Positions 1-47,971 of a DNA stretch of 47,971 bases are shown piece by piece. The position numbers were made by a program, and so were the translations under genes. Below the pieces are notes generated by a model. The model saw only the letters and a program-made list of their open reading frames with translations, was not told the origin of the DNA and made no database searches. Each line of letters opens with the position of its first letter. The stretch's first letter is position 1. The stretch is from Erysipelotrichaceae bacterium (lineage in GTDB: Bacteria > Bacillota_I > Bacilli_A > Erysipelotrichales > Erysipelotrichaceae): positions 1 to 47,971 of the forward strand of contig SVBJ01000013.1 in NCBI GenBank assembly GCA_015058955.1. Reading direction: 5' to 3'.

Positions 1-83
1 CAAATGAAATTTCCGTCAAAAAGCCACACTCTTATCTTACACAAAACAGTGTTATCCTATAACTCAAATGAGAAGTTGTAGGG

Positions 84-89
84 TATAAT
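84..89 (+). promoter_or_regulatory. candidate -10 box of the DUF1287 gene
   Basis: A perfect TATAAT lies 20 bases before the ATG at 110. No good -35 is visible 16-18 bases upstream. Transcription would begin near 96, leaving a leader of about 14 bases without a Shine-Dalgarno sequence. Confidence 0.4.
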
Positions 90-109
90 TAAATCGTACT
101 AATGTGGTT

Positions 110-811
110 ATGAAAAAGGTCAGAAAACTGAGAATGGACAGACTGCTGATACTGCTAATGGGAGTATTGCTGATTGCAATCAGCATTCTTGGTGCGCGCT
201 ATAACATCTTTCCAGCTAAGAAATATACGGCTGCTGACTTCAGCATTGAAGTAATCAAAAGCAGCATGGACTATGATAATGACGGCATTGATGACTATGC
301 CGATTTTCTGGCCGGGGCCAAGAAGGATGCCGCCAATCATCCGGCCTATAACGGGACATACTGGCCTGATGGGGGCTATCCAAGTGATAACTATGGCGTA
401 TGTACCGATGTGATCTGGCGAGCCTTCAGGGAAGCAGGATACTGCTTAAGAGACATGGTAGACAATGACATCAGGGCATATCCTGATGATTATCCGGATG
501 CAGATCCGGACATCAACATCGATTTCCGCCGTGTCAGCAATCTGGAAGACTTCTTTGACAAGTATGCCATTTCTCTTACTACAGACATCAACAAGATTGA
601 GGAATGGATGCCGGGAGACATCGTGGTGTTCAACGAGGGAATGCACATCGGCATGGTATCCGATTACCGTAACCGGAAAGGTCAGGTCTACATAATTCAC
701 AATGGGGGTCAGCCAAACCGTGATGAGGATTATCTTAAAAGAGGAACCGTTTATAAACATTACCGTTTTGATGCCTCGCTGTGTAAGGACATCCTGGTGC
801 GGTGGTATTAA
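110..811 (+). CDS. DUF1287-family secreted/membrane-anchored protein
   Basis: The protein (about 233 aa) has one hydrophobic N-terminal segment (about residues 12-30, LLILLMGVLLIAISILGA), so it is probably exported or anchored with the rest outside. The remainder matches my memory of the DUF1287 family, which has an NlpC/P60-like cysteine peptidase/amidase arrangement: a conserved Cys in GVCTDVIWRAFREAG, a His in MHIGMVSD, and a PGDIVVF strand. The substrate is unknown; a cell-wall role is an inference from the fold. The start is uncertain. A GTG at 104 and an ATG at 110 are in frame, neither has a clear Shine-Dalgarno, and I prefer the ATG. The gene converges on plsY, with terminators for both strands between and within their 3' ends. 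Confidence 0.72.
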   Translation: MKKVRKLRMDRLLILLMGVLLIAISILGARYNIFPAKKYTAADFSIEVIKSSMDYDNDGIDDYADFLAGAKKDAANHPAYNGTYWPDGGYPSDNYGVCTDVIWRAFREAGYCLRDMVDNDIRAYPDDYPDADPDINIDFRRVSNLEDFFDKYAISLTTDINKIEEWMPGDIVVFNEGMHIGMVSDYRNRKGQVYIIHNGGQPNRDEDYLKRGTVYKHYRFDASLCKDILVRWY

Positions 812-834
812 AAAAGACAGCCCTGCGGCTGTCT
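811..834 (-). terminator. rho-independent terminator of plsY
   Basis: An 8-bp stem AGACAGCC/GGCTGTCT (815-822 with 827-834) has a four-base loop. Read on the minus strand it is followed by a run of T. It lies just past the plsY stop and touches the stop codon of the convergent gene. Confidence 0.75.
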
Positions 835-851
835 GGGAAATACTGATGGTG

Positions 852-878
852 AAGGAGATCATTTCTCCTTTTTCTTTA
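852..878 (+). terminator. terminator of the DUF1287 gene, inside the plsY 3' end
   Basis: AAGGAGA (852-858) pairs with TCTCCTT (864-870), followed by TTTCTTT. It is oriented to stop transcription of the upstream + gene and overlaps the last codons of plsY. Confidence 0.5.
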
Positions 879-1482
879 CCAGTGAGAACCTGTTCTCACT
901 GTGATTGAGCAGCCTGTGAATGTTGGCCTTGTGCTTGTAGACGATGAATACCGTCAGTAAGGTAAGCAGGGCTGCAATGCGCTTGTCGGGATTGAAGATC
1001 CAGGCTACAACGGAAGCGCTGATGAAGGCGCTCATGGACGCCAGGGAGATGTACTGGGTCGTCAGGGCAAAACCCACGAAGAAGGCCAGAGGAATCCCAA
1101 CCTGCAGGGCAAAGTACCTGAAGCTGGTCAGCGAGACTGCCAGAAGTATGCCGGCGCTGGTGGCCACACCCTTGCCGCCCTTGAAGTTGGAAAACAGCGG
1201 ATAGCAGTGTCCCAATACCGTACCGATGGCGGTTAATAAGGCCAGGGTAGGGTCGATCTGCTTGAGTATCATGTAGGCAATAAAGCCTTTGGCCGCATCC
1301 AGGGCAGCGACTATGTAGAACACCTTGGTTCCCAGAACTCTGCCGGCATTGGTCGCGCCTAAATTGCCTGAACCTTTCTCACGGATGTCGGTGTTGTAGA
1401 ACACCTTTCCGATGATCAGAGCCCAGGGAATCGAACCGATCAGATAGCCAGCCAGAAGAAATAAAACAGCTTTCAGTATCAT
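859..1482 (-). CDS. plsY: glycerol-3-phosphate acyltransferase PlsY
   Basis: This integral membrane enzyme transfers an acyl group from acyl-phosphate to sn-glycerol-3-phosphate, the first step of phospholipid synthesis in Gram-positives. At 207 aa it is the usual size. The PlsY motifs are present: GSIPWALIIGK (residues 16-26), GSGNLGATNAGRVLG (37-51) and GHCYPLFSNFKGGKGVAT (91-108), separated by hydrophobic segments. A strong Shine-Dalgarno (AAGGAGGGTGATG) precedes the ATG. It is divergent from parE, and the pair shares a 90-base intergenic region. PlsX, which makes the acyl-phosphate substrate, is not in this window. Confidence 0.95.
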   Translation of the reverse strand: MILKAVLFLLAGYLIGSIPWALIIGKVFYNTDIREKGSGNLGATNAGRVLGTKVFYIVAALDAAKGFIAYMILKQIDPTLALLTAIGTVLGHCYPLFSNFKGGKGVATSAGILLAVSLTSFRYFALQVGIPLAFFVGFALTTQYISLASMSAFISASVVAWIFNPDKRIAALLTLLTVFIVYKHKANIHRLLNHSENRFSLVKKKEK

Positions 1483-1544
1483 TTTTCATCACCCTCCTTA
1501 TAATAACATAATGGAATGTTTTTCAATACATAATGGCTCAGATT

Positions 1545-1553
1545 TGGTATAAT
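1545..1553 (+). promoter_or_regulatory. extended -10 promoter of parE
   Basis: TGGTATAAT is a TGn-extended -10 with a perfect hexamer at 1548-1553. The -35 region is poor, as expected for an extended -10 promoter. The GAGG ribosome-binding site at 1562 follows closely. Confidence 0.65.
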
Positions 1554-1572
1554 AATATCGTGAGGTTTTAAT

Positions 1573-3495
1573 ATGCCTGTTAAAGAATATAACGAGAAAA
1601 GTATTCAGATTTTAAAGGGACTGGATGCAGTCAGAAAGAGACCGGGAATGTACATTGGTTCCACGGATTATCACGGACTGCATCATTTAGTATGGGAAAT
1701 AATGGATAATGCGATGGACGAGGCTCTCAACGGCTTTGGCAAGGTCATCAGAGTCACCATCGAGAAGAATAACGTAATATGTGTTGAAGACGAAGGCAGA
1801 GGCATGCCGACCGGCAAGCATGCATCCGGTGTTCCGACCATTCAGGTCATCTTTACCGAGCTTCATGCCGGTGCCAAGTTCTCCAGTGAGTCCGGCTACA
1901 AGACAGCTGGGGGTCTGCATGGGGTTGGTGCTTCAGTCGTCAACGCCTTAAGTGAATGGCTGGAAGTAACCACCAACTATGGCGGCTACACCTGGCGCAT
2001 GACTTTTAAAAACGGCGGCAGTGATGTTTCCAAGCTGGAAAAGCTTGGCCCTACCAACAAGACCGGTACCAAGGTGCGTTTCCTGGCTGACAAGAAGATC
2101 TTCGGCCGCATTGAATATAATTACGAGACCATTCTGGAAAGAGTCAGAGAGGCTGCTTTTCTGACCAATGGGCTTAAGATGGTCCTGGTCGATGAAAGAA
2201 AGAATCAGAAAGAGGAATTCTGCTTTGAAAACGGTCTGGAGGCCTTTGTCAATTACCTTCATGCCGACAGAGACGTTCTTACTCCGGTAGTTACCTTTAA
2301 TGGCGGTACGGCTAAGATCACGGTTGATTTCGCCTTCCAATATACCGATGGGGTAGCTGACAGCTCATATTCATTTGTCAACCACGTCAGAACAGTTGAC
2401 GGGGGAACCCATGTCATCGGCTATAAGACAGCCTTTACCAAGTGCTTCAACGACTATGCCCGTAAAAACGGCTTCCTGAAGGAAAAGGATGACAACCTGG
2501 ACGGCAGTGATATCCGTGAAGGTCTGACAGCCGTCATTTCCCTGACAATCACCGAAGATCTGCTGGAATTTGAAGGGCAGACCAAAGGCAAACTTGGTAC
2601 CCCGGAAGCCCGTAACGTGGTGGAAAGCGTCATCTCCGAACGCCTGACTTTCTATCTGCAGGAAAACAGGGAAATGACTGACAATCTGATCAGAAAGATG
2701 TTAAGAGCCCTGCAGGCCAGAAAGGCTGCCCAGAAGGCCCGTGAGGAAGTACGTTCCGGCAAGGGACGCAACCAGAAGCAGGAACGCCTGATCTCCGGCA
2801 AGTTAGCCCCAGCCCAGAGCCGCAATGCCAAGAAGAACGAACTGTTCCTGGTTGAGGGTGACTCAGCCGGCGGCAGTGCCAAGAGCGGACGTGATTCCAA
2901 ATACCAGGCCATCCTGCCTTTAAGAGGCAAAGTGCTTAATACTGAAAAAGCCAGTGATGCCGAGATCCTTAAAAACGAGGAGCTGGCAACACTGATATAT
3001 ACCATCGGTGCTGATTTCGGCGACAAGTTTGACGTCGAATCCAGCAACTATGACAAGATCATCATCATGACGGATGCTGACACGGACGGTGCCCACATTC
3101 AGGTACTGTTACTGACTTTCTTCTACCGTTACATGAGACCTCTGATCGAGGCCGGCAAGGTCTATGTGGCCTTACCGCCGCTCTACAAGGCTCAGAAGGG
3201 CAAGGAAGTTCACTATGCCTACAGTGATGATGAACTTGAGGAAATCAAGGAAAAATACGGCAAGGTTGAGATTCAGAGATACAAGGGACTTGGTGAAATG
3301 AATGCCGATCAGCTGTGGGAAACCACCATGAATCCGGAAACCAGGACCCTGATCCAGGTCAACATTGACGACAATTTTGCGACTGATAAGAAGTTCAACA
3401 TCCTGATGGGTGACCGTGCGGACATCAGAAGGGAATGGATCGAGGACTTCGTAACCTTTACTCTGGAAGACAAGTATCAGCTGGAGGATAAGTAA
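1573..3495 (+). CDS. parE: DNA topoisomerase IV subunit B
   Basis: This is the ATPase subunit of topoisomerase IV, which decatenates daughter chromosomes. At 640 aa it is family length. The GHKL ATPase domain comes first (DNAMDEAL near residue 44, VEDEGRGMP, then GGLHGVGASVVNALS), followed by the transducer. The TOPRIM domain carries VEGDSAGGSAKSGRD near 427 and DADTDGAHI near 502. ParE and GyrB are close relatives; the immediately following ParC-type subunit and the absence of recF/gyrA neighbours favour ParE. The ribosome-binding site is GTGAGG, and parC starts 2 bases after the stop. Confidence 0.93.
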   Translation: MPVKEYNEKSIQILKGLDAVRKRPGMYIGSTDYHGLHHLVWEIMDNAMDEALNGFGKVIRVTIEKNNVICVEDEGRGMPTGKHASGVPTIQVIFTELHAGAKFSSESGYKTAGGLHGVGASVVNALSEWLEVTTNYGGYTWRMTFKNGGSDVSKLEKLGPTNKTGTKVRFLADKKIFGRIEYNYETILERVREAAFLTNGLKMVLVDERKNQKEEFCFENGLEAFVNYLHADRDVLTPVVTFNGGTAKITVDFAFQYTDGVADSSYSFVNHVRTVDGGTHVIGYKTAFTKCFNDYARKNGFLKEKDDNLDGSDIREGLTAVISLTITEDLLEFEGQTKGKLGTPEARNVVESVISERLTFYLQENREMTDNLIRKMLRALQARKAAQKAREEVRSGKGRNQKQERLISGKLAPAQSRNAKKNELFLVEGDSAGGSAKSGRDSKYQAILPLRGKVLNTEKASDAEILKNEELATLIYTIGADFGDKFDVESSNYDKIIIMTDADTDGAHIQVLLLTFFYRYMRPLIEAGKVYVALPPLYKAQKGKEVHYAYSDDELEEIKEKYGKVEIQRYKGLGEMNADQLWETTMNPETRTLIQVNIDDNFATDKKFNILMGDRADIRREWIEDFVTFTLEDKYQLEDK

Positions 3496-3497
3496 TC

Positions 3498-5969
3498 ATG
3501 GCCAAACAGAATGAAAATGAATTCATGAGATTAGCGCTTAATGATCTGATCTCCGAAAGATATGGCGACTATGCCAAGTACATCATTCAGGACAGAGCTC
3601 TGCCGGATGCCAGAGACGGTTTAAAGCCTGTTCAGAGAAGAATTCTCTATGCGATGTACAAAGAGGGCAATACTGCCGATAAGGCGTACAGAAAGAGCGC
3701 CAAGACCGTAGGCATCGTAATCGGTAACTATCACCCGCACGGTGATTCCAGCGTTTACGAAGCAATGGTAAGACTGTCACAGTCCTGGAAACAGAACTAT
3801 CCGTTAGTGGAAATGCAGGGCAACAACGGTTCCATCGATGATGACCCGCCGGCTGCCATGCGTTATACCGAAGCCAGACTGGCCGGATTAAGTACGACTC
3901 TGCTGCAGGACATTGACAAGGAGACCGTTACCTGGTCACCTAACTTTGACGACACAGAAAATGAGCCGACGGTTCTGCCGGCCCGTTTCCCTAATCTGCT
4001 GGTCAACGGTTCAACCGGTATCGCTGCCGGTTATGCCACCAACATCCCGCCGCACAACCTGAAGGAAGTGGTGGATGGGACGGTTTACCGCATTAAGCAT
4101 CCGAAGTGCTCTCTGGATGAGGTAATGCAGTTCATCAAGGGACCGGATTTCCCGACCGGAGGCATCGTACAGGGACTGGATGGAATAAAGGAATCCTTTG
4201 CCAGCGGCCGCGGCAAGATCGTGGTCAGAGGCAAGGTCAGAATTGAAGAGGGCCGCAGCAATAACCAGATCATCATCTACGAGATCCCTTATGAAGTCAT
4301 CAAGATCAATCTGGTCAAGAAGATCGATGACATCAGATTCAACAGGGACATTGACGGCATTCTGGCGGTCAGAGATGAATCTGACCGTAAAGGCTTAAGG
4401 ATCGTCATCGATGTCTCCAAGGACATCAATGCTGAACTGATCCTCAATTATCTCTACAAGAATACCGATCTTCAGATCAACTACAACTACAACATGATTG
4501 CGATCGTTGACCGCCGTCCGACGCAGTTAGGCTTGCTGGACGCTCTTGATGCCTACATTGCCTTTGCTCAGGAAGTCATCAGAGCCCGTTCACACTACGA
4601 ATTCAACAAGCGCATTGACAGATGCCATATCCTGGAAGGCCTGATCAAGGCCGTCAGTGTTCTCGATGAGGTCATCGCCATCATCAGAGGATCCAAGGAC
4701 AAGGCAGACTCCAAGAAGAAGCTGATTGCCCGCTTCGGCTTTACCGAAGTGCAGGCAGAAGCCATCGTCAATCTGCGTCTGTACCGCTTGAGCAATACCG
4801 ACATCTTTGAACTTAAGGATGAGTTTGCCAGACTGGTAGGCGAACTGAAGGAGTTAAAGGAGATCATTGAAAACGACTCCAAGCTCAATCAGGTATTATG
4901 TAAGGAACTTAAGGAAGTAGCCGACAAGTACGGTACGGAAAGAAGAAGCGTCATTGAGAATGAGGTCAGCGACATTGTCATTGACAAGACCGCCATGATC
5001 GCCAATGAGCACATCGTCTTCACCCTGTCCCGTGACGGCTACATCAAGAGAGTATCGATGCGTTCCTACTCATCCAATGATTCCCTAACCGGATTAAAGG
5101 ATCAGGATGAACTGATCGGCTTCTCGGAAGCAGATACCCTGGATACCTTACTGGCCTTTACTGAAAGCGGCGAATATGTTTCCATCCCGCTGTATACCCT
5201 GGCGGAATACAAGTGGAAGGACATCGGTGACCACATTTCCCGTTATGTCAGAGTCAACAACTCTGAGAAGTTTGTGGGAGCATGTCTGGTCAAGGACTTC
5301 AATACCTATGCCTGGATCATCTCCGTTTCCCGCAACGGCATGGTCAAGAAAACCATGCTGCCGGCCTGGCAGCTGCAGAGAACCTCCAAGAGTTCCACCG
5401 GCATGAAGCTGGTTGATGATGACAAGGTAATAACCGTGCTGGTCGGCTATGAAAATGATGACATCACCTTTGTTACCAAGGAAGGCTTCATCTCCCGCTA
5501 TCCGATCGCCGAGATACCGCAGACAGCTACCAGAGCCAAGGGCGTCAGAAGTGTCAAGCTGGCAGAAGGGGACTATGTTTCCGATGCCGCCATCATAAAT
5601 GAATACGTCAGTGAAGCAGTCTACCTGACTGAAAAAGCCGGTGCCAAGCGCATCAAGACCGCTGACATTGAAGTTACCAGAAGAGCTACCAAGGGCATTC
5701 TGGTCGCCAAGAAGAACAAGACCAATCCGCATGCCATCAGATATGTGATCACGGCAGCCTTAAATGACAGTTTGAATTTGATCACCACAGAGGGTATGAT
5801 GGATTTAAAGAGCAAGGACGTTTCCCTGATGTCCAAGGATGCCAGATTCTCCAATCCGGTTACCGGTAAGATCTGGTATCACATCCGGGGCATTCCGGAA
5901 GTTAAGATAATTGACATTCCGGAAGGGGTAACGGAGAAGAGTTTTGAAGAACTGACTTTGGAGGTATAA
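3498..5969 (+). CDS. parC: DNA topoisomerase IV subunit A
   Basis: This is the DNA-cleaving subunit of topoisomerase IV. It is 823 aa with an N-terminal winged-helix/tower breakage-reunion domain, catalytic tyrosine Y123 in AAMRYTEARL, and a C-terminal beta-pinwheel of repeated blades (about residues 500-800). The QRRILYAM and GNYHPHGDSSVYEAMVRL motifs of the quinolone-binding region are intact. The pinwheel has no GyrA-box-like QRRGGKG motif that I can see, which fits ParC. It is co-transcribed with parE, with two bases between the genes. Confidence 0.93.
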   Translation: MAKQNENEFMRLALNDLISERYGDYAKYIIQDRALPDARDGLKPVQRRILYAMYKEGNTADKAYRKSAKTVGIVIGNYHPHGDSSVYEAMVRLSQSWKQNYPLVEMQGNNGSIDDDPPAAMRYTEARLAGLSTTLLQDIDKETVTWSPNFDDTENEPTVLPARFPNLLVNGSTGIAAGYATNIPPHNLKEVVDGTVYRIKHPKCSLDEVMQFIKGPDFPTGGIVQGLDGIKESFASGRGKIVVRGKVRIEEGRSNNQIIIYEIPYEVIKINLVKKIDDIRFNRDIDGILAVRDESDRKGLRIVIDVSKDINAELILNYLYKNTDLQINYNYNMIAIVDRRPTQLGLLDALDAYIAFAQEVIRARSHYEFNKRIDRCHILEGLIKAVSVLDEVIAIIRGSKDKADSKKKLIARFGFTEVQAEAIVNLRLYRLSNTDIFELKDEFARLVGELKELKEIIENDSKLNQVLCKELKEVADKYGTERRSVIENEVSDIVIDKTAMIANEHIVFTLSRDGYIKRVSMRSYSSNDSLTGLKDQDELIGFSEADTLDTLLAFTESGEYVSIPLYTLAEYKWKDIGDHISRYVRVNNSEKFVGACLVKDFNTYAWIISVSRNGMVKKTMLPAWQLQRTSKSSTGMKLVDDDKVITVLVGYENDDITFVTKEGFISRYPIAEIPQTATRAKGVRSVKLAEGDYVSDAAIINEYVSEAVYLTEKAGAKRIKTADIEVTRRATKGILVAKKNKTNPHAIRYVITAALNDSLNLITTEGMMDLKSKDVSLMSKDARFSNPVTGKIWYHIRGIPEVKIIDIPEGVTEKSFEELTLEV

Positions 5970-5971
5970 AG

Positions 5972-7348
5972 ATGAAGCTTATAGGAAGATTACTCATTCT
6001 TTTACTGGTAATGGCCCTGACGGCCCTGGCCACTTTCGGCATAACGACCTGGTATTACCGCATACCGGTACTCAAGGATGCCTCCCTGCAGCTGTATGGC
6101 AGCATTGGGGCAGGTGTTCTGTCATTACTGGCAGGATTGCTGCTGGTGGCTTCAAAGAAGAAAAAGAAAACAGCTGTTAAGGCAGAAGAACCGGCTGCCA
6201 GGACGGAAAAGAAGATTGAGACAGCCAGAGTCATCACTCCGAAGAAGGAAGAGATCGGCATCACTGTTGATGAAATACCTATCCAGCCTGAGGTGCCGGA
6301 AATGCCTGCCTATGATGAACCGGACATTGACCTGTTCAATACATCAATGGCCATGCCGGTGATCACCCCGGAACAGGAAGCTGCTGAAGCAGAGAAAGCC
6401 CGTCAGGGTGAACCTGATCTGCAGCCGATGGGTGACAGCGCTGCTCTGGACAATGTTCCGTTGGTCAACTACGAGGACGGACCTCAAGAAGTCAAGCAGG
6501 CCTTCATCGATGATACCACCCGGGTCATCAACATGGCTTCCCTGAGAGATTATCTCAACAAGACTGAAAAGGAAAACGGAGAGGATAAGACCACGGTTTC
6601 CAAGGCTTCGGTTTCCCCGATCCAGACTGTTGTTTCGCCGTTTGGCCCAAGAAAGACCAGTACTGAAGAGGTTCTGAATGAACAGTTGGCACAGCAGGTC
6701 AGCAAACCGGTGGAAGAGGTAATTGCTGAAACAGCTGAAGAAGTAATTGAAGAACCGGCTGAAACCGTTGAAAATACTGTTGAGGAGATCATAACTGAGG
6801 TACCGTTTGAGGAAGAAATCAGCTTTGATCATCCATACTTTGATACCGTAAAGCAGGAAGAACCTGCTGAACAGGAAGCCCAGCCGGCAGAAGAAATCAG
6901 ACAGGAAGAAATCCAACCTGAAGAACCTGCTGAAGAAATCGCTGCAGTCAGCGAAGAACAGGAAGTACAGCCTGCAGAAGCCGTTGAAGAACAGCCGCAG
7001 TGGACCGCTACCGAACGGGTCATCACTGAACCGGAAAGACAGCTGCAGCCGCAGGAGGCTGATGAGCTGGACAATACCCTGACCAAGACGCGGGAACAGT
7101 TCATCACCAGAAGCAACATCTCCTATATCGATGAATCCGGTAAGCCGCAGTTCCGCGTTACCCAGGAGATCAAGAAGGTTGAGGTCTCCGATGAGGAATT
7201 AGGCATCGGCAAGGATTTTGAGGGATTTGACGTCAGAGCCGAGAGGAATGAAAGGATCAATCACATCCTCAACACCATCATCACTCTGCTGGCAATCCGG
7301 TTGGCACTGATCGTAATTTATTATTTCTATACCAAGTTTTTCGGATAA
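5972..7348 (+). CDS. acidic, repeat-rich membrane protein of unknown function
   Basis: I do not recognise this 458-aa protein. Two hydrophobic helices at the N-terminus (about 7-29 and 42-60) are followed by a lysine cluster (KKKKK near 63). A long Glu/Pro/Ala-rich, probably disordered region (about 65-400) contains imperfect EEPAEE-type repeats. A single C-terminal membrane helix follows (about 432-455). If the lysine cluster is cytoplasmic, the acidic region would be too. It sits 2 bases after parC and its stop is directly followed by the yqeH ATG, so it is in the same transcript as both. The context suggests no specific job beyond possible membrane scaffolding; that is speculation. Confidence 0.6.
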   Translation: MKLIGRLLILLLVMALTALATFGITTWYYRIPVLKDASLQLYGSIGAGVLSLLAGLLLVASKKKKKTAVKAEEPAARTEKKIETARVITPKKEEIGITVDEIPIQPEVPEMPAYDEPDIDLFNTSMAMPVITPEQEAAEAEKARQGEPDLQPMGDSAALDNVPLVNYEDGPQEVKQAFIDDTTRVINMASLRDYLNKTEKENGEDKTTVSKASVSPIQTVVSPFGPRKTSTEEVLNEQLAQQVSKPVEEVIAETAEEVIEEPAETVENTVEEIITEVPFEEEISFDHPYFDTVKQEEPAEQEAQPAEEIRQEEIQPEEPAEEIAAVSEEQEVQPAEAVEEQPQWTATERVITEPERQLQPQEADELDNTLTKTREQFITRSNISYIDESGKPQFRVTQEIKKVEVSDEELGIGKDFEGFDVRAERNERINHILNTIITLLAIRLALIVIYYFYTKFFG

Positions 7349-8404
7349 ATGAGCATTTTAAGAAAGTGTAAGGGCTGTGGAGCCATATTACAGAATACTG
7401 ATAGTCAGGCACTGGGATATGTGCCTGATTTGACTATGGAATACTGTCAGAGATGTTTCCGTCTGACCCATTATGACCGTCAGCAGGATTACATTGATCT
7501 GACCGTTACCCAGGATCTCTCACTGATTGAGGATCTGCAGGGCGTCTTTGTCTGGATCGTTGATGTCATCGATCTGGAAACTTCCTTACTGTCGGTAATA
7601 CCGCAGTTTCTGAAGAACAGACGCTTCATCATGGTCGTTAACAAGTGCGACCTGTTACCGGCTACGGTAAAGGAAATGAAGATCAGAAAGTACATCGGCT
7701 TACGTCTGAAGCAGCTGGGACTGCAGAGTGAGGCAGTGATCATCAGAGGCAGGGAATCAGACTTCCGTGAGAAGATGATCGAGATCATCAGAAACAGAAA
7801 AGAGGACTTCATCTTCATGGGCATTGCCAATGTCGGCAAGTCCACCGTCATTAATGATCTGCTGGGACAGCAGTTACTGACCGTCAACCGCAATCCGAGC
7901 ACTACGCTGGCTGTTAACAGAATTGAAACCGAATACGGCACTCTGATCGACAGTGTCGGTCTGGTAGCTGGGGAATCGGTTCAGGCTTATCTTGCCAGCA
8001 ATACCCTCAAGCAGGTCGTACCTTATGCCCCGATCAATCCGCTGATCTATCAGTTAAGAAGTTCACAGAGCATTGCGATAGGGGGACTGGCCAGAATTGA
8101 TCTGCTGGATTGCGACAGACTGACCTGTGTGGTATACTGTTCCAATCTGCTTAAGGTAACCCGTGGCAAGCGGAGCAACCGGGATAGCCTGTGGCAGCGC
8201 CATTACGGCCGTGAGCTTTCACCGGTGGTAAAGGGCACCAGAGGGTTAGGACAGATGAAGAAAACCTCGTTTGAACCTCACGAAGACAAGACAGACATCT
8301 GCATTGCCGGCTTAGGCTGGATCTGCGTATCCGGTAAGTTCAGCAGGATCGAGGTTTATACTGCACCGCAGATCGGTGTACATGAAAGAAAGGTGTTGAT
8401 ATAA
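7349..8404 (+). CDS. yqeH: circularly permuted ribosome-biogenesis GTPase YqeH
   Basis: YqeH is needed for 30S subunit assembly in Bacillus. The 351-aa protein has an N-terminal zinc finger (C7, C10, C33, C36), then a permuted GTPase with G4 NKCD (98-101) ahead of the P-loop GIANVGKS (158-165). The G3 motif comes last, as DSVG (201-204) where DTPG is usual. The C-terminal part resembles the RNA-binding region of the family. It is directly adjacent to the preceding membrane-protein gene, and yhbY starts one base after the stop. The yqeH-yhbY-nadD-yqeK order is the classic Bacillota cluster, here without aroE and rsfS. Confidence 0.93.
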   Translation: MSILRKCKGCGAILQNTDSQALGYVPDLTMEYCQRCFRLTHYDRQQDYIDLTVTQDLSLIEDLQGVFVWIVDVIDLETSLLSVIPQFLKNRRFIMVVNKCDLLPATVKEMKIRKYIGLRLKQLGLQSEAVIIRGRESDFREKMIEIIRNRKEDFIFMGIANVGKSTVINDLLGQQLLTVNRNPSTTLAVNRIETEYGTLIDSVGLVAGESVQAYLASNTLKQVVPYAPINPLIYQLRSSQSIAIGGLARIDLLDCDRLTCVVYCSNLLKVTRGKRSNRDSLWQRHYGRELSPVVKGTRGLGQMKKTSFEPHEDKTDICIAGLGWICVSGKFSRIEVYTAPQIGVHERKVLI

Positions 8405-8405
8405 C

Positions 8406-8699
8406 ATGTTGAATAAAGCACAGAAACAGTACCTTAAGGGACTGGCCAATACATTAAAGCCACTGGTACAGATCGGCAAGAACGGACTCAATGACAACAT
8501 CATCATGTCCGTTGATGAGATCCTGACGGCTCATGAGATCGTCAAGATCACCGTACTGAATACCTGTGAGACTTCCAGCAATGAATTAGCTCTGGATATC
8601 GCCGGGGCAACCGGCGCTGAGATCGTCTCTCAGCTGGGACGCAAGATCGTCTTATACCGCAAGAATCCCAAGAAGACTTCCATTGAACTGCCAAGATGA
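8406..8699 (+). CDS. yhbY: YhbY-family (CRM domain) RNA-binding protein
   Basis: This is a 97-aa single-domain CRM/YhbY protein that associates with pre-50S ribosomes in bacteria. The sequence follows the family: LNKAQKQYLKGLANTLKPL, the GxxG-like IGKNGLND loop, a HEIVKI strand and a C-terminal GRKIVLYRK strand. Its TGA stop overlaps the next ATG (ATGA), so translation of the NadD/YqeK chimera is coupled to it. Confidence 0.92.
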   Translation: MLNKAQKQYLKGLANTLKPLVQIGKNGLNDNIIMSVDEILTAHEIVKITVLNTCETSSNELALDIAGATGAEIVSQLGRKIVLYRKNPKKTSIELPR

Positions 8700-9514
8700 G
8701 GATCGGACTGTTTTACGGACGCTTTGATCCGGTCAGTTTACCGGAGATAAGACATGCCTTCATCATGAGAAAGCAGCTGAACCTGGATGAGGTCTGGTTT
8801 GTGGCGGATGAGGATGGAACTGACTATAAGCACCGTCTGACATTACTGAAACTTGGTCTTTACGGCAGGGGGTTCAGGGTTCTGAGGAAAAGTGAACTGG
8901 CTGAAAGCAGAAATGACAGATACATTGACATAACTGATGCTTCACTTGCCATTAAGGAACTGGGTTACAATGAACTGAAACTGCTTAATACCCGTCAGAA
9001 GAGATACATCATGGATCATTATCTGTATCTTGAGAGTATCTCCAAGTCTACCCTGAAAGAGAAAAGATGGGCCCATGTGCAGCGTGTCGCAGACCTGTGT
9101 GTCCAGTTTGCCAGGGAAAACGGGTATGATGAAAGGAAAGCTTACTGTGCCGGGATGCTCCATGATCTGGCCAAGAACATGGATAAGGAAATACAGGAGT
9201 ATTATGTCAGGACATACTGTCCGGAAATACTGAATGAAAACTGGCAGATCTGGCATCGGCCGGTAGCTGCCATATTACTGAAAAGCAAGCTTAAGATGAG
9301 TGACAGAGAGATCATTAAGGCCGTCAGGCATCACTGCCTGGGCGATGATGAATCCGTTCTGTCAATGATCGTCTACTGTGCCGACAAGCTTGATCCGGGC
9401 CGTGGCTATGACTCCAGCCGGGAGATAGCGCTGTGCACGGCAAACATAGGAAAGGGATATCAGACTGTTAAGCAGCAGCAGTTTGAATATCTGAAGAAGG
9501 AGGGTGTGATATGA
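8696..9514 (+). CDS. yqeK: YqeK HD-domain hydrolase fused to a degenerate NadD domain
   Basis: Residues about 120-272 are a YqeK-type HD domain. In Bacillota this family includes symmetrical Ap4A hydrolases. Visible residues are H127 (WAHVQRV), H156-D157 (MLHDLAK), H187, RHHC near 211 and the terminal D230 (YCADKLDPGR). Residues 1-118 are a shortened NadD-like nucleotidyltransferase. The opening GLFYGRFDP matches GxFGGTFDP, and DEVWFVAD and HRLTLLKL match the NadD strands. However, the HxGH catalytic motif is replaced (VSLPEIRH), and the central GAD/W segment and SSTxIR motif are missing. The end of NadD is recognisable (RYIMDHYLYLES), so this is an internal loss. NaMN adenylyltransferase activity is unlikely from this protein. 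It overlaps both neighbours by ATGA. Confidence 0.85.
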   Translation: MRIGLFYGRFDPVSLPEIRHAFIMRKQLNLDEVWFVADEDGTDYKHRLTLLKLGLYGRGFRVLRKSELAESRNDRYIDITDASLAIKELGYNELKLLNTRQKRYIMDHYLYLESISKSTLKEKRWAHVQRVADLCVQFARENGYDERKAYCAGMLHDLAKNMDKEIQEYYVRTYCPEILNENWQIWHRPVAAILLKSKLKMSDREIIKAVRHHCLGDDESVLSMIVYCADKLDPGRGYDSSREIALCTANIGKGYQTVKQQQFEYLKKEGVI

Positions 9515-10203
9515 TCGGAATTATCGTCGCAATGAATACGGAACTGGAAGCCATCAGAGCACTTCTGGAAAATGAAAGGGAAACACCTTACTATGCTCAG
9601 AAGTATTACAGCGGAATCATTTCCGGCAAGGAAGTCACCATGGTGGAAGGGGGCATCGGCAAGGTTGCCGCGGCCATTACCTGTACCCGCCTGATTGAGA
9701 AGTTCCATTGCGATACCGTCATCAACATTGGTACGGCCGGTGGCATCAAGGAATTTGAAAACGTTCTGGACATGGTGGTCGTGGACCGCATGACCTATCA
9801 TGACTGGATCTCCGAGACCATCAACAATGTCACCTCCAGCTTTGAAAACTCCGAGTATGTCTTCTATTCCGATGAGAAACTGGTGGAAAAGGCCAGGGAA
9901 ACCATGTCCCAGCTGGATAACCACAATGTCTTTATCGGCAACATCGTTTCCGGTGATGCCTTCATCTCAATGGATGATCAGGTAAAATACATCCAGGAAC
10001 ATTTCCCGGAAGCCATAGCCTGTGACATGGAGAGTGCTTCAGTAGGACATGTCTGCACGTCCTACAACGTGCCGTTTGTGATCATGAGATCATTAAGCGA
10101 CATCGTCATAAAAAAAGACAACGATCTCGATTTCGTTGCCTATGTCGGCAAGGCCAGCGCCAGAGCTGCTGACTTTACCAGAGAGTTCTTAAAGAGACTG
10201 TAA
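9511..10203 (+). CDS. mtnN: 5'-methylthioadenosine/S-adenosylhomocysteine nucleosidase
   Basis: The enzyme hydrolyses MTA and SAH to adenine plus the thioribose product, for methionine salvage and the activated methyl cycle. The 230-aa protein begins IGIIVAMNTELEAI, with the general acid/base Glu in the first helix. It contains the GTAGGI loop, the substrate-binding CDMESASVGHVC, and the catalytic Asp in MRSLSDIV. Its ATG overlaps the upstream stop (ATGA). A strong hairpin terminator follows. Confidence 0.95.
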   Translation: MIGIIVAMNTELEAIRALLENERETPYYAQKYYSGIISGKEVTMVEGGIGKVAAAITCTRLIEKFHCDTVINIGTAGGIKEFENVLDMVVVDRMTYHDWISETINNVTSSFENSEYVFYSDEKLVEKARETMSQLDNHNVFIGNIVSGDAFISMDDQVKYIQEHFPEAIACDMESASVGHVCTSYNVPFVIMRSLSDIVIKKDNDLDFVAYVGKASARAADFTREFLKRL

Positions 10204-10221
10204 TATTGTGTAAATGAAAAC

Positions 10222-10252
10222 AACCGCCGGTTTACTGTCCGGCGGTTTTTGC
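10222..10252. terminator. terminator between mtnN and the thioredoxin-fold gene
   Basis: A 9-bp stem AACCGCCGG/CCGGCGGTT (222-230 with 239-247) has an 8-base loop and a T run on the + strand. It ends the yqeH-mtnN transcript. The A-rich 5' flank may let it serve the minus-strand gene whose stop lies in the loop. Confidence 0.8.
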
Positions 10253-10744
10253 ATGGATCAATTCGTTGGTCTTCAGCCAGTTTTCGACTTCTTCATAAGT
10301 CAGGCTCTTGGTATCGCTCCACTCTAATGAGGAGACGATCTCCAGAACATTGTCAGTGGCCTTGATCCTGACCAGGGCAGGGGTCTGATAGAAACCCCAG
10401 TGGTTCTTGGTCTCATTCTCACTGCTTTCCATGGTGTCGACATTGCAGTAGACCAGTCCTTCAATGGAAGGTATCTCATACTCTGTTATCAGTCTGGTCA
10501 GCAGCTTGTTGAACAGATAGATGGAGTTGGTGGCCTGACTCTTGTAGAACAGCACGAAGCTGTCCTTGCTCTGGGAGAGCAGATAGTCATCAATGGTATT
10601 CTGGTTGTACAGCGGTGAGACAGTGAAGTTGATGGTCTCCGGAACATAGTCAATGACATCAGGAGCATATTCCCTGAAGACACTATAGACTCCGAAGCCT
10701 GTCAGAAACAGTACAAGTGTATATAAAACAGCTCTTTTAAACAT
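10232..10744 (-). CDS. membrane-anchored thioredoxin-fold protein lacking CxxC
   Basis: This 170-aa protein has an N-terminal membrane helix (about 5-24) followed by a domain that looks like thioredoxin. A FVLFYKSQATNS strand-loop sits where FWAxWCGPC would be, YCNVDTM is the next strand, and QTPALVRI corresponds to the cis-Pro region. No CxxC is present, so it is not a disulfide oxidoreductase. A binding or structural role outside the membrane is an inference. GAGGAAAAGAT provides a good ribosome-binding site. It is transcribed alone between two terminators. Confidence 0.6.
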   Translation of the reverse strand: MFKRAVLYTLVLFLTGFGVYSVFREYAPDVIDYVPETINFTVSPLYNQNTIDDYLLSQSKDSFVLFYKSQATNSIYLFNKLLTRLITEYEIPSIEGLVYCNVDTMESSENETKNHWGFYQTPALVRIKATDNVLEIVSSLEWSDTKSLTYEEVENWLKTNELIHAKTAGQ

Positions 10745-10762
10745 ATCTTTTCCTCAAAGACT

Positions 10763-10771
10763 ATCATAACA
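10763..10771 (-). promoter_or_regulatory. extended -10 promoter of the thioredoxin-fold gene
   Basis: On the minus strand TGTTATGAT is a TGn-extended -10 located about 20 bases before the ATG. It follows directly after the terminator of the upstream minus-strand operon, so the gene has its own transcript. Confidence 0.45.
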
Positions 10772-10784
10772 CAAAACAGGGCGG

Positions 10785-10819
10785 GGAAGAATAAGAAAAG
10801 AGATGACGCTGTCATCTCT
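10785..10819 (-). terminator. terminator of the hydrolase/ATP-grasp operon
   Basis: A 9-bp stem AGAGATGAC/GTCATCTCT (10799-10807 with 10811-10819) has a three-base loop. On the minus strand it is followed by a T-rich run (TTTTCTTATTCTT). Confidence 0.8.
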
Positions 10820-10824
10820 GTCCA

Positions 10825-12012
10825 TTATGCTTTTTCAAATATGTCGATAACGAACTGATTGGTTTCTTCCTCGGTATCGAAAGTGGCAATGTACATGTAG
10901 TTGCCCATGGTTCCTGCCAGGGCATCGGCTACGCGGCCTTCTTCCCTGATGTGGGAGCCATATCTGGCGTAGATCTCATCATGGTTCAGCTTGTAGTTGC
11001 GGCCGTCACGGCGTCCGGTGAAGACGCAGAACTGTGACTGCTCCTTGATGCGGTCGGTCTTGTCATAGGCGATCATGTCCGCCCAGATCTCATAGACGTC
11101 AGTACCGTTGGCATAGTTCATCATGGTAGGGGAGATGCCGCCGCTTGGTCTCATGTTGACTTCCAGCGCTACGATGTCTCCTTCCTTACCCAGATACTGA
11201 TCCTGGGTCAGCATGAAGAATTCCAGATGCGTGAAGCGATTCTTGACGTTGAAGGCTTTCAGGGTCCTGCGGCCGATTTCAGCCAGCTTTTCCGGAACGC
11301 GGTTACGGATGTAGAAGACACAGTCCAGCTCATCGTTGACGGTGTCCATCAGGCTTCTTGGGGTAACGTTGCCGGTCTCAAAGATCGGATCGCCGTTGGA
11401 ATCACAGATGGAGTCGAAGGTAACGACCTGACCGGTAATGAATTCTTCCATGATGTAGATCTCATCAGTCTTGGTTTCCAGGAAGTGACGCAGATCATCA
11501 TCACTCTTCAGCTTGTAGGTATGGGAAGCACCGACACCGTTGTCCGGTTTTACGATTACCGGATAACCGACTTCATCAATGAATTTACGGCAGTTGTCGA
11601 AGTCATCGACAAGGTGATATCTGGCTACCGGTACACCGGCCTTGATGTAGTTTTCCTTCATCCTGGACTTGAACTTGACCTGCGGCATGTCCTCGACCTG
11701 GAAGCCGGAAGTGATGTGGAAATCGGTACGCAGCTGGGCGTCTCTTTCCAGCCAGTATTCATTGTTTGATTCCAGCCAGTCAATGCGGCCGTACTTGAAG
11801 ATGAAGTAGGCGACGGCACGGTAGACTTCGTCGTAGTTTTCCAGGGAGGAGACTTTGTAATATTCATTCAGGGAATCTCTTAACTGCTGGGTCAGGTTGT
11901 CATACGGACAGTCACCGATGCCCAGAACTCTTAAACCGTTGCGCTTGAGATGGTTGCAGAAGTTCCAGTAGTTATCAGGAAAGTTCGGTGAGATAAAGAT
12001 AAAGTTTTTCAT
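10825..12012 (-). CDS. ATP-grasp domain protein (carboxylate-amine ligase type), product unknown
   Basis: The 395-aa protein has a Rossmann-like pre-ATP domain (about 1-110; FIFISPNFPDNYWNF). An ATP-grasp fold follows, with the phosphate-loop strand YPVIVKPDNGVGASHTYKL, the adenine-hinge region IYIMEEFITGQ, and metal ligands in VALEVNMRPSGGIS (E..N). It is related to the carbamoyl-phosphate synthase/biotin-carboxylase type common in peptide-ligating enzymes. Family chemistry is ATP-dependent ligation through an acyl-phosphate; the substrates cannot be read from sequence. AGGAGGAATTTT precedes the ATG and overlaps the stop of the upstream esterase gene, so the two are coupled. It is the last gene of a three-gene operon with two alpha/beta-hydrolases. 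Confidence 0.8.
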   Translation of the reverse strand: MKNFIFISPNFPDNYWNFCNHLKRNGLRVLGIGDCPYDNLTQQLRDSLNEYYKVSSLENYDEVYRAVAYFIFKYGRIDWLESNNEYWLERDAQLRTDFHITSGFQVEDMPQVKFKSRMKENYIKAGVPVARYHLVDDFDNCRKFIDEVGYPVIVKPDNGVGASHTYKLKSDDDLRHFLETKTDEIYIMEEFITGQVVTFDSICDSNGDPIFETGNVTPRSLMDTVNDELDCVFYIRNRVPEKLAEIGRRTLKAFNVKNRFTHLEFFMLTQDQYLGKEGDIVALEVNMRPSGGISPTMMNYANGTDVYEIWADMIAYDKTDRIKEQSQFCVFTGRRDGRNYKLNHDEIYARYGSHIREEGRVADALAGTMGNYMYIATFDTEEETNQFVIDIFEKA

Positions 12013-12023
12013 AAAATTCCTCC

Positions 12024-12779
12024 TCAGTCTTCAAGCAGATATGGCAGAAAATACGGAACCTGTTTGTACCACCAAGGCCAGTCGTGAGCCACGTCATAGC
12101 CCCAGTAGTCAACCCAGGCATTTATGCCAAGTTCATGGAAGCGCTGGTCAACAAACTGAGTGCTCCATGGGATCTCCCAGGCACCCTGGCCGACACAGAT
12201 GACGGCTTTATTGTTATTGTAGCGTTCGATGAACGGGTGATCAGGCTGCATGCCAGCCAGATAGTCGGTAATGGAATTCTGATAGACGACATCGTCCATG
12301 TAGTCACCTAAGAAGAATGATGCGTTGTATACCCCGGAAAGGGCCAGACAGCGGTCAAAGAGATCCGGGAAGCGCAGATATAGGTTCAGAGCATGGGTAG
12401 CACCCATGGAACAGCCAAAGGTCATGATCCCCGGATAACCGTCCCAGCCGTTCTTGTCGTTGACATATTCACGGATGAAAGGGACGACTTCTCTGGTGAT
12501 GTAGCTGATCCAGTCTTCGTGGTGACGGATGCGCCAGAACGGATCACCGTACTTGTCGCTCCAGGTCTCGGCATCGATGGTGTCGATGGAGAAGACGATG
12601 CATTCACCGGCTTCGATCCACGGTTCAAAGGTATCAGTCATATGGAAATTCTCAAAGTCGAAGAATCTGCCGTCCTGACAAGGTATGAACAGGACCGGGC
12701 GGCCATGGTGACCGTAGACCTTTATCGGCATGGAACGGTTGAGAATGTTGCTGTAGTAATCAAAATAATTAACTTCCAT
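12024..12779 (-). CDS. alpha/beta-hydrolase, esterase family (second in operon)
   Basis: The 251-aa protein starts at MEVNYFDYYS; a longer in-frame start at 12857 would overlap the upstream gene. AAAGAGG lies just before 12779, which supports this start. It has no signal peptide. It belongs to the esterase D/antigen 85-like putative esterases: nucleophile S124 in TFGCSMGATHA and a likely catalytic His at H232 in YDVAHDWPWW. It is rich in aromatic residues (EIPWSTQF, DYWGYD). It is the middle gene of the operon, 13 bases after the first esterase. The substrate is unknown. Confidence 0.78.
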   Translation of the reverse strand: MEVNYFDYYSNILNRSMPIKVYGHHGRPVLFIPCQDGRFFDFENFHMTDTFEPWIEAGECIVFSIDTIDAETWSDKYGDPFWRIRHHEDWISYITREVVPFIREYVNDKNGWDGYPGIMTFGCSMGATHALNLYLRFPDLFDRCLALSGVYNASFFLGDYMDDVVYQNSITDYLAGMQPDHPFIERYNNNKAVICVGQGAWEIPWSTQFVDQRFHELGINAWVDYWGYDVAHDWPWWYKQVPYFLPYLLED

Positions 12780-12792
12780 TGGAAACCTCTTT

Positions 12793-13554
12793 CTAGTAGA
12801 GCAGGGTATCGATGAAAAACGGGATCTGTTTCTCCCAGCTGGCTTCGGAATGATCACCGCCCGGTACGATGCGGCTTTCCAGCAGCACGCCTTTCTGCAT
12901 TAACCGTCCGGCGACGTTGGAATAAAGTCTCTTCAGAGCACGGGAACGGAATTCGTTCTGCCCATAGTCCATGTACAGGACCGTATCCTTTCCGATACGG
13001 GAGTATCTGATCATTCTTAATACGCTTAACGGGGCAAAACCGATCGAAGGTGATAAGGCAGCCCCACGTGAGAATACCTTATTGTATCTGGTGACGGCAT
13101 ACAGCGTCATTAATCCGCCCATGGATGAACCGGCAATGAAGGTGCATTCACGGTCAGGACAGGTAGGATAGTTATCATCGACATATGGCTTGAATTCGTT
13201 GACGAACCAGTCCATCGTGATCTTGCCGCGTCCCTTGATGTCACCCCAGCGTCTGTCCTTGAAGTCAAACGGTGAATATTCGGATAAACGTCCGCCGCAG
13301 GCATCCTGTTCAGGATGGTGATTGCATTCAACGGCAGCCACGATCAGGGGAACATTGGTTTCTTCCAGATAATCAAGCATGCCCCAGCTCTTGCCGAAGG
13401 ATGCTTCATCATCGTCCCACAGGTTGTGCCCGTCGAACATGTATAGTACAGGGAACTGTGTTCCTTCTTCGTAGCCATCAGGAACGTAGACGTATGCGAA
13501 TCTTTCTTCATCTCCCGTTAACTGGGGGATGGTTATAGGCCATTTATCCAGCAT
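12793..13554 (-). CDS. alpha/beta-hydrolase, enterochelin-esterase-like (first in operon)
   Basis: This 253-aa putative esterase (PF00756-like) has an FPVLYMFDGHNLWDD strand-turn near residue 34, nucleophile S144 in IAGSSMGGLM, and His H235 in PGGDHSEASW. No signal peptide is visible, so it acts in the cytoplasm. GAGG precedes the ATG. It is distinct from its downstream neighbour at the sequence level, so this is not a recent tandem duplication. The operon pairs two different hydrolases with an ATP-grasp ligase; whether they build or remodel a small molecule or modify the cell envelope cannot be decided here. Confidence 0.78.
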   Translation of the reverse strand: MLDKWPITIPQLTGDEERFAYVYVPDGYEEGTQFPVLYMFDGHNLWDDDEASFGKSWGMLDYLEETNVPLIVAAVECNHHPEQDACGGRLSEYSPFDFKDRRWGDIKGRGKITMDWFVNEFKPYVDDNYPTCPDRECTFIAGSSMGGLMTLYAVTRYNKVFSRGAALSPSIGFAPLSVLRMIRYSRIGKDTVLYMDYGQNEFRSRALKRLYSNVAGRLMQKGVLLESRIVPGGDHSEASWEKQIPFFIDTLLY

Positions 13555-13692
13555 AACAAACCTCGTTAATTCTATAAGTACTTCCTATTTTACATTAAAT
13601 ATGAAAAGTTTTTAACATATTAATGAAAAATTTACTATATATGTACTGATGCGAACCCGTTTCATCCATTTCTTTTTTTTCACATAGTGCTG

Positions 13693-13701
13693 TGCTATAC
13701 T
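13693..13701 (+). promoter_or_regulatory. extended -10 promoter of the flippase/murT operon
   Basis: TGCTATACT is a TGn-extended -10 hexamer (TATACT at 13696). The -35 area is a T tract without a consensus hexamer. A start near 13708 gives a short leader to the ATG at 13735. Confidence 0.5.
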
Positions 13702-13734
13702 TAAAAAGATACAGAGATAGGGTAAACTTACACT

Positions 13735-15390
13735 ATGAATCAGAAAGTCAGAAAAAGCAGCTTTGCTGAAAGCACATATTTGATGTATATAGCATTCATG
13801 ATTAACGGTATCATCGGGGCGCTGTACTATACGCCTTTTTTAGCGATGATCGGTCATGAAGGATTCTATGTATATGACAGTGCCTACAGCATCTTCTCGC
13901 TTTTCCTGGATCTTTCAACTTCCGGCATTCCGGTAGCCATGAGCATGATCGCTTCGGAATACAACAGCCTGGGCATGTATTCTTCCAAGGAGAAGGCCTT
14001 CAGCATCGGCAAGAAGATCATTACCGGATTCTCGCTGTTTTCCTTCTTCATTCTGCAGATATTTGCCCGCAACATCGGTTATTTCTACATCAGTGACGCC
14101 ATTGATCCTATGACAGCGGAAAGGATCGGCGATGCCGTCAGGATCGTTGCCTTTTCACTGTTGATAATTCCGTTCATGGCCCTTAAGAGAGGTTATCTGC
14201 AGGGGCACCAGCTGTTTGTGGTGTCATCCCGCAGCCAGCTGATCGAACAGATCACCCGTATCTCCGTGGTACTGGGCGGTGCCTTCATTACGGTCAAGGT
14301 CCTGGGTTATTCAGTATACGGCGGCGTATACATTTCCTTATGGGGACTTACGATATCCGGTCTGGTGACCTACTATTATCTGTCCCGTAAGACCGCCAAT
14401 AACGAAGAACTGTTCCAGAAGGGCAGTAAGGATGAGAAGGTTGAAAATACCAGAACGATCATCAAGAAGATCGTGGTATACTGCGTGATCATTTCCATCG
14501 TGTCAATGTCCCAGTCTCTCTACATGATCGCCAACAAGAAGCTGATCCTGGTCGCTCTCAGCAATCTCAACTACGGAAGTGCCCAGATCCAGGAGATCAT
14601 CGACATTGCGGTTTCCCTGGTTACCAAGATCGGTACCATTGTCATATCACTGTCACTGGCCATGACCAGTTCCATTGCTCCGCACATTGCCGGCAACTAT
14701 GCCAGACAGGACTATAAGGGAGTAAATGACAAGCTGAAGCAGGTGGTTTCCATCGTGCTGGTCATTGCCGTTCCGATGGCCGTCGGCATCATCTTGCTGG
14801 CTCCGCAGGTCTATTATGTATTCTTCGGCTTAAGTGAATACGGTCCTCGTGTCTTAAGAGTGGCCATTGCCTATAACGTCATCAGCTGTACGACCGCAGT
14901 GTTCTCCACAGCATTACAGAGCATGAATCATGGCAAGCAGGTGTGTGTTTTCACTCTGATCGCCATCGCTCTCAACATCGCCATGGACCTGCCGTTAATG
15001 TATCTGTTTAACTGGCTGGGATTGCCGCCTTATTTAGGTGCCAACCTGTCCAGCATCTTATCAGAACTGGTATTGCTGGCATTACAGTTAAGAACCCTGT
15101 ATGTAGTCGTTCACTTTGACTACCGCAAGGCTTTCACCATCATCCGTCAGATCCGGATCCCGTTAGTTGCCATGATGGCTCTGGTAGGGATCATGAAGAT
15201 ATTGATTCCGGTACCGCTGGTAAGCCGCTGGAAGGTTCTGGCTCTGCTGTTTGTCTATGCCGGACTGGGAGCTGCGCTGTATTTCTTCCTGTGCTACCGC
15301 TCAGGTGCTCTGCAGAATGTCTTTGATAAGGAAGTAGTGGATTCACTGCTGGCCAAACTGGGAAGGGGTAGAAAAAATGAAGAGAATTAA
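13735..15390 (+). CDS. MurJ/SpoVB/YtgP-type lipid-linked precursor flippase
   Basis: This 551-aa polytopic protein of the MOP (MVF/polysaccharide transporter) superfamily has about 14 predicted helices. The N-terminal pattern fits the SpoVB/YtgP group: FAESTYLMYIAFMINGIIGALYY, an FSLFLDLSTSGIPVAMS turn, and LKRGYLQGHQLF. These proteins flip lipid II or related undecaprenyl-linked intermediates across the membrane. Its last codons overlap the start of the MurT-like gene by 14 bases, and murC lies downstream, so a lipid II role (MurJ function) is likely. I cannot tell MurJ from a polysaccharide flippase by sequence alone. Confidence 0.82.
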   Translation: MNQKVRKSSFAESTYLMYIAFMINGIIGALYYTPFLAMIGHEGFYVYDSAYSIFSLFLDLSTSGIPVAMSMIASEYNSLGMYSSKEKAFSIGKKIITGFSLFSFFILQIFARNIGYFYISDAIDPMTAERIGDAVRIVAFSLLIIPFMALKRGYLQGHQLFVVSSRSQLIEQITRISVVLGGAFITVKVLGYSVYGGVYISLWGLTISGLVTYYYLSRKTANNEELFQKGSKDEKVENTRTIIKKIVVYCVIISIVSMSQSLYMIANKKLILVALSNLNYGSAQIQEIIDIAVSLVTKIGTIVISLSLAMTSSIAPHIAGNYARQDYKGVNDKLKQVVSIVLVIAVPMAVGIILLAPQVYYVFFGLSEYGPRVLRVAIAYNVISCTTAVFSTALQSMNHGKQVCVFTLIAIALNIAMDLPLMYLFNWLGLPPYLGANLSSILSELVLLALQLRTLYVVVHFDYRKAFTIIRQIRIPLVAMMALVGIMKILIPVPLVSRWKVLALLFVYAGLGAALYFFLCYRSGALQNVFDKEVVDSLLAKLGRGRKNEEN

Positions 15391-16723
15391 AGTGTTTCTG
15401 GCAGTACTGTTCTGCCGCTGTGTCCGTCTGGCTGCCAAGCTGGTAGGCAGGGGCAGCTCGATTCCGGGGTTAATAACTCTCAAGCTGTTCCCGGGCATTC
15501 TGGGTGACATTGAAATGCCGAAACTGGTGATTGCGGTTACCGGTTCCAACGGCAAGACCTCAACCGTGGAAATGATCCATAAGGTTCTGCTGGATGGGGG
15601 ACTGACTGTTGCCTGCAACTCGGAAGGCTCCAACCAGACCGAAGGTGTCGCAACCTGCATTCTGGCCAACTGCAGCTTATCCGGCAGGGTGAAGACCGAT
15701 GTGGTCTTACTGGAATCAGATGAACAGTATGCCCAGCATACGTTCAAGTACTTCCAGCCTGATTACTTCTTCATCACCAATCTCTACCGTGACCAGCTGA
15801 CCCGTAACGGCCATCCGGAATGGATCGCCAATGTGATTTCCAGAAGCTTCTCTGATAAGATGACCCTGGTACTCAACCGGGATGACCCGCTGGTTTCATC
15901 ATTAGGTGAAGGCAGGGAAAAGGTCATCTACTTTGGAGCTGATCACTTAAAGGGTGATAAGACGGTCAATACCAGCATCTACAATGACGGAAGCTACTGC
16001 CCGATCTGCAAGCATCCGTTAAAATACGATTACTATCATTACAATCACATCGGCAGCTATCATTGCGATAACTGCGGATTCAAGAGAAATAAGACTGATT
16101 ATACACTGACAGCCGCTGACTTTGATGAAGGCTACATCATCATCAACGGCCAGTACCGCATTGATCTGGCCTTCAAGGGGATCTACCACTGCTACAATAC
16201 TCTGGCAGCCTTTGCGGCCGGAGCCATTGCAGGGGTTTCACCGGAAAGCGCTGTCAAGACCTTAAATAATTACAACATGACTTCAGGACGCGTACAGAAG
16301 GTCGTCTTCGGGGGAAGAGAAGGAACTCTTCTCGCCAGCAAGCATGAGAATTCCATTTCCTATGACCGCTCCATTGACGTAGCCATCGCCGATAAGAACA
16401 AGCCGGATGTCATGATCATCGTTGATGCCATTTCCCGCAAGTACTTCACTTCGGAGACCAGCTGGCTGTGGGACATCGACTTTGAAAACCTCAATAACGA
16501 AAACATTGGCAACATCGTGCTGGCTGGCCGCTACTGCTATGATCTGGCGGCCAGATTTGAATATACCGGCATCCCGGCGGAAAAGATCCAGGTATTTGAA
16601 TCAATACCGGCCCGGGCTGACTGGCTCAAACAGGATAAGGAGCATCCGTTCTATGTGATTACCTGCTTTGCCGATTCCGGCAAGGTACTGGCCTTAAGCG
16701 AGATAAAGGGGGTGAGGTTATGA
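15377..16723 (+). CDS. murT: MurT-like Mur ligase with altered C-terminal domain
   Basis: MurT with GatD normally amidates the alpha-carboxyl of D-Glu in lipid II. This 448-aa protein has the MurT layout: P-loop VTGSNGKTST (54-63), ESDE and YRDQL central-domain motifs, an inserted Cys4 zinc ribbon (C208, C211, C230, C233), and a C-terminal MurT/DUF1727 domain ending in SWLWDIDFE and a LAGRYCYDLAARF helix. Differences are clear in the C-terminal domain. The usual LxKNPAGxN segment reads LASKHENSISYD (319-330), and the NDxxADGxDxSW segment reads VDAISRKYFTSETSW (349-363). ATP binding looks intact. The stop overlaps the next ATG (ATGA), as in normal murT-gatD pairs. Family membership is firm; the reaction is not. 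Confidence 0.88.
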   Translation: MKRIKVFLAVLFCRCVRLAAKLVGRGSSIPGLITLKLFPGILGDIEMPKLVIAVTGSNGKTSTVEMIHKVLLDGGLTVACNSEGSNQTEGVATCILANCSLSGRVKTDVVLLESDEQYAQHTFKYFQPDYFFITNLYRDQLTRNGHPEWIANVISRSFSDKMTLVLNRDDPLVSSLGEGREKVIYFGADHLKGDKTVNTSIYNDGSYCPICKHPLKYDYYHYNHIGSYHCDNCGFKRNKTDYTLTAADFDEGYIIINGQYRIDLAFKGIYHCYNTLAAFAAGAIAGVSPESAVKTLNNYNMTSGRVQKVVFGGREGTLLASKHENSISYDRSIDVAIADKNKPDVMIIVDAISRKYFTSETSWLWDIDFENLNNENIGNIVLAGRYCYDLAARFEYTGIPAEKIQVFESIPARADWLKQDKEHPFYVITCFADSGKVLALSEIKGVRL

Positions 16724-17433
16724 TCAGAATTCTGTATTTATATCATGATCTGATGAACCTCTATGGCGATAACGGCAACGTCCGCGTCCTGGAAAGATAC
16801 CTTAAGGATCAGGGCGAGCAGGTAACTGTTGACCGTAAGAGTCTGCAGGATGAATTTGACATCAGTCAGTATGATTTCATCTATTGCGGCCGGGGTACGG
16901 AGAAAAACCGCAATGCTGCCTTAGCTGACTTAAAGAAGCATGAAAACGAACTGAAAAAAGCTTATGAAGCAGACAAGGTGATCCTGTTTACCGGAATCAG
17001 CTGGCAGATGCTCGGAAAGGTCATTGTAACGGCCGATAATGTAACACTTGAGGGATTAGGCCTGTCAGATTTTACTGTCACAGAAGGCTCTAAAAAGCGC
17101 TATGTGGGGGATGTGCTGGCCCGCAGCAAAATGTTTGATGAGATCTTTGTCGGCTTCATCAACCGTGCCAGCCAGGTTAAAAACCTCAATGAGCCTTTCA
17201 TGACAATTGAAAAGGTCATCGGCAACATCCCTGACAGATATGACGGGATCCATCAGAGAAATCTGTTTGGAATATCTCTTAACGGACCGGTGCTGGTCAA
17301 AAACCCGCATTTTGCCCGTTACATCGTGAAACTGCTGGTCAGTGACTATCACGAAATTGACTATGTAAACGAAAGAAAAAGCTACAAAACAACCATACAC
17401 GAACTTACTGAAGACCGGGAGAAACATAAATGA
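16720..17433 (+). CDS. gatD: GatD-like amidotransferase subunit lacking catalytic Cys and His
   Basis: GatD supplies ammonia from glutamine to MurT. This 237-aa protein aligns along its length with my recollection of Staphylococcus aureus GatD: LYGDNGNVRVLERYLK, LEGLGLSDFTVTEG, VGFINR and FGISLNGPVLVKNPH. The nucleophile motif CGGYQ reads GISWQ, so Cys94 aligns with G92 (codon at 16993). The catalytic His of YLHGP is N188 in SLNGP (codon at 17281). The GFENH motif is GFINR. The frame is open, spacing with murT and dnaD is tight (ATGA overlaps), and the fold core is conserved. I therefore read it as a maintained, catalytically altered protein, not a pseudogene. Glutaminase activity is not expected. 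Confidence 0.85.
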   Translation: MIRILYLYHDLMNLYGDNGNVRVLERYLKDQGEQVTVDRKSLQDEFDISQYDFIYCGRGTEKNRNAALADLKKHENELKKAYEADKVILFTGISWQMLGKVIVTADNVTLEGLGLSDFTVTEGSKKRYVGDVLARSKMFDEIFVGFINRASQVKNLNEPFMTIEKVIGNIPDRYDGIHQRNLFGISLNGPVLVKNPHFARYIVKLLVSDYHEIDYVNERKSYKTTIHELTEDREKHK

Positions 17434-17933
17434 AGAAATGGTATCAGGAACGCTACTTTTCCCGCCGCGACTGGCTGCTGGAAAACATGAACAGACTCGA
17501 AATCAGTCCCACCCAGGGGCTGATCCTTCTGCTTATTGACTATTATCAGGAAGGCCGCCAGGTCGTCACCATGGAGAATCTGGCCATGCAGTGCCATCTG
17601 GATCTGGAAGAGATCGATGCAGCCATCGATGATCTGGTCAAGATGGACTACCTGGTGATTTCCACCAAGAACCGCAAGGTCTATTTTGACATTTCCGGCG
17701 TCTTTGAAGACAGACCTAAACTGGAAGTATCCCGTGATCTTTTTGAAGTGTTTGAAGAGGAATTCGGACGCCCGCTGTCCCAGAAGGAAATGATCGCCAT
17801 TTCCCAATGGCAGCAGTCCTATGATTCCAAGACCATCATCAAGGCTTTAAGAGAAGCGGTCATTCAGGAAAAGCTGAGCACCAGCTACATTGACCGCATT
17901 CTGGAGAACTGGAGCAGAAATGGCAAGGTATAA
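17430..17933 (+). CDS. dnaD: DnaD-like primosomal replication initiation protein
   Basis: DnaD works with DnaA, DnaB and DnaI in loading the replicative helicase at origins and restart sites in Bacillota. This 167-aa version is shorter than Bacillus DnaD. It keeps the N-terminal winged-helix domain (about 1-90; SPTQGLILLLIDYY, LDLEEIDAAIDDLVKMDYL) and the C-terminal DnaD helical domain (about 105-165; LFEVFEEEFGRPLSQKEM, YIDRILENWSRNG). GGGAGAA precedes its ATG, which overlaps the gatD-like stop. The dnaD-nth order is typical of Bacillota. Confidence 0.85.
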   Translation: MKKWYQERYFSRRDWLLENMNRLEISPTQGLILLLIDYYQEGRQVVTMENLAMQCHLDLEEIDAAIDDLVKMDYLVISTKNRKVYFDISGVFEDRPKLEVSRDLFEVFEEEFGRPLSQKEMIAISQWQQSYDSKTIIKALREAVIQEKLSTSYIDRILENWSRNGKV

Positions 17934-18561
17934 GCCGGATTGCGGATATATCTATGATCAGCTGGACAGGCTGTTTCCCCAGGCGCATTGCGAGCTGGAT
18001 TACGGCAGCATCTTTCAGCTGACGGTAGCGGTAATGTTATCGGCTCAGACCACTGATGTCTCGGTCAATAAGGTTACACCGGCGCTGTTTGAAGCCTATC
18101 CGGATGCCTTCCGGATGGCTCAGGCAAACCAGAAGGATGTTGAGCATCTGATCCGCTCCATCGGACTGTACCGCAACAAGGCTGCCAATGTAATTGCGAT
18201 GAGCAGACAGCTGGTGGAAGAATATGAGGGAAAGGTGCCGGAAACAATGGAGCAGCTGACAAAGCTGAGAGGTGTCGGACGCAAAAGCGCCAACGTCATT
18301 CTTTCGGAAGGCTATAAGATCCCAGCCATCGCCGTTGACACCCACGTTCACCGTGTTTCCATCAGACTGTACCTGGCCGGGGAAAACGATGACGTCAGCC
18401 GGGTGGAAGCGAAACTGATGAAGCAGTTTCCAAGGGAAAGATGGAGCAAGCTGCACCATCTGCTGATATTCTTCGGAAGATACATGTGTGCGGCCAGAAA
18501 CCCGCAGTGTGAGAAATGCCCGTTCAGTGAGCACTGCCGATACCTGAAACAGAAAGGATAG
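17920..18561 (+). CDS. nth: endonuclease III (DNA glycosylase/AP lyase)
   Basis: The enzyme removes oxidised pyrimidines and cleaves the abasic site. The start at 17920 (MARYKPDCGYIYDQL) is chosen over an upstream ATG at 17890 because GGAG lies 6 bases before it and family proteins start here; it overlaps dnaD by 14 bases. It has the MLSAQTTDVSVN helix, helix-hairpin-helix LRGVGRKSANVIL with the catalytic Lys, catalytic Asp in AIAVDTHVHRV, and a complete [4Fe-4S] loop (CAARNPQCEKCPFSEHC). At 213 aa it is family length. Confidence 0.95.
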   Translation: MARYKPDCGYIYDQLDRLFPQAHCELDYGSIFQLTVAVMLSAQTTDVSVNKVTPALFEAYPDAFRMAQANQKDVEHLIRSIGLYRNKAANVIAMSRQLVEEYEGKVPETMEQLTKLRGVGRKSANVILSEGYKIPAIAVDTHVHRVSIRLYLAGENDDVSRVEAKLMKQFPRERWSKLHHLLIFFGRYMCAARNPQCEKCPFSEHCRYLKQKG

Positions 18562-18564
18562 TTT

Positions 18565-19869
18565 ATGAAGTATTACTGTTTGGGAATAAAGGGAACCGGA
18601 ATGAGCACCCTGGCGCAGATCCTTTACGATCTGGGCAATGAAGTGTGCGGTTATGATGACGTAAAGGACTACAAGTTCACTCAGAAGGGACTTGATACCC
18701 GCGGCATTGAGGTGTTCTGTGACAACCAGCATCCGCTGGATCCGGAAATGATCGTTACCTATTCCGTGGCTCTGCCGCTGGATCATAAGGAACTGGTCAG
18801 ATGCCGCCAGAATGGCCTGACCATCAGAAAATACAATGAAATAGTGGGGGAAGTAACTTCCCTGTTTAGGACCATATCGGTCAGCGGCACTCATGGCAAG
18901 ACCACCACGAGTTCCCTGATCAGACACATTCTGGAACATACCGTCGGCACCAATTACTTCATCGGGGCAGGGGACGGACATGTGGATAAGGAACATGATT
19001 TCTTCGTGATCGAATCCGACGAATTCAATAAACATTTCGTGACCTATCATCCTAGTTATACCGTCATCACCAACATTGAAGAGGAACACATGGAGTGTTA
19101 CCGCGACCTGCAGGACATCATCGATACCTTCGGGATCCTGGCAGCCAATACGAAAAAGTTCATCATCGCCTGCGGTGATAATCCAAATGTCAGAAAGGTC
19201 AGGACAGACAGGGAAATCCTGTACTATGGTTTCAATGAAGACAATGACATCGTAGCCCAGATCACGGACATGAACAGGCGCTATTCCGTCTTCCGCGTCA
19301 GATTTGCAGACCTGGATGAGGAATTTGAAGTACCGCTGTTTGGCGCTCACATGGTCTTGAATGCCACAGCTGCCATAGCTATGTGTTACAAGCTGGGCAT
19401 CAAGGCCGAAGACATCAGGGAAGCCCTGAAGGATTTCCGCAATGCCACCAGAAGAATGGAAGAAACTGAATTGGGTCAGGGAATCACTCTGATTGATGAC
19501 TATGCTCATCATCCAACCGAAATTGCTGCCACCATTTCCTCAGTGCGTCAGAAATACCCTGACAGGAAGGTTACTGCCATCTTTAAGCCGAATACCTATT
19601 CCCGTACCGTTGACTTCACTGAGGGCTTCATAAGGGCTCTGGGAAAGGTTGACAGAGTATACCTGACGGAAATAGATTCCAATCGTGAAAAACAGGAAGA
19701 TTATCCGGGAGTATCATCACGCATGATCACTGACGGCATTGAAGGCTCACAGATCGTCAATGAAAACGCACTGGACAATCTGGTGGTACAGCCGGGTGAG
19801 GTATTACTTGTAATGTCTTGTGCCTCGGTAAGCCATCTGATTGAAAACATAAAAAAGAAATACAGTTAG
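18565..19869 (+). CDS. murC: UDP-N-acetylmuramate--L-alanine ligase
   Basis: The enzyme adds L-Ala to UDP-MurNAc using ATP, the first step of stem-peptide synthesis. The 434-aa protein has IKGTGMSTLAQIL at the N-terminal UDP-binding domain, P-loop SGTHGKTTTSSLI near residue 111, FFVIESDEF and NIEEEHMECY in the central domain, and DDYAHHPTEI in the C-terminal ligase domain. Spacing to nth is 3 bases. It ends the flippase-murT-gatD-dnaD-nth-murC run at a perfect palindromic terminator. Confidence 0.94.
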   Translation: MKYYCLGIKGTGMSTLAQILYDLGNEVCGYDDVKDYKFTQKGLDTRGIEVFCDNQHPLDPEMIVTYSVALPLDHKELVRCRQNGLTIRKYNEIVGEVTSLFRTISVSGTHGKTTTSSLIRHILEHTVGTNYFIGAGDGHVDKEHDFFVIESDEFNKHFVTYHPSYTVITNIEEEHMECYRDLQDIIDTFGILAANTKKFIIACGDNPNVRKVRTDREILYYGFNEDNDIVAQITDMNRRYSVFRVRFADLDEEFEVPLFGAHMVLNATAAIAMCYKLGIKAEDIREALKDFRNATRRMEETELGQGITLIDDYAHHPTEIAATISSVRQKYPDRKVTAIFKPNTYSRTVDFTEGFIRALGKVDRVYLTEIDSNREKQEDYPGVSSRMITDGIEGSQIVNENALDNLVVQPGEVLLVMSCASVSHLIENIKKKYS

Positions 19870-19891
19870 TCAATTATCATGATTAATACAT

Positions 19892-19925
19892 AAAAAAGTA
19901 ACTGTCAGCTGACAGTTACTTTTTT
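19892..19925. terminator. perfectly palindromic bidirectional terminator
   Basis: A 34-base perfect palindrome centred at 19908/19909 has A runs on one side and T runs on the other. It serves both murC (+) and the convergent class A PBP (-). Confidence 0.9.
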
Positions 19926-19927
19926 GT

Positions 19928-22480
19928 TTATGGATTCTCCGGCTCCGGCTCCGGTTCCGGTTCAGGTTCCGGATGATAAGCCGGGACGTTGATCGTGGCG
20001 GTTGCGGTATTGGAGTTGACCGGAGCGATCGTGTACTTGTACATGCAGCTTACCGTGAACTGCTGGCTTCTTTCCAGAAGCTCAGGTTCCCAGGAGATGC
20101 TGTTTTTGTCGGCGTCGATCGTGTAGACGACATTGCCGCCGGAATCGGTGATTTCGAAGTGATACCTGATCGGACCGTCAACCGTTGAGTAGTTGAACAG
20201 TTCCGGTTTCTCCGGCTTGCCTTCAACCTTCCACTTGTCAGGGTATTCAGGTACGGAAGCCTTGATCAGGTTGTTATCCTTGTCATAGGAGACCTTGACG
20301 GATTCAACTGAGCCGATGGTCGGTTCCGGATATTTGGCCAGAGTAGCGAACTTGGAGAGAACCCAGGTCGTGTTGGCGCTCTTTGATCCGTATGCCGGTA
20401 CGGCAGTGAATGGCATCAAGCCGCGTACATGAGTCAGTGAGACGACTTCGGAAGGTCTAGGGTTGCCGTTCTTAGGAACGCCATAGACTGCTTCCAGCTT
20501 ATTCAGAATGCTTCTGAACATTTCACGGTCATAGTTGCTGGAACGGTAGTAAGTATCGATGTAGCCTTCCAGCGGTGAACACTTGGTGTAGTCGTAACCG
20601 AAGACCGTAGCGATCGCAAAGTCATCAGTTCCGCCGATTACCCAGCAGTTCTTGAAGTGGTCAGTACGGTAGTAGGCATCAGGAAGGGAAGCGGTACCGG
20701 TCTTGACATAGACATTGTAGCTTCTCTTCAAGCCTTCCATTCTGAAGCCGCCGATGCCAGGTTCAGTGGCATTGGCCGGGTTGACGACCAGTGACATGCA
20801 GTACTTGGTCATCCAGGCAGCACCGGCTGAGATAGCCTGGACACCCGGTACCTCTACTTCGATCGGCTCCTTGGTGGAGTTGATGTATTCGATACGGGTA
20901 ATGGTGTGAGGTCTGTGATATGTTCCCTGTGACAGGATGGTGGAGATGGCTCCGGCAACCTGCATAGGTGAAGCGGTAAAGTATTGTGAGCCTAGGGAAT
21001 ACTGTTCGTTGACATTGATGCAGACATCTTCGTCAAAACCGACTGTTCTCAGATATTCCCGGATGCGGTCCTCGCCGGCCGCATTGGCTGCTCTTCTGTA
21101 GGTCTGAACAGCCGGGGTATTCATTGATTCAGCGAAGGCCAGCTGTACGGATACCCAGTCATGATATCTGCCGTCATCGTTACGGATGGTAATTGATGTA
21201 CCGGCCCAGTTGATGGCGTGATCATAAATGTAGCTGGAAGTTCCCAGACCGCCGTATTCAAAGCCCATCGGATAAGTCAGGAAGCTCTTGGCTGAGGAAG
21301 CCGGCTGCCATCTGGAGTCAACTGCCTGGTTGAACATACGGGCACGGTCATAGCTTCTGCCCCCGACCAGCCCGACGATAAGTCCGGTCTTGTTCTGAAC
21401 AATGGCTGCTGAATAGTTGATCCACTGGTCTCTGTAAGGCATTATTTCACCGTTGCTCATGGCGTCGCAGTGAGACTGGACTTCCTGATTCATGGCGGTG
21501 TAGACCTTTACGGCTGTGGTATAAGGGTCGATGTCATAGACTTCTTCAAGCTCCTGAACGACTACGTCAATGTAGGCCTGGTTCTTGATGGTTCTGCCGT
21601 CAACGTATTCAGCTGTCTTTTCACCGGCCAGCAGATTGCAGATGTTGACCTTTAAGGCCTGCTGGTATTCCATTTCAGTGATGTAGCCGTGGTTGTACAT
21701 CTGATAGAGAACTGTCGCGGTACGTCTCTGACAGTTCAGCGGGTTGTAATACGGGTTGTTCAGGTTAGGAGCGTTGATGATGCCGGCCAGCATGGCGGCC
21801 TCAACCAGGTTGAGGTCCTTGGCATCCTTGTCGAAATAGTATTCGGAAGCTACCTGGACACCACGGGTATTGGCTCCGTAGTTGACCTTGTTGATGTATA
21901 ATTCCAGCAGCTTTTCCTTGGATACCAGACCGGTGATCTTTAAGGAATAATAGATTTCCTGGACCTTTCTGGCAATGCCGGCGCCGCCGTCACGGTCAGC
22001 GTTGGTATCCCCGGCCATGAAGTAGGAGTTCTTGATGATCTGCATCGTCAGGGTCGAACCGCCCTGGCCGAAGCTGAATGAACTCAGGTTCTCCAGGATC
22101 GCCTTGGTGAAACGCGGCAGGTCAAATCCCGGATGCTCGAAGTAACGGGAGTCCTCAACGGCCACAAAGGCGTCGATCAGACACTGCGGCATGTTGGCAT
22201 AGGAGATGTTGATTCTGTCTTCCTGGCCCAGCATGGCGATTTCATTTCCCTGGGAGTCATAGATCAGGGATGCTTCTGCGCTCTTGAGGTCTTCAGAGTC
22301 AAGGATGACGTCTGACTTGTTCAGGATCAGCCAGACGCTGGACATTCCTGAAGCGATACCTAATATGGCACAGAAGACGATGAAGCCCAGAAAGCCGTTG
22401 ACGATGCGTCTTCTGGCTTTCCGTCTTTCATATTTGGTCTTCTTTGGTTTTTTCTCTTTAGTTGTCTTGGTTGAACTCAT
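19928..22480 (-). CDS. ponA: class A penicillin-binding protein (PBP1a-type)
   Basis: This is a bifunctional peptidoglycan glycosyltransferase/transpeptidase. The 850-aa protein has a cytoplasmic basic N-terminus and a membrane helix near 28-52. The GT51 domain shows EDSRYFEHPGFDLPRF with the catalytic Glu, GGSTLTMQIIKNSY and RKVQEIYYSLK. The transpeptidase shows the SxxK box SSAK, the SMN triad and KTGTAS. A C-terminal beta-rich (fibronectin-like) region follows, ending in a YHPEPEPEP-type Pro-Glu tail. Its ATG overlaps the recU stop (TAATG), the classic recU-ponA arrangement. Confidence 0.93.
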   Translation of the reverse strand: MSSTKTTKEKKPKKTKYERRKARRRIVNGFLGFIVFCAILGIASGMSSVWLILNKSDVILDSEDLKSAEASLIYDSQGNEIAMLGQEDRINISYANMPQCLIDAFVAVEDSRYFEHPGFDLPRFTKAILENLSSFSFGQGGSTLTMQIIKNSYFMAGDTNADRDGGAGIARKVQEIYYSLKITGLVSKEKLLELYINKVNYGANTRGVQVASEYYFDKDAKDLNLVEAAMLAGIINAPNLNNPYYNPLNCQRRTATVLYQMYNHGYITEMEYQQALKVNICNLLAGEKTAEYVDGRTIKNQAYIDVVVQELEEVYDIDPYTTAVKVYTAMNQEVQSHCDAMSNGEIMPYRDQWINYSAAIVQNKTGLIVGLVGGRSYDRARMFNQAVDSRWQPASSAKSFLTYPMGFEYGGLGTSSYIYDHAINWAGTSITIRNDDGRYHDWVSVQLAFAESMNTPAVQTYRRAANAAGEDRIREYLRTVGFDEDVCINVNEQYSLGSQYFTASPMQVAGAISTILSQGTYHRPHTITRIEYINSTKEPIEVEVPGVQAISAGAAWMTKYCMSLVVNPANATEPGIGGFRMEGLKRSYNVYVKTGTASLPDAYYRTDHFKNCWVIGGTDDFAIATVFGYDYTKCSPLEGYIDTYYRSSNYDREMFRSILNKLEAVYGVPKNGNPRPSEVVSLTHVRGLMPFTAVPAYGSKSANTTWVLSKFATLAKYPEPTIGSVESVKVSYDKDNNLIKASVPEYPDKWKVEGKPEKPELFNYSTVDGPIRYHFEITDSGGNVVYTIDADKNSISWEPELLERSQQFTVSCMYKYTIAPVNSNTATATINVPAYHPEPEPEPEPEPENP

Positions 22481-23055
22481 TAAAAGTTACCTCCGTCAAT
22501 AATTTTATCCACGATCTGCAGATAATTCACTTTTATAACATAATTGTAAGGAATCAAGGTACAGTTTTCCTGAAACCATTCGTGTTTTACCGAGCGTGCT
22601 GTGGAAGAGGCGATCTGTTTGAGAAACCGATCTGCCGGTACGAAATAGGTTTCATCGTACACCGCGAACCTGACGATCAGGAAGGCGATGCCGCCGTATT
22701 TCAGAACCCTGGCCAGATGATCCAGCTGATGCTGGTGGATCATGGACAGCGGCATGGAAGTGCGGGAGTGGGTCTCCTTGGCTTCGAAGTCAATGTACTG
22801 ACCGCGGTATACCCCGTTGTAGTCAGTGGTTGATGGTATCTGAAAGTAGGCTTCGGTGATCTTGGCGGTCTCACGGCTCTTGTAGTCGACGTTTACGATG
22901 GTGATCGGGGTCGGCTTCTTGTAGATGGCAGCCTTGTCGGTATCAAGATAGTACTTGTTGGTATCGTTGATGTCCCGTTCCAGGGTCATGCCGCGGTGAG
23001 CTGCTGATATGTTCTTGTCTTTGTAAGCTTCTTTCTTATTCGGATAGTTAACCAT
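22480..23055 (-). CDS. recU: Holliday junction resolvase RecU
   Basis: This homodimeric endonuclease resolves Holliday junctions together with RuvAB. I place the start at 23055 (MVNYPNKKEA), matching the Bacillus RecU N-terminus. GGGTGA precedes it, and the likely -10 (TATAAT at 23076-23071) would put the transcription start past the other in-frame ATG at 23067. Family features are NRGMTLE-like HRGMTLERDINDTN, KKPTPITIVNVDY, the metal-binding STTDYNGVYRGQYIDFEAKET, and a basic stalk. At 191 aa it is slightly short but complete. ruvA and ruvB lie 3.4 kb away on the other strand. Confidence 0.92.
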   Translation of the reverse strand: MVNYPNKKEAYKDKNISAAHRGMTLERDINDTNKYYLDTDKAAIYKKPTPITIVNVDYKSRETAKITEAYFQIPSTTDYNGVYRGQYIDFEAKETHSRTSMPLSMIHQHQLDHLARVLKYGGIAFLIVRFAVYDETYFVPADRFLKQIASSTARSVKHEWFQENCTLIPYNYVIKVNYLQIVDKIIDGGNF

Positions 23056-23070
23056 AAAATCACCCATAGT

Positions 23071-23099
23071 ATTATAGTAAATATATCACGCAAATACAA
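23071..23099 (-). promoter_or_regulatory. promoter of recU-ponA
   Basis: On the minus strand a perfect TATAAT (23076-23071) is preceded at 17 bases by TTTGTA (23099-23094), a weak -35. The predicted start is near 23064, giving a leader of about 10 bases to the ATG at 23055. Confidence 0.55.
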
Positions 23100-23148
23100 A
23101 CAAATGAACAGATTATGTGCTATTTCACAAATTCTTAAGAGTCTCAAA

Positions 23149-23187
23149 ATCGGCTTTTAAGGCCTTTTTAAAAGGTTTTCTGCCGAT
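23149..23187. repeat. nested inverted repeat upstream of the orphan membrane protein
   Basis: Outer arms ATCGGC (23149-23154) and GCCGAT (23182-23187) enclose CCTTTT/AAAAGG inner arms. The element ends 5 bases before the -35 box of the downstream gene. It could be an operator or a hairpin; no T run follows directly. Confidence 0.4.
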
Positions 23188-23192
23188 AATAA

Positions 23193-23222
23193 TTGACAGG
23201 TGAAATGCAGAGAAATCATAAT
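23193..23222 (+). promoter_or_regulatory. promoter of the orphan membrane protein gene
   Basis: A perfect TTGACA (23193-23198) is followed after 18 bases by CATAAT (23217-23222). GGGAGGTAAATTTT then gives a strong ribosome-binding site for the ATG at 23261. Confidence 0.7.
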
Positions 23223-23260
23223 AATATATAGTTCTTTAAAAGAACCGGGAGGTAAATTTT

Positions 23261-23902
23261 ATGGATTTTTCAAGCGCTAAGAAAGGGCTGAAGCAGTTAT
23301 ATTTCGGAGAAATGCTCGAACTTCTTTCCGCGATCGCCGTTGGTGTCATGGGATTCGCCGGTAACATGGCTGAAGGCATCAAGGAAACCGCAAACTATGA
23401 CAAGGTCATATCAGTTGCTGCCATCCGGCTGGTAGCCGCCATGATCCTGACCGCAATAGCTTCACTGTTAAAGGTACTGGGCATTTTCAAGGCCAGCCAG
23501 GATCACAAGAACTTCGGCAGTGCATTGATCTTCGTTCTGATCAACCTGATCATGTCATTAATGAGTTCCTTACTGAAGAAGTGGGGCATCAGCGAAGACA
23601 CCATGAGTCTGGTAAAGGGCATCTGCAATACCTTTACGATGCTGTTTGTCTTACAGGGTGTCACTGCCTTAGCCGGCAAGATCAGCAACGCTGAAGTTGA
23701 AAAGACCGGCAAGAGAGCAATATGGTATGTCCTGGCCGTTGAAGTATGTGCCCGGGCTGTCAGCATCCTGTCACGCTTCATCACCAGCAAGTCTGATCTG
23801 TTCTGGATCCCGGCCGTGATCTCCGTTGTCACGATGATCCTGTACATCATCAGCTACATCGTATATCTCAAGACGATAAGAAAAGGCTCAAAGATGCTGT
23901 AA
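23261..23902 (+). CDS. polytopic membrane protein, function unknown
   Basis: I do not recognise this 213-aa protein. It has about six hydrophobic helices (roughly 17-37, 50-72, 84-104, 118-141, 150-170, 178-203), short loops and a basic C-terminus (KTIRKGSKML). No catalytic or transporter motif is visible. It stands alone with its own consensus promoter, a strong Shine-Dalgarno and its own terminator, so it is a monocistronic and probably well expressed gene. A nested inverted repeat directly upstream may control it. Confidence 0.6.
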   Translation: MDFSSAKKGLKQLYFGEMLELLSAIAVGVMGFAGNMAEGIKETANYDKVISVAAIRLVAAMILTAIASLLKVLGIFKASQDHKNFGSALIFVLINLIMSLMSSLLKKWGISEDTMSLVKGICNTFTMLFVLQGVTALAGKISNAEVEKTGKRAIWYVLAVEVCARAVSILSRFITSKSDLFWIPAVISVVTMILYIISYIVYLKTIRKGSKML

Positions 23903-23926
23903 AAGGCGTTAAAAAACGCAGATCTA

Positions 23927-23960
23927 AGCCTTCTTTCCCGGCTGAAAGAGGGCTTTTATT
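23927..23960 (+). terminator. terminator of the orphan membrane protein gene
   Basis: AGCCTTCTTTC (23927-23937) pairs with GAAAGAGGGCT (23944-23954) with one G-U, followed by TTTTATTTC. Confidence 0.8.
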
Positions 23961-23999
23961 TCCCAGGGCAAAATAGTCTCTTTAATATAGAAAAAGTTA

Positions 24000-24028
24000 T
24001 TGAAAGGGCATTGCCTTTGTGGTAAAAT
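24000..24028 (+). promoter_or_regulatory. promoter of the rplU operon
   Basis: TTGAAA (24000-24005), a 17-base spacer and TAAAAT (24023-24028) form a near-consensus vegetative promoter. The start near 24035 leaves a leader of about 100 bases. Confidence 0.75.
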
Positions 24029-24035
24029 ATTCCCG

Positions 24036-24130
24036 TTGCAGCTTCCCCGGAAGCTTCAACCGCTCTAAGTAAGGTTGTAAAAGTACATGAAATGTCACCT
24101 TACCAGGCGAGTCTAAGTAGAAACAGGAGG
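24036..24130 (+). ncRNA. L21 ribosomal-protein leader (candidate autoregulatory mRNA structure)
   Basis: The untranslated leader of rplU holds a hairpin AGCTTCC/GGAAGCT (24040-24055). A second, longer stem GTAAGGT (24069-24075)/ACCTTAC (24097-24103) has an inner ACAT-GAA-ATGT helix. The second stem is bracketed by a direct repeat TCTAAGTA (24064-24071 and 24112-24119). Position and structure match the known L21 leader class in Bacillota, whose members are thought to let L21 control its own operon. I have not checked it against the covariance model. Confidence 0.6.
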
Positions 24131-24137
24131 TAAAGCT

Positions 24138-24449
24138 ATGTACGCAATTATTGAAACAGGCGGAAAGCAGCTGAGAGTTGAAGAAGGTCAGGAGATCTTC
24201 GTTGAAAAGCTCGATGTTGAAGCCGGTGATGAAGTTGTCTTCGACAAGGTCATTCTGGTTTCTGACAAGACTGCCAAGGTTGGTGCTCCTTACGTAAAGG
24301 GTGCCAAGGTCGTCGCCGAAGTAAATAAGCAGGGTAAGGGCAGAAAGATCATGATCTTCAAGTACAAGCCTAAGAAGGGTTCAACCAGAAGACGTCAGGG
24401 TCATCGTCAGCCTTATACCAAGTTAACCATTAAGTCTATCGAGGCTTAA
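24138..24449 (+). CDS. rplU: 50S ribosomal protein L21
   Basis: This 103-aa ribosomal protein binds 23S rRNA. The sequence is typical: [18 protein letters not shown] at the start, [15 protein letters not shown] in the middle and [15 protein letters not shown] at the end. ACAGGAGGTAAAGCT is a strong ribosome-binding site. It is first in the rplU-prp-rpmA operon, 2 bases before prp. Confidence 0.97.
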
Positions 24450-24451
24450 TT

Positions 24452-24772
24452 ATGATCTGGGTTAAATTTCAGACCCGTAACGACGCATTTGTCACGCTCG
24501 ACGTTTCAGGTCATGCCGATTTCCGGGAGGAAGGGCAGGACATCGTATGTGCCGCAGTATCGCTGAGTTCAGTCGGACTGCTCAATGCCATCGATGAAAT
24601 GGAGCCGGACAGCTGTGAATTAATCAAGGAAGACAATCACATCCGTGTGGAAGTTCTGCAGGACAGTGAGAAGCTTCAGACCATTCTTACCGCATTCTAT
24701 CACGTATACAAGACATTGGAATACCGCTTCAGAATGTATGTGAGAGTTAGAAAAACGGAGGTAAAATCATGA
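24452..24772 (+). CDS. prp: ribosomal-processing cysteine protease Prp
   Basis: Prp removes the N-terminal extension of L27 in Bacillota. The 106-aa protein keeps the catalytic His in SGHADF and Cys in [16 protein letters not shown]. Its stop overlaps the rpmA start (ATGA). The L27 encoded next carries the matching extension, so the protease-substrate pair is complete. Confidence 0.94.
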
Positions 24773-25053
24773 GATTTGTATTGGATATCCAAATGTTCGC
24801 ATCTAAAAAAGGTGTAGGTTCTACCAAAAACGGTCGTGACTCAGAATCTAAACGCTTAGGTGCCAAGAAGGCTGATGGACAGTTCACTAACGCAGGTTCA
24901 ATCATTTACCGTCAGAGAGGGACAAAGATCCATCCGGGCGTTAACGTTGGACGCGGTGGTGACGATACCTTATTTGCTTTATGTGCCGGCATCGTTAAAT
25001 ACGAAAGACTTGGCAAGGACAAGAAACAGGTATCTGTTTATCCGGTAGCTTAA
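24769..25053 (+). CDS. rpmA: 50S ribosomal protein L27 with cleavable N-terminal extension
   Basis: L27 reaches towards the peptidyl-transferase centre with its N-terminus. The 94-aa precursor begins [19 protein letters not shown]. The expected Prp cut is after MF, leaving ASKKGVG as the mature N-terminus, as in Staphylococcus aureus. The body is standard ([21 protein letters not shown]). GGAGG lies in the end of prp. A terminator follows within 35 bases. Confidence 0.96.
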
Positions 25054-25063
25054 TCAGGACAGT

Positions 25064-25090
25064 AAGAGCGAGTCAATCGCTCTTTTGTTT
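25064..25090 (+). terminator. terminator of the rplU-prp-rpmA operon
   Basis: AAGAGCGA (25064-25071) pairs with TCGCTCTT (25077-25084) across a five-base loop, followed by TTGTTT. Confidence 0.8.
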
Positions 25091-25117
25091 GCCTGTAAGG
25101 CAGAGAAATAGTATTAT
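25089..25117 (+). promoter_or_regulatory. promoter of obgE-ruvAB
   Basis: TTGCCT (25089-25094) and TATTAT (25112-25117) are 17 bases apart, directly after the L27 terminator. AAAGAGG then precedes the obgE ATG. Confidence 0.55.
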
Positions 25118-25134
25118 GAAAAAGAGGTAAGCAT

Positions 25135-26427
25135 ATGCATTTTATTGACCATACATCCCTTATAGTAAAGGCAGGAGACGGCGGTAACGGTATCGTCTCT
25201 TTCAGACGTGAGGCCTATGTTCCGCTAGGCGGACCTTTTGGCGGTGACGGCGGAAACGGGGGCAGCATCATTTTTGAAGTTGACACCCACAAGTCCACCC
25301 TGCTGGATCTGCATTTCCTGAAGATGATCACGGCCCAGTCCGGTGAAAACGGCAAGAACAAGAAAATGCATGGTGCTGACGGTGAAGACAAGATCGTCAA
25401 GGTTCCGCTTGGAACCGTGGTCAGGGATAAGAGCGACAACAGGATCATTGCCGACCTGACTCATCCTTTCCAGCAGGCAGTCATTGCCAAGGGCGGAAAG
25501 GGCGGCAGAGGCAACTTCCACTTCAAGAGTGCCCGCAATCCGGCTCCGGACTTTGCGGAAAACGGTGAAGAAGGCCAGAAGAGAGAGATCGAGATCGAAC
25601 TGAAGCTGCTGGCTGATGTCGGTCTGGTCGGTTTCCCGTCTGTCGGCAAGAGTACGATCCTGTCAGTTGTATCCGCAGCCAGACCGGAGATCGCCGATTA
25701 TCCGTTTACCACCCTGGTACCGAATCTGGGTGTGGTAAGCGTACCGGACGGACGTTCTTTTGTCATGGCAGACATGCCGGGATTAATTGAAGGAGCTTCC
25801 CAGGGTAAGGGTCTGGGGCATGATTTCCTGCGCCACATTGAAAGAACAAGAGTTCTGATCCATGTGCTGGACATGTCCTATGCTGCCGGACGTGATCCAT
25901 TGGAAGACTATGAGATCATCAACAATGAATTAGGTTCATACAGATATAATCTGCTGCAGAGACCGCAGGTCATCGTTGCCAACAAGATGGACGAAGACGG
26001 AGCCCTGGAGAATCTGGAAAGATTCCAGCAGAAGTATCCTGAACTGGAGATATTCCCGACCACTGCATTAATTGCGGAAGGTCTGCAGGATGTGCTGTAC
26101 CGTGTAGCTGATCTGCTTGACGTGACCGAACCGTTCCCGTTAACGGATGAGGAAAGCGTTGGTGTACTCTACAAGTATGAACCTGAGCCAGAGAAGTTCA
26201 CCGTTAAGAATCTGGGCAACGGCCAGTGGTCCGTCGAAGGCGATGAGATCAACAGACTGTTCTCCAGATACAATTTTGAAGATGAGATGCAGGTAATGCA
26301 GTTCGGCATTGCCTTAAGAAAAATGGGCGTTGATGATGCCTTACGCGAGAAGGGCGTCAGAGAAAACGATACGGTCTACATCAATGACTTTGTCTTTGAG
26401 TTCACCGACATGGAAGAGAGCAGGTGA
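25135..26427 (+). CDS. obgE: GTPase ObgE/CgtA
   Basis: Obg is an essential GTPase in 50S assembly and stress control. The 430-aa protein has the glycine-rich Obg fold (about 1-158; GGPFGGDGGNGGSI), the G domain with GFPSVGKST near 167, DMPGLIEGAS and NKMD, and the C-terminal OCT domain (about 350-425) found in Gram-positive members. It starts a new transcript that continues into ruvA and ruvB. Confidence 0.96.
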   Translation: MHFIDHTSLIVKAGDGGNGIVSFRREAYVPLGGPFGGDGGNGGSIIFEVDTHKSTLLDLHFLKMITAQSGENGKNKKMHGADGEDKIVKVPLGTVVRDKSDNRIIADLTHPFQQAVIAKGGKGGRGNFHFKSARNPAPDFAENGEEGQKREIEIELKLLADVGLVGFPSVGKSTILSVVSAARPEIADYPFTTLVPNLGVVSVPDGRSFVMADMPGLIEGASQGKGLGHDFLRHIERTRVLIHVLDMSYAAGRDPLEDYEIINNELGSYRYNLLQRPQVIVANKMDEDGALENLERFQQKYPELEIFPTTALIAEGLQDVLYRVADLLDVTEPFPLTDEESVGVLYKYEPEPEKFTVKNLGNGQWSVEGDEINRLFSRYNFEDEMQVMQFGIALRKMGVDDALREKGVRENDTVYINDFVFEFTDMEESR

Positions 26428-26433
26428 TAAACA

Positions 26434-27015
26434 GTGATCAGATTCGTCAGAGGAAGTGTTTATTCGTTCGGTACCGATTATGTCATCATCGACTGCAACG
26501 GCATCGGCTATTACATTAACTTTACTCATCAGAACATGATCTCTCTGGGCCAGAATGTGACCATCTTTACCTATCAGCAGTTCCGCGAGGATGCTCAGGT
26601 ATTATATGGCTTTCTGGATAACAGGGAACTGGAACTGTTTGAACAGCTGATCTCCGTCAAAGGCTTAGGCCCAAAGACGGCCATGAACATGCTGGGAGCA
26701 GCCCGCTATACCGATATCATCAGTGCCATTGAAAATGGTCAGATTGAATTTCTGACCAGACTTCCTTCCTTAGGCGCCAAGACTTCCCGCCAGATCATCC
26801 TTGATCTAAAGGGCAAGCTGGTTGAAGACGAGAAGAAGGCCGGCGGCAAGAACAGCATTGCGCTGGATGAAGCCATTTCCGGTCTGAAATCCTTAGGATA
26901 CAAGGCTTACGAGATCAATACAGTATTGCCGGATCTGCGTAAGATGGATAACCGGTCGACGGATGAGCTGTTGAGAGAAGGTCTCAAGCTCATTCTGCAG
27001 CGTAAGGGAGGCTGA
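26434..27015 (+). CDS. ruvA: Holliday junction branch-migration protein RuvA
   Basis: RuvA binds the four-way junction as a tetramer and loads RuvB. The 193-aa protein starts with GTG at 26434; the ribosome-binding site AGGTGAT overlaps the obgE stop. Its N-terminal OB fold begins [11 protein letters not shown]. Two helix-hairpin-helix motifs follow ([16 protein letters not shown] and [17 protein letters not shown]). The C-terminal domain III that contacts RuvB includes [19 protein letters not shown]. ruvB follows after two bases. Confidence 0.95.
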
Positions 27016-27017
27016 TT

Positions 27018-28031
27018 ATGGACGACAGATTAATGAATGCTAACCGTCAGGTCAGGGATGATGATGCCACTTTAAGACCTACTTCCCTGGATAATTATGT
27101 CGGTCAGAGCGCAATAAAGGAAAACCTGCGCATCTACATGGCAGCCGCCAAGGGCAGAAATGAAACTCTGGACCACGTGCTTCTGTACGGTCCGCCGGGA
27201 CTTGGCAAGACCACGCTGGCTTACATCATCGCCAATGAGATGGGCGGCAACATCCGCATCACTTCCGGTCCTTCAATTGAAAAAAGCGGTGACTTAGCCG
27301 CCATCCTGTCTTCCGTCAATCCGGGAGACGTCCTGTTTATTGATGAAATACACCGTCTGCCTAAGCAGGTGGAAGAGGTCTTATATCCGGCGATGGAGGA
27401 CTTTGCGATCGACGTACTGGTCGGCAAGGATTCCTCAGCCCGTACTTTAAGGCTGGATCTGCCGCCGTTTACCCTGGTTGGAGCAACTACCAGGGCAGGT
27501 GACATCACCGCACCGTTGCGTGACAGATTCGGCATCATCAACAAGCTTGACTATTACACCACTGAAGAGCTGGGACAGATCATCAAGAGAACTTCCCGTG
27601 TTCTGGAAACCGAGATCACCGATGAGGCCGTTCATGAACTGGCTACCCGTTCCAGAGGCACCCCGCGTATCGCCAACAGGCTGTTCCGCCGTGTCAGGGA
27701 CTTTGCCCAGGTATTAAGCGATGACGGGGTCATTGACCTCAAGATCGCCAACTATGCCCTGGACAGATTGAAGGTAGACAAGCTGGGTCTGGACGATGTT
27801 GACCAGAAATATCTCAAGGGCATCATTGAAAGATTCAAGGGCGGTCCGGTCGGTGTTGAGGCCCTGGCCAACAGCATTGCCGAAGAGATCACTACCTTAG
27901 AAGATGTCTATGAACCTTATCTGTTGCAGATCGGCTTCATTCAGAGAACACCAAGAGGCCGTGTGGCCACCGCGAAAGCTTACGAGCACTTCGGCATACC
28001 GCAGCAGCAGGATCTGTTTTCCCTGCAGTAA
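27018..28031 (+). CDS. ruvB: Holliday junction DNA helicase RuvB
   Basis: This AAA+ motor drives branch migration with RuvA. The 337-aa protein has Walker [13 protein letters not shown] near residue 57, Walker [10 protein letters not shown], sensor 1 LVGATTRAG, arginine finger APLRDRFG, and a C-terminal winged helix ([17 protein letters not shown]). RuvA, RuvB and RecU together make a complete resolvasome in this window. Confidence 0.97.
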
Positions 28032-28040
28032 ATATCAGCT

Positions 28041-28074
28041 AAACTCCGTTTGAAAGTTCAGACGGAGTTTTTTG
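28041..28074 (+). terminator. terminator of obgE-ruvAB
   Basis: AAACTCCGT (28041-28049) pairs with ACGGAGTTT (28062-28070), followed by TTT. The -35 box of the murG promoter begins at its end. Confidence 0.85.
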
Positions 28075-28103
28075 TTCACATTTCACATTGGTTACCTTAT
28101 AAT
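28075..28103 (+). promoter_or_regulatory. promoter of the murG-murB-ftsQ operon
   Basis: TTCACA (28075-28080), 17 bases, then perfect TATAAT (28098-28103). The start near 28110 would give an extremely short leader that begins at the GGTGAT ribosome-binding site. Confidence 0.75.
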
Positions 28104-28119
28104 GTTAGAAGGTGATTAT

Positions 28120-29208
28120 ATGAAGGTTCTTATCGCAACAGGCGGAACGGGCGGGCACATATATCCGGCCATCTCGCTGGCTGATTACTTGGCCAAAAAC
28201 TACAAAGACAACAGCTTCATGTTTGTTGGAAACGCCGACCGTATGGAAAGCACGATAATTCCGCAGCTGGGTTATCGTTTTTTAGGTATTGAAGCGGCCA
28301 AGTTCAACGGTGCTGATAATAAGATCAAGGCTCTCAAGACTCTGTATAAATCCTATCAGGAATGCATTAAGGTAGTTGACAGCTATCAGCCGGACATCAT
28401 CGTCGGCTTTGGCGGCTACGTTACCGTTCCGGTCATCATGGCCGGGGTGCACAATGGGGTCAAGACGGTCATTCACGAGCAGAATTCCTTTGCCGGCATG
28501 GCCAACAAGGCCTTAAGCCACTTTGCCAACAAGGTCGTGACGGTCTATCCGTCAGTCAATGACTCTTTCCCGAAGCGCAAGGTAGTCAATCTGGGCAATC
28601 CAAGGGAATCCGCAGTGCTGGATCTGGTAGTCGATAAGAGAAACCTGGAACAGTTCGGCTTCAACATCAAAAAGAAGACCCTGCTGATCGTCATGGGTTC
28701 CTTAGGTTCCGTCACGGTCAATGACCGCATGGTTGAGATCCTCAACCGGATGAAGAACAAGGACTATAACGTCATATATGTTACCGGTAAGAATAACTAT
28801 GAGACGATGATCGCTCAGGTCAGCGAATCAGACAATGTCAGGATCGTTCCTTACATTGACCAGCTGAAGATCGCTTCCTGCTGTGATCTGATCATCTCCC
28901 GCGGCGGGGCAACCAGTGCCTGTGAATACATGGCTCTGGGATTGCCTAGCATCATTATCCCAAGCCCGTATGTTACCAATAACCACCAGTATTACAATGC
29001 CAAGGCCATGGTGGATAACGGTGCCAGCGTCCTGATCGAAGAGAAGGACCTGGAAGTCGGCCGACTGATCGACACCGTTAGTGACCTGTTAGGTGATGAC
29101 ATGAAGCTGCAGGATATGTCCAAGGCAGCCAGAGCCATGTCACATCCGTATGCGGCCAGGGAAATGAGCGAGCTGCTCTACAAAATTGCAGGTATTGAAC
29201 ATGAATGA
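28120..29208 (+). CDS. murG: UDP-GlcNAc:lipid I N-acetylglucosaminyltransferase MurG
   Basis: MurG makes lipid II on the inner membrane face. The start at 28120 (MKVLIATGGTGGHIYPA) follows GGTGAT and is correct for the family; an upstream in-frame ATG at 28072 lies in the terminator/promoter region. The 362-aa GT-B protein has the GGTGGH loop, VGFGGYVTVPVIMA, IHEQNSFAGMANK, and the donor-binding SRGGATSACEYMALGLPSI. It overlaps the murB start by 8 bases. Confidence 0.95.
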   Translation: MKVLIATGGTGGHIYPAISLADYLAKNYKDNSFMFVGNADRMESTIIPQLGYRFLGIEAAKFNGADNKIKALKTLYKSYQECIKVVDSYQPDIIVGFGGYVTVPVIMAGVHNGVKTVIHEQNSFAGMANKALSHFANKVVTVYPSVNDSFPKRKVVNLGNPRESAVLDLVVDKRNLEQFGFNIKKKTLLIVMGSLGSVTVNDRMVEILNRMKNKDYNVIYVTGKNNYETMIAQVSESDNVRIVPYIDQLKIASCCDLIISRGGATSACEYMALGLPSIIIPSPYVTNNHQYYNAKAMVDNGASVLIEEKDLEVGRLIDTVSDLLGDDMKLQDMSKAARAMSHPYAAREMSELLYKIAGIEHE

Positions 29209-30103
29209 TTTTCGCTTGAAATTACTACAGTTCGGCGAAGTGGAGGAAGATGTTTCCTTCACCCGTCTGACAACATATAAAGCCGGGGGCGCGGCCCGTT
29301 TTGTGGTGTATCCACGCAACGTTTTCTCGCTGCAGTCAGTGATTGAATTCTGCAGGGAAAACAACCTGGAATTCAAGGTGTTTGGCAACGGGTCCAACAT
29401 CTTATGTTCCGACGAGTACTTTGACGGTGTCATCATCAGACTTAACCGTACGATGAACCAGTTTTACTATGAGGATGATCAGCTGGTCGCCGCTGCCGGA
29501 TGCTCAATAATTGCTCTGGCATACGATGCTGCCAAGCATTCTCTGTCCGGCCTGGAATTTGCAGCCGGCATACCTGGTTCACTTGGAGGCTGTCTGTTCA
29601 TGAATGCCGGAGCCTACAAGAGTTCGATGAGTGATATAGTAACTGAAGTACAGGTACTGATAAACAACGAAGCCATCTGGCTGAGTAAGGAAGAGTGTGG
29701 CTTCGGCTACCGCAGTTCCGTCTTTGAAAAGCATCCGGACTGGATCATTCTGGCTGCCAGAATGCAGCTGACCCCTGGTGACAGGGAGACGATCCAGAAT
29801 CTGATGGCCTCCAGACAGAAGCGCCGCTTTGAGACCCAGCCGCTGGAATTTCCTTCAGCAGGCAGTGTCTTCCGCAATCCGGAAGGTGATTTCGCCTGGA
29901 AGTATGTCGATCTGATCGGCTACCGCGGACATTGCATCGGGGATGCCTGTGTTTCCGAGAAGCATTCAAACTTTATCGTCAACAAGGGCAAGGCTACCGG
30001 AACCCAGATCCTGACTCTGATTGAGGAGATCCAGAGCAAGGTCAGGGAGCTCTATGACATCGAACTGATTTTGGAAGTGGAGAAATTCAATTGGAAGAAG
30101 TAA
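29201..30103 (+). CDS. murB: UDP-N-acetylenolpyruvoylglucosamine reductase MurB
   Basis: This FAD- and NADPH-dependent enzyme produces UDP-MurNAc. I choose the ATG at 29201 (MNDFRLKLLQF), with an AGG Shine-Dalgarno 8 bases upstream, over a TTG at 29186. The 300-aa protein shows TTYKAGGAARFVVYP, the FAD loop FGNGSNILCSD, GIPGSLGGCLFMNAGAY, the catalytic Ser in PSAGSVFRNPEG and the C-terminal Glu in VSEKHSNFIVN. It overlaps ftsQ by 13 bases. Confidence 0.94.
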   Translation: MNDFRLKLLQFGEVEEDVSFTRLTTYKAGGAARFVVYPRNVFSLQSVIEFCRENNLEFKVFGNGSNILCSDEYFDGVIIRLNRTMNQFYYEDDQLVAAAGCSIIALAYDAAKHSLSGLEFAAGIPGSLGGCLFMNAGAYKSSMSDIVTEVQVLINNEAIWLSKEECGFGYRSSVFEKHPDWIILAARMQLTPGDRETIQNLMASRQKRRFETQPLEFPSAGSVFRNPEGDFAWKYVDLIGYRGHCIGDACVSEKHSNFIVNKGKATGTQILTLIEEIQSKVRELYDIELILEVEKFNWKK

Positions 30104-30993
30104 AAGAACCTGAGATCCTGGAACCAAGGGAAGAGTATCAGCAGGAAGTTGAAGCAGGAATAAACATCATCCGTCAGAAGGTTGACCTGGAAAAGACCAG
30201 GAAGAAACTGAAGGCGAAAAAGAAGCTTTATTCCATTTTTGCTCTGCTGGGAATTATCGGGGCCTTACTGTTAATGTGTGTGATATACATTCTGCTGCCG
30301 GGATCCAATGTACGTTCAGTCAAGATCATCAATAACAACTATCTTTCCGATGAATACATTCAGGAGCTGACAGGCATCTCAACCAAGAGCGAGTATGTGC
30401 TGCTGTTTCCTTCATTAAAAGCCTTCAAGGCCTCCAGGTCACCGTTAGTAAACGGTGTGAAGATCGAAAGAGGATCAAACAAGACTGTCATCATCGACGT
30501 GGATGAAAACCCGATCATGGGTTACCGTTATAATAACGGCATGGAACTGGTGCTGGGTGATGGCTCGATCATCAGGTTTGATCAGAAATACATCAAGGGA
30601 CTGACCATATTGCCGATGTTCATGAACGTAGGGGATGACAAGGTGTCTCAGGTAGCCATTGCCATGAGCAAGCTGGATTTCGACACGATCTCCCGCATTG
30701 CCGAGGTGAGGGACTTCTCTTTGAGTTATGACTCCAATATGGTAAAATTCATTATGGATGAAGGTTATGCGGTGTACTCCTCAATCGACGGCATTCCGCT
30801 GTTGAAGAACTACATCGACATCATCACCACGACCACCAGTCCTAATAAGTGCATTTATCTGGACTACGATCACAACAATGCCATTGTCCGTAACTGTCAG
30901 GAAATGGAAAAGATGGCAACCGGCGAACAGGAGCCGGAAAATAATCAGACTGAAGAGAATACTGAAAATACACAGGAGGGCAGCCAGGAATGA
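30091..30993 (+). CDS. divIB: cell-division protein FtsQ/DivIB
   Basis: DivIB bridges the cytoplasm and the septal wall machinery. The 300-aa protein begins with TTG (30091), supported by GGAGA 7 bases upstream. It has a charged cytoplasmic N-terminus, one membrane helix (about 47-68), then a POTRA domain (VRSVKIINNNYLSDEYIQEL) and a beta domain. The tail is acidic and Asn/Glu/Thr-rich (after about 270). murG-murB-divIB is the expected division/cell-wall order. The stop overlaps the yloU start by ATGA. Confidence 0.87.
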   Translation: MEEVKEPEILEPREEYQQEVEAGINIIRQKVDLEKTRKKLKAKKKLYSIFALLGIIGALLLMCVIYILLPGSNVRSVKIINNNYLSDEYIQELTGISTKSEYVLLFPSLKAFKASRSPLVNGVKIERGSNKTVIIDVDENPIMGYRYNNGMELVLGDGSIIRFDQKYIKGLTILPMFMNVGDDKVSQVAIAMSKLDFDTISRIAEVRDFSLSYDSNMVKFIMDEGYAVYSSIDGIPLLKNYIDIITTTTSPNKCIYLDYDHNNAIVRNCQEMEKMATGEQEPENNQTEENTENTQEGSQE

Positions 30994-31343
30994 AATCAAA
31001 AACAACATTAGGTGGAATCAATGTATCGGTAGACGCCATCGCCTCAATGACGGGTGCGATCGTCTGTGAGTGCTTTGGGGTTGTCGGCATGGCATCCCGC
31101 AAGTTCCTCAAGGACGGCTGGGCCGTTCTGTTAAGACAGGAGAACTATTCCAAGGGCGTTGAAGTCAAGCAGACCAAGGACGGCCTGGAACTGGACATCT
31201 ATGTCATCATTGCCTATGGAGTAAAGATCACGGAAGTTGTTTCCGAGATTCAGAAGAGAGTTAAGTATCAGGTGAGCAAGACCCTCGAGATCGAGATTGC
31301 CGCCATTAATGTCTTTGTACAGGGTGTCAAGGTAATTGACTAG
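30990..31343 (+). CDS. yloU: Asp23/Gls24 family protein YloU
   Basis: This 117-aa Asp23 (DUF322) protein is small and cytoplasmic, often placed beside fakA. The family pattern is present: TTLGGINVSVDAIASMTGAI, CFGVVGMASR, LELDIYVIIAYGVKI and IEIAAINVFVQGVKV. Its role is not settled; links to envelope stress are reported for relatives. It overlaps divIB by 4 bases and yloV follows after 17 bases. Confidence 0.88.
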   Translation: MKSKTTLGGINVSVDAIASMTGAIVCECFGVVGMASRKFLKDGWAVLLRQENYSKGVEVKQTKDGLELDIYVIIAYGVKITEVVSEIQKRVKYQVSKTLEIEIAAINVFVQGVKVID

Positions 31344-31360
31344 AAACAGCAGGTGAACTT

Positions 31361-32941
31361 ATGAACGCTTTGAATTGCAGGCAGTTCAGGGAAATGCTGG
31401 TATCAGGTGCCAATAACCTGGCTAACCAGCATGAATACATCAATACTCTGAACGTCTTCCCGGTACCTGACGGTGATACGGGAACCAACATGAACATGAC
31501 CTTCGGCTCCGGGGTCAGAGAAGCCGTCAAGTTGCCGAGTGAAAACATCGGTGAGGTTTCCAAGGCTCTGGGCAAGAACATGTTAATGAGTGCCAGAGGA
31601 AACTCCGGCGTCATTCTCTCTCAGATCTTCAAGGGAATTTACCGCAGTCTGACTGACAAGCAGAGTGCTACCGCTCAGGATTTCTGTGAGGCTTTTGAAA
31701 ATGCCTCCAGAATTGCCTATAAGGCTGTCATGAAGCCGGTTGAAGGAACGATTCTGACGGTAATCCGTGAATCAAGTGAGGATGCCTCACGTTTCTTCAA
31801 GGCCAATAAGAAATGTACGGTTGAGCAGTATTTCCAGGCTCTGGAAGAAGCTGCCCGAAAGTCTCTGGAACACACTCCGGAACTGCTTCCGGTCTTAAAG
31901 GAAGTAGGAGTGGTGGACTCTGGCGGAGCCGGTCTGGTCACCATCATTGAAGGCTTTAACGCCTATCTCCATGGCAAGCCGATCGCTCTGGCAGGTGCTC
32001 GGGAAACCAAGGCTGCCGAAAAGGGCTACTGTGTGGAAGTTGCCTTGAAGGTCAATAACAGGGATCATGACTTTGATAACTTTAAGAACCTGTTAGGCCG
32101 CGTGGGCTCAATTGAAAACATTGTCAGGGAAGATGACGTCATCAGACTGCATGTTCATACCCTGAAACCGGGCGATGTGCTCAACAGATGCCAGAAAGAA
32201 GGTATTCTGGAAACAATAAAGATTGAAAATATTGAAGTGGATCACCATGTGACCCTGGATTATACCGAAAAGGAAATTGAAAACGTTCCTTATGCCATCA
32301 TTTCCGTAGTCAACGGCAAGGGCATTGAGGAAATGTTCCGTCAGGCAGGCGTTGAATACTTTGTCTCCGGCGGTCAGACGATGAATCCGGCAGCCGGTGA
32401 CTTTGTCTCCGTGATCAAAAACATTCACGCTGACACCGTCTTCATTCTGCCGAACAACTCCAATATCATTCTGGCCGCTCAGCGGGCCAGAAAGGTTGTC
32501 AAGGACCGCAATGTCATCGTCATTGAAACCAAGAGCATTCCGCAGGGCTTAAGTGCCGTGCTGGCTCTGGATGTCTCAGCTGATCCTGACAGCAATGCCG
32601 ATAACATGAGGGAAGCCATTAAGAGTGTCAAGACCGGTTCGGTAACCACCGCCATCAAGGACACCAGCTTCAATAACGTGGCCATTCACAAGGATGACTA
32701 CATGGGCATATTTGAAAAGGACATCGTCGTTTCCTCTGCTGACATGATGGAAGCAGCCAGGAAGCTGATCGATGCGATGATCGATGAGGATGCCTCCTAC
32801 GTTACCCTGATCTACGGATTAGGCGTTGATGAGGGACAGGCTCACGAAATTGAGAAATACATAACCGATAAATATCAGCTGGACTGCGGAGTAAGTTCCG
32901 GAGGCCAGGATATCTATCCGTTTATCATTGGAGTAGAATAG
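31361..32941 (+). CDS. fakA: fatty-acid kinase catalytic subunit FakA (YloV, DAK2 domain)
   Basis: FakA phosphorylates fatty acids carried by FakB (DegV-type) proteins. The 526-aa protein has an N-terminal DAK2 ATP-binding domain (NVFPVPDGDTGTNMNMTF and SARGNSGVILSQIFKG). A middle domain and a C-terminal DegV-like domain (about 300-526) follow. No FakB gene is in the window. The acyl-phosphate product feeds PlsX/PlsY, and plsY is at the start of this window. A hairpin terminator separates it from recG. Confidence 0.92.
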   Translation: MNALNCRQFREMLVSGANNLANQHEYINTLNVFPVPDGDTGTNMNMTFGSGVREAVKLPSENIGEVSKALGKNMLMSARGNSGVILSQIFKGIYRSLTDKQSATAQDFCEAFENASRIAYKAVMKPVEGTILTVIRESSEDASRFFKANKKCTVEQYFQALEEAARKSLEHTPELLPVLKEVGVVDSGGAGLVTIIEGFNAYLHGKPIALAGARETKAAEKGYCVEVALKVNNRDHDFDNFKNLLGRVGSIENIVREDDVIRLHVHTLKPGDVLNRCQKEGILETIKIENIEVDHHVTLDYTEKEIENVPYAIISVVNGKGIEEMFRQAGVEYFVSGGQTMNPAAGDFVSVIKNIHADTVFILPNNSNIILAAQRARKVVKDRNVIVIETKSIPQGLSAVLALDVSADPDSNADNMREAIKSVKTGSVTTAIKDTSFNNVAIHKDDYMGIFEKDIVVSSADMMEAARKLIDAMIDEDASYVTLIYGLGVDEGQAHEIEKYITDKYQLDCGVSSGGQDIYPFIIGVE

Positions 32942-32970
32942 CTCTTTGAGTCTCTCAAAGAGTTTTCTTT
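32942..32970 (+). terminator. intercistronic terminator between fakA and recG
   Basis: A perfect 9-bp stem CTCTTTGAG/CTCAAAGAG with a three-base loop begins one base after the fakA stop and is followed by TTTTCTTT. recG starts 7 bases later, so recG would depend on read-through or a promoter inside fakA. Confidence 0.75.
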
Positions 32971-32976
32971 AAAGAA

Positions 32977-34983
32977 ATGAAAGAAATCAGACTGACACCG
33001 AAAAGAAGGGAAGCCCTGGGGCAGCTGGGCATCAACAGTACCGAAGATCTGCTGAACTACTTTCCTTACCGCTACGAAAAACTGGAATTTCTGGACTATC
33101 ACAAATGGACCGTGAATTCCCGTGTCATTGTGGAGGGAAAGGTCTTTTCGCGTCCCAAGATGTTCCGTTTCGGTTCCCGCAAGAGCGTACTGCACTTTGA
33201 ACTGGGAAACGATCAGGATGTCTTCAGGATTTCGGTGTTCAATCAGCCGTGGTATAAGACCCTGCAGATCGGGGACCATCTGACCGTTGTCGGCAAGTAT
33301 GAAGGCGGCAATAAGATCGTTGCCTCCCAGACAACCAAGGATGACATGGCTTCTCTTTTAGGCATTACGCCGGTCTATTCGATCAAGGACAAGATCAAGC
33401 CCAAGACCTTCAGAAGTCTGATGCAGCAGGCCCTGGAAGAAAACCAGGGACAGATCGAGGAATTTCTGCCGGTCTCATTAAGAAGCAGATACGGTTTTAC
33501 CGACCGTTATTCGGCTTTGTGGGCCGTGCATTTCCCAACGGATGAAGCTTCCCTGCAGAAGGGCATTGACTTACTTAAATATGAGGAGTTCTTCCGTTTC
33601 CACTGTGCCATGCTGCAGAGAAGAGGTGCTTACAGGGAATCGGATAAACGCTTTGCTAAGGAATTTGATGCCAGGAAGATCCGTGAGTTTGCGGATAAAC
33701 TTCCTTTTGAGCTGACTGATGATCAGAAATCAGCAGTGAATGATATTATTAAAGACCTGCGCGCCAGCTACCGCATGGCCAGATTACTGCAGGGGGATGT
33801 AGGCTGCGGCAAGACCGTGGTCGCCTTCATTGCCATGTATGCGGTATATCTGGCAGGGGGTCAGTCCTGCATGATGGCCCCAACCGAAATACTGGCCAAG
33901 CAGCATTATGCCAACATGGTCAGGATGTTTGCGGGCTATGATGTCCATATAGACCTGCTTTATTCCGGGCTTTCTGCCCGGGAAAAAAGAGCAGCCCTGG
34001 AAAGAATAGCCAGCGGGGAGACGGATTTTGTCATCGGTACCCATGCTCTGTTCCAGAATGATGTGGAATTCAGGAATCTTGAACTGATCATTACGGACGA
34101 ACAGCACCGCTTCGGAGTCAGACAGAGACAGTTATTGCAGGATAAGGGCGCTTACGCGGACATGTTGTTAATGTCGGCAACCCCGATCCCGCGTACCCTG
34201 GCTACCTCACTGTATGGGGATCTGGATGTAACGACCATTACCCAGACGCCTAATGCCTCCAAGAAGATCACCACTACCTTGATTAAGAAGAACAGTTTCA
34301 TGGCCATTGTAAAGCAGATCGAAAAGCTGCTGGATGAAGGCAATCAGATGTATGTGGTCTGTGCTGCCATTGAATCAGGTTCCGATCTGACGGCCCGCAA
34401 CGTTACCGATGTATATCATAATCTGCGGACTTACTTTGATGGGCGCTATAAGGTGGGATTGCTGCACGGGCAGATGGATGAAGAGCATAAGGATGCGGTT
34501 CAGGAAGGCTTCCGCAATCACGAGTATGACATTCTGGTGGCCACCACGGTCATTGAAGTAGGTGTTGACGTGAAGGATGCCAATATCATGGTGATCTATG
34601 ACGCCAACCGCTTCGGCCTAAGCCAGCTGCATCAGTTAAGAGGCAGGATCGGCCGCGGGGAAAAGGAAGGGTACTGTTATCTGTTAACTGATTCCCGGGA
34701 TGAAGAAGCCCTGAAGAGACTGCAGGTCATCGTGGAAAACACTGATGGCTTCAAGATCTCCTATTATGACCTGAAGTTAAGAGGTCCGGGCGACATCCTG
34801 GGTTACCGTCAGAGCGGTCTGCCTTCGTTTAACCTGGGCAATGTCGTTGACGATGCGGCAATAATGAGTGCTGCCCGTAAGGATGCACAGGAAATAATGG
34901 CTCATCTTGATGAACCGGAAAATGAAAAAATCAGAAAATATCTTGATGGCATAAACGCAAATGAATCTGTTTATGTCGATTAG
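32977..34983 (+). CDS. recG: ATP-dependent DNA helicase RecG
   Basis: RecG remodels stalled replication forks. The 668-aa protein has an N-terminal wedge/OB domain (FPYRYEKLEF), helicase motif I LLQGDVGCGKTVVA near 268, motif II TDEQHRFG, motif III MSATPIPRTLA, and C-terminal motifs ATTVIEVGVDVKDAN and QLRGRIGRG. The ribosome-binding region is poor (AAAGAA), and the start lies immediately after a terminator hairpin. Low or conditional expression is possible. Confidence 0.95.
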   Translation: MKEIRLTPKRREALGQLGINSTEDLLNYFPYRYEKLEFLDYHKWTVNSRVIVEGKVFSRPKMFRFGSRKSVLHFELGNDQDVFRISVFNQPWYKTLQIGDHLTVVGKYEGGNKIVASQTTKDDMASLLGITPVYSIKDKIKPKTFRSLMQQALEENQGQIEEFLPVSLRSRYGFTDRYSALWAVHFPTDEASLQKGIDLLKYEEFFRFHCAMLQRRGAYRESDKRFAKEFDARKIREFADKLPFELTDDQKSAVNDIIKDLRASYRMARLLQGDVGCGKTVVAFIAMYAVYLAGGQSCMMAPTEILAKQHYANMVRMFAGYDVHIDLLYSGLSAREKRAALERIASGETDFVIGTHALFQNDVEFRNLELIITDEQHRFGVRQRQLLQDKGAYADMLLMSATPIPRTLATSLYGDLDVTTITQTPNASKKITTTLIKKNSFMAIVKQIEKLLDEGNQMYVVCAAIESGSDLTARNVTDVYHNLRTYFDGRYKVGLLHGQMDEEHKDAVQEGFRNHEYDILVATTVIEVGVDVKDANIMVIYDANRFGLSQLHQLRGRIGRGEKEGYCYLLTDSRDEEALKRLQVIVENTDGFKISYYDLKLRGPGDILGYRQSGLPSFNLGNVVDDAAIMSAARKDAQEIMAHLDEPENEKIRKYLDGINANESVYVD

Positions 34984-34986
34984 TTA

Positions 34987-34995
34987 TGGTAAAAT
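34987..34995 (+). promoter_or_regulatory. candidate extended -10 just before rnc
   Basis: TGGTAAAAT is a TGn-extended -10 that would place the transcription start at or next to the rnc ATG (35002). No Shine-Dalgarno lies between recG and rnc. Confidence 0.35.
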
Positions 34996-35001
34996 AAGTC
35001 T

Positions 35002-35682
35002 ATGAATATTTACGAATGGTTAGAAAAGCATGATGTTAAGATAAGCCGTCATCAGCTGATTGATGACGCTTTTACTCATACCTCATATGTCAATGAACAT
35101 AAGCAGGCTCTCCATGACAACGAGAGACTGGAATACATGGGTGATGCCGTAATGCAGATCTGGGTCTCCGAGCAGCTGTTCAATCATGAACCGGTGCTTT
35201 CCGAAGGCCAGATGAGCAAGTACCGCGCTGCCATAGTCTGTGAAAAAAGCTTTGCCTCCTTAATGAGGAAGATGCAGTTAGGCAAATACATCAGATTAGG
35301 CGTGGGGGAAGAGAAAAACGGCGGCAGAGACCGTGATTCGATCCTGGCTGATACCTTTGAAGCCTTTATCGGGGCTTTGTATCTGTGTTCGGGAATGAAG
35401 AATGTTGACCGTATCCTGAGGGAATACGTCAAGCCGATCATTGACAATCTTGAGGAACTGGAAATTACCGACTACAAGACCAGACTGCAGGAATACGTGC
35501 AGTCTGACATCCGCAAGGCCATTGTCTATAGGCTGTTAAGCGAAAGCGGCCCGTCCAACAATCCGTTATTTGAGATCGGAGCCTATCTGGATGAAGTTCT
35601 CTTAGGCAAAGGAAGCGGTCATTCCAAGAAGGAAGCTGAACAGCGGGCGGCCAGGGAAGCATTAAGAATACTGGTGAAGTAA
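35002..35682 (+). CDS. rnc: ribonuclease III
   Basis: This double-strand-specific endonuclease matures rRNA and regulates mRNAs. The 226-aa protein carries the signature NERLEYMGDAVMQIWVSE with the acidic metal ligands and DTFEAFIGALYL. The C-terminal dsRNA-binding domain (about 155-224) contains DYKTRLQEYVQ and KGSGHSKKEAEQRAAREAL. There is no recognisable ribosome-binding site before the ATG. The smc and ftsY genes that often follow rnc are replaced here by polC. Confidence 0.95.
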   Translation: MNIYEWLEKHDVKISRHQLIDDAFTHTSYVNEHKQALHDNERLEYMGDAVMQIWVSEQLFNHEPVLSEGQMSKYRAAIVCEKSFASLMRKMQLGKYIRLGVGEEKNGGRDRDSILADTFEAFIGALYLCSGMKNVDRILREYVKPIIDNLEELEITDYKTRLQEYVQSDIRKAIVYRLLSESGPSNNPLFEIGAYLDEVLLGKGSGHSKKEAEQRAAREALRILVK

Positions 35683-35683
35683 G

Positions 35684-38600
35684 ATGGATATACTGGAAAT
35701 ACTGAGAAAAATAAGATTCAGGGAAGATTACCTGCGTTATTTCGAGAACGCCTTTTTAATGACCCCTGAATTCAGTGAGAAGAAGCACAAGGTCGTTTTC
35801 CGCGTGGTCACAGAGAAGGTTCTGCCTTTTGACGTGTACAGACGGTTAAGGGACCTTTTATCACAGGTTTTTGACAGCGGCATTGAACTGATCATCAAAG
35901 CCAATGACAATACCATCAATACTTCCGAACTGACCAACTATTTCCTGGATTTTGCCCGTATCAACAGCGTCAGAAGCGACATTCCTCTGGTTACCGATAA
36001 CAAGATCAACATCACGCTGCCGGCCCATGAAATGCAGCTGCTGCGTGACTACCTGAATGACAAGGGCATAACATATGAGCTTGTCAGTGAAGAAATCAAA
36101 ATTCAGGAAAAGGAAAATGAAAGTCATGAATATCTGGCTAAGCCGGCAAATAACCGCTTCAGAAGCCGTGCGGCCACGGTAAGTGAAGCTGACAAGGATA
36201 AATACCGTCTGATGCCGATAGCTTCTCTCAAGGCGGAGATGAAGGACATCTGCGTACTGGGAAAGGTGTTCAAGGTTGAATATCAGACCTTCCGTAACGG
36301 CAGGGAGATGCAGAAGATCTATCTGACTGATTATCAGGAAGCCGTGATAATCAAGCGCTTTGAAGACAGGATGACCACCAAGGCCATGCTGCATGAAATC
36401 GAAGAAGGACAGATCGTCAAGGTCTACGGTTCCATGAAGCATGATGACTATGAAAGAGATGACGTGCTGACCCCGGCCCTGATCGAAAAGTGTGAACAGG
36501 ACCCATGGGCCCGTGTTGACGGTTATCCGGGCGAAAAGCACATTGAACTGCATGCCCATACCAACCGTTCGGAAATGGACGGGGTGGCAGATACTGCCAA
36601 GCTGATCAAGCGGGCCGCTGCCTTTGGTCAGAAGGCCATTGCGATAACCGACATCAACGTCGTTCAGGCCTTCCCGCTGGCCCAGGGCGCTCAGATCGAT
36701 CTGGACAAAAAGGGCAAGGACTTCAAGGTCATCTACGGCATTGAGATGAAAGTAGCTGATGAACAGCTGCCGATCGTCTATAACCGGGATGATTCGCTGG
36801 TTTCCAAAGCCGAATATGCGGTAATAGACCTGGAAACGACAGGCTTAAGTATCAAGTACGATTACATCATTGAATTCGGCGGCATCATTGTCCGCAACAA
36901 TACGGTGATGGAGAACATGAAGAAGCAGATCTTCGTCAAGCCTCCGATCACCTTGCCACCATTTATTGAACAGAAGACAAACATTACCAATGCGATGCTG
37001 GAAGAAGTGTCGCCTCTGGAAGATGTCATTGATGAGATCCTGGATTTCATCGGGGACAGGGTAATTGTTGCGCACAATGCCGACTTTGACTTCAAGTTCC
37101 TTAATGAGAAGCTGAAGGAACTGGGCAGGGAACCGTTAAGGAACATCTGCCTGGATACCTTATCCCTGGCCAAGGTCGTGGTTCAAAACCGCAAATACTA
37201 CCGTCTGGGTCAGATCGCCAAGAACTACAATGTCAGCTATGACGATGAAGCCGCTCACCGCGGTGACTATGATGCTCAGGTTCTGGCGCAGATCCTGGTC
37301 AAGATGGTAAAGGACATTCCTGACTATGAGCATGTTACCTTCCGTCAGCTGCAGGAAAACCAGGGCGATGACATCTATAAGAAGGCCTATACTCATAACG
37401 TGGTTCTGCTGGCTAAGAACATGGCCGGCATTAAGTCACTGTATGAGCTGGTTACCCTGGCTCATACCACCTATCTGACCTACTTCGCCAAGAAGGATGC
37501 CAAGAAGACCGACAAGGACGTGGTCGCTGAACCGCGCATCGTCATGCGCGAGATCTTAAAGAGAAGGGAAAACCTGATAATCGGGTCAGGCAACCTTTAC
37601 GGTGAGCTGATTGAGAATGCCTTCAACCGTTCGGATGAAGAGGTTGAGGAATGCATGAAGATGTTCGACTACATCGAATTGCAGCCGCTGGCCTGTTATC
37701 AGCCATTAAGTGAAGAGGGCACCAGTGTTGATGCCCGGCGCATTGAAACGATCGTCAGAAACATCATCCGCATTGCCGATAAGTTAGGCAAGCCGATCGT
37801 GGCTTCCAATGACGTCTACTACATCAATCCGGAAGAGAAGATCGCCCGTGAGATCTACATCATGGCCAAAAGGATCGGCGGGGGCCGACATCCGTTATGT
37901 CCGTTAAGAAGTGACCGCCAGAAGAAGTTTGAAGCGCCGCCAGCTCATCTGATGACAACAAATGAACTGCTGGATGCCTTCAGCTTTGTCGCGGAAAGAG
38001 CTCAGGAATTCGTCATTGACAATCCTAAGAAAATCTCGGACATGATCGATAAGCTCTATCCGATCCCGACCAAGTTAATGACTCCGACCATCGACGGCTG
38101 TGAAGAGCTGCTGACCAAGGAGATATATAAGAATGCCCATGCAATCTATGGCGATCCGCTGCCGGAAATCGTCAGAGCCCGCATTGAAAAGGAGCTCAAC
38201 AGTGTCATTACCCACGGTTTCTCCGTGCAGTACTATATTGCCTACCTGTTAGTTAAGAAGAGTAATGAGGACGGTTATGTCGTCGGATCCCGTGGCTCGG
38301 TAGGATCCAGCTTCATTGCGACCATGGCCAACATTACAGAGGTCAACCCATTGGTTCCTCACTATGTGTGCCCTAAGTGCAAGCATTCCGAATTCTTTAC
38401 CAATAACGAATATGCCAATGGTTTTGATTTGCCGGAGAAAAGATGTCCGGTCTGCGGTGAGATAATGAACCGCAACGGCCATTCCATTCCGTTTGAAACA
38501 TTCTTAGGCTTCCATGGGGACAAGGTTCCAGACATTGACCTTAACTTCTCCGAGGAAAACCAGAATACCTCCCAGCTGTTGATAAGAGACATCTTTGGTG

Positions 38601-39997
38601 AGGAATATACCTTCCGTGCCGGTACCATCGGTACGGTTGCCCAGAAGACGGCCTTCGGCTACGTCAAGGGCTATTGCGAAGACAAGGGCTTATTGAATTC
38701 CGAAGGAAGACCGATCTATTCCAATGCCTATCAGGAACTGCTTTCCCAGATGTGCACCGACGTCAAGAGAACGACCGGTCAGCATCCGGGCGGCATTGTC
38801 GTAATACCTAAGGAAAAGGAAGTCCATGACTTCACCCCGGTCCAGTATCCGGCCAATGACCCGTTTGCGGACTGGAAGACCACGCACTTTGCGTTCTCCG
38901 ACTTGCATGACAACATCCTGAAGCTTGACATTTTAGGTCACGTTGACCCGACAGCGGTAAGACTGCTGACTCTTTATACCGGCGTTGACCCTAAAAGCAT
39001 TCCGATGAATGACCCGAAGGCTCTCTCGCTGTTCAGTTCAATTGATGCCCTTAACATCAACGATCCAAGCGGAACCTATCCGGAGAAAAACGGAGCAGCC
39101 GGTCTGCCGGAATTTGGCACTCATAACAACCGTCACATTCTGGATAAGACCAAGCCTACAACTTTCGCCGAACTGGTTTCTCTGTCCGGTCTGACTCACG
39201 GTACCAACGTCTGGGCCAATAACGCCGAAGATCTGATCGACAACAAGGGACTGACCCTGAAGGATGTCATTGCCTGCCGTGACGACATCATGACCTATCT
39301 GATCTCCATGGGACTGGATTCCAAGGAATCATTTGACATCATGGAAAAGGTCCGTAAGGGCAAAGGCTTAAGCGATGACTGGATCAGGGACATGAGGGAA
39401 CACAATGTTCCGGAATGGTACATTGACTCCTGTCTGAAGATCGAATACATGTTCCCGAAGGCTCATGCCGTAGCCTATGTCATGATGGCTGTGCGCATTG
39501 CCTGGTGGAAAGTCTACTATCCGGCTGAATACTATGCCTGCTTCTTCTCCTGCCGCTGTGATGCCTATGACATCGAAACGATGCTGAAGGGTGAGGAGGC
39601 CATCCGCACCAGATTGCAGGAATTAAGAAAGAAGATCGATACCGGCAAGAACTCCGTTACTCCTAAGGAAAAGGCCCTGGAAACCACTCTGGAGAGTGCC
39701 TGGGAAATGAGTCTGAGAGGTTACAGTTTTGCCAACATGTCTTTGAAGAAGTCACAGGCAACCAGATTCATTGTTGACCCGGATGACCCTAAGAAGATCA
39801 TCCCGGCCTTCTCTTCACTGGATGGCTTAGGAGAGAACGTTGCCGCTTCAATCATTGCAGCCCGTGAAGAACGTCCGTTCAACTCCAGGGAAGACCTGCA
39901 GAAGAGGACCTCGCTCAACAATACCCAGATGCAGAATCTGGCCAAGCTGGGCGTGCTGGACGAACTGAATGAAGAAGATCAGCTCTCGCTGTTCTGA
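35684..39997 (+). CDS. polC: DNA polymerase III alpha subunit, PolC type
   Basis: This is the replicative polymerase of Bacillota with built-in proofreading. The 1437-aa protein has an N-terminal domain, an OB fold (about 185-275), and a PHP domain interrupted by a DEDD exonuclease (IDLETTGL with D381/E383, VAHNADFDFKFL, HRGDYDAQ). A zinc-binding module (CPKCKHSEFF...KRCPVCG) and the polymerase core with VPDIDLNF follow. The PHP domain keeps ELHAHT (near 288) but has TDI where TDH is usual (I324) and DVYY where NVHY is usual (near 37810), so metal binding there is doubtful. The exonuclease and polymerase residues look intact. It starts one base after the rnc stop. Confidence 0.96.
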   Translation: MDILEILRKIRFREDYLRYFENAFLMTPEFSEKKHKVVFRVVTEKVLPFDVYRRLRDLLSQVFDSGIELIIKANDNTINTSELTNYFLDFARINSVRSDIPLVTDNKINITLPAHEMQLLRDYLNDKGITYELVSEEIKIQEKENESHEYLAKPANNRFRSRAATVSEADKDKYRLMPIASLKAEMKDICVLGKVFKVEYQTFRNGREMQKIYLTDYQEAVIIKRFEDRMTTKAMLHEIEEGQIVKVYGSMKHDDYERDDVLTPALIEKCEQDPWARVDGYPGEKHIELHAHTNRSEMDGVADTAKLIKRAAAFGQKAIAITDINVVQAFPLAQGAQIDLDKKGKDFKVIYGIEMKVADEQLPIVYNRDDSLVSKAEYAVIDLETTGLSIKYDYIIEFGGIIVRNNTVMENMKKQIFVKPPITLPPFIEQKTNITNAMLEEVSPLEDVIDEILDFIGDRVIVAHNADFDFKFLNEKLKELGREPLRNICLDTLSLAKVVVQNRKYYRLGQIAKNYNVSYDDEAAHRGDYDAQVLAQILVKMVKDIPDYEHVTFRQLQENQGDDIYKKAYTHNVVLLAKNMAGIKSLYELVTLAHTTYLTYFAKKDAKKTDKDVVAEPRIVMREILKRRENLIIGSGNLYGELIENAFNRSDEEVEECMKMFDYIELQPLACYQPLSEEGTSVDARRIETIVRNIIRIADKLGKPIVASNDVYYINPEEKIAREIYIMAKRIGGGRHPLCPLRSDRQKKFEAPPAHLMTTNELLDAFSFVAERAQEFVIDNPKKISDMIDKLYPIPTKLMTPTIDGCEELLTKEIYKNAHAIYGDPLPEIVRARIEKELNSVITHGFSVQYYIAYLLVKKSNEDGYVVGSRGSVGSSFIATMANITEVNPLVPHYVCPKCKHSEFFTNNEYANGFDLPEKRCPVCGEIMNRNGHSIPFETFLGFHGDKVPDIDLNFSEENQNTSQLLIRDIFGEEYTFRAGTIGTVAQKTAFGYVKGYCEDKGLLNSEGRPIYSNAYQELLSQMCTDVKRTTGQHPGGIVVIPKEKEVHDFTPVQYPANDPFADWKTTHFAFSDLHDNILKLDILGHVDPTAVRLLTLYTGVDPKSIPMNDPKALSLFSSIDALNINDPSGTYPEKNGAAGLPEFGTHNNRHILDKTKPTTFAELVSLSGLTHGTNVWANNAEDLIDNKGLTLKDVIACRDDIMTYLISMGLDSKESFDIMEKVRKGKGLSDDWIRDMREHNVPEWYIDSCLKIEYMFPKAHAVAYVMMAVRIAWWKVYYPAEYYACFFSCRCDAYDIETMLKGEEAIRTRLQELRKKIDTGKNSVTPKEKALETTLESAWEMSLRGYSFANMSLKKSQATRFIVDPDDPKKIIPAFSSLDGLGENVAASIIAAREERPFNSREDLQKRTSLNNTQMQNLAKLGVLDELNEEDQLSLF

Positions 39998-40019
39998 TAT
40001 ACACAACTGAGGTTAGCTT

Positions 40020-41159
40020 ATGAAAAAGATACTTATAGCGATAATGACCGCATTACTGCTGATTACATCAGGATGTGCCCAGACTGACGAACAGAAAGTT
40101 CAGAAGGTTGCCCAGAAAGCAGCCAAACTGATTGCGGACAGCAATGGCTATCAGGGCGCCATCGATCTATTCAAACAGTCACTTGAAAAAGGACTGCCGA
40201 CAGAACTGGTAAAGCCGCTGATCGAGGAAACCTATGTCAGCTGGTCAGTGGCTGCCATGACTGAAGCGGGCGGTGATGTTACCAAGGCCCTGGATGTCAT
40301 TGATGCAATGATCGAAGAATACCCTGATTCACAGGAAAAAGGGGAACAGGTCATCCTTGATTATGGCAAACTGATGATTGAAAACTGCGGTGAGGATGTT
40401 TCTGCCATGAGTAAAGTCTGGGAAGGCTTCATTGCCAGATACTACATGAGCGATAAGATCTGTTATGAGATTGACCACATTTTCAAGTCACATGTCACCG
40501 CCTTGACTGACAGACAGTTTGATGTCATAAAGGATTCACTGTTAGCTGCCCTGGAACGGGATGACTGGCAGGCTGCCTTCCGGCGGATCACTGAATTCCG
40601 TCAGCAGACTTATGCCACGCTTCTGGGAAGAGGCGGTATCTTCCCGTATACCAGAAAAATGAATAACGGCAAGACCGTCATCGTTGAATATGTTCATACC
40701 TTCTTTACCCTGTACTATGGGGAAGTTGACAGTGATAATAAACGTAATGGTGAAGGCCGCCAGATGACCTATGCCGTCAACTATGAGAAGGCACCGGAAC
40801 AATACATTGAAGAATACCTGCACGGCAATTTCATCAATGACATGGTCAATGGTGAATTCGAAGAGGTCAATCACGTTAACATCAGCACTGATTCGGTTGC
40901 TCATATCAGCGGAATGATGATAGACAATAAGTATGACGGTGAGATCATTTCCGTTTACGAAAATAACGGCAAGACCCGTGAATACACCTTTACCTTCAAT
41001 GACGGAATCGTAAAATCACTGGGACGACTGGTTAACTTCGAGGGCGATTATTATGCCGTAGGCGTGACAAATGAAGAACCGCCATTCTATTATGGATATC
41101 AGAAAGAGAATCTCAAAACGGAACGCGGTTTCTATCCATACTACGGCAAGCTACATTAA
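40020..41159 (+). CDS. lipoprotein with MORN-like segment, function unknown
   Basis: The 379-aa protein has a lipoprotein signal (MKKILIAIMTALLLITSGC, lipobox Cys at residue 19), so it is probably anchored outside the membrane. The first half is helical and repeat-like (EQKVQKVAQKAAKLIADS, DGxDVTKALDVIDAMIEEYP), resembling TPR-type packing. The second half has degenerate MORN-like strands (YYGEVDSDNKRNGEGRQMTY, LHGNFINDMVNGEFEE). The exact function is unknown. It follows polC by 22 bases with a GAGGTTAGCTT site, so it may be co-transcribed with polC, and ends at a strong terminator. Confidence 0.65.
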   Translation: MKKILIAIMTALLLITSGCAQTDEQKVQKVAQKAAKLIADSNGYQGAIDLFKQSLEKGLPTELVKPLIEETYVSWSVAAMTEAGGDVTKALDVIDAMIEEYPDSQEKGEQVILDYGKLMIENCGEDVSAMSKVWEGFIARYYMSDKICYEIDHIFKSHVTALTDRQFDVIKDSLLAALERDDWQAAFRRITEFRQQTYATLLGRGGIFPYTRKMNNGKTVIVEYVHTFFTLYYGEVDSDNKRNGEGRQMTYAVNYEKAPEQYIEEYLHGNFINDMVNGEFEEVNHVNISTDSVAHISGMMIDNKYDGEIISVYENNGKTREYTFTFNDGIVKSLGRLVNFEGDYYAVGVTNEEPPFYYGYQKENLKTERGFYPYYGKLH

Positions 41160-41167
41160 CGAAAAGC

Positions 41168-41193
41168 AAAAGCATCTTAAGATGCTTTTTTTC
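41168..41193 (+). terminator. palindromic terminator after the lipoprotein gene
   Basis: AAAAGCATCTT (41168-41178) and AAGATGCTTTT (41179-41189) form a perfect palindrome followed by TTT. Confidence 0.85.
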
Positions 41194-41275
41194 AGGATAA
41201 TGAGCCACTTTGGAATATATGGTAATTGTAGAAGAAAGTAAATCGGACCCGTAAACAACTGGCTTTATCAAAGTA

Positions 41276-41304
41276 TTGAGATACAGAGGTTGAAATGTTA
41301 GAAT
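41276..41304 (+). promoter_or_regulatory. promoter of the relBE-type operon
   Basis: TTGAGA (41276-41281), 17-base spacer, TAGAAT (41299-41304). Each hexamer differs from consensus at one base. The start near 41311 coincides with the operator palindrome. Confidence 0.7.
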
Positions 41305-41310
41305 CATAAT

Positions 41311-41328
41311 GTAATACATTTGTGTTAC
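41311..41328. promoter_or_regulatory. palindromic operator candidate of the toxin-antitoxin operon
   Basis: GTAATACA/TGTGTTAC is an imperfect inverted repeat (7 of 8 positions) lying between the promoter and the GGAGGTG ribosome-binding site. RHH antitoxins normally bind such sites to repress their own operon. Confidence 0.55.
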
Positions 41329-41343
41329 ATGGAGGTGCGCTTT

Positions 41344-41574
41344 ATGGGTTCAACGGTAACAATCAGACTGAATGATGAAGAAAAGAGGATTTTCATGGAA
41401 TATTCGAAGATGTACAAAGGTGGATTATCGACAATGATCAAACAACTGGCGCTGGAAAAACTGCAGGATGAATATGATCTGCAGCTGGCGGCAGAGTTTG
41501 AACGCGGACTTTCCCAGGGAACCGTTACGGTCCGTCCATATGACCGGTTGCGTCAGGAGGAAAACCTGAAATAG
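41344..41574 (+). CDS. ribbon-helix-helix antitoxin (RelB/DUF6290-like)
   Basis: The 76-aa protein starts at MGSTVTIRLNDEE, with GGAGGTG 6 bases before it; a longer in-frame start at 41320 would run through the operator. An N-terminal ribbon-helix-helix (TVTIRLNDEEKRIFMEYSK) would bind DNA. The C-terminal half (LQDEYDLQLAAEFERGLSQG) is the likely toxin-wrapping region. It is followed one base later by a RelE-type toxin gene. Confidence 0.82.
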   Translation: MGSTVTIRLNDEEKRIFMEYSKMYKGGLSTMIKQLALEKLQDEYDLQLAAEFERGLSQGTVTVRPYDRLRQEENLK

Positions 41575-41575
41575 A

Positions 41576-41842
41576 ATGGGATATGAGTTCTATACTTCTT
41601 CCGAGTTTGATAAGCAGTTCAGAAAACTTGACAGGTCTGTTCAGAAGACCATTGACAAGTGGATCCAGGTTCACCTTATCAATACTGATGATCCGCGCGC
41701 TTCGGGTAAGCCATTGGTCGGTGATCTGAAGGGATACTGGCTTTACAGGATTGGCAGTTACCGACTACTGGTTAAGATCGTTGATGATGAACTGATCATA
41801 ATTGCGGTAGACATTGATCATCGAAGCGTGGTTTACAGGTAG
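41576..41842 (+). CDS. RelE/ParE-superfamily toxin
   Basis: The 88-aa protein has the RelE fold pattern: YEFYTSSEFDKQFRKLD, a KPLVGDLKGYWLYRIGSYRLLVKI core, and a C-terminal HRSVVYR strand. Such toxins either cleave mRNA on the ribosome (RelE) or act on gyrase (ParE); the YRIGSYRLL and terminal YR features lean to RelE. AGGAGG lies inside the antitoxin gene but about 15 bases from the ATG, so toxin translation is probably weak and coupled. Confidence 0.85.
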   Translation: MGYEFYTSSEFDKQFRKLDRSVQKTIDKWIQVHLINTDDPRASGKPLVGDLKGYWLYRIGSYRLLVKIVDDELIIIAVDIDHRSVVYR

Positions 41843-41876
41843 TTTTCAGTAAGAAAACAAACAGTTAATTTGGGTA

Positions 41877-41905
41877 TTGCATAAAAAAATTTTTTAAAGT
41901 AATAT
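41877..41905 (+). promoter_or_regulatory. candidate promoter of the rimP-nusA operon
   Basis: TTGCAT (41877-41882), 17 bases, TAATAT (41900-41905), within a strongly AT-rich stretch. The start near 41912 places a hairpin at the 5' end of the mRNA. Confidence 0.5.
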
Positions 41906-41917
41906 ATATGCGTAATG

Positions 41918-41938
41918 AGGAGTGGTTAAGCCACTCCT
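41918..41938 (+). other. 5'-terminal hairpin in the rimP leader
   Basis: AGGAGTGG (41918-41925) pairs perfectly with CCACTCCT (41931-41938) around TTAAG. There is no T run, so it is not a standard terminator. One arm resembles a Shine-Dalgarno. The real ribosome-binding site AGGAGG is at 41953. Confidence 0.55.
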
Positions 41939-41961
41939 TAATTAATGCTTTAGGAGGAAAC

Positions 41962-42420
41962 ATGGAATTAAGCGAATTAAGCAGACTTTCCGGTGAGATC
42001 TTCGAAAGATTCGGGATAGCGAAGCATGAATTCAAGTGGATCCCGGGGAAGACACCGACACTGGAAGTCAAAATCATGAAAGCAGACGGTTCAATGGACA
42101 TGGACACCTGCGCTCTGGTTTCCCAGGATTTATCCAAACTGCTGGATGAAGTCGATTATTCTGATAAGGCCTACAACCTCGATGTCTGCTCATTTGGAGC
42201 CGAGAGAGAACTGACGGTTGGGGAACTGGATGCCATGGCGGACACTTACATCCATGTGGAGTTAAGGAATCCGACTAAGGGAATCGACACGATCGAAGGT
42301 TATCTGAGAGAGACCGACGATAACAGCATTACTGTTGAATACAGTGACAAGGGAAGAAAAAAGACAGCTCAGATCGAAAAGGACAACATCAGATTTGTCA
42401 GGATCGCTGTTAAGTTATAG
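41962..42420 (+). CDS. rimP: ribosome maturation factor RimP
   Basis: RimP assists 30S assembly. The start is MELSELSRLSGEIFERFG at 41962, right after TAGGAGGAAAC; an upstream ATG at 41908 would run through the leader hairpin. The 152-aa protein has the alpha/beta N-terminal domain (CALVSQDLSKLLDEV, YNLDVCSFGAERELT) and a C-terminal Sm-like barrel (VELRNPTKGIDTIEGYLRE). It heads the rimP-nusA-rnpM-infB-rbfA operon. Confidence 0.93.
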   Translation: MELSELSRLSGEIFERFGIAKHEFKWIPGKTPTLEVKIMKADGSMDMDTCALVSQDLSKLLDEVDYSDKAYNLDVCSFGAERELTVGELDAMADTYIHVELRNPTKGIDTIEGYLRETDDNSITVEYSDKGRKKTAQIEKDNIRFVRIAVKL

Positions 42421-42429
42421 GAGAAGGGT

Positions 42430-44157
42430 ATGAGAACAAAGAAGGACAACACACCATCACTTGCGGAAGCATGGGGTGAGATCGTAAACAACAATCTGAT
42501 TCCGGAAGAAGTATTCCAGGAAGCCCTGAAGGAAGCTATCATCAAGGCTTACAGGAAGCACATCAACTGCCCGGATGCAGAAGTAAGAGTTGAACTGCTG
42601 CCTAACGGTAAGATGAATGTATTCCAGCAGAGAAGAGTCATCGACACGGAAGTTGAAGACGATGAGATCGAGATCTCTGTTGAGGATGCTCAGGCCATCA
42701 ATCCTGAACTTCAGGTAGGCGACATTCTGGAAGAACCGGTCAGCATCGCCGAATTCGGCCGTGCCACTGTTTCCCTGGCCAAGAACGTCATGCTGCAGAA
42801 GATCAAGGAAGCCAGCAAGCAGATTGTCTTTGATGAATACAGCGACAAGATCGATGACATTACCTGGGGTAATGTCCAGACAGTCGAAGACAAGTATACC
42901 CTGATTCAGCTCGACAAGACCCTGGCCATGATGCCTAAGAGCGAGCAGATCCCTTACGAAGTCTTAAAGGACAACCAGAGGATCAGAGTCCTGATCAAGT
43001 CCGTTGCCAAGGAGACCAAGGGTGCTCAGGTCATCGTTTCCCGTGCCAGTGCCAACCTGGTCAAGAGACTGTTTGAAACAACCATCACGGAAATCTATGA
43101 CGGTACGGTCGAAGTCAAGGCTATCGCCAGAGAAGCCGGTGAAAGAACCAAAATGGCCGTATGGTCACGCAATCCTAACGTTGACGCCGTCGGTGCCTGC
43201 ATTGGTCACCAGGGTGCCAGAGTAAAGGATGTTCTGGATGAAATCACCAAGTATTCCAATAACGATGAAAGAATCGATGTTGTTGAATGGAGTGCCGATC
43301 TGGTACAGTTCATCAAGAACATCATGAAGCCGGCCGAGATCATAGGCGTATTGCCGTCAGGTGACGGTAATGGCTTATTACTGGTCGTTGACAATGAAAA
43401 GCTGTCACAGGCCATCGGCAAGCGCGGCATCAATGCCAGACTTGCCAGCAAGCTGTTAAACCGCAAGATCGACATCAAGAGCATGTCAGAAGTAGAGTCA
43501 ATGGGCATTGACTGGCTGGCTGAATCCCAGGCCTTCGCTGCCAAGGAAGAAGCTGTCCGCAAGCAGAAAGCTCTCGATGAACTCAAGAGAATCGAAGAGG
43601 AAAAGGCTGCTGAAGAGGCTGCCAGAGCTGCTGAAGAAGAAGCCAGAAAGGCTGAAGAGGCAATGCAGGCAGAAGCTGAACAGCCTGAAGAAGAACCTGT
43701 TGTTACTGAGACACCTGTTGAGGAAACTCCAGTTGTTGAAGAACCAGCCGTTCAGGAAGAACCTGCTGTGGTTGAAGAGCCTGTTAAGGAAGAAGAAACT
43801 GTCAAGGCTGAAGAACCGGCTGTCGAGGAAGAACCTGAAGTTACCGAAACTGTCAAGAAGAGAAAGCCTAAGCTGGAAAAGGCCAGCGAATACGTCTCCA
43901 AGTATGAGGAACTGGCTGATGCCAGAAAGTCTCAGAGCAAGACTACTTCAAGCAGACGTAAGAAGAATACCAAGGAAGAAGAGGAAGCAGCTGAATTAAG
44001 AAGAAAGCTCGAAGAACTGAGAAATCAGGAATACCTCATCAAGCCTGAGTACACTGAAGAAGAGCTCGAGGAATTCAACAATGATGATGACGAGCACTGG
44101 TATGATGAAGACATCGACTATGATGAGTACGATGAATACTACGACGATGAGGAATAG
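42430..44157 (+). CDS. nusA: transcription termination/antitermination factor NusA with acidic tail
   Basis: The first 370 or so residues are standard NusA: N-terminal polymerase-binding domain, S1 domain, and KH1/KH2 (NPNVDAVGACIGHQGARVKDV; DNEKLSQAIGKRGINARLASKL). After that comes about 200 residues of low-complexity sequence: an E/A-rich coiled-coil-like stretch, EEPAVxEE-type repeats, a Lys/Ser-rich patch (SRRKKNTKEEEE) and an extremely acidic end (DEDIDYDEYDEYYDDEE). Bacillus NusA lacks this tail. GGAGAAGGGT precedes the ATG; rnpM follows after two bases. Confidence 0.94.
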   Translation: MRTKKDNTPSLAEAWGEIVNNNLIPEEVFQEALKEAIIKAYRKHINCPDAEVRVELLPNGKMNVFQQRRVIDTEVEDDEIEISVEDAQAINPELQVGDILEEPVSIAEFGRATVSLAKNVMLQKIKEASKQIVFDEYSDKIDDITWGNVQTVEDKYTLIQLDKTLAMMPKSEQIPYEVLKDNQRIRVLIKSVAKETKGAQVIVSRASANLVKRLFETTITEIYDGTVEVKAIAREAGERTKMAVWSRNPNVDAVGACIGHQGARVKDVLDEITKYSNNDERIDVVEWSADLVQFIKNIMKPAEIIGVLPSGDGNGLLLVVDNEKLSQAIGKRGINARLASKLLNRKIDIKSMSEVESMGIDWLAESQAFAAKEEAVRKQKALDELKRIEEEKAAEEAARAAEEEARKAEEAMQAEAEQPEEEPVVTETPVEETPVVEEPAVQEEPAVVEEPVKEEETVKAEEPAVEEEPEVTETVKKRKPKLEKASEYVSKYEELADARKSQSKTTSSRRKKNTKEEEEAAELRRKLEELRNQEYLIKPEYTEEELEEFNNDDDEHWYDEDIDYDEYDEYYDDEE

Positions 44158-44159
44158 AA

Positions 44160-44411
44160 ATGCGTAAGATCCCGATGCGTAAATGCGTCGTTACCAACGA
44201 ACGCTTTCCGAAAAACGAACTGATCCGCGTGGTGAGAACCCCGGAGAATGAGATCGTCGTCGATCCGACAGGTAAGAAAAACGGTCATGGAGCTTACCTG
44301 AAAAAGGATGCGGAAGTAATTGCCATGGCGCAGAAAAAAAAGATACTCAACAGGATACTTGAGGCTGAGATTCCTGATGAAGTATACCGGGAGTTACTGA
44401 AGCAGATTTAA
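44160..44411 (+). CDS. rnpM: YlxR family RNA-binding protein, RNase P modulator RnpM
   Basis: This 83-aa YlxR protein shows MRKIPMRKCVVTNERFPKNELIRVV at the start (quoted in part: RKIPMRKCVVT) and GHGAYLKKD where GRGAYL is usual. Recent work on relatives calls it RnpM and links it to RNase P. The ylxQ (L7Ae-like) gene that often follows is absent; infB starts 27 bases downstream with its own AAAGGTGGTG site. Confidence 0.93.
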   Translation: MRKIPMRKCVVTNERFPKNELIRVVRTPENEIVVDPTGKKNGHGAYLKKDAEVIAMAQKKKILNRILEAEIPDEVYRELLKQI

Positions 44412-44438
44412 CTGACCAAATAGAAAGGTGGTGCGGAT

Positions 44439-46271
44439 ATGGCAAAGAAAGTCAATCACAGAAATAACAACAACAGAAACAGAAGGACGGATTATGATAA
44501 TCAGCCCCGCAGGGAAACTGAAGCAGTTAAGGATTGTACATACCAGGAGGGCATCACAGTAAAGGAACTGGCCACCAAGATCAACAAATCTCCGGCCGAA
44601 ATCATCAAGTTCCTGTTCCTGATGGGTAAAATGGTTACCATCAATGCGGCATTGGATGATGAGCTGATCCAGCTGATCGCCATGCAGTACAACATTAACA
44701 TTACCAAGGAAGAACCTGAAGATGAGTTCTCACTTCAGGATGAAGAAGAGGATGATCCGGCTGATCTGGCTCCGAGAGCACCAATCGTAACCATCATGGG
44801 TCACGTTGACCATGGCAAGACTACCTTGCTGGACAACATCAGAAAGACTCATGTTACCGAAGGTGAGTTCGGGGGCATCACTCAGCACATCGGTGCCTAC
44901 CAGGCTGAAGTCAAGGGTCAGAAGGTCACATTCCTGGATACCCCGGGACATGAAGCCTTCACGGCCATGAGAGCCAGAGGTGCCAAGATGACGGATATCG
45001 TTGTCATCGTCGTCGCTGCTGATGACGGTGTCATGCCTCAGACCAAGGAAGCCATCGACCACGCCAGAGCGGCCGGTGTTCCGATGATCGTTGCCGTCAA
45101 CAAGATCGACAAGCACAATGCCAACATCGACAGAGTCTACAGTGAGTTAACTGACTATGATCTGATGCCGGAAGAATGGGGCGGATCAACAATGTTCGCT
45201 CAGATCAGTGCCAAGCAGGGCATCGGCATCGACAACCTGCTGGAAATGATCCTGTTACAGGCAGAAATCATGGAACTAAAGGCTAATCCTAAAAAGAGCG
45301 CTACCGGTACGGTCGTTGAGGCCAAGCTGGATAAGGGCAGAGGTTCCGTGGCAACCCTGCTGGTACAGAACGGTACATTGCATACCGGTGACATGGTTGT
45401 CTGCGGTACCTGCATCGGACGTATCAGAAAGATGACAGACTATAAGGGCATGGAGATCTCATCAGCCAAACCTTCAACACCTGTTGAAATCATCGGTCTG
45501 GACAATGTTCCGGAAGCCGGTGACCCGTTTAAGGTCTTCACCAATGAAAAGGTTGCCAGAAAGATCGCTGCTGAAAGAACTCAGGCCAAGATCGAAGCTG
45601 AGAGAAGGAATACTGTTACTTCCATCGATGATCTGGCTGATGCCATCAAGGAAGGCTCTGTTCAGGAAATCAACATCATCATCAAGGCTGACGTTAACGG
45701 TTCAGCTGAAGCTGTCAGAAGCTCCATGGAGAAACTGCAGGTCGGTGATGTCAGGACCAATGTCATCAGAGCTACCGCTGGTGCGATCTCCGAAAGCGAC
45801 ATCATGCTGGCAAACGCCTCCAATGCGATCATCTACGGTTTCAACGTCAGACCGTCAGCTGCCATCAAGAAGCGGGCTGAGGAAGCCGGTGTTTCCATCA
45901 GACTGCACAATATCATCTACAAGGCTCTGGAAGAGCTGGAAATGATGATGAAGGGTATGCTTGCTCCGGTATATGAGGAAGTTGTCATCGGACAGGCTAC
46001 TGTCAAGCAGCTCTTCAAGGTTTCCAAGATCGGTACTATTGCCGGATGCATGGTTGATGACGGTGTCATCAAGCGTGACAGCAAGATCAGACTGATCAGA
46101 GACGGTGTCGTAGTCTATACCGGTGTGATCGGTTCATTACAGAGATTCAAGGACAATGTCAGAGAAGTATCTGCCGGCTATGAATGCGGTCTGACAATTG
46201 AAAAGTATAACGACATTAAGGAAAACGACGTCATCGAAGCCTTCGAGGATCAGGAAGTAAAGGAGGACTAG
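44439..46271 (+). CDS. infB: translation initiation factor IF-2
   Basis: IF-2 brings fMet-tRNA to the 30S subunit. The 610-aa protein has a short N-terminal region (about 1-110, one IF2_N domain: [20 protein letters not shown]) compared with Bacillus or E. coli. The G domain carries [19 protein letters not shown] and NKID. Domains II, III and the C-terminal fMet-tRNA-binding domain are complete. The linker usually found between IF2_N and the G domain is almost absent. rbfA starts one base after the stop. Confidence 0.97.
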
Positions 46272-46272
46272 C

Positions 46273-46632
46273 ATGGCCAGAAAGACAAGTCTTAAAAGCG
46301 AAAGAGTTGCCAGCATCATCAAAAGATGCATCTCGGAAATGCTTACCACTGAACTCAACGATCCCAAGATCGGCTTTGTGACCGTAACTGATGTAGAGGT
46401 CAGCAATGATCTCTCATTCGCCAAGGTATATGTGACATTCCTGGGCAAGCAGGAAAGAAATGATGCCGGACTGCGTACGCTGGATAAGGCCAAGGGCCGC
46501 ATCCGCAACTATGTCAGCAAGAATCTGGATACCAGAAAGTGTCCGGAACTTATTTTCCTGCATGATGATTCCCTAGAAACAGGCAACCGCATTGAAAGTA
46601 TCATTAATGAATTAAATGGCAAGGAGAATTAA
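46273..46632 (+). CDS. rbfA: 30S ribosome-binding factor RbfA
   Basis: RbfA is a cold-shock and 16S maturation factor with a KH-like fold. The 119-aa protein reads RVASIIKRCISEMLTTELND at the N-terminus, then VTVTDVEVSNDLSFAKVYVTF and a C-terminal LIFLHDDSLETGNRIESII. The ribosome-binding site AAGGAGG lies in the end of infB. It ends the operon, and a terminator overlaps its stop codon. Confidence 0.95.
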   Translation: MARKTSLKSERVASIIKRCISEMLTTELNDPKIGFVTVTDVEVSNDLSFAKVYVTFLGKQERNDAGLRTLDKAKGRIRNYVSKNLDTRKCPELIFLHDDSLETGNRIESIINELNGKEN

Positions 46633-46647
46633 TCCTTGCCATTTTTT
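46614..46647 (+). terminator. terminator of the rimP-rbfA operon
   Basis: AAATGGCAAGG (46614-46624) pairs with CCTTGCCATTT (46634-46644), followed by TTTT. The rbfA stop is in the loop. The hairpin also lies just past the convergent ispG stop. Confidence 0.85.
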
Positions 46648-46655
46648 GTGTTTAT

Positions 46656-47726
46656 TTATGACTGTTTTTCCTTAGCCAGTTCCAGGATCTCCTGTTTAAG
46701 TACAGTGGCGATCTCTGCTTCCGGTATCTTGCGTATAATTTCACCATGTCTGAATAAAAGTGCTTCCTTATAACCACCGGCTACACCAATGTCAGCATCC
46801 CTGGCTTCACCGGGACCGTTGACAACACATCCCATTACCGCTACCTTGATGTCAGCATGGACAGTAGTCAGGAATTCTTCCATTTCATGCATCAGAGGCA
46901 GCACGTCATACTGGGTTCTGCCGCAGGTCGGGCAGCTTACCAGATCCGGTACATTATGGATCAGGTCAAAGGCCTTCAGCAGCTTCTTGGCGGCTTCCAC
47001 TTCATGACGGCAGTCATCGGAAATGGATATCCTGATAGTATCTCCAATCCCATCATGTAACAGAGCTCCTAAGGCCGCTGATGACTTGATCAGGCTGTAA
47101 TCCTTGGTCCCGGCTTCGGTAACTCCCAGATGGAGCGGGTAGTTCCATCTTGAGGCAGCCAGACGGTAGGTATCGATGGTCATCGGTACGTTGGAACTCT
47201 TGAAGGACAGACAGATGTCATGGAAATCCAGTTCTTCCAGGATGTCGATGTGCTTCTGGGCACTTTCAATCATAGCTTCCGGACAGCACTTTCCATACTT
47301 CTGGTACAGATCCTTTTCCAGTGAACCGCTGTTGATGCCGATCCTGATCGGAATGTTGTATTCACGGCATTTCTCTACAACTGCCCTGACGTTTTCCTTT
47401 GAACCGATGTTACCCGGATTGATCCTTACTTTTGAGGCACCGGATTCAATGGATTTAATGGCCAGGCGGTAGTCAAAATGGATGTCAGCCACCAGAGGAA
47501 TGGAGATCTGGGAAACGATGTCTCTGATTGCCAGGGCATCCCGTTCGTCCAGAACGGCTACTCTGATGATCTGACAGCCAATCGCTGCCAGCTGATTTAT
47601 CTGTTTAACGGTAGTGGCTACATTCTTGGTTGGAGTGGAACACATTGACTGGATCAGTACGTTGCTGGATCCGCCTAATTCAAGATTACCGACTCTGATT
47701 TTTCTGGTTTGTTCTCTTGTATACAT
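46656..47726 (-). CDS. ispG: 4-hydroxy-3-methylbut-2-en-1-yl diphosphate synthase IspG (GcpE)
   Basis: This [4Fe-4S] enzyme performs the penultimate step of the non-mevalonate isoprenoid pathway and so feeds undecaprenyl carriers for cell-wall synthesis. The 356-aa protein has a TIM-barrel N-terminal domain (QSMCSTPTKNV, VADIHFDYRLA, RINPGNIG) and the cluster Cys residues in LVSCPTCGRTQ and VMGCVVNGPGEARDADIG. A GAGG site 8 bases before the ATG and a nearby TATAAT support the start. Confidence 0.95.
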   Translation of the reverse strand: MYTREQTRKIRVGNLELGGSSNVLIQSMCSTPTKNVATTVKQINQLAAIGCQIIRVAVLDERDALAIRDIVSQISIPLVADIHFDYRLAIKSIESGASKVRINPGNIGSKENVRAVVEKCREYNIPIRIGINSGSLEKDLYQKYGKCCPEAMIESAQKHIDILEELDFHDICLSFKSSNVPMTIDTYRLAASRWNYPLHLGVTEAGTKDYSLIKSSAALGALLHDGIGDTIRISISDDCRHEVEAAKKLLKAFDLIHNVPDLVSCPTCGRTQYDVLPLMHEMEEFLTTVHADIKVAVMGCVVNGPGEARDADIGVAGGYKEALLFRHGEIIRKIPEAEIATVLKQEILELAKEKQS

Positions 47727-47744
47727 CTTTTTTTCCTCATTTCA

Positions 47745-47773
47745 ATTATAGATAAGTCAGGAATGATTTAAAA
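47745..47773 (-). promoter_or_regulatory. promoter of ispG
   Basis: On the minus strand a perfect TATAAT (47750-47745) is preceded after 17 bases by TTTTAA (47773-47768), a weak -35. Between this promoter and the IS end (about 47774-47860) I see no gene. Confidence 0.5.
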
Positions 47774-47860
47774 GAGAAAAAGAAAAACTGGTGTTTTCCG
47801 GCAAAAGAGTATATGTAGGGCAGAGAATACCTTGGAACAACAACATTTTATATAAATTCT

Positions 47861-47901
47861 GGCAGAAAACCCATTAATCTACAGTCGATGGGATGAATGC
47901 C
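47861..47901. repeat. imperfect hairpin at the end of an IS200-like element
   Basis: GGCA (47861) and CCCAT (47870-47874) pair with ATGGG (47888-47892) and TGCC (47898-47901), with symmetric 5 x 5 internal loops. It lies directly 3' of the transposase stop. IS200/IS605 elements carry such subterminal hairpins, which TnpA recognises in place of inverted terminal repeats. Confidence 0.45.
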
Positions 47902-47902
47902 A

Positions 47903-47971
47903 TCATCCCTGGTTTTCAATATACTTTCTAACAGTATCTGGGTTTGTCTCGCCAATAGAACAGACAAAATA
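47903..47971 (-). mobile_element. tnpA: IS200/IS605-type transposase TnpA, 3' end only (runs off the window)
   Basis: The last 22 codons plus TGA can be read on the minus strand: YFVCSIGETNPDTV, then RKYIENQG. This closely matches the C-terminus of IS200-type Y1 (HUH) transposases, where a SYFVxSxG strand is followed by xxTVxxYIExQ. The catalytic HUH and Tyr lie outside the window, so intactness cannot be judged. The reading frame is too short to appear as a normal gene call. Confidence 0.72.

Follow-up and report, generated by a model that had tools for sequence, protein, structure and literature searches.

We propose that a MurT-GatD pair encoded in a 47,971-nucleotide stretch of Erysipelotrichaceae DNA (referred to below as the window) is an amidotransferase turned amino-acid ligase, one that would join a cross-bridge residue to the alpha-carboxyl of D-Glu(2), and we put the probability of this reading at roughly 0.55; the substrate, nucleophile and product are those that we infer for the pair. 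The normal MurT-GatD enzyme places ammonia on this carboxyl. In group B peptidoglycan, a wall type used in bacterial classification, the cross-bridge begins at the same position. We know of no enzyme for the first bond of that cross-bridge, and a literature search for a known group B ligase found none, in line with the sequence-only reading from which this analysis started. What is offered here for that bond is a specific gene pair present in many genomes. On a broader view, to which we give even odds, the defining enzyme of group B walls would be a MurT-GatD that lost its glutaminase function separately in Bacillota and Microbacteriaceae and whose GatD now serves as an amino-acid-binding subunit. 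On at least two occasions a glutamine amidotransferase appears to have been turned into an amino-acid ligase. Pairs whose GatD lacks the catalytic Cys are probably mislabelled when they are annotated automatically as 'lipid II isoglutaminyl synthase'.

The window locus and the residues of the pair

All genes from the flippase through murC lie on the + strand (Table 1), and those around MurT-GatD overlap slightly: the flippase reading frame ends 14 bases into MurT, and MurT and GatD meet in an ATGA overlap. GatD and murC are separated by a DnaD-like gene and by a reading frame whose product, judged by eye, resembles endonuclease III. The order first described, with the pair between a lipid II-type flippase and murC, stands, except that these two genes intervene before murC and that the flippase falls just below the MurJ cut-off (27.3 versus 27.4 bits). 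A flippase of the same gene class is found upstream of the pair in another genome (G107, locus L035) and also upstream of a pair of the second type described below (L042).

Table 1. Features of the window from the flippase gene to murC (nucleotide positions).
Feature	Position	Strand	Remarks
MurJ/SpoVB-like lipid-linked precursor flippase	13735..15390	+	Pfam MatE 36.9, Polysacc_synt 36, MurJ 27.3 bits
Variant MurT (type I), ATP-dependent Mur-type ligase subunit; gate loop and C-terminal motif remodelled	15377..16723	+	448 aa
Cys4 zinc ribbon of variant MurT (Cys208, 211, 230, 233)	15998..16075	+	(nearly) invariant in alignments; 4/4 Cys in window protein
Variant GatD, GATase_3 fold, Cys to Gly and His to Asn, Arg128 kept	16720..17433	+	237 aa; expected to be dead as a glutaminase
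Nucleophile-elbow region of variant GatD, residues 90-99, FTGISWQMLG	16987..17016	+	canonical GatD: ICGGYQLLG
DnaD/DnaB_2-like replication protein	17430..17933	+	overlaps GatD stop
murC	18565..19869	+	TIGR01082 333.5 bits

Both subunits carry the domains of their families, with the window MurT matching MurT_C at 78.8 bits (cut-off 25) and Mur_ligase_M at 56.9, and the window GatD matching GATase_3 at 60.8 bits (cut-off 27). The closest solved structures to each are the pairs of S. pneumoniae, S. aureus and S. pyogenes, and the structures that best match the predicted model of the MurT (pLDDT 87.6) are experimental MurT chains. The pair nevertheless scores far below the NCBIfam equivalog cut-offs for isoglutaminyl synthase (191 versus 800 and 122 versus 400). 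With the isoglutaminyl synthases of S. aureus and S. pneumoniae it shares gene order, fold, ATP site, zinc ribbon, the acceptor-carboxylate Asn, Arg128 and an interface Gly-Pro; it differs from them in the loss of the catalytic Cys and His and of the oxyanion Gly, and in the replacement of the gate loop and of the ND..xDG motif.

On alignment, the window protein has Gly where S. aureus GatD has C94 and Asn where it has H189. In amidation or glutaminase assays, the S. aureus mutants C94G, C94S, C94A and H189A show no activity (PMC6113224, PMC6085368, PMC5871853). Because both residues are gone and each is essential in S. aureus, the window GatD would no longer hydrolyse glutamine, and the earlier suggestion that it could not supply ammonia is borne out at the level of its residues. 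We compared 48 canonical and 37 variant GatDs from Bacillota (33 canonical and all variant proteins read in the order, supplemented by loci from elsewhere in Bacillota): Cys94 is Gly in 37/37 variants and Cys in 48/48 canonical proteins, and His189 is lost in all of the former and kept in all of the latter. A loss shared by 37/37 variants and by 0/48 canonical GatDs is not chance. The oxyanion-hole Gly60 is also mostly replaced, both in Bacillota and in the actinomycete lineage described below. Arg128, which sequesters free glutamine in S. aureus GatD and without which the glutaminase does not work, is retained in 35/37 Bacillota variants and 86/95 Microbacteriaceae-type variants.

The window MurT retains the P-loop Lys59, Glu108, Asn85, Asn267 and the four zinc cysteines, so that the ATP- and zinc-binding parts are indeed kept. 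Lys59, Glu108 and Asn85 are each present in every one of 133 variant MurTs (37/37 from Bacillota and 96/96 from Microbacteriaceae). Changing Asn85 abolishes the activity of S. pneumoniae MurT; in MurD and MurF, the Asn at the corresponding place is in contact with the acceptor carboxylate. The change in C-terminal motifs is equally real: ND..xDG is replaced in the window protein and in the Bacillota variants, and D349 is Glu in the window. We rejected a general loss of Asp349, however, since this position holds D, E, N or other residues among Bacillota variants (most type I pairs have D or E) and is Asp in 96/96 Microbacteriaceae variants. The gate loop of MurT that faces GatD has also been rebuilt in Bacillota, from RDQxDRxGE in canonical proteins to RDxxxRNxH in the variants, with D137 going from 49/49 to 0/37.

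The source genome has exactly two MurT_C genes. The second belongs to a different pair (L002/L059) whose GatD has Cys to Gly and His to Leu changes, and the MurT_C search detected no normal MurT-GatD pair in this genome. In comparison with a congener, dN/dS is 0.24 for the window GatD, 0.12 for the window MurT and 0.08-0.24 across the four MurT and GatD genes; the variant pairs are under purifying selection and, given these values, are working genes.

Distribution and origins of Cys-less pairs

To place the window pair in its order, we surveyed 148 genomes for MurT using PF08353 and repeated the search with a full-length profile of the variant. MurT was found in 78/148 genomes and no pair was detectable in 70/148; the variant profile also gave 78/148, which argues that divergent copies had not been missed by PF08353 alone. 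Profile scores divided the genomes into two separate groups, 54 with only the canonical pair and 24 with only the variant, and none (0/148) had both (Fisher p 9e-6, not corrected for phylogeny, a value that overstates independence because ancestry is shared within genera). The Bacillota variants form one clade (support 100/99) that comprises two types, both of which occur in the window's genus, and Cys-less variants are also present in Clostridia, including Vescimonas fastidiosa. Type I pairs lie with murC in genus g1, and the neighbourhoods of type II pairs are variable. FemAB genes, which are typical of group A bridges, are present in some variant genomes; none was found in the source genome.

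Cys-less GatDs are also found in Actinomycetota. MurT_C is present in 222/394 Actinomycetes genomes, and the 31 GatDs adjoining the stronger matches all have the Cys, while nine genomes (2.5-3.8 Mb) with weak matches encode a divergent MurT and a GatD without it. In a sample of 150 genomes from the family to which one of these nine belongs, we read 110 GatD loci, of which 95 are Cys-less, 14 have the Cys and one, from Rhodoluna, was unresolved by alignment, although by eye it has no Cys. The residue at position 94 in the 95 Cys-less proteins is Gly (69), Ala (16), Ser (4), Asn (4) or Thr (2). Counted by genome, 94 of the 150 have a Cys-less pair (including Rhodoluna, and with two that carry an extra Cys-containing copy), 12 have only a Cys-containing pair and about 44 have no detected pair, so that 56/150 (about a third) are without a Cys-less pair. 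His189 is kept in 62/95 of these variants, and the glutaminase has thus not been erased in the same way everywhere. At 15 mapped loci the pair sits at a single housekeeping position, flanked by a sigma-70 gene and one of gyrB/parE type. A pair on a Leifsonia plasmid (L064) was set aside; it keeps both Cys and His and is a separate type.

The family was identified through one of its members. Rhodoluna lacicola has a genome of 1,430,433 bp with 51.53% G+C, two diagnostic 16S oligonucleotides and a wall chemically typed as B2beta (PMC4156110). One genome of the sample (G558) consists of one contig with the same length, 1,430,433 bases, and contains both oligonucleotides, with 51.56% G+C in the sampled DNA; it is R. 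lacicola, and the sampled family is therefore Microbacteriaceae, in which the peptidoglycan is of group B type (PMC10978784). The only MurT-GatD detected in R. lacicola is Cys-less, in an organism whose group B wall has been measured.

In a MurT tree, the actinomycete variants are nested among other Actinomycetes and separate from the Bacillota clade (support 100/99 for each), and a single origin of all Cys-less pairs was rejected on this basis. Two independent origins, one in Bacillota and one in Microbacteriaceae, are thus well supported.

Proposed reaction and competing explanations

Judging from its conserved residues, the variant MurT would bind ATP and the acceptor carboxylate and phosphorylate the latter. 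GatD, without glutamine hydrolysis, would use Arg128 to capture a free amino acid and would probably bind or position it, or else keep MurT in an active conformation. The reaction would leave an amino acid attached at the alpha-carboxyl of D-Glu(2), as the residue with which the cross-bridge of group B peptidoglycan begins. Where a genome has two different pairs, as the source does, the second might, more speculatively, handle the following residue of the bridge or a different substrate. The proposed chemistry is that of MurC-F, in which ATP activates a stem-peptide carboxylate for attack by an amine, although the window pair has no UDP-binding N-terminal domain and has a partner of GATase fold. 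MurT relatives in an altered peptide-wall context are also known from pseudomurein archaea, but archaea with only a MurT-like protein have no GatD and the window pair is not of the archaeal type (PMC11915815).

The link to group B walls, as first suggested for the window, holds in part. The variant never coexists with the amidating pair in the order, and the independent recurrence in another phylum, in group B Microbacteriaceae including Rhodoluna, strengthens it; it is not a one-to-one rule. The Cys-less pair is missing from part of the Microbacteriaceae and from most of the Erysipelothrix genomes tested. Erysipelothrix has a group B wall and had been cited as an example of one. We recognised the genus (g23) by the 16S primer sites MO101 and MO102 (PMC9416451), of which one genome (G073) matches MO102 exactly and MO101 with one mismatch. 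Five of the six genomes examined from it lack any MurT-GatD and have only five Mur-ligase-type genes, those for MurC/D/E/F-type ligases and FolC, and no extra Mur ligase that could serve as the group B enzyme was found among the g23 genomes examined. Group B cross-linking thus seems not to require the pair, and in Erysipelothrix, if it is group B, another enzyme must carry out the alpha-carboxyl step.

A candidate for that enzyme, by its genomic distribution, is ATPgrasp_ST (PF14397), of a fold unrelated to that of MurT-GatD and, like the window pair, a candidate carboxylate-amine ligase in these same genomes. Within the order it is present in 20/24 variant genomes, 0/54 canonical genomes (Fisher p 5e-15, uncorrected) and 13/70 MurT-less genomes; the tested Erysipelothrix are among the last, usually with two copies, one of them a few kilobases from a probable murI. 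It also adjoins the type II pair in three genera. These associations raise the possibility that another ligase, most likely ATPgrasp_ST, joins the amino acid to D-Glu and that the variant MurT-GatD performs a neighbouring step, such as the addition of a later bridge residue. We consider this unlikely: PF14397 is missing from four variant genomes, other members of the family may serve capsule or teichoic-acid loci, and the machinery of the variant MurT for the acceptor carboxylate is intact.

At pH 8.5 the S. aureus pair can take ammonia as its direct substrate, though not without GatD (PMC6085368), so that a merely structural GatD is conceivable, with MurT amidating D-Glu from free ammonia, in which gut habitats are rich. 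This has still less to recommend it. The ammonia gate loop has been rebuilt in the Bacillota variants, with D137 lost and a new Arg-Asn-x-His in place, retention of Arg128 would have no obvious reason, and the change is seen again in Microbacteriaceae, which are free-living and have group B walls in which the same carboxyl carries the bridge.

Activity on a different acceptor, such as a lipid-linked glycan or a cofactor, or a role as a regulatory pseudoenzyme, would accommodate the variable surroundings of type II pairs and flippases that are MurJ/SpoVB-like and not clearly MurJ. Both are improbable, given the association of type I pairs with murC in g1, the mutual exclusion with the amidating pair and the invariance of the ATP and acceptor residues. 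Relaxed decay after the wall ceased to need amidation might be imagined from the number of related genomes without a detectable pair (70/148), but deserves almost no credence, as the low dN/dS and intact frames disfavour pseudogenes and the variants share an identical Cys to Gly change (37/37) and new conserved motifs.

In favour of the preferred reading, addition of an amino acid to D-Glu(2), the source genome encodes two MurE-type ligases, neither of which has the usual DNPR/DDPx amino-acid motif, as would be expected if the stem peptide is unusual.

MurE-type ligases of the window genome

Two MurE-type ligases lie in close proximity on contig C21, and the usual amino-acid motif (DNPR/DDPx) is missing from both, with SDSR and SGHLR found instead. 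The same situation holds for both ligases in G107, a congener of the window genome.

Coordinates of the MurE-type ligases and the window ATP-grasp protein
Feature	Location	Position	Strand
MurE-type ligase 1	L150 (own genome, contig C21)	4108-5619	
MurE-type ligase 2	L150 (own genome, contig C21)	7619-9208	
ATP-grasp protein, family uncertain	window	10825-12012	(-)

Neighbours and order of MurT*-GatD* genes

The window ATP-grasp gene is located ~3.4 kb from the MurT*-GatD* pair and on the opposite strand. Elsewhere, an ATPgrasp_ST (PF14397) gene adjoins type II MurT*-GatD* in three genera (L042, L040, and L053), and in the Erysipelothrix-like genome G073 one is close to a probable murI (L323). 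Gene order is inverted at L058:4288-6386, where GatD* is 5' of MurT*.

Actinomycete forms

In some Microbacteriaceae, the Cys-less pair is adjoined by alanine-racemase-type ORFs (L308, L314, L318, L321, and L322), which could be a source of D-diamino acids for the bridge. In a third actinomycete lineage (L216 and L217), the GatD Cys is replaced by Asp and the His is retained. A Leifsonia shinshuensis plasmid encodes a MurT without the zinc ribbon and a GatD with Cys (L064:5001-6982), adjoining a VanY-like M15 peptidase.
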